A program made the position numbers and the translations under genes. A DNA stretch of 42,284 nucleotides from Deltaproteobacteria bacterium HGW-Deltaproteobacteria-13. Lineage in GTDB: Bacteria > Desulfobacterota > Syntrophia > Syntrophales > Smithellaceae. The stretch spans positions 367,577-409,860 of the forward strand of contig PHBJ01000005.1 in the NCBI GenBank assembly GCA_002840555.1. The letters are read 5' to 3'. Numbering within the stretch: position 1 is the stretch's first letter; the number at the start of each line of letters is the position of its first letter. This document shows positions 1-42,284 of the stretch, one piece after another. The notes below the pieces were generated by a model. The model was not told the origin of the DNA. It saw only the letters and a program-made list of their open reading frames with translations, and searched no databases.

Positions 1-1
1 A

Positions 2-157
2 CTCAAAGAAGGTGTGATGCATACATCCGGAACGACAACCTATACCGGCAGTTCCATGGACGGCACATCAAACACCAGTTTTAAAATGGAAGGGCAGCCC
101 CCCATACAGATGTCAAGCAGAATCAAAGGGAAATATATAGGGCCCTGTCCGGAATAA
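2..157 (+). CDS. DUF3617-like protein, C-terminal part (gene cut by window start)
   Basis: An open frame enters from the left edge and stops at TAA 155-157, leaving 51 residues. The tail ends in GKYIGPCPE after a run of Thr/Ser-rich beta-strand-like sequence containing YTGSSMDGTSNT. A closing G-[RK]-[WY]-[IL]-GPC is typical of DUF3617 family exported proteins, small periplasmic proteins of unknown function. Only the C-terminus is visible, so the signal peptide and start are not seen. Family assignment rests on this short tail and is tentative. Confidence 0.55.
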   Translation, partial: LKEGVMHTSGTTTYTGSSMDGTSNTSFKMEGQPPIQMSSRIKGKYIGPCPE

Positions 158-315
158 AATGAATACCGGCCATTTGAAGAACGAGCGTGGCCGTTCTTAA
201 AAAGGATGTTTATGTTTGACGGATTGCCCCTGTTTCTGAAATGTTTTGAATTTCCGGCAAAGCCTTTAGCAAAAATCTTTAGTCACGCAAACGGCTTCCT
301 TTCAGGAAAAGAAAG

Positions 316-2925
316 ATGAAAAAGAAAAATAACGAAGCACATAAAAACAAAACCGGATCTCAGCATACTGCCAACTTGGATAAGCGGGCGGAAGAATCGC
401 TCCGCGAAAGCGAGGAAAAATACCGGGATATTCTGGAAAATATGGAAGAAGGTTATTTTGAGACTGATCTTGCCGGCAACTTTACGTTTTTCAATGAGAC
501 CGTATGCCGTGTCATGGGTTACAACAAAGAAGAATTGATGGGCATGAATAACAGGCAGCATACAGACGAGAAGGATTTAAAAGAAGTTTTTCAGGCCTAT
601 AACAAAGTTTACACGACAGGAGAACCCATAAAAGAATTCTGTTGGCAGGCAGTAACCAAAGACGGATATAAAAGATATATAGCCGGTTCTATATCGTTAA
701 AAAAGGATTCATCGGGAAAGCCGACGGGATTTAGAGGAATTGTCCGGGATACAACTGAGCGCAAGCAGATAGAGGAAAAATTACGCCGGGAGGAACAACG
801 GTTCCGGGCTCTGGCAGAGCAATCTTCAGATATTATTATTCTCGTGAACCGGGAAGGAGTTCTCCTCTATGAAAACCCTGCCGTAGAGAGAATTTTAGGA
901 TTCAAAGCAGAGGGAAGGATTGGCAAGAGCGTATTTGAAAATCTTCACCCTGACGACTTTAATATTGTAAGCAAGGCATTCCATACACTGCTTGAAGATA
1001 ATAATGCCACTATTAGGAACAGTGAAATCCGCGTTCGTCATGTTGATGGAAACTGGCGTACTTTTGACGTTGTGGCAAGCAATCTGATCAATGAGGGCAC
1101 CGTCGAAGCTGTGCTTGTTAATCTCCGCGATATCACCGATCGTAAAAAAGCGGAGGAAACTCTTTTTATCATTAAAAAAGCAGTGGAAAGCTCAAGCGAC
1201 GCTATTGGATTATCGGATCCTGAAGGACATCACTTCTATCATAACAACGCCTTTACTCAACTGACGGGATATACTCCGGAGGAGCTTTCCGCCATAGGAG
1301 AAGGATCGGCTATTTATGCCAATAAAGATACCGCAAAAGCCGTATTCGACACAATCATGGGGGGAGGTTCCTGGTCCGGGGAGATAGAGCTCATATCAAA
1401 AAGCGGCAATAGATTCCCAGCCCTGCTGCGGGCAAACGCGATAAAGGACGATAACGGCAAATTAATCGGTCTTATAGGATTACATACAGATATTACCGGA
1501 CGCAAGCGGGCGCAGGAATCGTTGGAAAAAAGCGAAGCTCTGTACCGTCTTCTGGCTGACAACATAACAGAGCACGTGTGGATAATGGATTTAAACTTAA
1601 AAACGACCTATGTCAGCCCGTCGATAGAGAAAATATATGGATACTCTCTGGATGAGATTAAGACAGTGTCGCTGAAAAAAATTCTCACGGCGGAATCTTT
1701 TCAAAGAGTATCAGAGTTATTTTTAAGTGCGCTCTCCGACGCTGCGAAAAATCCGCCGCCTGCCCCCCGCAAACGTTCATTGGAACTGGAAGCGCGCCAT
1801 AAGGACGGTCATACGGTGTGGATTGAGAATACCTTAAGTTTCATACGCGACGAAAATGGAAAACCGGTATCCATCCTCGGCGAAACCAGGGATATCACCG
1901 AGCGCAAGCTGGCGCAGGAATTGCTGAAAAAAAGCGAAGAAAAATACCGTCTTCTGGCAGATCACATGAAAGACCAGGTATGGCTCATGGATATGAATAT
2001 GAACATCACCTATGTCAGCCCCTCTGTGGAAAGATTAACAGGGTATTCTTCAGATGAGATAAAAATACTGCCGTGGGAAAAACTCCTCATGCCGGAATCC
2101 CTGAAGAACGCTATTGATTTTACTTCCGTTGAAATGCCCAAAGCCCTTAAAGCGCCTTCGAATTATGTCTTGTATAAAACGCTGGAACTGGAATTTATCC
2201 TCAAAGGAGGCCAAACCATATGGGGAGAATGCGAGTTCAGTTTCATCAGAGACGAGAACGGAAAAGCTTTGTCGGTTCTGGGTGAAGCGAGGAATATCAC
2301 CGAGCGTAAACAGGCGGAGGAAAAACTTCGACAAACCCTTGAGAGCCTCAAAAGAGCTGTGGGTACGACCGTCCAGGTCCTGGTCTCCGTTTTGGAGTCC
2401 CGGGATCCCTATACGGCAGGTCACCAGTCACGGGCTGCGAACCTGGCCTGTGCCATCGCCGCGGAGATGGGATTGCCTGAGGAGAAAATGGAGGGAATCC
2501 GCATGGCGGGTATCATCCATGATATCGGAAAATTATCCATACCCACGGAGATATTGACCAAACCTACAAAACTTACCAACATAGAATTTTCTCTGATTAA
2601 AGAACACTCCCATAGCGGATTTGAAATGTTGAAGGATGTGGAATCTCCCTGGTCGTTGGCGGAAATAGTCCATCAGCATCATGAGCGGGTAGACGGCACC
2701 GGTTATCCGGAAAAACTGAAAGGAGACAACATTCTTATAGAAGCCCGAATTCTGGCTGTGGCAGACGTAGTGGAGGCCATGGCTTCTCACCGTCCTTATC
2801 GCGCGTCATTGGGTATTGAAGCCGCTCTTGAAGAAATAGAAAAAAACAAGGGAACCCTTTATGATGATGCTGTAGCCGATGCCTGTCTGAGATTATTCAG
2901 GAAGAAGGGCTATAAGCTGACATAA
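316..2925 (+). CDS. Multi-PAS sensor HD-GYP phosphodiesterase
   Basis: This 869-residue protein has about five PAS domains: residues ~26-147, 158-280, 284-400, 403-530 and 540-665. Each ends in a PAC-like D-I/T-T-x-R-K signature. An HD-GYP domain follows (~675-869). The catalytic HD pair is H735-D736 (in HDIGKLSIP) and the second motif HHERVDGTGYP starts at H788, so the metal ligands and GYP motif look intact. HD-GYP domains hydrolyse c-di-GMP to pGpG or GMP. No transmembrane segment is visible, so it is probably a cytoplasmic sensor; the PAS ligands are unknown. The ATG start follows a purine-rich but weak Shine-Dalgarno (aggaaaagaaag). The last ~190 residues are closely similar to the HD-GYP domains at 6542 and 32006, which points to duplication. 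A heptamer tract begins 10 bases after the stop. Confidence 0.93.
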   Translation: MKKKNNEAHKNKTGSQHTANLDKRAEESLRESEEKYRDILENMEEGYFETDLAGNFTFFNETVCRVMGYNKEELMGMNNRQHTDEKDLKEVFQAYNKVYTTGEPIKEFCWQAVTKDGYKRYIAGSISLKKDSSGKPTGFRGIVRDTTERKQIEEKLRREEQRFRALAEQSSDIIILVNREGVLLYENPAVERILGFKAEGRIGKSVFENLHPDDFNIVSKAFHTLLEDNNATIRNSEIRVRHVDGNWRTFDVVASNLINEGTVEAVLVNLRDITDRKKAEETLFIIKKAVESSSDAIGLSDPEGHHFYHNNAFTQLTGYTPEELSAIGEGSAIYANKDTAKAVFDTIMGGGSWSGEIELISKSGNRFPALLRANAIKDDNGKLIGLIGLHTDITGRKRAQESLEKSEALYRLLADNITEHVWIMDLNLKTTYVSPSIEKIYGYSLDEIKTVSLKKILTAESFQRVSELFLSALSDAAKNPPPAPRKRSLELEARHKDGHTVWIENTLSFIRDENGKPVSILGETRDITERKLAQELLKKSEEKYRLLADHMKDQVWLMDMNMNITYVSPSVERLTGYSSDEIKILPWEKLLMPESLKNAIDFTSVEMPKALKAPSNYVLYKTLELEFILKGGQTIWGECEFSFIRDENGKALSVLGEARNITERKQAEEKLRQTLESLKRAVGTTVQVLVSVLESRDPYTAGHQSRAANLACAIAAEMGLPEEKMEGIRMAGIIHDIGKLSIPTEILTKPTKLTNIEFSLIKEHSHSGFEMLKDVESPWSLAEIVHQHHERVDGTGYPEKLKGDNILIEARILAVADVVEAMASHRPYRASLGIEAALEEIEKNKGTLYDDAVADACLRLFRKKGYKLT

Positions 2926-2934
2926 GATTGGATA

Positions 2935-3010
2935 CCCTTCACCCTTTCACCTTTCACCGCCTTTAACTTTGAACATAGAACAGTTCTTTCTATCCACCAT
3001 TCACTATTAA
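2935..3010 (+). repeat. Intergenic heptamer tract 1
   Basis: Continuous degenerate 7-base units read TTCACCC TTTCACC TTTCACC, then TTTAACT TTGAACA TAGAACA, then CCATTCA CTATTAA. It starts 10 bases after the HD-GYP stop codon and ends before the promoter of the next gene. The same unit types in the same order recur at many sites in the window. Confidence 0.8.
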
Positions 3011-3035
3011 CGGGTCGTAATTAATTTAAAAACAA

Positions 3036-3064
3036 TTGACATACAAACAGAACTTCCTTATCTT
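3036..3064 (+). promoter_or_regulatory. Sigma-70-like promoter for the Fe-S protein
   Basis: TTGACA (3036-3041), a 17-base spacer and TATCTT (3059-3064). It lies 65 bases upstream of the ATG at 3130. The longer string TTGACATACA recurs at 23855 and 33572. Confidence 0.6.
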
Positions 3065-3129
3065 TCTTCTGAAAGAAGGTCATATCTTATTCATATCAAA
3101 TAAAGATGTCTTGAAGGGAACAACATATT

Positions 3130-4338
3130 ATGAGCCTGGATGAACACAGATTATTCACAAGAGGGTTTTCCGCTGAAAATTGCATTCAATGCGGAAAATG
3201 TATTGCCGGATGTCAGCACACGGATCTTACGCCGCAGCAGGCTCGCGATATCATGAAAAAAGTCACGATCAAGCCGCAATGGTATCCGGAACTTTCCTTC
3301 TGCATCCGATGCGGCAAATGTAATTACCGCTGCCCGAAGGATGCCCGCCCCAGTGATTTAGAATATGAGTGTCTGGAATATAAACGACGCGCGGAACAGG
3401 AGTTCCCCTCTTCCATGGCCTATGCCATCAATGGTATGGGAGCTGAAGGCTGGAGCGCGAATTTCTTCAGGGATGTGTACAAAGGCCTGGGGAAGACCGA
3501 TAAAAATATTCTGCGTGCCTGGGCAACCCCCAAGAAGAGCAAAGACCTTCTCTTTATCGGCTGTACCGATCGGATGCTGCCGCGCACATGGGAGGAATCG
3601 CAAACACTGCGCAATGCGGCAAAATTCGGAGGCCCTGACGATTGCTGTGGCGTGTGGGCAATACAGGGAGGACTATTAGATGAAGGATATCGAATTGCCA
3701 AACGGCTCGTGAATCGTCTATTGGAAAACCGGTTTGATCGTCTGGTGTTAGGGTGCGGACATTGTCAGAAAGTGCTGACCAGAATGATACCCGAGAAATT
3801 AGGCATTGTATTGCCATTCCCCGTCATCAGCATCTATGATTATTTTCTGGAGATGCTTGAAACCGGCGCCGCCCGTGTCACAACACCGCTGAATCTTGAT
3901 GCGGTCATATCGGATCCGTGTTTCGGATATGAAAACGGAGACGAGTTCCTGAATTCTGTCCGCCGTCTTGCAACAAAGATCGGTATCAATATTTCTGAAT
4001 TGCCGCATAACCGTGAAAACGCTGTCTGTTGCGGATATAATGGATACTTTAATAATGGTAAAGTGGCCAATTTCGTAAAAACAGCCCTGATGAAGCGCAA
4101 AGATTTCGCCCAAAGCGGGAAAAAGCATGTGATGAGCTATTGCCCGGGATGCCATCTTTTCAATCACTATTTTCAACCCGGATATAAATCACATTACCTT
4201 TTGGAAGACGTGCTCTTAGCTTTAGACGGAAAAGTGGCAGAGCCTTTTTCCGTTCTTTACAGGCGCTTGGCCCGTCCCCGCATCGCCTGGAATCTGGCCA
4301 GTGTTGCGAAAAGCGCCCTTTTACCGGTTAAAGAATGA
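3130..4338 (+). CDS. HdrC/HdrB-like protein: two 4Fe-4S clusters plus two CCG domains
   Basis: 402 residues. The N-terminus carries two ferredoxin-type 4Fe-4S motifs: C18, C21, C24, C28 and C58, C61, C64, C68. The remainder has two cysteine-rich CCG domains, with CCG at 172-174 and 300-302 and the companion motifs GCGHC and YCPGCH. This is the layout of HdrC-HdrB fusions and related GlpC/LutA-type proteins, which pass electrons to disulfides, quinones or partner dehydrogenases. The usual Pro after the last Cys of cluster 1 is Gln here. The start is ATG 3130 with a GAAGGGAA Shine-Dalgarno. No HdrA, flavoprotein or dehydrogenase partner is adjacent, so the substrate cannot be named. It is probably cytoplasmic, since no signal peptide or membrane segment is seen. 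Confidence 0.85.
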   Translation: MSLDEHRLFTRGFSAENCIQCGKCIAGCQHTDLTPQQARDIMKKVTIKPQWYPELSFCIRCGKCNYRCPKDARPSDLEYECLEYKRRAEQEFPSSMAYAINGMGAEGWSANFFRDVYKGLGKTDKNILRAWATPKKSKDLLFIGCTDRMLPRTWEESQTLRNAAKFGGPDDCCGVWAIQGGLLDEGYRIAKRLVNRLLENRFDRLVLGCGHCQKVLTRMIPEKLGIVLPFPVISIYDYFLEMLETGAARVTTPLNLDAVISDPCFGYENGDEFLNSVRRLATKIGINISELPHNRENAVCCGYNGYFNNGKVANFVKTALMKRKDFAQSGKKHVMSYCPGCHLFNHYFQPGYKSHYLLEDVLLALDGKVAEPFSVLYRRLARPRIAWNLASVAKSALLPVKE

Positions 4339-4377
4339 AACCTGAATTGCTGTTTACGTAAATAGAGGGATAATCAT

Positions 4378-6456
4378 ATGGCCGAAGAACGATCCCCGAA
4401 CCGCCTGATTTATGAAAAGAGTCCTTACCTGCTGCAGCACGCGTTCAATCCGGTGGACTGGCATCCCTGGGGGGACGAAGCGTTTGCAAAGGCAAAACAG
4501 GAAGACAAACCAATCTTTCTTTCCATCGGATATTCCACCTGTCACTGGTGCCACGTTATGGAACGTGAATCATTCGAAGATGAGGAAGTCGCCGGACTAC
4601 TCAACGACACGTTTGTGAACATTAAAGTCGATCGTGAAGAGCGTCCCGATATTGATGCCGTCTATATGAAGGTCTGCCAACTCATGACACAAAGCGGCGG
4701 CTGGCCTTTGACGATTATCATGACCCCTGATAAAAAACCCTTCTTTGCGGCAACCTATATTCCCAGAGAAACCAAATACGGCCGGGCCGGAATGCTGGAA
4801 ATTATTCCGATCATGAATAAGCTGTGGCAGACCAAACGCGCGGATGTGCTTTCCGCTTCCGCGGAAATTGCGCAGGCCTTGCGGCAGCCTGCAGAAAGTA
4901 AAGCGCGGAATTTAGGAGAAGAAACCCTGCATCGGGCCTACCGCTCATTGTCTGCGAGTTTTGACCGGACGTTCGGCGGATTTGGTCAGGCGCCGAAATT
5001 CCCCTCACCGCACAATTTCTTTTTTCTGCTGCGCTACTGGAAGCGCACCGGCGACATTCAGGCTTTGCGCATCGTGGAGCACACGCTGCAAAACATGAGG
5101 CGCGGCGGAATTTACGATCAGATCGGCTTCGGCTTTCACCGCTATTCAACGGACGCCCGCTGGATCGTACCGCATTTCGAAAAGATGCTCTATGATCAGG
5201 CGCTGATGGCGATGGCGTATATTGAGCTTTATCAGGCGACAGGAAATAAAGAATACGAAAATACCGCCCGTGAAATATTCACCTATGTTTTACGCGATAT
5301 GACCGATGAGCAAGGCGGTTTTTATTGCGCCGAAGACGCCGACAGCGAGGGCGTTGAAGGCAAGTTCTATCTATGGACGGAAAAGGAAATCCGCAATGTC
5401 CTTACCCGGGAAGAAGCGGATTTGTTTTTGTCGCTCTACCGGCACACGGACGACATGGCGATGCCCGGCATGGCGGAAATTCCCGCCGGTCATTTTATTC
5501 CGCATCTAAAGCCGTCAACGGAGAAAGAACGGGAGGCAACCGAAACGCTCTCCGAAATGGAAACCATCCGGAAAAAACTTTTCGCGGTGCGGGAAAAACG
5601 AGTGCACCCGCATAAAGACGATAAAATTCTGACCGATTGGAACGGTCTGGTAATTGCGGCGCTGGCCCGCGGCGCGCAGGTTCTTGACGAGCCGGCCTAC
5701 GCGAAAGCCGCTGTTCGTGCGATGGATTTTATCATTCAAAGCATGCAGACGAAAGAAGGCAGATTGCTGCACCGCTACCGGGACAATCAGAGCGCAATCG
5801 AAGCAAATGCCAATGATTATGCTTTTGTGATCTGGGCGCTTTTGGAACTCTACGAGGCAACATTTCAAACACCGTATTTATCCAAAGCCCTCGAGTATCA
5901 ATCTCACTTATTTGATCACTTCCGCGATGATAAGGGCGGCGGATTCTTTTTTACCCCCGATGACGCCCAGGAGCTTTTGACGCGCCCGAAAGAACTCTAC
6001 GATGGCGCCATCCCGTCGGGAAATTCCATAGCCTATAGCAATGCGCTGCGGCTGTCCCGGATCACCGGGGATGCCGATATGGAGAGAAGAGCAGACGAAA
6101 TTAACAAAGCTTTTCGCGCGCAGGCGGACGCAATGCCTACAGCTTTCACGCAATTTCTCTGCGGCCTTGATTTTTCCATCGGCCCGTCAAGCGAAGTGAT
6201 CATTTCCGGAAATATGAATCAAACGGATACGCAGGCAATGCTCCGCGCTTTAAGAAGAAGCTTTACACCAAATAAAATAGTCATCTTCCGGCCCGCAAAC
6301 GAGGCAGTGCCGGATATTGAAGCCCTTACACCCTTTACAAAATCGCATCCGGCTATTAACGATCAGGCAACCGTTTACGTTTGCACGAATTTCACTTGCG
6401 CCCTCCCGACAAATGATCCCAAAATAATGATCGATCTTTTAAACACAAAAAAATAA
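4378..6456 (+). CDS. DUF255 / YyaL (SPATA20-like) thioredoxin-domain protein
   Basis: 692 residues, the usual length for the family. The N-terminal thioredoxin-like domain contains [21 protein letters not shown], then the redox motif CHWC at 55-58 and the conserved VDREERPDI and GGWP stretches. The rest resembles an alpha/alpha toroid of the six-hairpin glycosidase fold, including the typical [12 protein letters not shown] and [11 protein letters not shown] segments. Family members are widespread cytoplasmic proteins without a settled biochemical role; a redox or N-acylglucosamine-2-epimerase-like activity is often suggested. The ATG at 4378 has an AGAGGGA Shine-Dalgarno. The gene starts 39 bases after the Fe-S protein and may be co-transcribed with it. 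Confidence 0.93.
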
Positions 6457-6486
6457 GCTTCTCTTCACCATTCCTCCAAAAATACA

Positions 6487-6514
6487 TTGACTTTATAATT
6501 ATTGAAGTTATTCT
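6487..6514 (+). promoter_or_regulatory. Sigma-70-like promoter for the second HD-GYP gene
   Basis: TTGACT (6487-6492), a 16-base spacer and TATTCT (6509-6514). It lies 27 bases upstream of ATG 6542, in a short AT-rich gap. Confidence 0.5.
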
Positions 6515-6541
6515 CTACCCACGAAAAAGGGAAATGACGCT

Positions 6542-8059
6542 ATGAAAAACAACGCCAGGACGATATCCGACAATAAGAAGCATGATAAAACTGCAAAAAA
6601 GAAATCATTGCCTCCTGAAAAATCTTTATCGCCAAAGAAAAAGAAAGACGAAAAAAAGAACATCGTCGAAACAGGTAAAAAGAAATCAGGATTAAAAGAT
6701 TCTGCTACTTTCAGAAGGCTTGCCGCTCATCCGAGATACAAAAAACACGCGGAAAGATATCAGAATATCCTTGAAAACATTCGCGATGGCTATTTTGAAG
6801 TGGATTTTGCCGGTAATTTTACCTTTTTTAACGATTCCGTAGGCCGTATTCTCGGATATTCCAGCGAAGAATTGACGGGCATGAATTATCAGCAGTATAC
6901 GGATAAAGAAAGCGCCAAAAAAGTTTTTCAAGCGTTTAACGAAGTTTATAAAACCGGCGAATATACGGAAGGACTCGATTGGCGAATCATCAGGAAGGAC
7001 GGCGCCAAGAGATATATTGAGGCCTCTGTATCTTTATTGAAAGATTCAACCGGCAAACAAAAAGGGTTCAGAAGCATTATACGCGACATCACTGAACGCA
7101 AACAGATGGAAGAAAGATATCGAAGAATCTTTGAAAATGCCCAGAACGGCATTTACCAGTCAACACTTGACGGCAGATTCATCATGGCCAATCAGTCCAT
7201 GGCACAAATACTTGGTTATGACTCCCCTGAAGATCTTATCTTAAGCATAACCGATATCTCCCGTCAGCTCTATGCCAATCCCGAGGAATGCATGCAATTC
7301 ATCGAAATTATGGAAAAGCAAGGCCTGGTAAAAAACTCTGAAATCCAATTCAAAAAAAAGGATGGGCGCATGATCTGGATTTCCCGGACCGCCCAGGTTG
7401 TTCGTGATGAGAAGGGGCAAGTTTTGTATTATGAGGGAATTATTGAAGACATCACGGACCGCAAAGATAGTCTTGACCGGTTGAGAAATGCCCTGGGGGG
7501 AACAGTCCGGGCGTTAGCCTCCGTGGTGGAAACGAGAGATCCTTACACGGCTGGCCATCAGCGCCACGTGGCTGATCTTGCCCTGGCCATTGCCAAAGAA
7601 ATGGATCTCCCGACGGATCGGATCGAAGGTCTGCGCATGGCAGCCATCATTCACGATATAGGAAAGATATCCGTTCCGGCGGAAATTCTGACAAAACCCG
7701 GCAAACTTACCGATCTCGAATTCAGTATGATCAAAATCCATTCCCAGTCAGGGTATAACATCCTGAAGGACATCGACTTTCCCTGGCCCGTGGCTTTGAT
7801 GGTCTATGAGCATCATGAGCGAATGAATGGAACGGGTTATCCCAGAAATCTAAAAGGGAATGACATTCTCCTGGAAGCCCGCATTCTGGCAATTTCCGAT
7901 GTCGTGGAATCCATGGCTTCCCACCGTCCTTACCGCGCGGCATTGGGTATTGAAGCGGCTCTTGAAGAAATAGAAAAAAACAAGGGATTTATTTATGACG
8001 ATGTTGTCGTCGATGCCTGCCTGAGATTATTCAGGGAGAAGGGCTATAAGCTGACATAA
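6542..8059 (+). CDS. PAS-PAS-HD-GYP phosphodiesterase with Lys-rich N-terminus
   Basis: 505 residues. The first ~55 residues are very rich in lysine (KKK runs) and probably disordered. Two PAS domains follow (~70-187 and ~190-305), each closing with an IxDITxRK signature, then an HD-GYP domain (~310-505). H371-D372 form the HD pair. The second motif is HHERMNGTGYP from H424, with Asn where the first paralogue has Asp; this variant is common in the family and need not abolish activity. PAS1 is very similar to PAS1 of the gene at 316 (YFEVDFAGNFTFFN against YFETDLAGNFTFFN). Predicted role is c-di-GMP hydrolysis under PAS control. No membrane segment is seen. The weak Shine-Dalgarno is AAAAAGGGAAATG. 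Confidence 0.93.
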   Translation: MKNNARTISDNKKHDKTAKKKSLPPEKSLSPKKKKDEKKNIVETGKKKSGLKDSATFRRLAAHPRYKKHAERYQNILENIRDGYFEVDFAGNFTFFNDSVGRILGYSSEELTGMNYQQYTDKESAKKVFQAFNEVYKTGEYTEGLDWRIIRKDGAKRYIEASVSLLKDSTGKQKGFRSIIRDITERKQMEERYRRIFENAQNGIYQSTLDGRFIMANQSMAQILGYDSPEDLILSITDISRQLYANPEECMQFIEIMEKQGLVKNSEIQFKKKDGRMIWISRTAQVVRDEKGQVLYYEGIIEDITDRKDSLDRLRNALGGTVRALASVVETRDPYTAGHQRHVADLALAIAKEMDLPTDRIEGLRMAAIIHDIGKISVPAEILTKPGKLTDLEFSMIKIHSQSGYNILKDIDFPWPVALMVYEHHERMNGTGYPRNLKGNDILLEARILAISDVVESMASHRPYRAALGIEAALEEIEKNKGFIYDDVVVDACLRLFREKGYKLT

Positions 8060-8076
8060 CATAAGATGGGGGGGTA

Positions 8077-8162
8077 CCCTTCACCCTTCACCTCTTACAT
8101 CCTTTAACTTTGAACTTAGAACGTTGAACATAGAACAGCTCTTTCTTTGCCCCATTCAATAT
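8077..8162 (+). repeat. Intergenic heptamer tract 2
   Basis: The units read CCTTCAC CCTTCAC, then TTTAACT TTGAACT TAGAACG TTGAACA TAGAACA, then a CCCATTCAATATTC tail. It begins 17 bases after the stop of the second HD-GYP gene, a placement nearly the same as tract 1 after its paralogue. Confidence 0.8.
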
Positions 8163-8226
8163 TCTTCTGTAAATACAATATCTTAAAACATGACTATCTA
8201 TGTGAAATAGAAATAATTTATGATTA

Positions 8227-8255
8227 TTTCCATTTGACAATAAATGCGATATAAT
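8227..8255 (+). promoter_or_regulatory. Promoter for the microprotein/GYD/JAMM cluster
   Basis: A perfect -10 box TATAAT (8250-8255) lies 17 bases after TTTCCA (8227-8232, 4/6 match). A TTGACA at 8234 is too close (10 bases) to be the matching -35. The predicted transcript has an ~85-base leader with a small hairpin GCCTG-tccc-CAGGC at 8301-8314. Confidence 0.5.
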
Positions 8256-8348
8256 TAATCAGAATTATAAAAAGCAATAAAGCTGTCTCTATAAACTTGA
8301 GCCTGTCCCCAGGCGTCTCTTCAGATTTTATATAAAGGAGGTATCTTT

Positions 8349-8474
8349 ATGGAAACAAGAAGAGAGAAAAAAAACATCATCCTTACCATTCCGAGAAGTC
8401 AATGGGTTAACCGGAAAAGCAAAATGTTGAACGCCAAGATAAAATCAATTCTTAAGAAGATTAAGCTCAAATAA
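8349..8474 (+). CDS. 41-residue basic microprotein, unknown
   Basis: A short ORF with a near-ideal ribosome binding site (AAAGGAGGT, 8337-8345) and an ATG at 8349, behind a TATAAT promoter. The peptide starts METRREKKNIILTIP and ends KSILKKIKLK. It contains about 14 Lys/Arg, so it is strongly basic, with alternating hydrophobic positions that could form an amphipathic helix. No Cys and no signal peptide are seen. It is followed by the GYD gene 81 bases downstream on the same strand. No family is recognised. The translation signals are better than for most genes in the window, so I consider it real; nucleic-acid or membrane binding is only a guess. Confidence 0.6.
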   Translation: METRREKKNIILTIPRSQWVNRKSKMLNAKIKSILKKIKLK

Positions 8475-8555
8475 AAATCGCGGCGTATCTTGTCACGTGT
8501 CAACTTGATCACAATAAATCAGAATATATGCCGTAAGAAAGGAGGAGATAATTCT

Positions 8556-8849
8556 ATGCCGATATTTATAATGTTCGGGAAATATACCCGGGATTCATTA
8601 AAAAATGTATCCGAGCAGCGGACGAAAAAGGCCGTTAAGATCATTGAGAAACACGGCGGAAAGGTCGTTTCCATGTATGCTGTCATGGGAGAACACGATC
8701 TGGTTTTTACCCTGGATTTCCCCGATGTGGATAAGTCGCTGTCCGCCTCGATGGCATTAAATCTGTTGACAGGTATTTCGTTTTCAACATCCCCGGTTGT
8801 CGATGTGGAAAAGTTCGATCATCTGATGTCCACGATAGAAAAGATTTAA
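8556..8849 (+). CDS. GYD-domain protein
   Basis: 97 residues from ATG 8556, chosen because AAAGGAGGAGA lies just before it. The frame is open upstream to a TTG at 8490, but that region has no Shine-Dalgarno. The sequence opens MPIFIMFGKYT and contains a GGKVVSMYAVMGEHD core. This matches the GYD family (small alpha/beta, dimeric ferredoxin-like proteins), with GEHD where the name-giving motif has GEYD. The biochemical function of the family is unknown. It lies between the microprotein and the JAMM-like gene, only 13 bases before the latter, so the three are probably one operon. Confidence 0.82.
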   Translation: MPIFIMFGKYTRDSLKNVSEQRTKKAVKIIEKHGGKVVSMYAVMGEHDLVFTLDFPDVDKSLSASMALNLLTGISFSTSPVVDVEKFDHLMSTIEKI

Positions 8850-8862
8850 CCGGGGGAAGATA

Positions 8863-9573
8863 ATGACGCCGAAGATTTACAAAAGATATATTGTACGCGT
8901 CTCCGAAAACGCTTTGATATCGCTGGTTCTAAGTTCCTTAGAGGCTTACTCGGTCAAGAAAAAAGATATCAAGGAGAAAGGTCGTCCGAAATCACGAATT
9001 GAAGTATACGGAAGCCTGTTCGGCCATGAAATCGTTATGAAAAACAAGGAAATCCTCTATCAGGTGGAAATGGCAAACACGGATACAACAGCCGAACAGA
9101 GAAGAAGCTCCGTGGATGAAAACAAAGAGGCAATATCTCTTAAAGCCGATGTGATCACGTCGTTCTGGCCGCATCTTATTTATCTCGGCGATTATCACTC
9201 ACACCCGTATAAAAATACAAAAGAAGTATTGGATAACAAAATGTACTTCATGTCGGAGAACGACCGCGAATGGTTAAAAGATAATTTCTGGAAACAGAAA
9301 GGATACCGGGTAGGCCTGATTATGACCATTGCCGCGATGGAAAAAGCCGGCAGAAAAGCCTTCGACTGGGTTGCCACCAATTGCGTCGAGGCAACGCTTG
9401 GTAATTATCGAATGTGGCTGTCCGCTTATTGCGCCTATTCGCAAAAAGGCGAGTATCGATATACCAATGATGATGATATATCCGTTACGCTGGATTGTCC
9501 GGCCCTGACAGGGCTGCGCTGGGAACACGCGGATTTCGGCAGATTCAAGAACGGAAAACATAAGTCATCATAA
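8863..9573 (+). CDS. JAMM/MPN-like metallopeptidase-fold protein
   Basis: 236 residues; the start has a GGGGGAAG Shine-Dalgarno. A JAMM-like constellation is visible: E47 in EVYGSLFG, H112 and H114 in LGDYHSHP, and S131/D134 in SENDREW. Known JAMM domains use E, H-x-H, S-x-x-D to bind zinc and cleave isopeptide bonds or similar linkages. Here 16 residues separate the second His from the Ser, longer than the usual 7-10, so there is an insertion or a divergent subfamily. The C-terminal ~90 residues (from ~150, TIAAMEKAG) match nothing I recognise. No ubiquitin-like or E1/E2-like partner is adjacent. Cytoplasmic location is likely. The family call is by motif only. Confidence 0.6.
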   Translation: MTPKIYKRYIVRVSENALISLVLSSLEAYSVKKKDIKEKGRPKSRIEVYGSLFGHEIVMKNKEILYQVEMANTDTTAEQRRSSVDENKEAISLKADVITSFWPHLIYLGDYHSHPYKNTKEVLDNKMYFMSENDREWLKDNFWKQKGYRVGLIMTIAAMEKAGRKAFDWVATNCVEATLGNYRMWLSAYCAYSQKGEYRYTNDDDISVTLDCPALTGLRWEHADFGRFKNGKHKSS

Positions 9574-9649
9574 AAATATAATAAGCAGACCGTTTAATCA
9601 CCCATCCTAGATTGTCGTGGGGCCAGTCCGCCGGTGTGCCCATCTAACA

Positions 9650-9747
9650 TTTCACCCTTCACCTTTCACCCTTCACCGGCCTTTAACTTTGAACTTTGAA
9701 CGTTGAACATAGAACAGTTCTTTCTATCCACTATATTCCCTTCACTT
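9650..9747 (+). repeat. Intergenic heptamer tract 3
   Basis: The order TTCACCC TTCACCT TTCACCC TTCACC, then TTTAACT TTGAACT TTGAACG TTGAACA TAGAACA, then TTCTTTCTATCCACTATATTCCCTTCAC spacer units repeats tracts 1 and 2. It starts 77 bases after the JAMM gene, and its last TTCACT doubles as the -35 box of the next promoter. Confidence 0.8.
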
Positions 9748-9769
9748 CCATCGGAACCTATGCTACAAT
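9741..9769 (+). promoter_or_regulatory. Promoter for the cupin gene, -35 box inside the repeat tract
   Basis: TTCACT (9741-9746, 4/6 match), a 17-base spacer and TACAAT (9764-9769, 5/6 match). It lies ~29 bases upstream of the proposed TTG start at 9798. Confidence 0.4.
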
Positions 9770-9797
9770 TTTATCAATATCACGCCGGAGAATTTGT

Positions 9798-10229
9798 TTG
9801 GAAAAGATTGATGAACACCTGCTGGAGGTTCGCAGCTACGAGGGCGAAGGTTATCAGCCGCTGATCGACTATGATCAATGGCGGGTGGCGATCCTGCGTT
9901 ACTGTGATGAGCTTCTGCCCCATCGAATCTTCGCGATGCAGCGACATAACGAAACGGATGAGGTTTTCGTTCTTCTGGAAGGCCGGTGCATCCTGTTTCT
10001 CGGAGAAGGAAAGGAGACGATCACATCGATTACCAGCATTGATCTGGAACCGCGGAAGGTTTATAATGTCAGGCGCGGCGTATGGCACAGCCATACCTTA
10101 AATAGTGAAGCCTCCGTGCTGATTGTGGAAAACTGCAATACGACCATTCAAAACTCACCGAAGAAACTTTTGAGTGATGAGCAGCGCCGGCGAATCGTCG
10201 ATCTCACGCACGATTTATGGCAAGCCTAA
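9798..10229 (+). CDS. Small cupin-domain protein
   Basis: About 143 residues from a TTG at 9798, chosen because GGAG (9787-9790) sits 7 bases before it and a promoter lies just upstream. The frame stays open further upstream, but that part runs through the repeat tract and has no good signal. The core RHNETDEVFVLLEGRCILFLG and the later YNVRRGVWHSHTL form the two cupin motifs, with possible metal ligands H, E and H. Single-domain cupins bind metals, sugars or small molecules; the substrate here is unknown. No signal peptide is seen. It is convergent with the HEAT-repeat gene on the minus strand, 33 bases away. Confidence 0.7.
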   Translation: MEKIDEHLLEVRSYEGEGYQPLIDYDQWRVAILRYCDELLPHRIFAMQRHNETDEVFVLLEGRCILFLGEGKETITSITSIDLEPRKVYNVRRGVWHSHTLNSEASVLIVENCNTTIQNSPKKLLSDEQRRRIVDLTHDLWQA

Positions 10230-10262
10230 GCACTATTCACTATTCACGTTTCACGTTTTACT
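10229..10262 (+). repeat. Short heptamer tract 4 between convergent genes
   Basis: CACTATT CACTATT CACGTTT CACGTTT fills the 33 bases between the stops of the cupin gene (+) and the HEAT gene (-). It is a pure 7-base periodicity of the same TTCAC family. Confidence 0.65.
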
Positions 10263-11780
10263 TTATTTTCTTCTTATGTATGCCAACGCCCGTTCAGCGG
10301 CATATTTGACTTCTTTAGGATATGACCCGATCCCCAGAATAGATTTTGATTCGGCAATTTCTGAAAGAGTTTTTACCGCTTCAGGCGAGCCAATAGCGCC
10401 AAGAGCATTGCATATCTCTTCCTGCAAGGATACTTGATCATTCTTAGCCATCGTGTCGTGTTTACTCTTGAGCATAAACTGTAGATCAGTCACCGCTTCC
10501 GTGCATTTGATTTTACCGAGCATTTCAACAATATTAATTCGCAATTCTTTATCGACATGAGGCAGAACAGACAGGAAAAATGATCCTCGCATTTTTCCTC
10601 CGGTCTGGACAATGCTTTTGAACGCCTCCTTGCGGACCCGTTTTTCTTGATGCAGCAGCAGAGGTTTGAGGATATCCACGTTTTTTTCATTGCCAATACG
10701 ACCCAGGACATACGCCATGTTGCGCAAGTAATACCATGGAGCATTCATATCAATACTTGCCTTGATGGCAGGTATTGCCGCAGGTCCCATCTCTTCAATA
10801 ATATGGATAATGCTTATGCGTGCTTTACTGTCGGTGGCCTTCCGGAGACCATCGAGCAATTTGTCTATTACAACATTGCCAAATCCCGCAAATATCTGAC
10901 AGGCTTCATTTTGTTTATTCCTCCCGTTGTCATTGATCTCTTTAAAGAGAATATTAAAGTTATTATCCGATGCCAGATTTCGGAGAACTTTCGAAGAGAC
11001 CTCCCGCACGTGATCATCTTTTATCAGTGCGCCGTCATTAATTTTACTAAAAACATTGATAATGGAAGCGGCTTCGGCAAAAAAACCATAGTTAATGAAT
11101 TCCTGAAGAAGTGTTTCCAAACGCTGGCATAATTCTTTGTATTCAGGCGTGCAGGCTTCTTCCTTCTCCACCCACCGGGCCGCTTGCATGGATGATTTCC
11201 TGATCATCTCCATTTTTTCTTCGGAAGGAATAGATTCAAGGGCTCCTTCCAACGCGTTCATCCGGTTGAATACTTTTTCCAGCCCGGCGACACTTTCGGA
11301 AATATTGTCCTCCGCAATATCAGGTTCAGAGACAATTTCCTGTTCCTTCTCCAATGTTATATATCCCTTATTATCCGGCTCAACATGCGCCGTTCTATCT
11401 TCCTTTGCAGGCTTGTTTTCAACCTGCAAAGTTTCCGGGTTTTCCGCGAGAAGGTTTACGAGAATATGCAGTTCTTTCTTCTCCAAATCTTGATCAAAAG
11501 AAATGTTCTTGATGTCTAAAGCGAGAAGAATATCCAACAGGGATGAAACAGGAATTGTGTTGTCTCCCCGCTGATTTAAATTATTTTCGCGGGACAGCTC
11601 TTTTTTTTCTAATTCCGCAAAAATCAAAGGAGCCTGCTGTCTTAAGGCTTCCAGCAGATGAAGATAAAGCGTTTCGATGGAATTCGTAATCGCAGGATTG
11701 TCAGGCCGCGCATTCTTTATAGCCGTGTATATCCCGACAAGTGCGTCAATTGCTTTGAGCTGTAAATTCATGTCTGCCAT
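10263..11780 (-). CDS. HEAT-repeat protein
   Basis: 505 residues on the minus strand, with a strong GGGAGGA Shine-Dalgarno before the ATG at 11780. The N-terminal ~90 residues are helical (LLDILLALDIKNISFDQD). An acidic, Glu-rich linker follows (~110-165). The C-terminal ~230 residues contain HEAT-like helical hairpins such as IEEMGPAAIPAIK, YVLGRIGNEKNVDILKPLL and ALGAIGSPEAVKTLSEIA. HEAT arrays are protein-binding scaffolds. No enzyme domain, signal peptide or membrane helix is visible. Proteins of this build often accompany two-component or c-di-GMP systems in deltaproteobacteria, but no partner is adjacent here. Confidence 0.8.
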   Translation of the reverse strand: MADMNLQLKAIDALVGIYTAIKNARPDNPAITNSIETLYLHLLEALRQQAPLIFAELEKKELSRENNLNQRGDNTIPVSSLLDILLALDIKNISFDQDLEKKELHILVNLLAENPETLQVENKPAKEDRTAHVEPDNKGYITLEKEQEIVSEPDIAEDNISESVAGLEKVFNRMNALEGALESIPSEEKMEMIRKSSMQAARWVEKEEACTPEYKELCQRLETLLQEFINYGFFAEAASIINVFSKINDGALIKDDHVREVSSKVLRNLASDNNFNILFKEINDNGRNKQNEACQIFAGFGNVVIDKLLDGLRKATDSKARISIIHIIEEMGPAAIPAIKASIDMNAPWYYLRNMAYVLGRIGNEKNVDILKPLLLHQEKRVRKEAFKSIVQTGGKMRGSFFLSVLPHVDKELRINIVEMLGKIKCTEAVTDLQFMLKSKHDTMAKNDQVSLQEEICNALGAIGSPEAVKTLSEIAESKSILGIGSYPKEVKYAAERALAYIRRK

Positions 11781-11931
11781 CCGTTCCTCCCTGTAAAAGT
11801 GCGGTCTTCTTCTTTTTAAATAATTCTAAAAATATTTTATGCGATTAAAAATTTACGGTTATTTATCTTTGATCAATTCTTTAATTAAGATTATAACATC
11901 TTTGAATATTTAACTCAATCGCCCAGACCTC

Positions 11932-11965
11932 CCTTCCCCTCACCCCTTCACCATCCGCTATTTTC
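11932..11965 (+). repeat. Short heptamer-like stretch in a 298-base gap
   Basis: CCCTTCCCCTCACCCCTTCACCATCC belongs to the TTCACC unit type. It lies between the divergent HEAT gene (-) and PlsC gene (+). The rest of 11781-12078 is AT-rich with no ORF or clear hairpin; promoters for both genes must lie here, but I could not fix them. Confidence 0.45.
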
Positions 11966-12078
11966 TCTTGCATTGCTTATTAGAAATAGTATTAAATATC
12001 AGTGACCTTTAGCTGAAGAAATTGATTTTTCATATCAACACATTTTCTTAACAGGCGCCCGTAAAAGAAAGCTGTGTT

Positions 12079-12825
12079 ATGAAATCACTTATCAGGATAG
12101 TATGCGTTGTGTGGCTTGGTTTTTGGGCGTCAATTGCAACTGTCATCCTGTGCATTTTCATCATCCCTGCGGGACTTTTAAGCCGTACCGGGAATCTTGC
12201 CTTCTCCCTTTCAAAGCTTTGGGCTTACACCATGCTTGCCATATCCTTTGTCCGCACGGAAATAAAAAACAAAGATAAGATTCGTCAGGGAACATCGTAT
12301 ATTATTATTTCCAACCATCAGTCGCTTTATGACATCATCTCGCTGGTTACCACATTAGGCATTCAATTCCGCTGGATCATCAAAAAGGAAATCCTCAAAG
12401 TCCCGATTTTCGGATACGGATTGTATGCCTCACGAAACATCTTCATCGACCGCTCCAACACCTCGAGTGCCATTGAGAGCATCAACAGGGGATTTAATCG
12501 TTTACCCGCGGGCGTGAGCGTGATGGTGTTTGCAGAAGGAACAAGATCTCCTGACGGGAAGATTCACGAATTTAAAAAGGGAGGATTCGTAACAGCCGTC
12601 AGGAGGAAGATCCCCATCCTGCCGGTTACAGTCAATGGAAGCCGGCGCATCCTGCCCAAGAAAAGTCTTGCCATGAAGCCGGGGAATATTCAGATTGTGG
12701 TCGGGGATCCTATCGATGTCACCGGCTATACCATCGATACGGTTCAAGACCTTATCGATAAGACGCGTCAGGAGATCATAAAGAATTTCGATCCGGATTA
12801 TACAGGGGAAAAACCGGCAACTTGA
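12079..12825 (+). CDS. plsC: 1-acylglycerol-3-phosphate O-acyltransferase (PlsC family)
   Basis: 248 residues. One or two N-terminal hydrophobic helices (~5-40) anchor it in the inner membrane. The acyltransferase motif I is NHQSLYD with H80 and D85. Motif III is FAEGTRSPDG with E153, G154 and R156. The downstream IPILPVTVNGS is motif IV. The enzyme acylates lysophosphatidate to phosphatidate in phospholipid synthesis. The ATG at 12079 has only a weak AAAGAAAG Shine-Dalgarno. It stands alone; the peroxiredoxin gene follows after 94 bases. Confidence 0.93.
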   Translation: MKSLIRIVCVVWLGFWASIATVILCIFIIPAGLLSRTGNLAFSLSKLWAYTMLAISFVRTEIKNKDKIRQGTSYIIISNHQSLYDIISLVTTLGIQFRWIIKKEILKVPIFGYGLYASRNIFIDRSNTSSAIESINRGFNRLPAGVSVMVFAEGTRSPDGKIHEFKKGGFVTAVRRKIPILPVTVNGSRRILPKKSLAMKPGNIQIVVGDPIDVTGYTIDTVQDLIDKTRQEIIKNFDPDYTGEKPAT

Positions 12826-12919
12826 CTTAATGGCCGGCAGCACATATGATTAACAATAGATTCAAGGGGAAATCGTGCGTACATAAAGCATCATAAATTA
12901 TCACTAAAGGAGATGCATC

Positions 12920-13396
12920 ATGAAGGGAAAAAGCATGGTCGCCATCGGAAAAACGGTTAAGGACTTCACTTTAAAGGGACAGGATAACAGGGATGTATGT
13001 CTTTCGGATTATCAGGGGAAAAATGTTCTGCTGTCCTTTCATCCCCTCGCCTGGACGCCGGTCTGCGCGAAACAGATGAAGACCTTGGAAAAAAGCAAAA
13101 AGGTCTTTGATAAGTATAACACCGTAGCTTTCGGTCTCAGCGTGGATAGCCGCCCCTGCAAAAGCGCTTGGGCAAAATCCCTGCGGATCAAAAACACGAA
13201 ACTGCTGGCCGATTTCTGGCCTCACGGCGGCGTGGCCAAATCATTGGGCCTGCTGAGGGCGGAGGGATTTTCCGAAAGGGCCAACATCCTGCTGGATGAA
13301 AAAGGCCGCATCCACTGGATCAAGATCTATCCCATCGGACAGCTGCCGGATATCGGGGAAGTCCTGAATGTCCTCAAAGGCATAACACGCGTCTGA
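12920..13396 (+). CDS. Peroxiredoxin (AhpC/TSA family)
   Basis: 158 residues with an AAAGGAGATG Shine-Dalgarno at a good distance from ATG 12920. A thioredoxin-like fold is suggested by VKDFTLKGQDNRDVCLSDY and VLLSFHPLAWTPVC. The peroxidatic Cys is C49, with T46 three residues before it as in the PxxxTxxC motif. A second Cys, C80 (SRPCKSAW), could act as an atypical resolving residue. Predicted to reduce hydrogen peroxide or organic peroxides in the cytoplasm; the reductant is unknown. The subgroup (AhpE-like or BCP-like) cannot be settled by eye. Confidence 0.9.
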   Translation: MKGKSMVAIGKTVKDFTLKGQDNRDVCLSDYQGKNVLLSFHPLAWTPVCAKQMKTLEKSKKVFDKYNTVAFGLSVDSRPCKSAWAKSLRIKNTKLLADFWPHGGVAKSLGLLRAEGFSERANILLDEKGRIHWIKIYPIGQLPDIGEVLNVLKGITRV

Positions 13397-13544
13397 AACA
13401 CGGGCGGCCAGGGTATCAGGAGTTATGAGTGAGGGAAGCATCATCCATTTCCCTCGACAATTTCAATTTTTTTTCGTATCATTTAGTTGATGCATAGCCT
13501 CTGTTTGGGGAGAAACGGGGGAATTGAGATAAAGAAAGAAGAAC

Positions 13545-14723
13545 ATGAAAAAAAAGATTACAAAAAGCTCATCCGGTTTCCAATGGTTATCTATAACATT
13601 AATCATTTCCCTACTGACAATATTTCCGCAGCAGCCGGCCTTTGCCATTCCTCTATCGGACAGCGCCAATCCTGTCAACGCCGCGGCAATGAAACTGGTT
13701 GCCTTTTGCTCCAATCCTAAAACAGGGCTCGATGCCCAGGCCGTGGCGACCCTCGTGGATTATGTCCTTGAGCCTAAATCAAACAAGGAAGCCGCTCTGC
13801 CAAAATTCCAGGATGCCACCGGCGCCTATTATGAATTCGATACCAGAATCAACTTCTCCAATTTCCTGCAATACGCTTATAACAGTAAAGTTCCATCGGT
13901 TCTCATGAGCCCGTCTTCGCTGCGATTTTCAGTCTGGACAGACCTCCCGGGCGAAATACAAAGAATGCCCGGCAACTGGAAATTGCCCGTGCCGGCCGGT
14001 AAGACGATAATCATTTACGGATCGGAACATGAAGGCATCACTCCCGATCTCAATACCGGCGTCTACTATGAATACGGCCTGAAAAGAACCGTCATCCTGC
14101 TTAATTACAAGGGGAAACAGGCACTGATTTCCGTTGCCAAGCAGCTTGAAATATCCGACGTCGGCAAGAAGGGCTTCGTCCTGGGAAAAGATGACGATTG
14201 GAATTATTATTATTCAGGTGAACTGGGCTCAGCCCAACAAGGCCTGGGATGGGTTAAGTCGTACATCTATGACTTATTCTCGGTGGGTGTCTATGTCGAG
14301 TCAGGCGCGAAGTCTTCATCGGTCAGGTCCGCTTCTTTTCATTGGATTCGTGCCGGCTGGTCCGGAATTAATTTTGTCAGAACGGATCATATCATTAAGG
14401 GAATGAAACGGCGCGCCAAAACTTTTAAAACAATCCTGGAATCACCCAATTTGCCTTCGCCAAAACAGATAGCCGCGACTCATCAATCCCTTAGTGCCTT
14501 ACCCAAAAATGATTTAGTTGAAAGATATACCACCCTGCAGCAGGCCCGGCAATCGTCGGCCGCTCAGAGCGGTAAAATCAACGCAAATGAAATGAAAAAA
14601 TCAGATTCCTATGCCAACATATCTAAAGAACAAATGATTCAGGAATTGATGCTGGAACATCTCAAGATAACCTTGGGCAAACCATCCCTGTTAGAGAAAA
14701 AATTAGTTCTGAGAAATAATTAA
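13545..14723 (+). CDS. Exported protein of unknown function
   Basis: 392 residues. A clear signal peptide occupies residues 1-33 (Lys-rich start, hydrophobic core, cleavage near AFA|IPLS). The mature part has no motif I recognise. It contains aromatic, beta-rich segments (TGVYYEYGLKRTVILLNYKG; DDDWNYYYSGELG) and a charged helical C-terminus (~345-392). A GYD-like or lipase triad was not found. The start at 13545 is preceded by AAAGAAAGAAG. A strong hairpin (14811-14853) lies ~88 bases downstream and probably separates it from the inhibitor/protease pair. Periplasmic or secreted location is likely. Confidence 0.7.
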   Translation: MKKKITKSSSGFQWLSITLIISLLTIFPQQPAFAIPLSDSANPVNAAAMKLVAFCSNPKTGLDAQAVATLVDYVLEPKSNKEAALPKFQDATGAYYEFDTRINFSNFLQYAYNSKVPSVLMSPSSLRFSVWTDLPGEIQRMPGNWKLPVPAGKTIIIYGSEHEGITPDLNTGVYYEYGLKRTVILLNYKGKQALISVAKQLEISDVGKKGFVLGKDDDWNYYYSGELGSAQQGLGWVKSYIYDLFSVGVYVESGAKSSSVRSASFHWIRAGWSGINFVRTDHIIKGMKRRAKTFKTILESPNLPSPKQIAATHQSLSALPKNDLVERYTTLQQARQSSAAQSGKINANEMKKSDSYANISKEQMIQELMLEHLKITLGKPSLLEKKLVLRNN

Positions 14724-14743
14724 TCCGTTATCGCATCACAGCA

Positions 14744-14777
14744 CGTAACCCATTCATTATCCGCCATTCACTATTCA
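14744..14777 (+). repeat. Short heptamer tract downstream of the exported protein
   Basis: CCCATTCATTATCCGCCATTCACTATTCA follows the TTCACTA unit pattern, ~20 bases after the stop codon at 14723. Confidence 0.5.
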
Positions 14778-14810
14778 AAATAATGAACATCTGGCGATGA
14801 ATCAGGAAAG

Positions 14811-14853
14811 CACGGTAATCCCCTTGCGAAAGTTTCGCAGGGGGATTACCGTG
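14811..14853. terminator. Long near-perfect hairpin, probable terminator or palindromic element
   Basis: CACGGTAATCCCC.TGCGAAA pairs with its complement over ~20 bases around a tiny AAAGTTT centre, with one G-T pair. No T run follows on either strand, only AAAAAA on the plus side. It could stop transcription from the gene at 13545 or be a small mobile palindrome. It lies in the 308-base gap 14724-15031, which otherwise holds a promoter. Confidence 0.6.
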
Positions 14854-14887
14854 AAAAAATGTTAAACTTTTTGCAGCGATTATTTCA

Positions 14888-14915
14888 TTGACAAAAAAAC
14901 ATTTCGGCTCATAAT
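14888..14915 (+). promoter_or_regulatory. Promoter for the inhibitor/protease operon
   Basis: TTGACA (14888-14893), a 16-base spacer and CATAAT (14910-14915). This predicts a leader of ~110 bases before ATG 15032. Confidence 0.55.
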
Positions 14916-15031
14916 CTTTAAATAAAAAAGGAAGTTCTTGTCAGCGGCAATCGTTCTTTTTTATCAAGAGAATCATTGTCCCGGGTTCATCGCTCCCAAT
15001 ATTTTGCCGTTCACAGGCTGCCAGGCAAAAG

Positions 15032-15484
15032 ATGATGAAAACAGCAATAAGAACAAAAACCCCAATGGCCGCGCTGACGCCGGCCATCCTATGTCAATTG
15101 ACTCTTTTCACCATCATTTCAGCATTTTATGGGTGTACAGGCGAGGCCAAGATGTTCATCATAACGGAAAAGCAGTCCGGCAGCGAGGTAAAAATTAAAC
15201 CCGGCGACATTATTCAGGTAGAGCTTCTCGCATTGGGAAGCGCTGGTTATAGCTGGTATATTGACCAACTTGACGGGGAATACTTAGAGCCTGTTTCCGA
15301 GAAGACCACGCAGGTTTCCAAAGACAGGAAAGTCGGGGCTCCTGCCCTCATGATATGGCAATTCAAGGCCAAAAAACAGGGCTCTACTGAGATCAAGATG
15401 GACCATTATCGCAAGTGGGAGGGCGTGGGAAAATCGGTAGATCATTTTTTTTTAAAAATTAACATTTCAGATAAGGGGAGGTAA
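15032..15484 (+). CDS. Chagasin-type (I42) cysteine protease inhibitor, probable lipoprotein
   Basis: 150 residues. A hydrophobic N-terminus (15-34) ends at C35 (SAFYGC), a plausible but imperfect lipobox, so the mature protein may be lipid-anchored. The inhibitor domain shows the I42 loops: LGSAGYSW (residues 68-75, equivalent to NPTTGYxW of chagasin), GAPALMIWQFKAKKQGS, and YRKW (126-129), where chagasin has RPW. I42 proteins block papain-family proteases by inserting these loops into the active-site cleft. Only 5 bases separate it from a papain-family protease gene, which strongly supports the call. The start is the first of two ATGs (15032, 15035); the Shine-Dalgarno is weak. The frame is open further upstream but offers no start codon. 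Confidence 0.85.
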   Translation: MMKTAIRTKTPMAALTPAILCQLTLFTIISAFYGCTGEAKMFIITEKQSGSEVKIKPGDIIQVELLALGSAGYSWYIDQLDGEYLEPVSEKTTQVSKDRKVGAPALMIWQFKAKKQGSTEIKMDHYRKWEGVGKSVDHFFLKINISDKGR

Positions 15485-15489
15485 CTGAT

Positions 15490-16470
15490 ATGAGGAAGAT
15501 ATTTTCACATAAAAATATAATATTGGGATTGTTAAATATTATTCTTCTGCTTTTTCTCAGTAGTCTGACATTTGCGGGAGAACTTGATGAAATCAAGGCA
15601 GCAATAGAGAGACATGGGGCGAAATGGACCGCCGGCGACACATCGGTGTCCAAATTACCTCATCGCGAGAGATTGTTGCGCGTCGGGATGATCAAACCAT
15701 CAGCAGCCGAGGCGGGACAGCCGGTGGCCGTGGCGCCGCTGACAGCAACCCTTCCGTCATCGCTTGACTGGCGTTACGGAGGAAGCCTTGGTAACGCTAA
15801 AGATTATGTCACCCCTGTCAGAGATCAAGGCAATTGCGGCAGTTGCTGGGCATTCGCGGCAACAGGCGCGCTGGAGTCTTACCGGTTAATTAATAAACCA
15901 GACAGCCGGTGCGGTTTAGGAGGCTGCGACCTCTCCGAACAGGCCCTTATTTCCTGCAGCAAAGCGGGAAGCTGCAGCGGAGGTTATATTGACAAGGCAT
16001 CAACATTCATTCGCAATACCGGAGACCCATTGGAAACTTGCAGTCCCTATAAAGCCGCGAACATGCCCTGCAAAAAAGCATGTTGTAACAACTGGCAGTC
16101 TTCGACATACAAGATCAGTTCCTGGACATGGGTAGCCACGACGTCGCCAACGGTAGCGGCCATCAAGAATGCCCTTACCTACGGGCCCCTCGTAACAACG
16201 ATGGACGTATACGCCGACTTTTTCTCATATACCAGCGGTGTCTACTCTTATACGACCGGCGCTTACCAGGGCGGCCATGCTATTCTTATTGTGGGCTATG
16301 ATGATGCCAACCAGTGTTTCATTGTCAAGAATAGCTGGGGCGGGAGTGATTGCAGCGATCCCGTGAATCATCCCGAGAATTGCTGGGGTGAATCAGGATA
16401 TTTTAGGATAGCGTATTCACAACTCAGTACTGTTGTTAAATTTGGTTATTACACCATTCTTTACAAGTGA
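15490..16470 (+). CDS. Secreted papain-family (C1A) cysteine protease
   Basis: 326 residues with a strong GGGGAGGT Shine-Dalgarno 7 bases before ATG 15490. The signal peptide (1-29) ends TFA|GELD. A short propeptide-like part follows (~30-80), then the mature domain from LPSSLDWR. Catalytic residues are all visible: Q113 (oxyanion hole) and C119 in DQGNCGSCWAF, H263 in GGHAILIVGYDD and N281 in VKNSWGG. Extra cysteines (CGLGGC, CSKAGSC, KKACC) suggest several disulfides, fitting a periplasmic or extracellular enzyme. It is probably co-transcribed with, and restrained by, the inhibitor just upstream. Its substrate is unknown. Confidence 0.95.
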   Translation: MRKIFSHKNIILGLLNIILLLFLSSLTFAGELDEIKAAIERHGAKWTAGDTSVSKLPHRERLLRVGMIKPSAAEAGQPVAVAPLTATLPSSLDWRYGGSLGNAKDYVTPVRDQGNCGSCWAFAATGALESYRLINKPDSRCGLGGCDLSEQALISCSKAGSCSGGYIDKASTFIRNTGDPLETCSPYKAANMPCKKACCNNWQSSTYKISSWTWVATTSPTVAAIKNALTYGPLVTTMDVYADFFSYTSGVYSYTTGAYQGGHAILIVGYDDANQCFIVKNSWGGSDCSDPVNHPENCWGESGYFRIAYSQLSTVVKFGYYTILYK

Positions 16471-16626
16471 GCGGCTGAACAAAAAAAGAGCATATCAACC
16501 GTTCTGAAATGATGAATACGCAGACGATAACCTTTAACAGTTCAACGATACATCAGTGAAAGGCAGAGCCCTTGCCGGCCCTGCCCTTCACTTACTCATC
16601 AGGAAAATGAGTTTACAAGATTCAGG

Positions 16627-16935
16627 TCACATGCCTATAATTTTCAAAGCCTCTTCAAGAGTCAGAAATACTTTATTTGCATATCTGTACCCCTGGATAC
16701 CATGAAACATCGACAGTCTATTAACCGCAAGAGTCATGGCATCATCAAGCTTTCCCTTTTTTACATCATAAATGACCATGGCTTTTATTCCCTGATGAGT
16801 TCCCCGCACGGCAACCGGCAAGATAGGAGTTGCCACGTTGGCATCATCCGGGAATTTTTTCATGGCCTTAAGGTAAGTCTCTGCTACTTCTTTTGCTTTG
16901 TCGTTCGGGTATAAAGATACTGTAAAAAGATACAT
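16627..16935 (-). CDS. Small unknown protein paired with DUF3303
   Basis: 102 residues on the minus strand, with an AAAGGAGACAAAAAATG start region. The protein opens MYLFTVSLYPNDKAKEVAETYLKAM and has alternating strands and helices (KAMVIYDVKKGKLDDAM; FHGIQGYRYANKVF) that suggest a dimeric ferredoxin-like alpha/beta fold. It starts 42 bases after the DUF3303 gene on the same strand, so both probably share one transcript. No signal peptide or catalytic motif is seen. The downstream 156 bases contain a weak hairpin (GGCAGAGCC/GGCCCTGCC, 16562-16585) that may serve as terminator. Confidence 0.7.
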   Translation of the reverse strand: MYLFTVSLYPNDKAKEVAETYLKAMKKFPDDANVATPILPVAVRGTHQGIKAMVIYDVKKGKLDDAMTLAVNRLSMFHGIQGYRYANKVFLTLEEALKIIGM

Positions 16936-16977
16936 TTTTTGTCTCCTTTATTTGAGTGAACAAATTTGTTGGGACAA

Positions 16978-17247
16978 TCAGCTCTTTTCATCCGGAAATA
17001 CCGCCGTTATTTCGCATAAAGGCACTATTTCCATCTTCATGAGATCGCTCCAGACTAAAGTGGATGTCATAGCGGCTTTGGGATCATTTCCCTCCAGAAG
17101 GATAAAACCTCTCCCTCCGCCGATATCAAACCATTCAGCAAGCTTTTTCATTCCCGGACTGAGAGCGACTCCTTTTTTCTCCAGACGTCTTTTTATTAAT
17201 GCATCTCTCTGTCCCGGTTCCCATGTATAAATATTCAAGAAAAGCAT
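16978..17247 (-). CDS. DUF3303-family small protein
   Basis: 89 residues with an AAAAGGAGGGA Shine-Dalgarno. MLFLNIYTWEPGQRDALIKRR, then GMKKLAEWFDIGGGRGF and TLVWSDLMKMEIVPL match the pattern of DUF3303 proteins (a dimeric alpha/beta-barrel-like fold of unknown function). It is the first gene of a two-gene minus-strand unit. Cytoplasmic location is likely. No substrate can be inferred. Confidence 0.8.
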   Translation of the reverse strand: MLFLNIYTWEPGQRDALIKRRLEKKGVALSPGMKKLAEWFDIGGGRGFILLEGNDPKAAMTSTLVWSDLMKMEIVPLCEITAVFPDEKS

Positions 17248-17817
17248 AGGGTCCCTCCTTTTAATTTAAGCCTTCTATCAAGCCGCATTCTTCAGCTAAC
17301 TTTGCCGTCGGGTCATCTTTTGAATGCAGCTTGCTATGCCAGGCTGTTGAATTGGCAAGCCAATTCTTAAGCTGTTGCCGATATCTAATTGCAGCAAAGG
17401 CACTAAGCTTTCTTTGCCCTGACGGATCGACTTAATTGAAACGAAACAAAGGAGCCTCCAAAGGGCGCGATGCCCCCTGAAGGCTGATCATCGGCAACTT
17501 CTGACAAATCCTTTTCATAACGGACTCCAGCAAGTTGAATGTTAGGCTGATGGGTTAACAGAAGATTGGCTGTTTTTTCCGATACTCCTTAAATATTGAG
17601 TTGTCAACAGGGAATTTTCCGCCTGAAATGGGCTGGAAAAACGGCAAATATAGCTCCCTGAGCAGGTCGGGGACAACTTTTGCGGGAGTGATAAAAAGGG
17701 GCGGCAATCCTTTTTTGCTTTGACGTTGGGCATTAATTTGTTATAAAAATTTTTATTCCGGTTGAGGAGCGTGAGTTTCACACGCCACCGGTTAAGTTCG
17801 TTAAAAAGGAGATTGTT
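17248..17817. other. 570-base gap with scattered inverted repeats and a promoter
   Basis: No convincing gene. Visible items: palindrome GAATTGGCAAGCCAATTC (17349-17366) flanked by CAGCTT and AAGCTG; GCAAAGG/CTTTGC (~17393-17420); and a 28-codon minus-strand ORF (17432-17518) with a GGAG before its ATG, which I do not trust. The right end holds a promoter and a 5' hairpin for the crotonase gene. The left part could be a decayed gene or a structured RNA. Confidence 0.4.
17720..17747 (+). promoter_or_regulatory. Promoter for the crotonase/LsrG-like/dehydrogenase cluster
   Basis: TTGACG (17720-17725), a 16-base spacer and TATAAA (17742-17747), each a 5/6 match. The ~60-base leader contains GCGTG-agttt-CACACGC, a short hairpin before the AAAAAGGAG ribosome binding site. 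Confidence 0.6.
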
Positions 17818-18603
17818 ATGGATCAGGTACTGTACCGGCGCGAGGGCGCTGTCGAGGTTGTCACACTTAACCGTCCGGAGAGCAAGAACGCTTTCAGTTT
17901 CGCCTTAATCAGGGAACTGGGGGATCACTTCCAGCGCCTGACGCTGGATGATGAGGTCCGGGCAGTCATCATCACCGGAACAGGAAAGGGATTCTGTACC
18001 GGCGCGGATCTCAACAGTCCGGACAACCGCCCTGATATTGTTCTGCCGGCGGGCATGCGGCTGACCGCCCAATGGTACAGCCGGGTTATCGAGAGCATCA
18101 TGAATCTGGAAAAGCCTGTTATCGGCGCCATCAATGGCGTGGCGGCGGGGGCGGGATGCAACCTGGCGCTTTCCTGCGACATCCTTATCGCTTCCGAGGC
18201 GGCTCGTTTCATCCAGGTCTTCGTGCGTCGGGGTTTGGTTGCGGACATGGGAGGCACTTTTTTTCTGCCGCGCCTCATCGGCCTGGCGCGCGCAAAGGAG
18301 CTTTTGTTCATGGCAGATGAAATCGACGCAAAACGGGCATTGGAACTGGGCCTGGTAAACAAAGTCGTGCCTGAAGAGGATCTGATGCCTGCCGCCATGG
18401 AACTGGCGCAAAGACTGGCACACGGGCCCACCGTGGCCATTGGGATGTTGAAGAATATGCTTAACCGTTCTTTTGAAAGCGATCTGGCAAGCGCTCTGGA
18501 AAGAGAAGCGGCCATGCAGGGCATTGCCGTAAGCACCAATGATGTGAAGGAAGGCATCATTTCATTTTTCGAGAAAAGACCTCCGGATTTCAAGGGCAAC
18601 TGA
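17818..18603 (+). CDS. Enoyl-CoA hydratase/isomerase family protein (PaaG-like)
   Basis: 261 residues with an AAAAAGGAG Shine-Dalgarno. Crotonase-fold marks are clear: NRPESKNAF, GKGFCTGADL (oxyanion hole) and AINGVAAGAGCNLALSCD. In the active-site segment FVRRGLVADMGG the usual second catalytic Glu is replaced by Asp, and the first Glu position lacks an acid. This resembles PaaG-type isomerases and dienoyl-CoA isomerases more than classical enoyl-CoA hydratases. It acts on acyl-CoA thioesters in the cytoplasm; the precise substrate is unknown. The LsrG-like gene follows after ~156 bases. Confidence 0.88.
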   Translation: MDQVLYRREGAVEVVTLNRPESKNAFSFALIRELGDHFQRLTLDDEVRAVIITGTGKGFCTGADLNSPDNRPDIVLPAGMRLTAQWYSRVIESIMNLEKPVIGAINGVAAGAGCNLALSCDILIASEAARFIQVFVRRGLVADMGGTFFLPRLIGLARAKELLFMADEIDAKRALELGLVNKVVPEEDLMPAAMELAQRLAHGPTVAIGMLKNMLNRSFESDLASALEREAAMQGIAVSTNDVKEGIISFFEKRPPDFKGN

Positions 18604-18626
18604 GGATCTCTTATTTTGGAATAAAA

Positions 18627-18694
18627 GATTGCCGCGCCAGCCGGAAGCCGGTTCCATTAGAGATGGACTCAATTCCCGCCTGCACGGCAATGAC
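18627..18694. repeat. REP-like palindromic element
   Basis: GATTGCCGCG at the left and CACGGCAATGAC at the right pair as ATTGCCG/CGGCAAT. Inside are CCGGAAGCCGG and ATTCCCGCCTGC. The wording resembles the dispersed GATTGCCGCG...CGGCAATGAC and TTCCCGC..GCGGGAATGAC palindromes common in bacterial intergenic DNA. It sits between the crotonase and LsrG-like genes. Confidence 0.45.
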
Positions 18695-18759
18695 AAGGGT
18701 GGATGAATTTCACTCCAATCTCCAGCCTCAAGGGAAAGGAAGAAAATGTGGAGAATCAT

Positions 18760-19074
18760 ATGATTGTTACCGTTGTAAATATTGTTGTTAAACCGAAAAA
18801 TGTTGATCAGTTTATTGAAGCAACGATAGTGAATCATCAACATTCGATCAAAGAAAAAGGAAATCTCCGGTTTGATTTCTTACAGCACCGGGATAACCCT
18901 TCGGCCTTTACTTTGTATGAAGCGTATGAATCCGAAGAGACGGCTGCCGCGCATAAAAATACCGCTCATTATCTAAAGTGGCGGGAACTTGTTGAGCCCT
19001 GGATGGCCAAGCCGCGCGAGGGTTTTGTCCATAACGTTTTGGCGCCGAAGGATTTATCAGCATGGAATCACTAA
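18760..19074 (+). CDS. LsrG/YgiN-like antibiotic-biosynthesis-monooxygenase (ABM) domain protein
   Basis: 104 residues from ATG 18760, chosen for GGAG six bases upstream; the frame is open back to 18703, but without a ribosome binding site. The sequence IVTVVNIVVKPKNVDQFIE, then HSIKEKGNLRFDFLQ and FTLYEAYESEETAAAHK, is strikingly like LsrG, which isomerises phospho-AI-2 in enterobacteria. ABM-fold proteins also include quinol monooxygenases and small dimeric oxidoreductases. No other lsr gene is present, so an AI-2 role is not established. It overlaps the next gene by 13 bases, which implies translational coupling. Confidence 0.8.
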   Translation: MIVTVVNIVVKPKNVDQFIEATIVNHQHSIKEKGNLRFDFLQHRDNPSAFTLYEAYESEETAAAHKNTAHYLKWRELVEPWMAKPREGFVHNVLAPKDLSAWNH

Positions 19075-20237
19075 GCGCTTTGAATATTATCGGCCTGCCC
19101 GAAATTATTTTTGGCGCGGGTAAATTTTCCGAACTTCCTAAAATCATGCAGTCGTATGGGCATAATGCTCTCATCATAACCGGCGGTGAATCGCTTAAGA
19201 AATCCGGCCGGGGTGATGCGCTTCCCCTGCAGCTTAATCAGGCTCAAATCAAATTCAAGGCCGTATCTGTTTGGAACGAACCAACCACACAAGCTATCGA
19301 TGCCATTGTCTCTCAATTTCGGAAGATACCTGTGGATGTGATTGTCGCGATCGGCGGCGGCAGCGTCATCGACTTTGGCAAAGCCGTCTCCGCTATGTTA
19401 GCCTCAGATGGCTCGGTTAAAGATTATCTGGAAGATGTCGGAACAAAAATACCATCCGGAGCGAAAGTCCCGTTCATTGCCGTTCCGACAACAGCGGGCA
19501 CGGGTAGTGAAGCGACAAAAAATGCCGTGGTGTGCGACCGCAAAGAGGGCTATAAAAAATCTCTCCGGCATGATGCCTATGTGCCCGATGTCGCCCTGGT
19601 CGATCCGGAGCTCACGCTGACCTTACCCCGGCATATTACCATCGCCTGCGGCCTGGATGCCGTCTCGCAATTGATCGAATCTTATACTTCCACAAAGGCA
19701 GATGGATCTATTGATCCGCTGGTTTTGAAGGCGCTCTCCGGAGCCTCAGAAAGTCTGCTGCCGCTTGCTCTGGGCCAAAGCAATGATATTTCTCTGCGCG
19801 CGAAAATGTCTTATGCGGCGCTTGTTTCGGGAATAACGCTCAGCCGATCGGGACTTGGCGCTGTGCACGGCATTGCCGGACCTCTGGGCGGACTCTCCCC
19901 CGTGCCGCACGGCATAGCCTGCGGAAAGCTCCTGTTTCCGGTAATGACCTTTGTGATAAAAAAGATTATTGGTGAAAATAATATTGTCGCTCAAAAGCGC
20001 TTTGCCGATATCGGAAAAATATTTTCCGGGGATGCCGGTGGCGACGATATTTTTTATTGCAAACAATTTTTAGGCGTTCTGGACAAGTGGACACGGACGC
20101 TGAAGCTTCCGCAGCTTTCGCGTTTCGGTATGACGGCTGCTCACATGGAAAAAATCATTTCTCTTGCCGACAGCAAAAACAGCCCGGCCGTTCTTTCCAA
20201 AGAAGAGATAAAAGTTATTCTGGAAGTCGTCCGCTGA
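19062..20237 (+). CDS. Iron-containing alcohol dehydrogenase family protein
   Basis: 391 residues. An N-terminal nucleotide-binding part contains the GGGS motif (AIGGGSVIDFGKAV) and PTTAGTGSEATKNAV. The C-terminal helical part holds the metal site: D199 and Q203 in GLDAVSQLIESY, H269 in AVHGIAG and H283 in PVPHGIACG. Classical members have His at the Q203 position; Gln is seen in one subgroup, so metal binding is probably kept. The enzyme should interconvert an alcohol and an aldehyde or ketone with NAD(P)H. The ATG lies inside the end of the LsrG-like gene, preceded by GAAGGA, so the two are likely made together and may act on the same small carbonyl compound. Confidence 0.9.
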   Translation: MESLSALNIIGLPEIIFGAGKFSELPKIMQSYGHNALIITGGESLKKSGRGDALPLQLNQAQIKFKAVSVWNEPTTQAIDAIVSQFRKIPVDVIVAIGGGSVIDFGKAVSAMLASDGSVKDYLEDVGTKIPSGAKVPFIAVPTTAGTGSEATKNAVVCDRKEGYKKSLRHDAYVPDVALVDPELTLTLPRHITIACGLDAVSQLIESYTSTKADGSIDPLVLKALSGASESLLPLALGQSNDISLRAKMSYAALVSGITLSRSGLGAVHGIAGPLGGLSPVPHGIACGKLLFPVMTFVIKKIIGENNIVAQKRFADIGKIFSGDAGGDDIFYCKQFLGVLDKWTRTLKLPQLSRFGMTAAHMEKIISLADSKNSPAVLSKEEIKVILEVVR

Positions 20238-20298
20238 CAGGACGTTCCGTCTTCATCAGCATCACGACGTCATTTATCTGAACCATTGATTAAAAGGT

Positions 20299-22545
20299 CT
20301 ACCCGGCATCGCGCATTTTTTTACGTATCTTATCCGCAACAGGTTTCACCGGATGATCAGGACAAGTCTTCTTCGGCGCTGTCCCGGTCAGATACGCTTC
20401 CGTCAGCGTTTTGGGGCATGACTTCGTGGCCAGATACCCGGACTTGGGGTCGATCACGGCTGTTTCTATGCCTTGAGGCACAATGACGGCCAGGGGGCCG
20501 GACTGGGAATACAGGGCTCTCATGAATCGTGTCCAGATATGGAGCGCTCCGTCGGCGCCGGTCAGGCCGGTATCGGCTCCGGAATCATACCCCACCCACA
20601 CGGCGCAAACGATGTCCTTCGTGTACCCCACAAACCAGGAATCCTTGTTGCCGTTCGTTGTTCCGGTTTTTCCCGACGCGGGGAAATCAATACCCAGCGA
20701 TGATCTGGCTTCACTTGCCGTACCCCGCACCAGGACTCCCTCCATCGCATAACCGGCGAGATAGGCCACGCGGGGATCAAACGCTTTGTCACGTTTAACA
20801 TGTCTGATGATGATTTTATCTCCATTCGCTCCCATGACCGAAAAAAGAGGAAACCGCTCATAACGTATTCCTCCCGAAGCCATGGTCGTATAGGCGTAGG
20901 CAAGCTCCATCGGCGTGACTTCGAAGCTTCCCAGCGCCATGGAAGGAACAGGTAAAAGAGGGCTCATGATACCGGCCCGGCGGGCGGTTTTGAGTACTTC
21001 AGGGAAGCCGACGTCATTGGCCAGTCTTGTTGTAGCCGTATTTACAGAATGCTCTATGGCCGTCCGAATCGCAATATTCCCGTACTCTTCGTTTTCAAAA
21101 TTCGACGGCGACCATAATCCTTCCGGAGTAGAAATTGATATCGGCTCGCCGGATATCATCGTGGAAAGCGTCCGGTTTCCCCGCCCTTCCAGCGATTGAG
21201 AAAGCGCCGAGAGGAGAACGAAAGGCTTGAAAGCGCTTCCCGGCTGTCGTTTCGCATCCACCGCCCTGTTAAATCGTGTTTGCCCGTAGTTTCTCCCGCC
21301 GATCATGGCAACCATCTCTCCTGTTTTCGGGTCGATGGCAACCAGTGCAGCCTGGAGCGGCTCATCGGCAGGGATGGCCTGCTGCCCGATCTCTTCCAGC
21401 CCCTGGGTGACTGCCTCCTGCGCAATGGCCTGCCAAACGGGATCAAGCGTGGTGTAGTAATAATAGCCGGGGTGGTAGAACTTCTCCGTTCCCAGTTCTT
21501 CTCTGGTAATCCGCTGTATATAATCAATGAAATAGGAACTCAGGTTAACGGGCGCATTGCGTAATTGGAGCCGTACAGGCGCTTTTGAGGCTCTGAGGAA
21601 TTCATTTTCCCGGATCATGGACTGTTTTCGCATCCGGAACAGAATTTTGTCACGAAGCTCCCTGGCCTTATCGAGATTCCTGAAAGGGACATGCCGGTTC
21701 GGAGAGTCGATTATCCCGGCCAGCAGCGCCGCCTCCTCCAGGGAAAGATCTTTCGCATGCTTCGAGAAATAAAAACCTGCCGCCTCTTCAACGCCGTAGA
21801 GCCCCCGGGAACCCGCGTGCCCTAAATAAATTTTGTTAAGATACATCTCCAATATCTGTTTCTTCGAATAGCGCAACTCGATAGCCAGGGTAAGTTCCGC
21901 CGCGCGCAGTTTGCGCGCGAAGGTCTTCCGGGGAGAAAGGAATAAGTCATTCGCGAGTTGTTGAGTGATGGTGGCATTGCAGCCGATCACAGGGATGTCG
22001 AATCCGAAGTGATAATAAAAATGCGGATCCTCGGAAGCGATTACCGCATTTTGCAGATAAGGGGAAATGGCGGCGAGAGTCACCGAAGACCGGGATTCAA
22101 TCTCCGGATTATTCAGGCGGCTGATTTCTTCCGGTTCCAGCCGGATTGACGCCAACGGCTTCCCCGCCGATGGAATCAGCTCAGTTACCCGGCCGTCTCG
22201 GACAACGATATCCACCGGTCCATCCTGGTTTCCGCGCTTTTCGATTCCATTGTCGCGAAGGAATACCAGGATATGCGTCTGATCCTGAGAAAATGTTCCG
22301 GCCGTGGAGGGTTTACCCGGGACTTTTTTATAGGAGAGTTTTTTCAATCGCTCTGTAAAACGGATATTCCCCAGGTGATCGCCCTTACTGATTTCCAGAG
22401 GACGTCCGTAAAAGAGAGATGGAGACGGATTGTCATTTTCGGCAACCTCTTTACCCACATCAACGTAAAGACAGATGATCCGAAGAAGCCAGACGGCAAG
22501 CAGAGCCGCCGCGGCAAACAACAGCAAGTACCTACGGCTCAACAC
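20299..22545 (-). CDS. mrcB: Class A penicillin-binding protein (PBP1b-like)
   Basis: 748 residues on the minus strand. Order of parts: one N-terminal membrane helix (~6-28), a UB2H-like segment (~75-165), a GT51 glycosyltransferase with E172 in ASEDPHFYYHFG and TITQQLANDLF, and a transpeptidase with S437-x-x-K440 in PGSAFKPF, S500-V-N502 and K626-TGTT. It polymerises and cross-links peptidoglycan in the periplasm. The start codon is unclear: GTG 22545 lies only 2 bases after AGGGAGG, while TTG 22542 lies 5 bases after it. The gene converges on the dehydrogenase gene, with 61 bases between stops. Confidence 0.95.
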   Translation of the reverse strand: MLSRRYLLLFAAAALLAVWLLRIICLYVDVGKEVAENDNPSPSLFYGRPLEISKGDHLGNIRFTERLKKLSYKKVPGKPSTAGTFSQDQTHILVFLRDNGIEKRGNQDGPVDIVVRDGRVTELIPSAGKPLASIRLEPEEISRLNNPEIESRSSVTLAAISPYLQNAVIASEDPHFYYHFGFDIPVIGCNATITQQLANDLFLSPRKTFARKLRAAELTLAIELRYSKKQILEMYLNKIYLGHAGSRGLYGVEEAAGFYFSKHAKDLSLEEAALLAGIIDSPNRHVPFRNLDKARELRDKILFRMRKQSMIRENEFLRASKAPVRLQLRNAPVNLSSYFIDYIQRITREELGTEKFYHPGYYYYTTLDPVWQAIAQEAVTQGLEEIGQQAIPADEPLQAALVAIDPKTGEMVAMIGGRNYGQTRFNRAVDAKRQPGSAFKPFVLLSALSQSLEGRGNRTLSTMISGEPISISTPEGLWSPSNFENEEYGNIAIRTAIEHSVNTATTRLANDVGFPEVLKTARRAGIMSPLLPVPSMALGSFEVTPMELAYAYTTMASGGIRYERFPLFSVMGANGDKIIIRHVKRDKAFDPRVAYLAGYAMEGVLVRGTASEARSSLGIDFPASGKTGTTNGNKDSWFVGYTKDIVCAVWVGYDSGADTGLTGADGALHIWTRFMRALYSQSGPLAVIVPQGIETAVIDPKSGYLATKSCPKTLTEAYLTGTAPKKTCPDHPVKPVADKIRKKMRDAG

Positions 22546-22811
22546 ATCCTCCCTGCTGTTTTTAGCGTTGGCCGAAACATTGCCATCGCGGCAGAAAACA
22601 TGAATTTCTTATAAAATAAATTGAATTTCATAAAACTGTATTTCAGCATGCTCCGAAGTTAAACACAGGGTGTTCTACACATCAAGAAAATTTTATATTA
22701 AATGAATTCCGTCTTGGCCCTTTTAATGAAGATACCCTTCCGGGAAATGGGCAAAAATTCATGCTATGTCTCCGTTAGAAAAGGAGAAATTTATTTGGAA
22801 AACACTTTTTT

Positions 22812-22890
22812 AACTCCCCATTTTGTAAAGGGGAATCGATGGGGATTTGACAAATTTTTCAATCTCCCCAACCCCTGTATAGAAAAGAGG
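22812..22890. repeat. Inverted-repeat element, copy 1
   Basis: TTTTGTAAAGGGGAATCGA then GGGGATTTG on the left is imperfectly complementary to CAATCTCCCCAACCCCTGTATAG on the right, with ~12 bases between. A closely related element lies at 26621-26707 and half of one at 29173-29206. Small non-autonomous palindromic elements of this type are known in many bacteria. Confidence 0.65.
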
Positions 22891-23073
22891 CGAATATGCG
22901 CTTTCGCGCAATCCATTCCGGCACGCTTTAACAAAAGAAGGGAATCAGATGAATTATTCACCACGGCTGGAGAACTATTACCCTATCCTACTCGTCCGGG
23001 GAAGAAGGCCTTTATATAGGAAACAACCGTCAAGCAATTAATAATACAGGCACTATTATTTTGCATTGAACTG

Positions 23074-23091
23074 TTGGCATATAAGTTGCGT
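23074..23091 (+). promoter_or_regulatory. Sigma-54-like promoter
   Basis: TTGGCATATAAGTTGCGT has the GG and GC dinucleotides in the exact -24/-12 spacing of the TGGCAC-N5-TTGC consensus. It lies ~38 bases upstream of ATG 23129. No activator site was identified. Confidence 0.45.
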
Positions 23092-23128
23092 TTAAGTATT
23101 TCCAAAATATAGCAAAGGAGAAAATATA

Positions 23129-23710
23129 ATGAAAAAATTAATTTTCAAAATATTGTTTTTAACATTGGTGATTTTAGTTCCAGCTTCAGCAATCGCGGAA
23201 GTAAGCGTACATATTAATATTCCCCTGCCCCCGCCGATTATTTTTCCGGCGCCTCCCGGATTGGTGGTAATACCGGAAACGAATGTCTATGCCGTACCCG
23301 ATGTGCAGGATGACATATTCTTTTCCGCCGGCTGGTGGTGGCGTCCATGGCAGGGCCGCTGGTACCGCTCACATTACTATGACAGAGGATGGGCTTATTA
23401 TCGCGGAACACCGTCTTTTCACAGAAGCATTCCTCCTAGTTGGCGAAATGATTACAGAAATAACCAGTGGAGAGGATATCGGTGGGAACATCAGCGGGTG
23501 CCGAATCAGGACCTTCAGCGTAATTGGCGTGGTTGGGAAAGAAACAGACACTGGCAGCAAAATTCATGGGGTGTGAAGGGATTGCCTTCCGGAAACCGTA
23601 ATCAGCGTGATATGCGTCAGTCAGGGCCTCAAGATAGAGGTAAAGGCCATGGTGATCAGCGTTCCGGTGGAAACGACGGAAGATGGCATGAAGGAATGGA
23701 AAAGCGTTAA
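23129..23710 (+). CDS. Exported Trp/Arg-rich protein, unknown
   Basis: 193 residues with an AAAGGAGAAAATATAATG start. A signal peptide covers 1-24 (cleavage near AIA|EVSV). A proline run follows (PLPPPIIFPAPPG, ~32-44), then a region with about 14 Trp, many Tyr, Arg and Asn (WWWRPWQGRWYRS; WRGYRWEH; NWRGWERN), and a Gly/Arg/Asp-rich tail. Similar small secreted proteins of low complexity occur in deltaproteobacteria, with no known function. It stands alone between a sigma-54-like site and a strong terminator. Confidence 0.8.
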   Translation: MKKLIFKILFLTLVILVPASAIAEVSVHINIPLPPPIIFPAPPGLVVIPETNVYAVPDVQDDIFFSAGWWWRPWQGRWYRSHYYDRGWAYYRGTPSFHRSIPPSWRNDYRNNQWRGYRWEHQRVPNQDLQRNWRGWERNRHWQQNSWGVKGLPSGNRNQRDMRQSGPQDRGKGHGDQRSGGNDGRWHEGMEKR

Positions 23711-23724
23711 AGAGGGATAAACAG

Positions 23725-23761
23725 GAGCTCCCCGCAAAGAACAGCGGGGAGCTCACTTTTT
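23725..23761 (+). terminator. Rho-independent terminator
   Basis: GAGCTCCCCGC pairs perfectly with GCGGGGAGCTC across an 8-base loop and is followed by ACTTTTT. It lies 15 bases after the stop at 23710. Confidence 0.92.
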
Positions 23762-23854
23762 ACCAATTCACGAAACATTTCAGCCGGGAAGAGACATCTT
23801 TTTGCTAGACGGCATGATCAACCAATAACACCATATCTTGTGGTCAATATTTTC

Positions 23855-24071
23855 TTGACATACAAGATACACTCTGTTAAGTTAACAACCAGTTTTTGTC
23901 ATAACTCCATTTCTTCTGATTCTTCTGATAATTTTTCTGTGCTTGATCAGCGTGAGGTAATAGGGGCAAATTAGCGTATTCCACTCTTTCATAAGAGTGT
24001 CTATATAGAGGAGCTACGGGTAGGCAAAGGTAGCCATAACCCAATCTGTGCAAAGAGCGATTTTGCTCTTT
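23855..24071 (+). promoter_or_regulatory. Promoter and ~200-base structured leader of the 3D-domain gene (candidate cis-regulatory RNA)
   Basis: TTGACA at 23855-23860 has only a weak -10 (TAAGTT, 23878-23883). Downstream are three hairpin candidates: CACTCTT-tcat-AAGAGTG (23982-23999); an alternative pair in which GCTAC/GTAGC (24013-24034) excludes GGGT-a-GGC/GCC-ata-ACCC (24018-24042); and AAAGAGC-gatttt-GCTCTTT (24052-24071) just before the AAGGAGGT ribosome binding site. Two GGCAAA strings (23964, 24023) are also present. I could not match it to a known riboswitch class. Confidence 0.45.
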
Positions 24072-24089
24072 CAACACAAGGAGGTAATT

Positions 24090-24515
24090 ATGACAAGAAT
24101 AAACCTATTAGTAGCAAAAGTTGTGCTTTTAGGAATTTGTATTTTGTGTATTTCTTCTGGCAGTGTATGGGCAGAAGAAATCAAAATATCAGTAACAGCG
24201 TACACATTGAAGGAGTGTTACCATAATAAAGGGAAGACGGCTTCCGGAGAGCGTGTTAAAACCGGAATAGTAGCTGTATCCCGGGACTTAGAACGAAAAG
24301 GACTAAAATTAGGAACCAAGATCAAAATAAGTAATATGGGGACTTTTGTAGTCAAAGACAGGACAAGTCATAAAAATCGTGGTAACGTTGATGTTTATAT
24401 GCCTTCGCACACGAGCGCATTACGATTTGGAAGACAGAAATATACTTTAGTACAAAACCAGGACGTATTAGATCCATCGGTTGGCAAAAAAAAGTATGTT
24501 AGTATTCTAGATTAA
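24090..24515 (+). CDS. Exported 3D-domain protein
   Basis: 141 residues from ATG 24090, chosen for the AAGGAGGT eight bases upstream. A signal peptide covers ~1-30 (VWA|EEIK). The mature part is essentially a 3D domain: VTAYTLKECY, TASGERVKTGIVAVSRDL, GTKIKISNMGTFVVKDRT and GNVDVYM, with the conserved aspartates. The 3D domain has a double-psi beta-barrel fold like MltA and RlpA and is usually found in peptidoglycan-acting proteins. So a cell-wall role in the periplasm is likely, though no activity is proven. The long structured leader suggests RNA-level control. Confidence 0.87.
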   Translation: MTRINLLVAKVVLLGICILCISSGSVWAEEIKISVTAYTLKECYHNKGKTASGERVKTGIVAVSRDLERKGLKLGTKIKISNMGTFVVKDRTSHKNRGNVDVYMPSHTSALRFGRQKYTLVQNQDVLDPSVGKKKYVSILD

Positions 24516-24535
24516 TTTGTGTATTTTTAAGTAAA

Positions 24536-24576
24536 TTACCATCCAGGGGTATATGCTCCTCACCTCTGGATGGTAA
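24536..24576 (+). terminator. Probable terminator after the 3D-domain gene
   Basis: TTACCATCCAG-gGGT pairs with ACC-tCTGGATGGTAA (15 bp with one mismatch), 21 bases after the stop. The following sequence is AATAATT, so the U tract is poor. Confidence 0.6.
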
Positions 24577-24883
24577 AATAATTAAACTTTCAACTTCTTC
24601 CTCCCCTTAGCATAAACGCAATCAAATTTTCACAATTGACAACCACTGCCGTTATTTCATCCGCCATACGCCGGGTAAACGTCGTGGCGGGAATTGAAAA
24701 ACATCATATGTTTTGATCTGTTATAATAATAGCAATTATTGCATCATTATTTATTGCTATTTATTTTGCTTTTTTTATTGACAATATAAAAAGCAAGGTG
24801 TATTTTATAGCCGGATGATCGAGAGGAATCATGCGGGATGATGGTTCCCAATGTCAGGACAGATCAACCCAAAGGAGGACATA
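24577..24883. other. AT-rich gap with promoter
   Basis: No gene seen. It holds an imperfect hairpin CCGCCA...TGGCGG (24661-24690), a very AT-rich stretch with repeated ATTATTGC-like words (24720-24780), and the promoter of the radical SAM gene. Confidence 0.4.
24778..24806 (+). promoter_or_regulatory. Promoter for the radical SAM gene
   Basis: A perfect TTGACA (24778-24783), a 17-base spacer and TATTTT (24801-24806), embedded in an AT-rich upstream region that could act as an UP element. Confidence 0.65.
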
Positions 24884-26530
24884 ATGAGAACGATCAACGC
24901 TTTGATGGTACAACCGAAGACTCCGCAAACTTTTTGGAGCCATGATGTCACGCTCAAAGCCGTCGGATTCAAGGCGGTGATGCCGCCCTTGGGGCTGATG
25001 ACCGTAGCGGCCATGCTTCCGAAAAATTATAATGTCACATTAATTGATATGAATGTGCGCGATCTCGAAGTAAGCGACATCGAGCCCAACGAAATTGTCT
25101 TTCTCACGGGCATGTGGATACACCGGGAATCTTTTTTAAAAGTCCTCAACATGTGTCATGATCTTGGAAAAACCGTTGTCGCCGGAGGGCCCTTTGTTCA
25201 ATCGGCCTATGGCAGGCCGGGTGACTATCTGGAATCGGATAAGATCGATCATCTGATCCTTTACGAGGCCGAAAACAATCTTCCCCAGTTCGTGAAGGAC
25301 TATGATTGGAGAACAGCGAAAAGAGTATATGACAATAAGGAAAGACCAAGCATGGAACTTACTCCTTCGCCGCGCTTTGACCTGATACGACCGGACGACT
25401 ATGCCTGCATGTCCCTGCAGTTCTCCCGCGGGTGCCCATTCAACTGTGAATTCTGCGATATCGTGCAGATGTTCGGCCGCGTTCCACGCACCAAGTCCGC
25501 CGCGCAATTCATGCGCGAGGTTGAAGACTTGTACGCGACAGGCTTCCGCGGACGCCTGTTTATCGTGGACGATAACTTCATCGCCAATAGAAAGGCCGTT
25601 AAGGAAATGCTGCAGCTCCTGGCGGTCTGGCAGGAAGAGCACAACTATCCCTATCTGCTGTTTACCGAAGCAAGCATCGATCTGGCCAAAGATGACGAGC
25701 TTCTGGATTTAATGGCGAGATCGGGATTCACGTCCGTATTTGTCGGCATCGAGTCGCCGGACAGCGCGACGCTGCGCGCCGCCAACAAGAATCAGAACGC
25801 GGCCTGCGACATGAACCACGCCATCGAGAAGATACAGCGCGCAGGCATTGAGGTCATGGGCGGATTTATCCTGGGCTTCGATACCGATACGGATGATGAT
25901 GCGTTCGACCGTCAGCTGGAATTCATCCGGCAAAACGGCATCGCCCAGAGCATGGTCGGACTGCTTGCCGCCATGCCGAACACCGATCTTTACAAACGGC
26001 TGGAACAGGAAGGCCGGATCATCAGACAGGACAATCCGCACAGCGGCGATAACGTCGATACCGTGCTGAACTTCGTCCCCGTCATGCCGGCGGATAAACT
26101 GGTTGCCGGCTACAAGCGGGTGATCGCTCAAACGTACGCGCCTAAAAATTATTTCGACCGCGCGTTAACGCTCATCCGCAGGCTTCCGGATCTGAAAATA
26201 ACGAAACTCCGCACAGCTGCGCCGTGGAAAAGAAAACTGGCAATATCCAAATTGACCAATTATCCCAGCAGGACGAAAATTATGTTTGCGCTGGTAAAGC
26301 TTTTCTTTTCTCCGTCGGGTATTCAGGCGTTATGGTTTATTATCAGATCGTCGCGGTTCGGCCTGCTCGCCCTGCCGGCCGCGATTGAGCTGGTTTTCCG
26401 GGGAAGCCATTATTTCAGCGTGGCCGGAAGAATCGCGCACACGCAGCCGCAGCCTGTACCCGCCATAGGCGATGCAAAACGCAAAGCCGCGCCATTACTC
26501 CTGAAGCCGCTTCCCGGTTTGGGAAAATAG
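24884..26530 (+). CDS. B12-binding-domain radical SAM protein (DUF4070 type)
   Basis: 548 residues from ATG 24884 (AAAGGAGGAC upstream; an earlier in-frame ATG at 24851 lacks a ribosome site). The N-terminal ~130 residues form a cobalamin-binding Rossmann-like domain (PPLGLMTVAAMLP, VVAGGPFV). The radical SAM core has C184-x3-C188-x2-C191 in RGCPFNCEFCDI, followed by VDDNFIANRK and FVGIESPD. The C-terminal ~150 residues resemble DUF4070. Proteins of this build include hopanoid methylases and other B12-dependent methyltransferases. No hopanoid gene is near, so the substrate remains open. Cytoplasmic. Confidence 0.9.
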   Translation: MRTINALMVQPKTPQTFWSHDVTLKAVGFKAVMPPLGLMTVAAMLPKNYNVTLIDMNVRDLEVSDIEPNEIVFLTGMWIHRESFLKVLNMCHDLGKTVVAGGPFVQSAYGRPGDYLESDKIDHLILYEAENNLPQFVKDYDWRTAKRVYDNKERPSMELTPSPRFDLIRPDDYACMSLQFSRGCPFNCEFCDIVQMFGRVPRTKSAAQFMREVEDLYATGFRGRLFIVDDNFIANRKAVKEMLQLLAVWQEEHNYPYLLFTEASIDLAKDDELLDLMARSGFTSVFVGIESPDSATLRAANKNQNAACDMNHAIEKIQRAGIEVMGGFILGFDTDTDDDAFDRQLEFIRQNGIAQSMVGLLAAMPNTDLYKRLEQEGRIIRQDNPHSGDNVDTVLNFVPVMPADKLVAGYKRVIAQTYAPKNYFDRALTLIRRLPDLKITKLRTAAPWKRKLAISKLTNYPSRTKIMFALVKLFFSPSGIQALWFIIRSSRFGLLALPAAIELVFRGSHYFSVAGRIAHTQPQPVPAIGDAKRKAAPLLLKPLPGLGK

Positions 26531-26550
26531 AAAAGGAAATACTGTTCCAG

Positions 26551-26612
26551 GTTCAACGTTCTAAGTTCAATGTTCTGAGTGGTAGGTATTAAGAGTGGAT
26601 GGTAAATAGTGA
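26551..26612 (-). repeat. Heptamer tract in reverse orientation
   Basis: GGTTCAACGTTCTAAGTTCAATGTTC followed by GTGGTAGG and GTGGATGGTAAATAGTG is the reverse complement of the GAACNTT and TTCACC unit types. It starts 21 bases after the radical SAM stop. It is the only inverted tract in the window. Confidence 0.65.
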
Positions 26613-26620
26613 CAATTTTA

Positions 26621-26707
26621 TTTTCTAACTTTGTAAAGGGGGAATGAGGGGGATTTAAAATCAAGTTGATTGGCTTAAATCTCCCCTACCCCCTCTTTAG
26701 AAGAAAA
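26621..26707. repeat. Inverted-repeat element, copy 2
   Basis: TTTTCTAACTTTGTAAAGGG and GAGGGGGATTTAA on the left mirror TTAAATCTCCCCTACC and CCTCTTTAGAAGAAAA on the right, with ~18 bases between. It is the most complete copy in the window, with matching ends (TTTTCT/AGAAAA). Confidence 0.7.
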
Positions 26708-26724
26708 TGTTCTTATCAATATTC

Positions 26725-26753
26725 TTGACAGGGTTGATCATCTCGGTTATCTT
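26725..26753 (+). promoter_or_regulatory. Promoter for the LysM gene
   Basis: TTGACA (26725-26730), a 17-base spacer and TATCTT (26748-26753), the same -10 variant as the promoter at 3036. Confidence 0.6.
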
Positions 26754-26788
26754 TGAGCCGCGGCAAAAAATAACGGAGGGAAACAAGC

Positions 26789-27355
26789 ATGAAAGAAGCA
26801 AGAATAATAAGATATACCCTGATAGCATTTCTGCTTTTAACCTCGATCACGTTTGCGGAACAAAAGGAAACAAAGACTCATAAAGTCATCAAGGGAGACA
26901 CCCTTTGGGATATTTCCAAGGCGGAATTGAACGATCCCTTCCTATGGTCCAAGGTCTGGGAAGAAAATCGCTGGATAGCGAATCCTGACTTGATCTATCC
27001 GGGCCAGAGAATCACGATTCCTCTCACTCTTCTTCCAAGGGAAAAGAATGAGGAGGTCGTCACGCCGAAACCCGCAGCTCCATCTCCGGAGCCTGCCCTT
27101 GCCGCGGAACAGCCCTACAAAACAATAGCGGAGGACGCAACAGCGAAAACTGCCCCTTCATCTTTGCAGCCTGTCATTGTCATGGAACAGCCTTACAAAG
27201 GAATAAAGGGAATTATTTTGCAAAACGGGGAGGCTATTGAGGGACAAATAATCAGTATGAGCGCCGAGACAGTCAGGATTCGCACAAAAGATGGAACGGT
27301 ATCATCATATTCCTTCATCAAAGAACTCGATTCATTTATCCATGAACATGAATGA
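26789..27355 (+). CDS. Exported LysM-domain protein
   Basis: 188 residues with an ACGGAGGGAAA Shine-Dalgarno. A signal peptide occupies 1-23 (TFA|EQKE). One LysM domain (~31-78) reads HKVIKGDTLWDISK ... NPDLIYPGQRITIP and should bind peptidoglycan glycan strands. A Pro/Ala-rich linker (~90-135) with two similar EQPYK words (probably a small internal duplication) leads to a C-terminal beta-like segment (GIILQNGEAIEGQIISMSAETV). Periplasmic. No hydrolase domain, so it is an adaptor or structural protein. Confidence 0.88.
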   Translation: MKEARIIRYTLIAFLLLTSITFAEQKETKTHKVIKGDTLWDISKAELNDPFLWSKVWEENRWIANPDLIYPGQRITIPLTLLPREKNEEVVTPKPAAPSPEPALAAEQPYKTIAEDATAKTAPSSLQPVIVMEQPYKGIKGIILQNGEAIEGQIISMSAETVRIRTKDGTVSSYSFIKELDSFIHEHE

Positions 27356-27452
27356 AAAATACGAATGCGAGGCTGTTGTATTATTCCACAAGGCGATGTG
27401 AACCTCGCCGCGTGTCTTGATCGGGAGAACATTAATCTACGGGAAAATAATC

Positions 27453-28001
27453 ATGGCAAAAGCAAAAGAGACAAAAAAGTCATTCGGCCACAGCATCAAG
27501 TCGTATCGTGAAAGCAAAAAATTGAGCATCAAGGAACTGGCGCATGAAACCGGATATCCTGCCGACCTTCTGGAAAAGGTGGAAAAAGACGAAAGCACCC
27601 CTCCGGTGGCGCTTGTCTTACAGTTAAGCCGCGTATTGAAGGTTGATGTTCAAGCGCTTGATGATAACGAAAACAGGAAAGCTTCATCACGTGTTAAAAG
27701 CCAGAAGAAGCGCGCGGGATCATACGCCTATACGCAGCTCACGAAAGCCGGATCCGATAAGCATCTTGGCGCATACCTTGTCACCATAGAACCCAACACG
27801 GCTCATGAAGGCGTAGAATACCATCATGAAGGGGAAGAATTCGTCTATGTATTGAAAGGAAGTCTTTCGATTTCAGTGGGTAAAAATACCAGCATTTTGG
27901 AACGGGGTGAATGCATCCATTTTAATTCGGCTCTGCATCACAAATTAAGCAATCCATCTTCCGAAAAAGCAGAACTGCTCGTCGTTCTGTATATCCCTTA
28001 A
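27453..28001 (+). CDS. XRE-family regulator with C-terminal cupin
   Basis: 182 residues from ATG 27453; an upstream in-frame TTG at 27417 has no better signal. The helix-turn-helix domain is ~12-65 (IKSYRESKKLSIKELAHETGYPADLLEKVE). The cupin domain is ~110-182 (EYHHEGEEFVYVLKGSLSISVG and ERGECIHFNSALHHKLSN) with its metal-site His and Glu. Such proteins sense a small ligand through the cupin and bind DNA through the HTH. The next gene, an acyl-CoA dehydrogenase, starts 11 bases later, which suggests the regulator is in the operon it controls and may respond to an acyl compound (inference). Confidence 0.88.
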   Translation: MAKAKETKKSFGHSIKSYRESKKLSIKELAHETGYPADLLEKVEKDESTPPVALVLQLSRVLKVDVQALDDNENRKASSRVKSQKKRAGSYAYTQLTKAGSDKHLGAYLVTIEPNTAHEGVEYHHEGEEFVYVLKGSLSISVGKNTSILERGECIHFNSALHHKLSNPSSEKAELLVVLYIP

Positions 28002-28012
28002 AGAGTGTAGCG

Positions 28013-29152
28013 ATGGCATTTGAAATATCCAGCGAACAGGAAATGATCAGGCTCATGGCAAGAGACTTTGCCAAAAAAGAATTGGAACCGATGGCGGCCG
28101 CCTGGGACAAGCAGGGCTTGTTCCCCATGGATGCGATCAAGAAAATGGGCGAACTCGGACTTTTGGGCATGATGGTCCCGCCGGAGCTGGGAGGTTCGGG
28201 CGCCGGCGCGGTGGCGTATTCTCTGGCACTGCAGGAAATAGCATACTCATGCGCGTCGAGCGCGGTGACCATGTCGGTTGCCAATCTGTCCACTGAGCCG
28301 CTTCTTAAATTCGGCAATAAAGAGCAGAAAGAAAAATGGCTGACCGGACTTGCCGAAGGATCCCTGCTGGGCGCTTTCGCACTGACGGAACCGAATGCCG
28401 GTTCGGATCCCGGCTCGATGACCACCACCGCTGTACTTAAAAAAGATAAATATATCATTAACGGGACAAAGGTTTTTATCACGCATGGCCAGTACGCCGA
28501 CATCATCAATCTTATCGCCAGAACAGGCCAGGACAAGGGAACCAAGGGACTGTCTGCTTTCATCATAGAAAAGGGCGTGCCCGGTTTTAAAATCGGGACA
28601 AAGGAAGAGAAGCTCGGATTGAGGGCATCCAACACTGTTGAACTTGTTTTTGAAGACTGTGAAATTCCGGCAAAAAATCTTTTAGGAAATCCGGGTGAAG
28701 GATTCAAGGTGGCCATGCTCGCGCTGGACAGCGGGAGAATCGGCATTGCCTCGCAGGCCACCGGCATTGCCCGGGCCTGCCTGGATGAAGCCGTTTCTTA
28801 CACCAAACAAAGACGCCAATTCGGGAAACCCATCAACGCATTCGAAGCCATCCGGTTTATGATCGCCGATGCCGCGACACAGATCGAAGCGGCTTCCTGG
28901 CTGACCCTGGCCGCGGCAGACCGCAAGGACAGAGGGCTGAAATTTACCCGGGAAGCCTCGATGGCAAAATTGTTCGCCTCGGAAACGGCCAATTCCAGCG
29001 CTTACATGGCGCTTCAGGTCCACGGCGGTTACGGCTATACGAAAGACTACAAGGTCGAACGCCTATACCGCGACGCGCGCGCCACAACCATCTATGAAGG
29101 CACATCGGAAATTCAGCGCATCGTTATCGCCCGGGAAGTCATCAAGGAATAA
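28013..29152 (+). CDS. Acyl-CoA dehydrogenase
   Basis: 379 residues. All family marks are present: FALTEPNAGSDPGS (FAD and substrate binding), LGLRASNTVELVFEDC, RRQFGKPI, VHGGYGYTKDYKVER, and the catalytic base E362 in IYEGTSEIQR. It oxidises an acyl-CoA at the alpha-beta bond and passes electrons to an electron-transfer flavoprotein. No ETF gene is adjacent. The Shine-Dalgarno is weak (AAGAG), consistent with coupling to the regulator 11 bases upstream. Chain-length preference cannot be told. Confidence 0.95.
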   Translation: MAFEISSEQEMIRLMARDFAKKELEPMAAAWDKQGLFPMDAIKKMGELGLLGMMVPPELGGSGAGAVAYSLALQEIAYSCASSAVTMSVANLSTEPLLKFGNKEQKEKWLTGLAEGSLLGAFALTEPNAGSDPGSMTTTAVLKKDKYIINGTKVFITHGQYADIINLIARTGQDKGTKGLSAFIIEKGVPGFKIGTKEEKLGLRASNTVELVFEDCEIPAKNLLGNPGEGFKVAMLALDSGRIGIASQATGIARACLDEAVSYTKQRRQFGKPINAFEAIRFMIADAATQIEAASWLTLAAADRKDRGLKFTREASMAKLFASETANSSAYMALQVHGGYGYTKDYKVERLYRDARATTIYEGTSEIQRIVIAREVIKE

Positions 29153-29172
29153 AAAATCCGCATCATCGTTTA

Positions 29173-29206
29173 TCTCCCTTTGTAAAGAGGAATAGAGGAG
29201 CTTTGC
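29173..29206 (+). repeat. Half copy of the inverted-repeat element
   Basis: TCTCCCTTTGTAAAGAGGAATAGAGGAG matches the left arm of the elements at 22812 and 26621. It lies 20 bases after the acyl-CoA dehydrogenase; no right arm is seen. Confidence 0.45.
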
Positions 29207-29263
29207 ACAGCGTTGATCATGGTCTTATGTGTTTCATCATGACTTGAATGCGGCGCACGCTTG

Positions 29264-29617
29264 TCAGTCTGCCTGTCTGACTATTTTACGTTTTAAAATT
29301 CCGGCGGCATCCCCTAATGATCCGAGGTTGACAACCTCCTGATAGCCCAGTTTCTCAAGGGTTTCTTTTGCGAGGGTTGATCGTCTTCCCGTTCTGCAGT
29401 ACACGTAGATCTTCTGTTTTTTGTCTTTGGCAACGGAACCGATTTTTTCAGCGATCTGATCATATGGAATCAGGATTGCGCCTTCAATATGACCATTATT
29501 CCATTCTTCCACTGTCCGGACATCAATAATAAGAGGTTTGCTCACATGAGCGGCTAAGGACAAAGATGAAAGACCGGCAAACATAATGATCATCAGTACC
29601 GTAAGTATTTTTTTCAT
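29264..29617 (-). CDS. Exported single-domain rhodanese
   Basis: 117 residues with an AAAAAGGGGAAG Shine-Dalgarno. A signal peptide covers 1-22 (SLA|AHVS). The rhodanese domain shows LIIDVRTVEEWNNGHIEGA and the active-site loop C74-RTGRRS. It probably handles sulfane sulfur in the periplasm, like PspE. Note that it converges with the acyl-CoA dehydrogenase gene (111 bases between). Confidence 0.92.
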   Translation of the reverse strand: MKKILTVLMIIMFAGLSSLSLAAHVSKPLIIDVRTVEEWNNGHIEGAILIPYDQIAEKIGSVAKDKKQKIYVYCRTGRRSTLAKETLEKLGYQEVVNLGSLGDAAGILKRKIVRQAD

Positions 29618-30039
29618 ATCTTCCCCTTTTTATAATCGGTAAGCTGACTTTTCAATTTCATATTTCCTCATGCGCAAATGAAGGCCTCCTTGGCCGATCA
29701 TCGTAAACCTTGCATCTTTTCTAAAAATTAATCTTGACTAAAAAAAAGATAATCATAAAGCCCGGCAGAAGACAATACGAATTAAATGATAGCAAATGGG
29801 TAGGCTCATACAACAGATGAAGGACCGGCTGTCCGTTAAGTCTTATCCCTGTATATTTCAATTTTCCGGCGCAAATCCGGCATCGAGAGATCAGTTTCAA
29901 TGGCAGGTATTCCCTATCAATTAACTTACTATTTTCCATTATTGATTTTTAACCCGGATCCCCGCATCATGACACCACTTCACGGGGCTAAAAGCGCCGG
30001 CCATGCCGCAGGAGACCCGTAACAATCAAGGAGGAAGAC
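29618..30039. other. 422-base gap without a firm gene
   Basis: It contains a 72-codon minus-strand ORF (29721-29939) with a CRIC motif but no ribosome binding site, a CCCCG...CGGGG inverted repeat (~29960-29986) and the strong AAGGAGG site of the next gene. No clear promoter was fixed. Confidence 0.35.
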
Positions 30040-30459
30040 ATGGAATACTCAAACATCGACAAAGTGAAGCCGCTGGATGAACTTTTAAATGAAAATATCA
30101 GGGAATTTGAGAGTGGAAGAGACAGGCTGCGAGACAGGGACCTGGATGATATGATCTGGGAACTGGACGATTTAGAAAACGAAGAACCGCTGCAGGAAGC
30201 GAATGAGTTCAGGAGGGAGGCGCCCACTGAAGAAGAGTTAGTGGAGAAGGGAATGAAAGTCGGCCGCAGAGGCAAAACTTCATTCACGGAAAAACCGGTA
30301 TTGGCGGAATCGTCCTTCATGACGGCAGATTTCGCCACGGCGAGTTCCATCGGCAGCGAAACAACCAGGAAAAGAACCCGGATTTCGCGCTGTGCGCAAG
30401 CCGCACGTCGGACAAAAACAAAACATGCCCGGATGAGTCCTTCCCGAAAGAAAAAATAA
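30040..30459 (+). CDS. Charged small protein, unknown
   Basis: 139 residues with an excellent TCAAGGAGGAAGAC ribosome binding site. The N-terminal half is acidic and helical (MEYSNIDKVKPLDELLNENI; DLDDMIWELDDLENEE). The C-terminal third is strongly basic and low in complexity (TTRKRTRISR, RRTKTKHAR, SPSRKKK). No signal peptide, Cys cluster or known motif is seen. The opposite charges of the two ends could allow binding to both a basic partner and nucleic acid (guess). The stop codon overlaps the start of a long palindromic terminator. Confidence 0.6.
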   Translation: MEYSNIDKVKPLDELLNENIREFESGRDRLRDRDLDDMIWELDDLENEEPLQEANEFRREAPTEEELVEKGMKVGRRGKTSFTEKPVLAESSFMTADFATASSIGSETTRKRTRISRCAQAARRTKTKHARMSPSRKKK

Positions 30460-30508
30460 AGACCTGTGTTCCAGCGCTCGTGATCATCAGCGCCGGAACA
30501 CAGGTCTT
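30459..30508. terminator. Bidirectional terminator between convergent genes
   Basis: AAGACCTGTGTTCC-a-GCGCT pairs with AGCGC-c-GGAACACAGGTCTT, continuing through TGATC/GATCA with a few mismatches (about 24 of 27 pairs). A T-rich tail (ATATATATTTTTTG) follows on plus, and CTTTATTTTTTC follows on minus, so it can serve both genes. A second hairpin, TGAAGGCAT/ATGCCTTCA, lies at 30525-30553. Confidence 0.85.
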
Positions 30509-30591
30509 GAATATATATTTTTTGTGAAGGCATTAAACTTTTTGATGCCTTCATTTCCGCAATACCGGCCCGGGAAAGATATCCGGTACAA

Positions 30592-31734
30592 CTACCTTGC
30601 CTGAAGCGCCCTGCCGATCGTCATGATTTCGGCTTCCTTGGTTCCCTCATAAAGCTCCAGAATTTTCGCGTCCCGATACCATTTCTGCACGGGATATTCC
30701 TCAATATAACCATAGCCGCCGTGCAGTTCCACGGCGTAATTGGCGCAAAACACCGCAGTCTGTCCGCCATAGAATTTAGCCATCGCGGCCAGGGTGTAAT
30801 CGGGTTTTTTCTGATCGATCAACCACGCGGCTTTATAAACCAGACCGCGCAGCGCTTCAATACGAATCGCCATCTCGGTGAGCTTCATCTGCGTCATTTG
30901 ATAGGAACCCAGCGGCGCGCCGAAGGCTGTTCTTTCCTTGACATATTTAATGCTGGTTTCCAGACAGGCCTCCGAAATGCCCAGCGACTGGCCTGAAACC
31001 ATCACACGGGTGATATCGAAAAAGTGCATGAGCTGGCGAAAGCCCTGCCCTTCTTTTCCCACCAGATTGGATTGAGGAACGCGCACATCTTCAAACGCGA
31101 TTTCCGCGGTATCGCTGGCGCGAATGCCCATCTTCCCGTGAATTTTGTTGCGCGTGATTCCTTTGGCATCCGCCGGAACAATAATCAGGCTGAAGCTGTT
31201 GTGCTTTTTCTCTTCCGGGTTGGTAATGCACTGCGCGACCATAAAATCGCAAACCGTGCCGTTGGTGATAAACATTTTATTGCCGTTGATCACATAGTCA
31301 TTGCCGTCTTTGACCGCGCGGGTTTTATAGCCGGAAACATCCGTCCCGGCATTGGGCTCGGTGTAGGCGCCGGCGCAAACTTTTTCACCCGAACAGATGG
31401 GCGGCAGGTATGTTTTCTTCTGTTCTTCCGTTCCGTAATTCAGAATGGACTCGCAGCCGAAACCCGAAGCAACAACATTCAGACTGACGCCCATGTCCAC
31501 TTTGGATATTTCTTCCGTGATGATGGTATTGCCCAGGATTCCCGCGCCGGACCCGCCGTATTCCTCCGGTATCCACGCACCGACCAATCCATTTTCCGCC
31601 GCTTTTTTTCTGATTTCCGGCGTGTATTTTTCATGTTCATCACATTCCTGAGAAACCGGTTTTATCTCGGACACAGCAAACTTATAAGCCATTTCCTTCA
31701 ACATCTTCATCTCTTCTGTAAGTTCGAAATCCAT
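30592..31734 (-). CDS. Acyl-CoA dehydrogenase (second copy type)
   Basis: 380 residues on the minus strand with an AAGGAG Shine-Dalgarno. Marks: AYTEPNAGTDVSG, GKMGIRASDTAEIAFEDV, ERTAFGAPLGSYQ, LHGGYGYIEEYPVQKWYRDAK and the base E363 in LYEGTKEAEIMTIGR. The YEGTKEAEIM ending differs from the YEGTSEIQR of the dehydrogenase at 28013, so the two belong to different subgroups and probably use different acyl-CoAs. The group containing glutaryl-CoA and alicyclic acyl-CoA dehydrogenases of syntrophs is possible but unproven. Electrons would go to ETF, not encoded here. Confidence 0.93.
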   Translation of the reverse strand: MDFELTEEMKMLKEMAYKFAVSEIKPVSQECDEHEKYTPEIRKKAAENGLVGAWIPEEYGGSGAGILGNTIITEEISKVDMGVSLNVVASGFGCESILNYGTEEQKKTYLPPICSGEKVCAGAYTEPNAGTDVSGYKTRAVKDGNDYVINGNKMFITNGTVCDFMVAQCITNPEEKKHNSFSLIIVPADAKGITRNKIHGKMGIRASDTAEIAFEDVRVPQSNLVGKEGQGFRQLMHFFDITRVMVSGQSLGISEACLETSIKYVKERTAFGAPLGSYQMTQMKLTEMAIRIEALRGLVYKAAWLIDQKKPDYTLAAMAKFYGGQTAVFCANYAVELHGGYGYIEEYPVQKWYRDAKILELYEGTKEAEIMTIGRALQAR

Positions 31735-31746
31735 AACTTTTTCTCC

Positions 31747-31959
31747 TTAATGTTCAATTTGCCGCTGCGGCTTTAAAAAGTTATTTATCACAGAGCGCCA
31801 TATTTTTAGAAGGATTTTTTGTGAAGCATTATTTTTAAGCGCTTCTTGCCGCCGCAAACACGATTCGCCGACAAACATCGGCGTCCCCGGACCGAAGCTG
31901 CGCCCTTTTCCCTTGACATCAATTGCCGGAGCATCTAATGTTATTTTTAACATCTTCAC
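31747..31959 (-). CDS. Possible 70-codon leader ORF before the acyl-CoA dehydrogenase
   Basis: GTG start at 31959; the TAA overlaps the Shine-Dalgarno of the dehydrogenase gene. The peptide reads MKMLKITLDAPAIDVKGKGR, then FGPGTPMFVGESCLRRQ. No good ribosome binding site. The DNA holds a hairpin GCCGA-caaaca-TCGGC (~31867-31883). It may be a small coupled gene, a repeat remnant or simply open leader sequence. Confidence 0.22.
   Translation of the reverse strand: MKMLKITLDAPAIDVKGKGRSFGPGTPMFVGESCLRRQEALKNNASQKILLKIWRSVINNFLKPQRQIEH
31913..31939 (+). promoter_or_regulatory. Possible promoter for the membrane HD-GYP gene
   Basis: TTGACA (31913-31918) and TCTAAT (31934-31939), with a short 15-base spacer, ~67 bases upstream of the chosen start. 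Confidence 0.35.
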
Positions 31960-32005
31960 CCATCATAACACTTCACGATAAGGGGTGAAATCAGTGGAGC
32001 AACCC

Positions 32006-32860
32006 ATGCAGGAAAAGATCCATAAACCGAAAAGCACTTTCGATTCCATCTTCTGGTTCATTCTGGCACTGGGCATTGTCTTCTGGATTGCTGACGGCCT
32101 CCTCATGATCGTTACCTCCACGGATTCCTCGTTTCTCCAAACATTTATAGGCATCAATACCGGAGATTTCTGGAAACGTCTGCTTGTCCTGTGTTTCTTC
32201 GTCATCTTTGCTTCTCATATCCAATATACCAACAAAAAACAACGTGAGACGGAAGAGCAGCTTCAACAAACCGTTGAAAGCCTCAAGAAAGCGGTTGGCA
32301 CGACGATTCAGGTATTGGTATCCGCTTTGGAGTCCAGGGATCCCTACACGACAGGTCACCAGTCCCGGTCTGCCGACCTTGCCTGTGCCATCGCCGAAGA
32401 GATGGGATTAGATCAGGATAAAATCGAAGGAATCCGCATGGCGGGTATCATCCATGACATCGGGAAATTATCTATTCCGGCGGAGATATTGACCAAACCT
32501 ACCAAATTAACCAATATTGAATTTTCCCTGATTAAAGAACACTCCCGGACGGGGTACGAGATGTTGAAGAATGTGGAATCTCCGTGGCCGCTGGCGGATA
32601 TAGTCTACCAGCATCACGAGCGCATTAACGGCACCGGTTATCCGCGAAATCTGAAAGGGAATGAAATTCTCATGGAATCCCAGATACTGGCTGTCGCCGA
32701 CGTCATCGAGGCCATGGCTTCTCACCGTCCCTATCGCCCTTCTCTGGGAATTGAAGCCGCCCTGAAAGAGATAGAGAAAAACAAGGGGATTATTTTTGAC
32801 GAGACTATTGCCGATGCCTGCCTGAGATTATTTCGGGAAAAAGGATACAAGCTCCCATAA
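32006..32860 (+). CDS. Membrane-anchored HD-GYP phosphodiesterase
   Basis: 284 residues from ATG 32006, chosen for GGAG seven bases upstream; a GTG at 31985 in the same frame is the alternative. Two membrane helices (~14-37 and ~56-73) enclose a short periplasmic loop of ~18 residues. A coiled-coil-like stretch (KKQRETEEQLQQTVESLKK) leads into the HD-GYP domain. H150-D151 form the HD pair; the second motif is HHERINGTGYP from H203, with Asn in place of Asp as in the copy at 6542. The HD-GYP domain is closely similar to that at 316 from VGTTIQVLVSALESRDPYT onward. It should hydrolyse c-di-GMP at the inner membrane; the short loop leaves little room for a periplasmic sensor. Confidence 0.92.
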   Translation: MQEKIHKPKSTFDSIFWFILALGIVFWIADGLLMIVTSTDSSFLQTFIGINTGDFWKRLLVLCFFVIFASHIQYTNKKQRETEEQLQQTVESLKKAVGTTIQVLVSALESRDPYTTGHQSRSADLACAIAEEMGLDQDKIEGIRMAGIIHDIGKLSIPAEILTKPTKLTNIEFSLIKEHSRTGYEMLKNVESPWPLADIVYQHHERINGTGYPRNLKGNEILMESQILAVADVIEAMASHRPYRPSLGIEAALKEIEKNKGIIFDETIADACLRLFREKGYKLP

Positions 32861-32984
32861 ACCGTTAAACTCATGTCTCATCTTATACTACATTATCCTG
32901 AAGTTTCGCCGTATTAAATCTCATATGGATAAATCCTTTTCGCCATGACCGGCGGACATCTTCCTTTGTCATACCCGATTTCCT

Positions 32985-33014
32985 TTGACAGACAAACCTC
33001 CCGTATCTTATACT
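32985..33014 (+). promoter_or_regulatory. Promoter for the RlpA-like gene
   Basis: TTGACA (32985-32990), an 18-base spacer and TATACT (33009-33014, 5/6 match). Transcription would begin ~33021, which supports the ATG at 33032 over the longer open frame. Confidence 0.65.
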
Positions 33015-33031
33015 CCGCAAAAGAGGTGCCT

Positions 33032-33496
33032 ATGCGTCTTACGAAATATAAAGAGAAGCTGGTGTTCCTGATTTTTATTTCAGCCGGTCTTGCCGGTTGT
33101 TATCTCCCCCTGCGGGCGGAAGATTCGACTCCGGCAACCCAAAGAACCACTGAAGCCCGGCAGATCATGACATCCCCGCAGGAAGAGGAACAAACAGGCA
33201 CGTTGGGAATAGCGCGCTACTACAAGAAACGCTTCAACGGGAGAAGAACCAGTTCAGGTGCGGTTTATAACCCGCGCAAGCTGACGGCAGCTCATCCCAC
33301 TCTTCCTTTCGGCACACGGGTGAAAGTGGTGAATCTCGCCAATAACCGATCCGTTATCGTAACGATCAATGATCGCTGCCGCGAACATGAGGAATCCTTT
33401 ATCGATCTGTCAAGGCAGGCGGCGCGTCAACTCGGCTTTATCCTGCACGGAAAGGCAAACGTCCGGATTATCCCCATCGAAAAAGATGATCTTTAA
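33032..33496 (+). CDS. RlpA-like double-psi beta-barrel lipoprotein
   Basis: 154 residues from ATG 33032 (AGAGGT upstream). A lipobox GLAGC with C23 marks a lipoprotein. The DPBB domain (~60-154) reads GIARYYKKRFNGRRTSSG, then LTAAHPTLPFGTRVKVVN, TINDRC and FIDLSRQAARQLGF, the RlpA pattern. RlpA cleaves naked glycan strands of septal peptidoglycan in some bacteria. The Glu of the canonical SGExY motif is Ala here (SSGAVYN), and the usual DRGP is DRCR, so it may not be catalytic. No SPOR domain follows. Located in the periplasm, probably on the outer membrane. Confidence 0.87.
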   Translation: MRLTKYKEKLVFLIFISAGLAGCYLPLRAEDSTPATQRTTEARQIMTSPQEEEQTGTLGIARYYKKRFNGRRTSSGAVYNPRKLTAAHPTLPFGTRVKVVNLANNRSVIVTINDRCREHEESFIDLSRQAARQLGFILHGKANVRIIPIEKDDL

Positions 33497-33571
33497 AAAT
33501 GAAATGAGCCTGCCGCCGGATTCACGACTGATGAGAATCGGTAAGCGCACTCAATCAGAACCAAGTTTTTC

Positions 33572-33662
33572 TTGACATACATGACCAACATTTCTATGCT
33601 CTCTTCCGTAAAAAGCAGGTTTTTATCGGGAACAAAGCCGATAAGATCAAGGCGGACGCCTG
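33572..33662 (+). promoter_or_regulatory. Promoter and structured leader of the zinc-ribbon gene
   Basis: TTGACA (33572-33577), a 17-base spacer and TATGCT (33595-33600). The ~125-base leader contains TTATCGG-gaacaaag-CCGATAA (33623-33644) and AGGC-ggac-GCCT (33650-33661), with CAGG/CCTG able to enclose both. No known RNA class was recognised. Confidence 0.45.
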
Positions 33663-33730
33663 AGTCTTATTAAAAATAAAAAAAGGCCATAAGAAATTAG
33701 TTGTGCCGGTGACAAGGGAGAATCCATAGC

Positions 33731-33991
33731 ATGGCAAAAGAAAAAACAAAAGTGAAAGCAAAAGTGAAAGCGAAAGCGACCGTCAAAGCAAAACCCCAGA
33801 AAAATAAATTCACGGAAAAGGACCGCAAACTGGCCCAGTTCTGCGTTACCTGTCCGGTCTGCAAACATGCCCGCAAAAAACAACAAGGCGCCGCGTTCTG
33901 GTTTGTCAAAAAAATTGAAAGCGGCCTTTGTCCTTTTTGCAAAGCCTATGAACGTGTATACGGCCGCAAAGCCCATCAGCCGCTTCATTGA
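33731..33991 (+). CDS. Small Lys-rich zinc-ribbon protein
   Basis: 86 residues. The first ~30 are Lys/Ala/Val repeats (KVKAKVKAKATVKAK), basic and likely disordered. The rest has CVTCPVCKHA and CPFCKAY, giving two CxxC pairs typical of a treble-clef or zinc-ribbon. A basic tail plus zinc ribbon suggests nucleic-acid or ribosome binding (inference). An AAGGGAG site lies ~13 bases upstream of the ATG. Behind a clear promoter and structured leader; single-gene unit. Confidence 0.72.
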   Translation: MAKEKTKVKAKVKAKATVKAKPQKNKFTEKDRKLAQFCVTCPVCKHARKKQQGAAFWFVKKIESGLCPFCKAYERVYGRKAHQPLH

Positions 33992-34050
33992 TGAGATAAA
34001 AAGAAGGCCGGCCTCTATTCATAATCTTCTGATTGTGGCCTGAGGACAAA

Positions 34051-34752
34051 ATGACAGATATGAATAATAACACTTCTTTTATGCGGTGGGATACTATTAC
34101 CCGCCGTCAGCCATCCGCATTACTTCTCGCCGCCCAACTGGTGAGCCTGGCGCTCTATGTGGCAGTTGACGGTGTCCCCGGCGGGCAGGTGCTCCTCGGC
34201 ACTTTCGGAATGCTGATACTCCTTTTGGTGGTCTGGGTCGTCATCCACAGCCCCGCCATCAACTGGATCGCCTGGATGATTGCGGGAATAATCGTTTTAC
34301 TCTTACTGTTTTCATGGCTTTTATTTAATCCAGCCCTGTTGGTTTGGGCAACCCTGCTGGAAGCTGTTTTATATTTTTATGGAGCGGGCGGTTTGATTAC
34401 TTACATGATGGGCGACGAACACGTTACCATCGATGACTTATTTGCCGCCGGCGCCACCTTCACACTGCTTGCCTGGGGATTCGCTTATCTGTACCTGGTC
34501 TGCCAGGCGTGGAGTCCGGGAGCCTTTACCTATACGACGCACTCTCAAGAGCCGCTGTCTTTTGTCGAAATGTTGTCCCTGAGTTTTACCAATCTTTCAG
34601 CAACAGGTCTCAGCGATATCGTGCCGACTACTTCGCCATCAAGAGTGCTGGTGATGCTTGAACAGTTCGCCGGCGTTGCCTATATCGCCGTTGTGGTCTC
34701 CCGACTGATCGGCCTGACAATCTCCCGTCAACAGGACAAGGGGATATCCTGA
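34051..34752 (+). CDS. Ion-channel family membrane protein (two-TM pore type)
   Basis: 233 residues from ATG 34051 (GAGGAC five bases upstream; an in-frame TTG at 34033 is less likely). About six hydrophobic segments: ~26-44, 50-66, 70-96, 99-119, 134-154 and 200-222. The region SLSFTNLSATGLSDIVP (176-192) looks like a pore helix and selectivity filter: TGLSD at 185-189 replaces the canonical T-x-G-Y-G-D. The last helix (EQFAGVAYIAVVVSRLIGL) matches the inner helix of the Ion_trans_2 family. Ion choice is uncertain with this filter. Inner membrane. Confidence 0.8.
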   Translation: MTDMNNNTSFMRWDTITRRQPSALLLAAQLVSLALYVAVDGVPGGQVLLGTFGMLILLLVVWVVIHSPAINWIAWMIAGIIVLLLLFSWLLFNPALLVWATLLEAVLYFYGAGGLITYMMGDEHVTIDDLFAAGATFTLLAWGFAYLYLVCQAWSPGAFTYTTHSQEPLSFVEMLSLSFTNLSATGLSDIVPTTSPSRVLVMLEQFAGVAYIAVVVSRLIGLTISRQQDKGIS

Positions 34753-34968
34753 AAAAGTCCATGATAAGATGCCTCGCGGGCATAAGTCTCCGGAAATGCC
34801 GGACAGATTGACTATGTACATATCTAAAATATCTTTCGGAATATTCATTCCTTTTATTTTCTATTTTCAACAAAAATTTCATATGGGTCAATTCCAGCGA
34901 CAGCATTATTAATGCTTGATAGTTCATGGTGAATTGAGATATTAATATTCATTCAAGGAGAAAACATT

Positions 34969-35280
34969 ATGAATATTTCAAAGTGGTTGGATAAAAAAGA
35001 AGCCGAAGGCATTGATGTTTCTCAAATCGTACTGCCGGATGAATTGGCTAATGACACAGCGCCGGACGAAACGATTTTTTTTAAAGAGATTCGTCCCTGC
35101 GGTTTTCTCTGCACCGGCAGCCATCCTTTTTCCACGGTCGAGCGATTCGGTCACTGGTATTATAGCCGGGGCCGTGATAAGGAGAAGGGACCACACACCA
35201 CAAAGCCGCAGTGGTGGATATTTACCAAAGACAAAGAGCTCGCGATGAAAACGGCGGCAGCACATATAGAAAAAGATTAA
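34969..35280 (+). CDS. Small protein of unknown function
   Basis: 103 residues with a CAAGGAGAAAAC Shine-Dalgarno. The sequence opens MNISKWLDKKEAEGIDVSQI and has an aromatic, polar C-terminal half (VERFGHWYYSRGRDKEKG; KPQWWIFTKDKELA). Two Cys (PCGFLC) could bind metal or form a disulfide. No signal peptide and no recognised family. It lies 77 bases before the SEL1 gene, so co-transcription is possible. Confidence 0.65.
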   Translation: MNISKWLDKKEAEGIDVSQIVLPDELANDTAPDETIFFKEIRPCGFLCTGSHPFSTVERFGHWYYSRGRDKEKGPHTTKPQWWIFTKDKELAMKTAAAHIEKD

Positions 35281-35357
35281 TAAATAATATATAGTATAGG
35301 TTCTGGAAACACGGCAGAAACTGTTTGGAATGAAGAACTTTCTCAAGAGTAATTCAC

Positions 35358-37835
35358 ATGGAAAATAAAATATCATCGTTAACGGATATTCGCGCAGCAG
35401 CTGAAGAAGGAGATGCCGCTGCCCAGTTCTATCTGGGTTGGATGTACCATTACGGTCAAGATGTTCCACAGGACTATGCGGAGGCCTTACAGTGGTATCG
35501 TAAGGCGGCTAAGAAGAAAAACGCGGATGCCATGGCCATGCTGGGCATGATGTATAAAAATGGCGACGGCGTTCCGCAGGATAAAGCGATGGCCGCCAAA
35601 TGGTATCGCAAGGGGGCCGAACATGGAAGCGCGGATGCCCAATTAAATCTGGCCTGGATGTTCCAGGAAGGCAGGGGCGTACCGCAGAGCGATGCCGAGG
35701 CTGCCGAATGGTATCTTAAGGCGGCCCAGCAGGGAAACGCGGATGCTCAGTTCTATCTGGGCTGGATGTATCAGGAAGGTGAAGGCGTTGAACAGGACTT
35801 TGATGAGGCTGTGAGGTGGTATACTAAAGCGGCGGAAAATGGAAACGTGGAAGCGCAAATGTGGCTTGCCGGCACATACCGGGACGGCATATTTATTCCG
35901 AAGGACGACGCTAAAGCCGCGAATTGGTTTCTTAAGGCGGCGGAAAATGGAGACGCGGAGGCTCAGAACATACTGGGCATGATGTATATAGAAGGCAAAG
36001 GTGTTCCACAGGATGAAGACCAGGCCGCCAAATGGTATCGCAGGGCGGCCAAACAGGGACACGCGGATGCACTGTCCACGCTGGATATATTAGGCATTCC
36101 TCTGGAAGAGGATGCATCTGAAAAATCGAATATCACGGATATCCCTCCGTCAGACGCGGATCACCGGATCATACCGGACGAAACGCAGCACGAAGAAAGA
36201 GTCGTTTTGCCGGGCGATGCCGAGCCTGCAATATCCGATATTCAAGACATCCGGCAAGAAGATGTGAATGCTCAGGTTGAGACTGGCGGAATACGCGTCC
36301 ACGCTTCAGACGTTTCGCAGGACGATGCGGCAACTGTCAACTCGTATTTTCAGGCGGCCAAACAGGGCGATACGGATGCCCAGATCACCGTCGGCATGAT
36401 GTACAAAGAAGGCAACGGTGTTCTTCAGGACAATGCCGAAGCTGCCAAATGGTTTCTGAAGGCGGCCGAGAGAGGAGACGCAAACGCCCAGTTAAATCTG
36501 GGAATGATGTACCAGGAAGGATTAGGCGTTCCCAAGGACGATGCCGAGGCCGCCAAATGGTTTTTAAAATCTGCCGAACAGGGAATCGCTACCGCCCAGT
36601 TCAATCTGGGAGTGATGTATCAGGACGGATTAGGTGTTCCGCAGGACGATGTTGAAGCTGTCAAGTGGTATCGCCAGGCGGCTGATCAGGAACAGGCAGA
36701 TGCCCAAACCATACTGGGTACGATGTATAAAGCAGGCAAAGGCGTTGGGCAGGACGATGCCGAGGCTGTAAGATGGTATAGCCGGGCGGCCCGGCAGGGA
36801 CACGCGGATGCCCAGTTCAATCTGGGTTTGATATATCACAACGGTGAAGGTGTCGGGCAGGACGATGCCGAGGCGGCCAAATGGTTTCTGGAGGCAGCCC
36901 GGCAGGGATACGCGGATGCCCAGAACTGGCTTGGCTTTATGTATCAGGAAGGCATATCTGTTACGCAGGACGATGTTGAAGCGGCCAAATGGTTTCTGAA
37001 GGCGGCCCAACAGGGACAAGCCGGCGCCCAGTTCTGTCTGGGTGTATTGTACCAGGACGGGTTGGGCGTTGAGCAGGACGATGCTGAAGCTGTCAAGTGG
37101 TATCTCCAAGCGGCGCAGCAGGGAATTTCGAATGCCCAGTATAATCTGGGAGTGATGTACCGAAAGGGATTAGGTGTTGGGCAGGACGATGCCGAAGCCC
37201 TGAAATGGTTTCTTGAAGCCGCTCAGCAGGAAGACGCAAAGGCCCAGTTCAATCTGGGTTGGATGTACCAGGAAGGTGAAGGCGCTCCGCAGGATTATGA
37301 CGAGGCCGTGAAGTGGTATCGTCTGGCGGCGGAAAATGGAGTTTCGAATGCCCAGTATACTCTGGGGATGATTTACCAGAAGGGGGAATACGTTCCCCAG
37401 AATAATGCGGAAGCCGCGAAATGGTTTCTTGAGGCAGCCGGGCAGGATAACGCGAAGGCCCAGTTCAACCTTGGTCTGATGTACCATAACGGTGAAGGAG
37501 TTCCTCAAAACTATGACGATGCTCTGCAATGGTATCGCAAGGCGGCGGAAAATGGAGATGCGGATGCCCAGCTCAATCTGGGTTTGATGTACTTCTATGC
37601 TGAAGGCGTTCCTCAAAACGTTGATGAAGCCATGAAGTGGTATCTCAAGGCGGCCCAGCAGGGAAACGTAGAGGCCCAGAACTGGCTTGGCGATTTATAC
37701 CAGGACGGCATCTTTGTTCCGCAGGACGATGTTGAAGCTGCGAAGTGGTACCTCAAGGCGGCTAAACAAGGCGATGCAAAAGCACAGTCAAAACTGGATG
37801 AGATGAAAGAAAAATATAGCAAACAGGAACCATAA
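35358..37835 (+). CDS. Giant SEL1-repeat protein
   Basis: 825 residues made almost wholly of 36-residue SEL1 units (AAxxGxAxAQxxLGxMYxxG then VPQDDAEAAKWY). Block 1 has six full units from residue 13 and a seventh broken one at 229. A polar linker (~250-332) follows, which ends in a decayed unit (DVSQDDAATVNSYF). Block 2 has thirteen full units from residue 333 and a partial one at 801. In total there are nineteen full repeats. SEL1 solenoids mediate protein-protein contacts in signalling or secretion. No signal peptide is visible, so it is likely cytoplasmic. The 108-base units are similar enough in DNA for slippage or recombination to change their number. Confidence 0.93.
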   Translation: MENKISSLTDIRAAAEEGDAAAQFYLGWMYHYGQDVPQDYAEALQWYRKAAKKKNADAMAMLGMMYKNGDGVPQDKAMAAKWYRKGAEHGSADAQLNLAWMFQEGRGVPQSDAEAAEWYLKAAQQGNADAQFYLGWMYQEGEGVEQDFDEAVRWYTKAAENGNVEAQMWLAGTYRDGIFIPKDDAKAANWFLKAAENGDAEAQNILGMMYIEGKGVPQDEDQAAKWYRRAAKQGHADALSTLDILGIPLEEDASEKSNITDIPPSDADHRIIPDETQHEERVVLPGDAEPAISDIQDIRQEDVNAQVETGGIRVHASDVSQDDAATVNSYFQAAKQGDTDAQITVGMMYKEGNGVLQDNAEAAKWFLKAAERGDANAQLNLGMMYQEGLGVPKDDAEAAKWFLKSAEQGIATAQFNLGVMYQDGLGVPQDDVEAVKWYRQAADQEQADAQTILGTMYKAGKGVGQDDAEAVRWYSRAARQGHADAQFNLGLIYHNGEGVGQDDAEAAKWFLEAARQGYADAQNWLGFMYQEGISVTQDDVEAAKWFLKAAQQGQAGAQFCLGVLYQDGLGVEQDDAEAVKWYLQAAQQGISNAQYNLGVMYRKGLGVGQDDAEALKWFLEAAQQEDAKAQFNLGWMYQEGEGAPQDYDEAVKWYRLAAENGVSNAQYTLGMIYQKGEYVPQNNAEAAKWFLEAAGQDNAKAQFNLGLMYHNGEGVPQNYDDALQWYRKAAENGDADAQLNLGLMYFYAEGVPQNVDEAMKWYLKAAQQGNVEAQNWLGDLYQDGIFVPQDDVEAAKWYLKAAKQGDAKAQSKLDEMKEKYSKQEP

Positions 37836-37838
37836 CCA

Positions 37839-38005
37839 TTCACCCTCCACTGGTCTTTAACATAGAACATAGAACTTAGAACCTAGAACGATCTTTTCTC
37901 TTTCCCCTTCACTTTTCACTTTTCTTTCTTAACTACTTAACCACTTAATTACTTAAATCTTAAATCTTAAATCTTAAATCTTAAATCTATCTTTTCTATT
38001 CACTA
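37839..38005 (+). repeat. Heptamer tract after the SEL1 gene, with perfect CTTAAAT run
   Basis: It begins 4 bases after the stop. The TTCACCC, TTTAACA TAGAACA TAGAACT TAGAACC TAGAACG and TTCACTTTTCAC units come first. Then TTAACTAC/TTAACCAC/TTAATTAC, and a perfect (CTTAAAT) run of about five units at 37952-37989. Confidence 0.85.
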
Positions 38006-38010
38006 TCCCC

Positions 38011-38039
38011 TTGACATCCAAAACGGCGTTCCTTATAGT
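38011..38039 (+). promoter_or_regulatory. Promoter for the NPQPEPP exported protein
   Basis: TTGACA (38011-38016), a 17-base spacer and TATAGT (38034-38039, 5/6 match). One of the best promoters in the window; it starts right after the heptamer tract. Confidence 0.75.
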
Positions 38040-38081
38040 TTACCCAAATAGAATAATGTCTTATAAAAAATAAGGAGAATA

Positions 38082-38432
38082 ATGAAAATGAAAAGATTCA
38101 TTGCTATCGCAGGTGTTTTATTTTTCCTGGTATCGGTCGTTTTTTTGGCCCCATGCCGCAGTTATGCGTTTAACCCGCAGCCGGAACCTCCGGGCAAGGC
38201 TAAATCAAGCATTGCCATTAATGAATCCTACATTGGAACGATCATAAAGATTGAAGGCGACAAAATCACGGTGAAGAATGCCAATGGTATCGAAAAGATC
38301 GTCACGGGAAACTTTCAGGGACTGAAGATCGGTGGCAAGGTAAAGGTAACAACAAGAGACGGCCGGACATGGCTGAACCCGCAGCCGGAACCTCCGAAAC
38401 CCGTGACCTTAGACCAGAAAAAATTGAAGTAG
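38082..38432 (+). CDS. Small exported protein with two NPQPEPP motifs
   Basis: 116 residues with AAGGAG five bases before the ATG (38082; a second ATG is at 38088). A signal peptide covers ~1-29 (SYA|FNPQ). The mature part begins with FNPQPEPPGK, has a small beta-rich core (YIGTIIKIEGDKITVKNANG; GGKVKVTTRDGR) like an OB or DUF5666-type fold, and ends with a second LNPQPEPPK. The NPQPEPP word is known from exported proteins in diverse bacteria, without an assigned role. Probably periplasmic. An inverted repeat follows the stop. Confidence 0.75.
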   Translation: MKMKRFIAIAGVLFFLVSVVFLAPCRSYAFNPQPEPPGKAKSSIAINESYIGTIIKIEGDKITVKNANGIEKIVTGNFQGLKIGGKVKVTTRDGRTWLNPQPEPPKPVTLDQKKLK

Positions 38433-38448
38433 TCTTGTCTGATCACAA

Positions 38449-38486
38449 CGGTTGAAGAACGGCCCCATTGAGCAGTTCTTCAACCG
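38449..38486. terminator. 12-bp inverted repeat between the NPQPEPP and patatin genes
   Basis: CGGTTGAAGAAC and GTTCTTCAACCG are perfectly complementary across a 14-base loop, 17 bases after the stop at 38432. No T run follows; an AGGAGG comes immediately after. It may be an attenuator or an mRNA 3' end rather than a classical terminator. Confidence 0.5.
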
Positions 38487-38545
38487 ACCAGGAGGACAGA
38501 CCGGATTGCACAGGTTTTTTTACAACGATTATTACTTCCGGCAGT

Positions 38546-39958
38546 ATGAATAGGAGACACCCTATTTTTTCATCATCGTTCAAAGCGTTAATCGCTGTTG
38601 CTGCATTTTTTTCAATTCTGTCGTGCACCGCCCAATATGCCTTGAATCCAAAACTGGAATTCAAAGCGAGGGAGAACCCTTTCGAAAACCAGTTGTATTC
38701 ACCGGAGAAATCCGATGAATTATTCCTCATCCTTGCTTTCTCCGGCGGCGGAACCCGCGCGGCGGCGCTTTCTTACGGCATCCTGGAAGCCCTTGACCGG
38801 ATTGAAATTCCCGCGCCGAAAGAAATGAAGGGCGCGAATGTCCCGCCGGCCAGGCATACGCTGTTCGATGAAGTGGATCTGATTACCGGGGTTTCCGGCG
38901 GAAGCTTTACCGCGGCTTATTTTGGATTGAACGGCAGGGACGCCTTTAGAGACTACAGGGAAAAAGTTCTTCTGCAGGATCTTCAGACCGGTCTCATCCG
39001 GATAATCATCAATCCCGTGAATTGGGTCCGGCTGTGGTCTCCGCGTTTCGGAAGAAGCGACATGGCGCAGGAATACTATGACCGCATGATTTTTCACGGC
39101 GCCACTCTCGGTGATCTGGCAAACGGCAAGGGTCCCGCCGTCAACATCCTGGCCACCGACGCCAATGATGGAATCGTCTTCCCTTTCGTTCCCGGCCAGT
39201 TTTCCCTCATCTGCTCGGATTTCGAAAAATTCCCCCTGGCCCGGGCAGTCGCCGCCTCGGCCGCGTTACCGGGAGCCTTTAGCCCGATTGTGCTCAAAAA
39301 CTACGCCGGACAGTGCGCCCAAAAAGTCCCCGCATGGATCAACAATGCCCTGGCGAAGCCCGATCCGGCAAGCCGCGCCTATAACAAAGCCCTCATGACC
39401 AAAACATATCTGGAACCGGAGACAAAACCGTACATCCATTTGATTGACGGCGGCGTTGCGGACAATCTCGGTATTCGGGGCATCGTGGAAACCATCGTCG
39501 CCGAGAGCAGCATCAAGGATTTAATGAAAGATGCAAGAATTGCAAAGATACGCCGGGTGGTCTTCATCATTGTCGATGCCCAAACGGAGGAAAAGCCGCG
39601 CTGGAGAATTATTGACGAGATTCCGGGTATCGGGGCAATCCTTGGAGCGTCTTCCTCCATCATGATTAACAAATACAATTTTGAGACGATCGATCTACTG
39701 CGCCGCTACGCGGGGGACTGGACGGAAGCCGCGGCCGCCATAAATAAACCCATCGAAATCTACATTACGCACGTCACTTTTGCCGCCCTTCCCGACAAAA
39801 AACAACGGGAATATTTTCAGACCATTCCCACGGCGCTCACCCTTCCGGCTGAGCAGGTGGATAAACTCAGAGACGTAGCGGGAAAGCTCCTCTATTCGAC
39901 GGAGTCCTTCAATAAACTGGTGAAGGATCTTGGAGGAAAGATCCCGGAAAATAATTAA
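38546..39958 (+). CDS. Patatin-like phospholipase lipoprotein
   Basis: 470 residues from ATG 38546, the first in-frame ATG near a hydrophobic leader ending in C27 (SILSC, a fair lipobox). The patatin domain has the oxyanion hole GGGTRAA (67-73), the nucleophile S117 in GVSGGSF, and the dyad Asp D301 in DGGVADNLGIRG. These are the Ser-Asp dyad marks of patatin phospholipases and lysophospholipases. As a lipoprotein it would act on membrane lipids at the periplasmic face. No ribosome site lies directly before 38546; an AGGAGG at 38490 precedes a possible 15-codon peptide (TTG 38506) whose stop overlaps this ATG. Confidence 0.9.
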   Translation: MNRRHPIFSSSFKALIAVAAFFSILSCTAQYALNPKLEFKARENPFENQLYSPEKSDELFLILAFSGGGTRAAALSYGILEALDRIEIPAPKEMKGANVPPARHTLFDEVDLITGVSGGSFTAAYFGLNGRDAFRDYREKVLLQDLQTGLIRIIINPVNWVRLWSPRFGRSDMAQEYYDRMIFHGATLGDLANGKGPAVNILATDANDGIVFPFVPGQFSLICSDFEKFPLARAVAASAALPGAFSPIVLKNYAGQCAQKVPAWINNALAKPDPASRAYNKALMTKTYLEPETKPYIHLIDGGVADNLGIRGIVETIVAESSIKDLMKDARIAKIRRVVFIIVDAQTEEKPRWRIIDEIPGIGAILGASSSIMINKYNFETIDLLRRYAGDWTEAAAAINKPIEIYITHVTFAALPDKKQREYFQTIPTALTLPAEQVDKLRDVAGKLLYSTESFNKLVKDLGGKIPENN

Positions 39959-40228
39959 TTGGTCTTTAACTTAGCACTTAGAACGGTCTTTTCTCTTTCC
40001 TAGCCACCATCCACTATGCACCATTCACCCTTCACTGGTCTTTAACTTAGCACTTAGAACAGTCTTTTCTTTCCTTTTCTCTTTTCTGTCTTCATCATTC
40101 ACTAATTTTTCTTAACTACTTAATTACTTAAATCTTAAAACTTCTTTTCACTCTTCACTTTTCACGTTTCACTTTTATTTACTTAACTACTTAATTACTT
40201 AAATCTTAAAACTTCTTTTCCTTCTTAA
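39959..40228 (+). repeat. Longest heptamer tract (~270 bases)
   Basis: It starts 1-2 bases after the patatin stop and fills most of the 372-base gap. The module GGTCTTTAACTTAGCACTTAGAAC occurs twice (39961 and 40036). TTCAC units and CTTAACTACTTAATTACTTAAATC also occur twice (~40110 and ~40181), so the tract itself has been duplicated. No ORF. Confidence 0.85.
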
Positions 40229-40234
40229 CTCTTT

Positions 40235-40305
40235 AATAACGCTCGAAGCATTTCGTTGTTATTATAGAGAAAATACTTGATTGAATGATGCAAATAGTTT
40301 ATAAT
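40235..40305 (+). promoter_or_regulatory. Promoter and possible operator of the toxin-antitoxin pair
   Basis: TTGATT (40277-40282), a 17-base spacer and a perfect TATAAT (40300-40305). An imperfect palindrome AATAACG...CGTTGTTATT (40235-40263) just upstream could be the autoregulatory site for the RHH antitoxin. Confidence 0.6.
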
Positions 40306-40330
40306 TGAATAAAAATGAAGAGGTTGAATG

Positions 40331-40573
40331 ATGGGTAAAACAATAACATTGAGAATAGATGACGATACCTATGATATCTTCAAAACAGCGGCACAGGCGC
40401 AGCGGCGGACAATATCAAACTTCATCGAGTATGCAACCCTTTCCCATGTGACGGAAGAAGCGTTTGTTGATGATCATGAAATGGCCGCAATATTGAAGGA
40501 CAAGGAACTGGTTTCATCATTAAGGAAAGCCAAGGAAGATATTAAAAAGAGGAAATATCGAATTGTTAAATAG
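40331..40573 (+). CDS. RHH-type antitoxin (RelB/CopG-like)
   Basis: 80 residues from ATG 40331 (GAAGAGGT six bases upstream); the adjacent ATG at 40328 is the alternative. The N-terminus KTITLRIDDDTYDIFKTAA is a ribbon-helix-helix with the usual strand-helix pattern and ISNFIEYA second helix. The C-terminal half is charged and should wrap the toxin. It overlaps the toxin gene by 11 bases. Probably represses its own promoter. Confidence 0.85.
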   Translation: MGKTITLRIDDDTYDIFKTAAQAQRRTISNFIEYATLSHVTEEAFVDDHEMAAILKDKELVSSLRKAKEDIKKRKYRIVK

Positions 40574-40835
40574 ATTTGAAATTGCGGAGACAGAAACATT
40601 TCAGCGTTCCATTTCTAAAAAAGAATTCGTTAAGATTTACAATAAAATAAAGACATACGTTTATCCCCAATTAAGAATCAATCCTTTCTTTGGCAATAAT
40701 ATCAAGAAGCTAAAAGGTGAATTTAAAGATGTTTACCGATATCGAATCGGAGAATATCGTTTTTTTTATCAGGTTGATGAAAAACAAATATTGATTTTCA
40801 TCATGGATATAGCGAAGAGAAAAGACGCCTATTAA
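40563..40835 (+). CDS. RelE/ParE-superfamily toxin
   Basis: 90 residues from a TTG at 40563 inside the end of the antitoxin frame. The core KLKGEFKDVYRYRIGEYRFFYQVDEKQILIFIMDIAKRKDAY is the typical RelE/ParE C-terminal beta-sheet (split here as KLKGEFKDVYRYRIG and EYRFFYQVDE). It lacks anything else. Either an mRNA endonuclease or a gyrase poison; the terminal Tyr and R-x-G-x-YR favour the RelE/RelE-like group. Translational coupling to the antitoxin is implied by the overlap. Confidence 0.85.
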   Translation: MLNRFEIAETETFQRSISKKEFVKIYNKIKTYVYPQLRINPFFGNNIKKLKGEFKDVYRYRIGEYRFFYQVDEKQILIFIMDIAKRKDAY

Positions 40836-40837
40836 CA

Positions 40838-40983
40838 TTACCCCTTCACCTTTCACCATTCACTCTTAACCCTTAATTACTTAAAACTTAAAACTTAAAA
40901 CTTCTTTTCACTTTTTTGTGTTTTTTCTTGCATTGTAATTTCAAAATAGTATTATTTGCCACGAATCACGTATCACGCATCAT
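40838..40983 (+). repeat. Heptamer tract after the toxin gene
   Basis: It begins 3 bases after the toxin stop: TTCACC TTTCACC ATTCACT, then CTTAATTACTTAAAACTTAAAACTTAAAACTTC. A further run CACGAAT CACGTAT CACGCAT (40962-40983) has the same 7-base period with a different word. Confidence 0.8.
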
Positions 40984-41099
40984 CAAAATAATTTAGGATA
41001 TTAACCGGGATTGGAAACTGATTTTCAAGACCTGACGCCATGAATACGCAGGACTTGAAGGTCAGAGTTAAACCTGAGAGTCCTAAAGGGGATGAAGGA

Positions 41100-42005
41100 A
41101 TGGAAGAAAGAAGAAAAGCACCAAGAATTCCGGATGAGGATGAGGTTACTATAACAACCGACGCCGGAGAAAATAATATCTCTAAAGAAAAAACCATCGA
41201 GGACAACTTTAAAGATATCTCCGTGTTGGGTGCCAGAATTAAATGCAGTCTTAGTTTGCCCGTAGGTACCATCCTTGAATTAAATTTCACATCAAAAAGT
41301 GAGAACCAGCAGATAAACCTCCTCGGAAAAGTTAAATGGGGCAACGTCATCCAAGAGGGCGCGTCTTATGAGATGGGGGTGGAATTCTACCCCAGCAAGG
41401 CAATGCCGAAACTTGAGGATTACGTCTTATTGAAACAAAAAAATGATAAGGCTGAGTCTGTCAAAAATAATCAACCCCCAATTGATCCCGGTGATAAAAA
41501 GATAGCAAAAACTAAAGAACCGCCTCTGATTGATTCCGGTAATATGAAGACCGTAAAAACTAAAAAACTACCCCCGGTTAAGAAGAATAGGCAATGGGTA
41601 GGCATAACAATAATTTTGTTGGGCACAATTATTTTAGCAGTAATTCTGCTGACGGAATTCGGCTCCATTCCTGAATTGGATAGCCTGCTTGTTCCTGACA
41701 TTTTAACAAAGGTAAAACCGGCTCCGGCGCCAGAGGCAACACCAACTCCAACACCAGCGGCAGCATCAACTCCTGCGCCAGTTGCAACACCTGCTCCAAC
41801 ACCAGCGGCAACACCTGTACAAGTGGCAACTCCAGCGCCGGCGCCAGAGGTCGCGCAAAAAACAAAAGTTATCGGTAATAGCGACAGTAAAAAATATCAT
41901 CTCCCCGGCATGAAATACTACAATGCCGTAAAGGCTTATCACCGTGTAAAATTTGATTCGGAAGCTGATGCTATCAAGGCGGGGTATAAAAAGGCACCGC
42001 AATAA
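41100..42005 (+). CDS. PilZ-membrane protein with Ada-like C-terminal domain
   Basis: 301 residues from ATG 41100 (AAAGGGG upstream; an in-frame ATG at 41040 has no ribosome site). The N-terminal PilZ domain (~1-110) has the c-di-GMP motif RRKAPR (R5, R9) and DISVLGARI (D/NxSxxG). A Lys/Pro-rich linker, one membrane helix (~168-188) and a Pro/Ala/Thr-rich stalk (PAPEATPTPTPAAASTPAP) follow. The last ~40 residues (NSDSKKYHLPGMKYYNA; RVKFDSEADAIKAGYKKA) resemble the Ada-type zinc-binding motif, but its Cys ligands are Met and Ala. c-di-GMP bound inside could be signalled to the outside domain. No enzyme domain. Confidence 0.82.
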   Translation: MEERRKAPRIPDEDEVTITTDAGENNISKEKTIEDNFKDISVLGARIKCSLSLPVGTILELNFTSKSENQQINLLGKVKWGNVIQEGASYEMGVEFYPSKAMPKLEDYVLLKQKNDKAESVKNNQPPIDPGDKKIAKTKEPPLIDSGNMKTVKTKKLPPVKKNRQWVGITIILLGTIILAVILLTEFGSIPELDSLLVPDILTKVKPAPAPEATPTPTPAAASTPAPVATPAPTPAATPVQVATPAPAPEVAQKTKVIGNSDSKKYHLPGMKYYNAVKAYHRVKFDSEADAIKAGYKKAPQ

Positions 42006-42056
42006 AAGCATTCTTAAAGTAGTGAGACTCTTTAAAATCGAGTGAAGCGGATCGGG

Positions 42057-42284
42057 ACACTATCCCCTGATCTTTTCAACATAGAACGTTGAACTTTGAA
42101 CATAGAACAGTCTTTTCACTCTCCACCCTTCACAGTCTTTTCTATCCACCCTTCACTGGTCTTTTTTCTTAACTACTTAATTACTTAAAACTTAAAACTA
42201 TCTCATTTAACCTAGAACATTGAACTTAGAACGTTGAACATTCTTTTCTTCTCTCTTCACCCTTCACGTTTATTTCTTAACTAC
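42057..42284 (+). repeat. Heptamer tract running off the window end
   Basis: Units TTCAACA TAGAACG TTGAACT TTGAACA TAGAACA, then TTCACTC/CCACCCTTCAC, CTTAACTACTTAATTACTTAAAAC, then CCTAGAACATTGAAC TTAGAACG TTGAACA and TTCACCCTTCACG TTT. The full module order is repeated almost twice before the sequence ends. No gene in 42006-42284. Confidence 0.85.

Follow-up and report, generated by a model that had tools for sequence, protein, structure and literature searches.

We describe a gene pair in which a gene for a chagasin-family (I42) inhibitor directly precedes a gene for a papain-type (C1A) cysteine protease, and we show the pairing of these two families being non-random in related bacteria, in some of which both domains are fused in one frame. 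The pair lies in the window, i.e. the whole stretch of 42,284 nucleotides of DNA that was analysed. We consider it likely that both genes form one expression unit, from which a papain-type zymogen would be secreted along with a dedicated inhibitor of the chagasin fold that would cap protease activity arising too early.

An inhibitor gene and a protease gene adjoin in the window

Both open reading frames lie on the plus strand, and five bases separate the inhibitor stop codon from the protease start codon (Table 1). The original prediction had described this arrangement as an inhibitor adjacent to a complete C1A protease, and both proteins passed their Pfam cut-offs, the inhibitor matching the Inhibitor_I42 profile with 63.6 bits (cut-off 27.2) and the protease matching the Peptidase_C1 profile with 144.7 bits (cut-off 20.7) over residues 88-310. 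The catalytic residues Gln, Cys, His and Asn were found in order at the predicted positions (Q113, C119, H263 and N281), assigning the protease by profile and catalytic residues to the C1A papain family. The loop motifs GSAGYSW, starting at residue 69, and YRKWEG, starting at residue 126, likewise are where they had been placed, and by its profile match and predicted Ig-like fold the inhibitor is a member of the I42 chagasin family.

Both genes had been proposed to stand behind one promoter. A candidate, TTGACA-16-CATAAT, does exist, but seven such promoter-like sites were found compared to 6.1 expected by shuffling, i.e. no excess, and the single promoter stays putative. A single transcript is plausible, as the Shine-Dalgarno-like GGGGAGG of the protease lies in the 3' end of the inhibitor gene and as a hairpin parts the pair from the upstream gene. 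The position of GGGGAGG within the inhibitor gene may also reflect translational coupling. The hairpin is present once in its own genome and is followed on the plus strand by an A run and by no T run; it may mark the boundary of a transcript without being a terminator of the classical kind. The window also encodes, at 13545-14723, a protein of 392 aa that apparently carries a signal peptide and for which no Pfam or NCBIfam match was found at E 0.01.

Table 1. Positions of the gene pair and its signals in the window and of the I42-C1A fusions in relatives. Nucleotide positions without a locus prefix refer to the window, residue numbers to the respective protein.
Feature	Position	Strand	Details
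I42 (chagasin-family) inhibitor gene	15032..15484	+	150 aa; ORF, Pfam PF09394
Inhibitor, export signal	residues ~1-34		read from sequence
Inhibitor, Ig-like inhibitor domain	residues ~41-146
Inhibitor, loop L2	residues 68-75		LGSAGYSW
Inhibitor, loop L4	residues 102-109		GAPALMIW
Inhibitor, loop L6	residues 126-131		YRKWEG
C1A papain-family protease gene	15490..16470	+	326 aa; ORF, Pfam PF00112
Protease, signal peptide	residues ~1-29		read from sequence
Protease, short pro-region	residues ~31-70
Protease, catalytic domain	residues 88-310
Shine-Dalgarno-like GGGGAGG for the protease	15475..15481	+	within last inhibitor codons; read from sequence
Candidate promoter-like TTGACA-16-CATAAT	14888..14915	+	11/12 match
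20-pair hairpin between upstream gene and pair	14811..14853	.	fold -37.1 kcal/mol, z -7.8
I42-C1A fusion	L123:1798-3999	+
I42-C1A fusion	L123:4003-5742	+
I42-C1A fusion	L124:2946-5150	-
I42-C1A fusion	L124:775-3090	-
I42-C1A fusion	L125:2561-4678	-
I42-C1A fusion	L127:328-4272	-
I42-C1A fusion	L128:335-4117	-
I42-C1A fusion	L129:226-4104	-

Pairing of I42 and C1 genes is non-random in relatives

The original prediction hinged on the pair recurring in relatives, and a neighbourhood survey found that it does. We counted an I42 locus as linked if it lies within 1.5 kb of a C1 match of at least 100 bits, and calculated the expectation with genomes taken as 3.2 Mb and placement being independent. 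In the order, 42 of the 155 genomes carry I42, at 44 loci in all, and 23 carry C1 matches of at least 100 bits, 30 in total; eight of the 44 I42 loci are C1-linked compared to 0.026 pairs expected. In the phylum, I42 is present in 59 of the 395 genomes, at 69 loci, and C1 matches of that strength in 64, with a total of 89; here, 13 of the 69 loci are linked and form 15 pairs compared to 0.048 expected, an excess still very large even with the linkage P values being only indicative because related genomes are not independent. In the merged sets, which have the I42 loci of three genomes (G000, G017, G059) in common, 20 of 110 distinct I42 loci are C1-linked. Genomes carrying both families also exceed the expectation, with 11 against 6.2 in the order (P 0.02) and 22 against 9.6 in the phylum (P 1e-5).

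Two cases with a weaker C1 partner are omitted from the linkage count, i.e. the convergent pair of G392 (64.6 bits) and the tandem pair of G402 (broken C1 frame), and both contribute to the set of 14 linked standalone I42s on which the loop and lipobox counts below are based. In G402, an I42-like gene lies ahead of a C1 gene with the catalytic domain in two pieces (L133:3046-4145, minus strand), which has probably decayed. A class-level search, covering 155 genomes like that of the order, yielded no further window-type member, a locus search of genome contigs returned three loci, none beyond those from the genome-set search, and plasmids searched for the inhibitor yielded two weak matches, both in Bradyrhizobium.

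The genome of the window encodes a single I42, the one adjoining a C1A, and three C1 matches including the window protease. The two other C1 matches having no I42 would fit an incidental adjacency of two unrelated secreted proteins, a reading which is very unlikely because the pair recurs, with eight and 15 linked pairs compared to 0.03 and 0.05 expected, and which does not account for the natural fusions. Recurrence far above chance suggests that the I42 protein acts as a blocker that probably keeps the adjoining enzyme in check. Both other C1 matches could be further targets of the I42. One of them, a 667-aa C1A (L136:1470-3470, minus strand) with a pro-region of the same kind as that of the window protease, has no I42 nearby, and the Ig-like matches that follow its protease domain all stay below the threshold; it is a possible second target of the sole I42 of this genome.

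Linked genes occur in three layouts including natural fusions

Tandem pairs of the window subtype were found in the window and in G015, G098, G285 and G412, all five having both genes on the same strand with the inhibitor first; G015, a Smithella MAG (locus L138), belongs to the same genus as the window genome. Tandem pairs with other I42 types are present in G080 and G362, and convergent pairs in G073, G489, G080 and G524. As a third layout, eight proteins from six genomes, i.e. two each from G237 and G209 and one each from G412, G251, G389 and G169, carry I42 and C1A in one frame, both domains scoring above the Pfam cut-off in all eight. The two fusions of G237 and of G209 lie side by side, and in G389 a standalone I42 gene is located immediately ahead of the fusion.

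At the N-terminus of the fusions, 131-229 residues (with the preceding stop codon as starting point) have no Pfam match and are followed by the I42 domain, which lies 33-50 aa N-terminal of the protease domain; the C1A is followed by BACON domains in four of the eight proteins and in three of these four by PPC as well. The short pro-region motif of the window protease is absent from all eight fusions and from all four convergent C1As, and among the seven tandem C1As it is present only in the five of the window type. Judged from this domain architecture, the fusions argue for a strong functional link between I42 and C1A and suggest that I42 is able to serve as a prodomain.

The I42 domain being at the place of the pro-region in the fusions would also be expected if its main function were to assist folding or export, i.e. 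as an external prodomain in trans, and not to inhibit lastingly; papain-type pro-regions also assist folding. We regard this as quite improbable for the window pair, since the window protease retains its own pro-region and most relatives with that pro-region lack a nearby I42.

The pro-region of the protease is widespread and mostly unaccompanied by an inhibitor

The short pro-region of the window protease has a conserved W-x-A core, the Trp being invariant in all 20 aligned sequences, and is common among C1As of the phylum. It may resemble the pro-region of procathepsin B, a likeness that gained no support from a 20-row pro-region profile, which found no procathepsin among the PDB sequences. 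The PDB homologues of the window protease include cathepsin L and cathepsin C.

Thirty-six C1As carry this short pro-region, five in tandem pairs and 31 unlinked. The latter have no I42 within 1.5 kb in the stretch fetched for each, with at least 1 kb visible on both sides in 25 of the 31, and short stretches may hide a neighbour. The I42 inhibitor is thus optional for proteases with the short pro-region. Latency is thus probably provided in general by the pro-region, to which the inhibitor would be an optional addition, and this weakens the idea of obligatory self-protection. From the self-protecting pair originally proposed, the functional pairing is retained on the basis of recurrence and fusions, while its obligatory role is weakened by the 31 of 36 C1As lacking an I42.

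On the C1A tree, the tandem I42-linked proteases are scattered among unlinked ones. A clade of linked proteases of their own was rejected for the tandem type, for which seven C1As need seven changes, no fewer than with shuffled labels; the four convergent proteases group (support 84), and the eight fused ones need three changes. All trees were built with a quick method from 102 I42 and 64 C1A domains of the loci at hand, picked by match strength.

Behind the catalytic Asn, between NSWG and WG, the window protease contains the segment GSDCSDPVNHPENC with two Cys residues (residues 285-298, window positions 16342-16383). Among the C1As readable at this site the segment is unique to the window protease; 50 of the 64 C1As have two residues there and 13 are unreadable by the pattern. 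In papain, the matching region borders the prime side, and it is a speculation that acidic residues of the segment face Lys128 of the inhibitor. An AlphaFold2 model of the protease from a four-row alignment reached a pLDDT of 33.6, too poor for conclusions.

The predicted chagasin fold carries altered loops

The AlphaFold2 model of the inhibitor, also based on a four-row alignment, has a mean pLDDT of 80, a value of at least 90 being reached by 77 of its 150 residues, and is good over the domain. It matches best EhICP2 (3m88; VIA-align Z 16.5, rmsd 2.0, 109 aligned residues) and chagasin (2nnr; Z 14.8, rmsd 1.9, 105 aligned), and the fold matches include the chagasin chains of the complexes 2NQD and 2OUL, described as chagasin with cathepsin L and with falcipain-2, respectively (PMC7863939). 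Each window protein has its counterpart in 2NQD, which the inhibitor matches weakly by sequence (E 0.0098) and with Z 14.1 by fold, the protease strongly by sequence (E 3.9e-22), and on this we base a binding mode in which the loops L2, L4 and L6 would plug the active-site cleft, with L2 covering Cys119 and with Arg127-x-Trp129 next to it, close to Asp112. Asp112 of the protease is, as we assume, at the position of cruzain Asp18, and an Asp at this site is found in 28 of 38 readable unlinked C1As as well.

The canonical loops NPTTG, GxGG and RPW are altered in the window inhibitor to LGSAG in L2, GAPA in L4 and RKW in L6. The N.[ST]TG motif is missing from 31 of 94 standalone I42s, so that the canonical loop set marks a subgroup and not the I42 family. 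Compared to chagasin, the window inhibitor has Ser-Ala in place of Thr31-Thr32, Gly in place of Pro30 and Lys in place of Pro92, and it retains Arg91 and Trp93 as Arg127 and Trp129. In chagasin, the T31A/T32A exchange is reported to slightly increase the affinity for cathepsin L and to decrease that for cruzipain 140-fold, while on cathepsin L P30A costs six-fold and W93A 100-fold (PMC2607524). According to the same source, Arg91 and Trp93 matter for cathepsin L binding, R91 forming a bond with N18 of cathepsin L and possibly pairing with D18 of cruzain (PMC2607524). The altered loops appear compatible with inhibition; a cognate match to the neighbouring protease is unproven.

YRKW replacing RPW had been taken as a sign of co-adaptation. 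L6 lacks RP in 12 of 14 linked compared to 34 of 80 unlinked standalone I42s (Fisher P 0.003), and RPW is kept in six of the eight fusions. The supported branches of the tree provide only three independent pairs, a number insufficient for testing, and the claim is therefore unproven, with four of the nine I42s having YRxWEG being unpaired and RP lacking in the 34 unlinked I42s too.

A lipid anchor of the inhibitor is possible

As a refinement of the proposed inhibition, a lipid-anchored inhibitor might guard the cell surface against the soluble exported protease, and the inhibitor had originally been described as apparently lipid-anchored. Its sequence SAFYGC, with residue 35 as candidate lipobox Cys, fits a loose PROSITE-type pattern only and fails the strict pattern [LVI][ASTVI][GAS]C. 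The loose pattern is more common in C1-linked (six of 14) than in unlinked standalone I42s (nine of 80; Fisher P 0.009, counted without allowing for relatedness), and BtiA and other inhibitors of C10 proteases from Bacteroides are described as predicted lipoproteins (PMC3462683). The strict pattern is not enriched (two of 14 linked compared to seven of 80 unlinked; P 0.62), and neither pattern occurs in any of the four tandem relatives of the window subtype. We hold the anchor in the window inhibitor to be possible but less likely than not, the loose match standing and the strict one failing; the four tandem relatives speak against it as a feature of the subtype, and the wider enrichment of the loose pattern speaks for it. 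Where a convergent I42 has a strong C1 partner, as is the case for four, one has a strict and two more have a loose lipobox, so that anchoring may suit the convergent layout more than that of the window.

The window subtype forms a group in differing surroundings

YRxWEG in L6 is found in nine of 102 distinct I42 domains, which group on the all-column tree (SH-aLRT 95) and also on a tree of the 94 standalone domains with the loop columns removed (support 93). Of these nine, five form tandem pairs with a C1A and four have no adjoining C1 gene; of the unpaired ones, G284 and G292 encode a C1 reaching at least 100 bits at another place in their genomes, G154 has a weak C1 only and G494 has none. 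We compared the window ORFs of at least 80 aa located between 9001 and 24000 with the other four loci of the tandem subtype, two of which are short contigs (L139, 5.1 kb; L140, 3.4 kb), and found only the inhibitor and the protease genes in common. Within the reach of the contigs, the pair thus behaves as a two-gene module in differing surroundings.

The four unpaired members might suggest that the inhibitor targets cysteine proteases of foreign origin, released by competitors, by grazers or within the community, and that it adjoins a protease since the two are part of a cassette for extracellular proteolysis. Such a role is known from Cip1 of Pseudomonas syringae, which is reported to inhibit papain with a Ki of 3.98 nM and to block tomato immune proteases, C1A being described as absent from most Pseudomonas genomes (PMC5014320). 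It would also agree with 37 of the 59 I42-bearing genomes of the phylum having no C1 of at least 100 bits, on account of which I42s often have another purpose. For the window pair we judge a foreign target unlikely, as it leaves unexplained the fusions, the inhibitor-first order of the tandem pairs and the two-gene module occurring in unrelated surroundings.

Discussion

Inhibition of the neighbouring protease by the I42 protein is the best reading of our data. According to this model, the two genes would be expressed as one unit and both proteins, carrying apparent export signals, would cross the inner membrane; the protease would first be held by its own short pro-region, and enzyme becoming active prematurely in the periplasm or at the cell envelope would be capped by the inhibitor.

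The logic of such a pair is known from other systems. The original prediction compared it to staphopain/staphostatin of Staphylococcus aureus, and this likeness is justified, the genes for a secreted protease of papain fold and for the inhibitor of that protease being contiguous and co-transcribed there (PMC3462683). Staphopain and staphostatin belong to C47 and I57, whereas the window pair is C1 and I42, and staphostatins are thought to be cytoplasmic, whereas both window proteins have apparent export signals as read from their sequences. Closest in layout and place of action are Bfp/Bfi and Btp/Bti of Bacteroides, in which 4-14 bp separate the gene of an exported inhibitor from that of the protease, three pairs are reported as co-transcribed and some inhibitors are predicted lipoproteins (PMC3462683). 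Their proteases, however, are of the C10 family and predicted lipoproteins too, and the inhibitors are staphostatin-like, in contrast to C1A and I42 in the window. In Streptococcus pyogenes, the inhibitor gene spi is transcriptionally coupled to that of the secreted cysteine protease SpeB (PMC3462683); unlike the window proteins, SpeB is a C10 protease and Spi another kind of inhibitor, thought to be cytoplasmic. Chagasin and the ICPs of protozoa and Pseudomonas share family and fold with the window inhibitor and differ from it by the canonical loops. Chagasin itself is reported to regulate the endogenous cruzipain (PMC2607524).

The open-access literature searched contained no description of an I42-C1 tandem or fusion, while domain databases may well list the fusion. 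The logic is known from staphostatin, Spi and Bfi/Bti, whereas I42 in this role and its prodomain-like fusion look like a new form of it. The role of bacterial chagasins is described as unelucidated before a case reported in 2016 (PMC5014320), and in 2009 inhibition by a bacterial chagasin is described as verified on a eukaryotic enzyme only (PMC2784779).

For the phylum as a whole, we see about even chances for a wider reading according to which the chagasin fold is a dedicated latency factor of secreted papain-type proteases, acting either as a separately secreted partner in tandem and convergent pairs or as a covalent prodomain replacing the pro-region in the fusion group, with the window-type pair of GSAG and YRxWEG being a specialised cognate form in trans. 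The fusions suggest a route from inhibitor to prodomain. The natural I42-C1 pairs and fusions name a likely endogenous target of bacterial I42 proteins and make the question testable with two small proteins.
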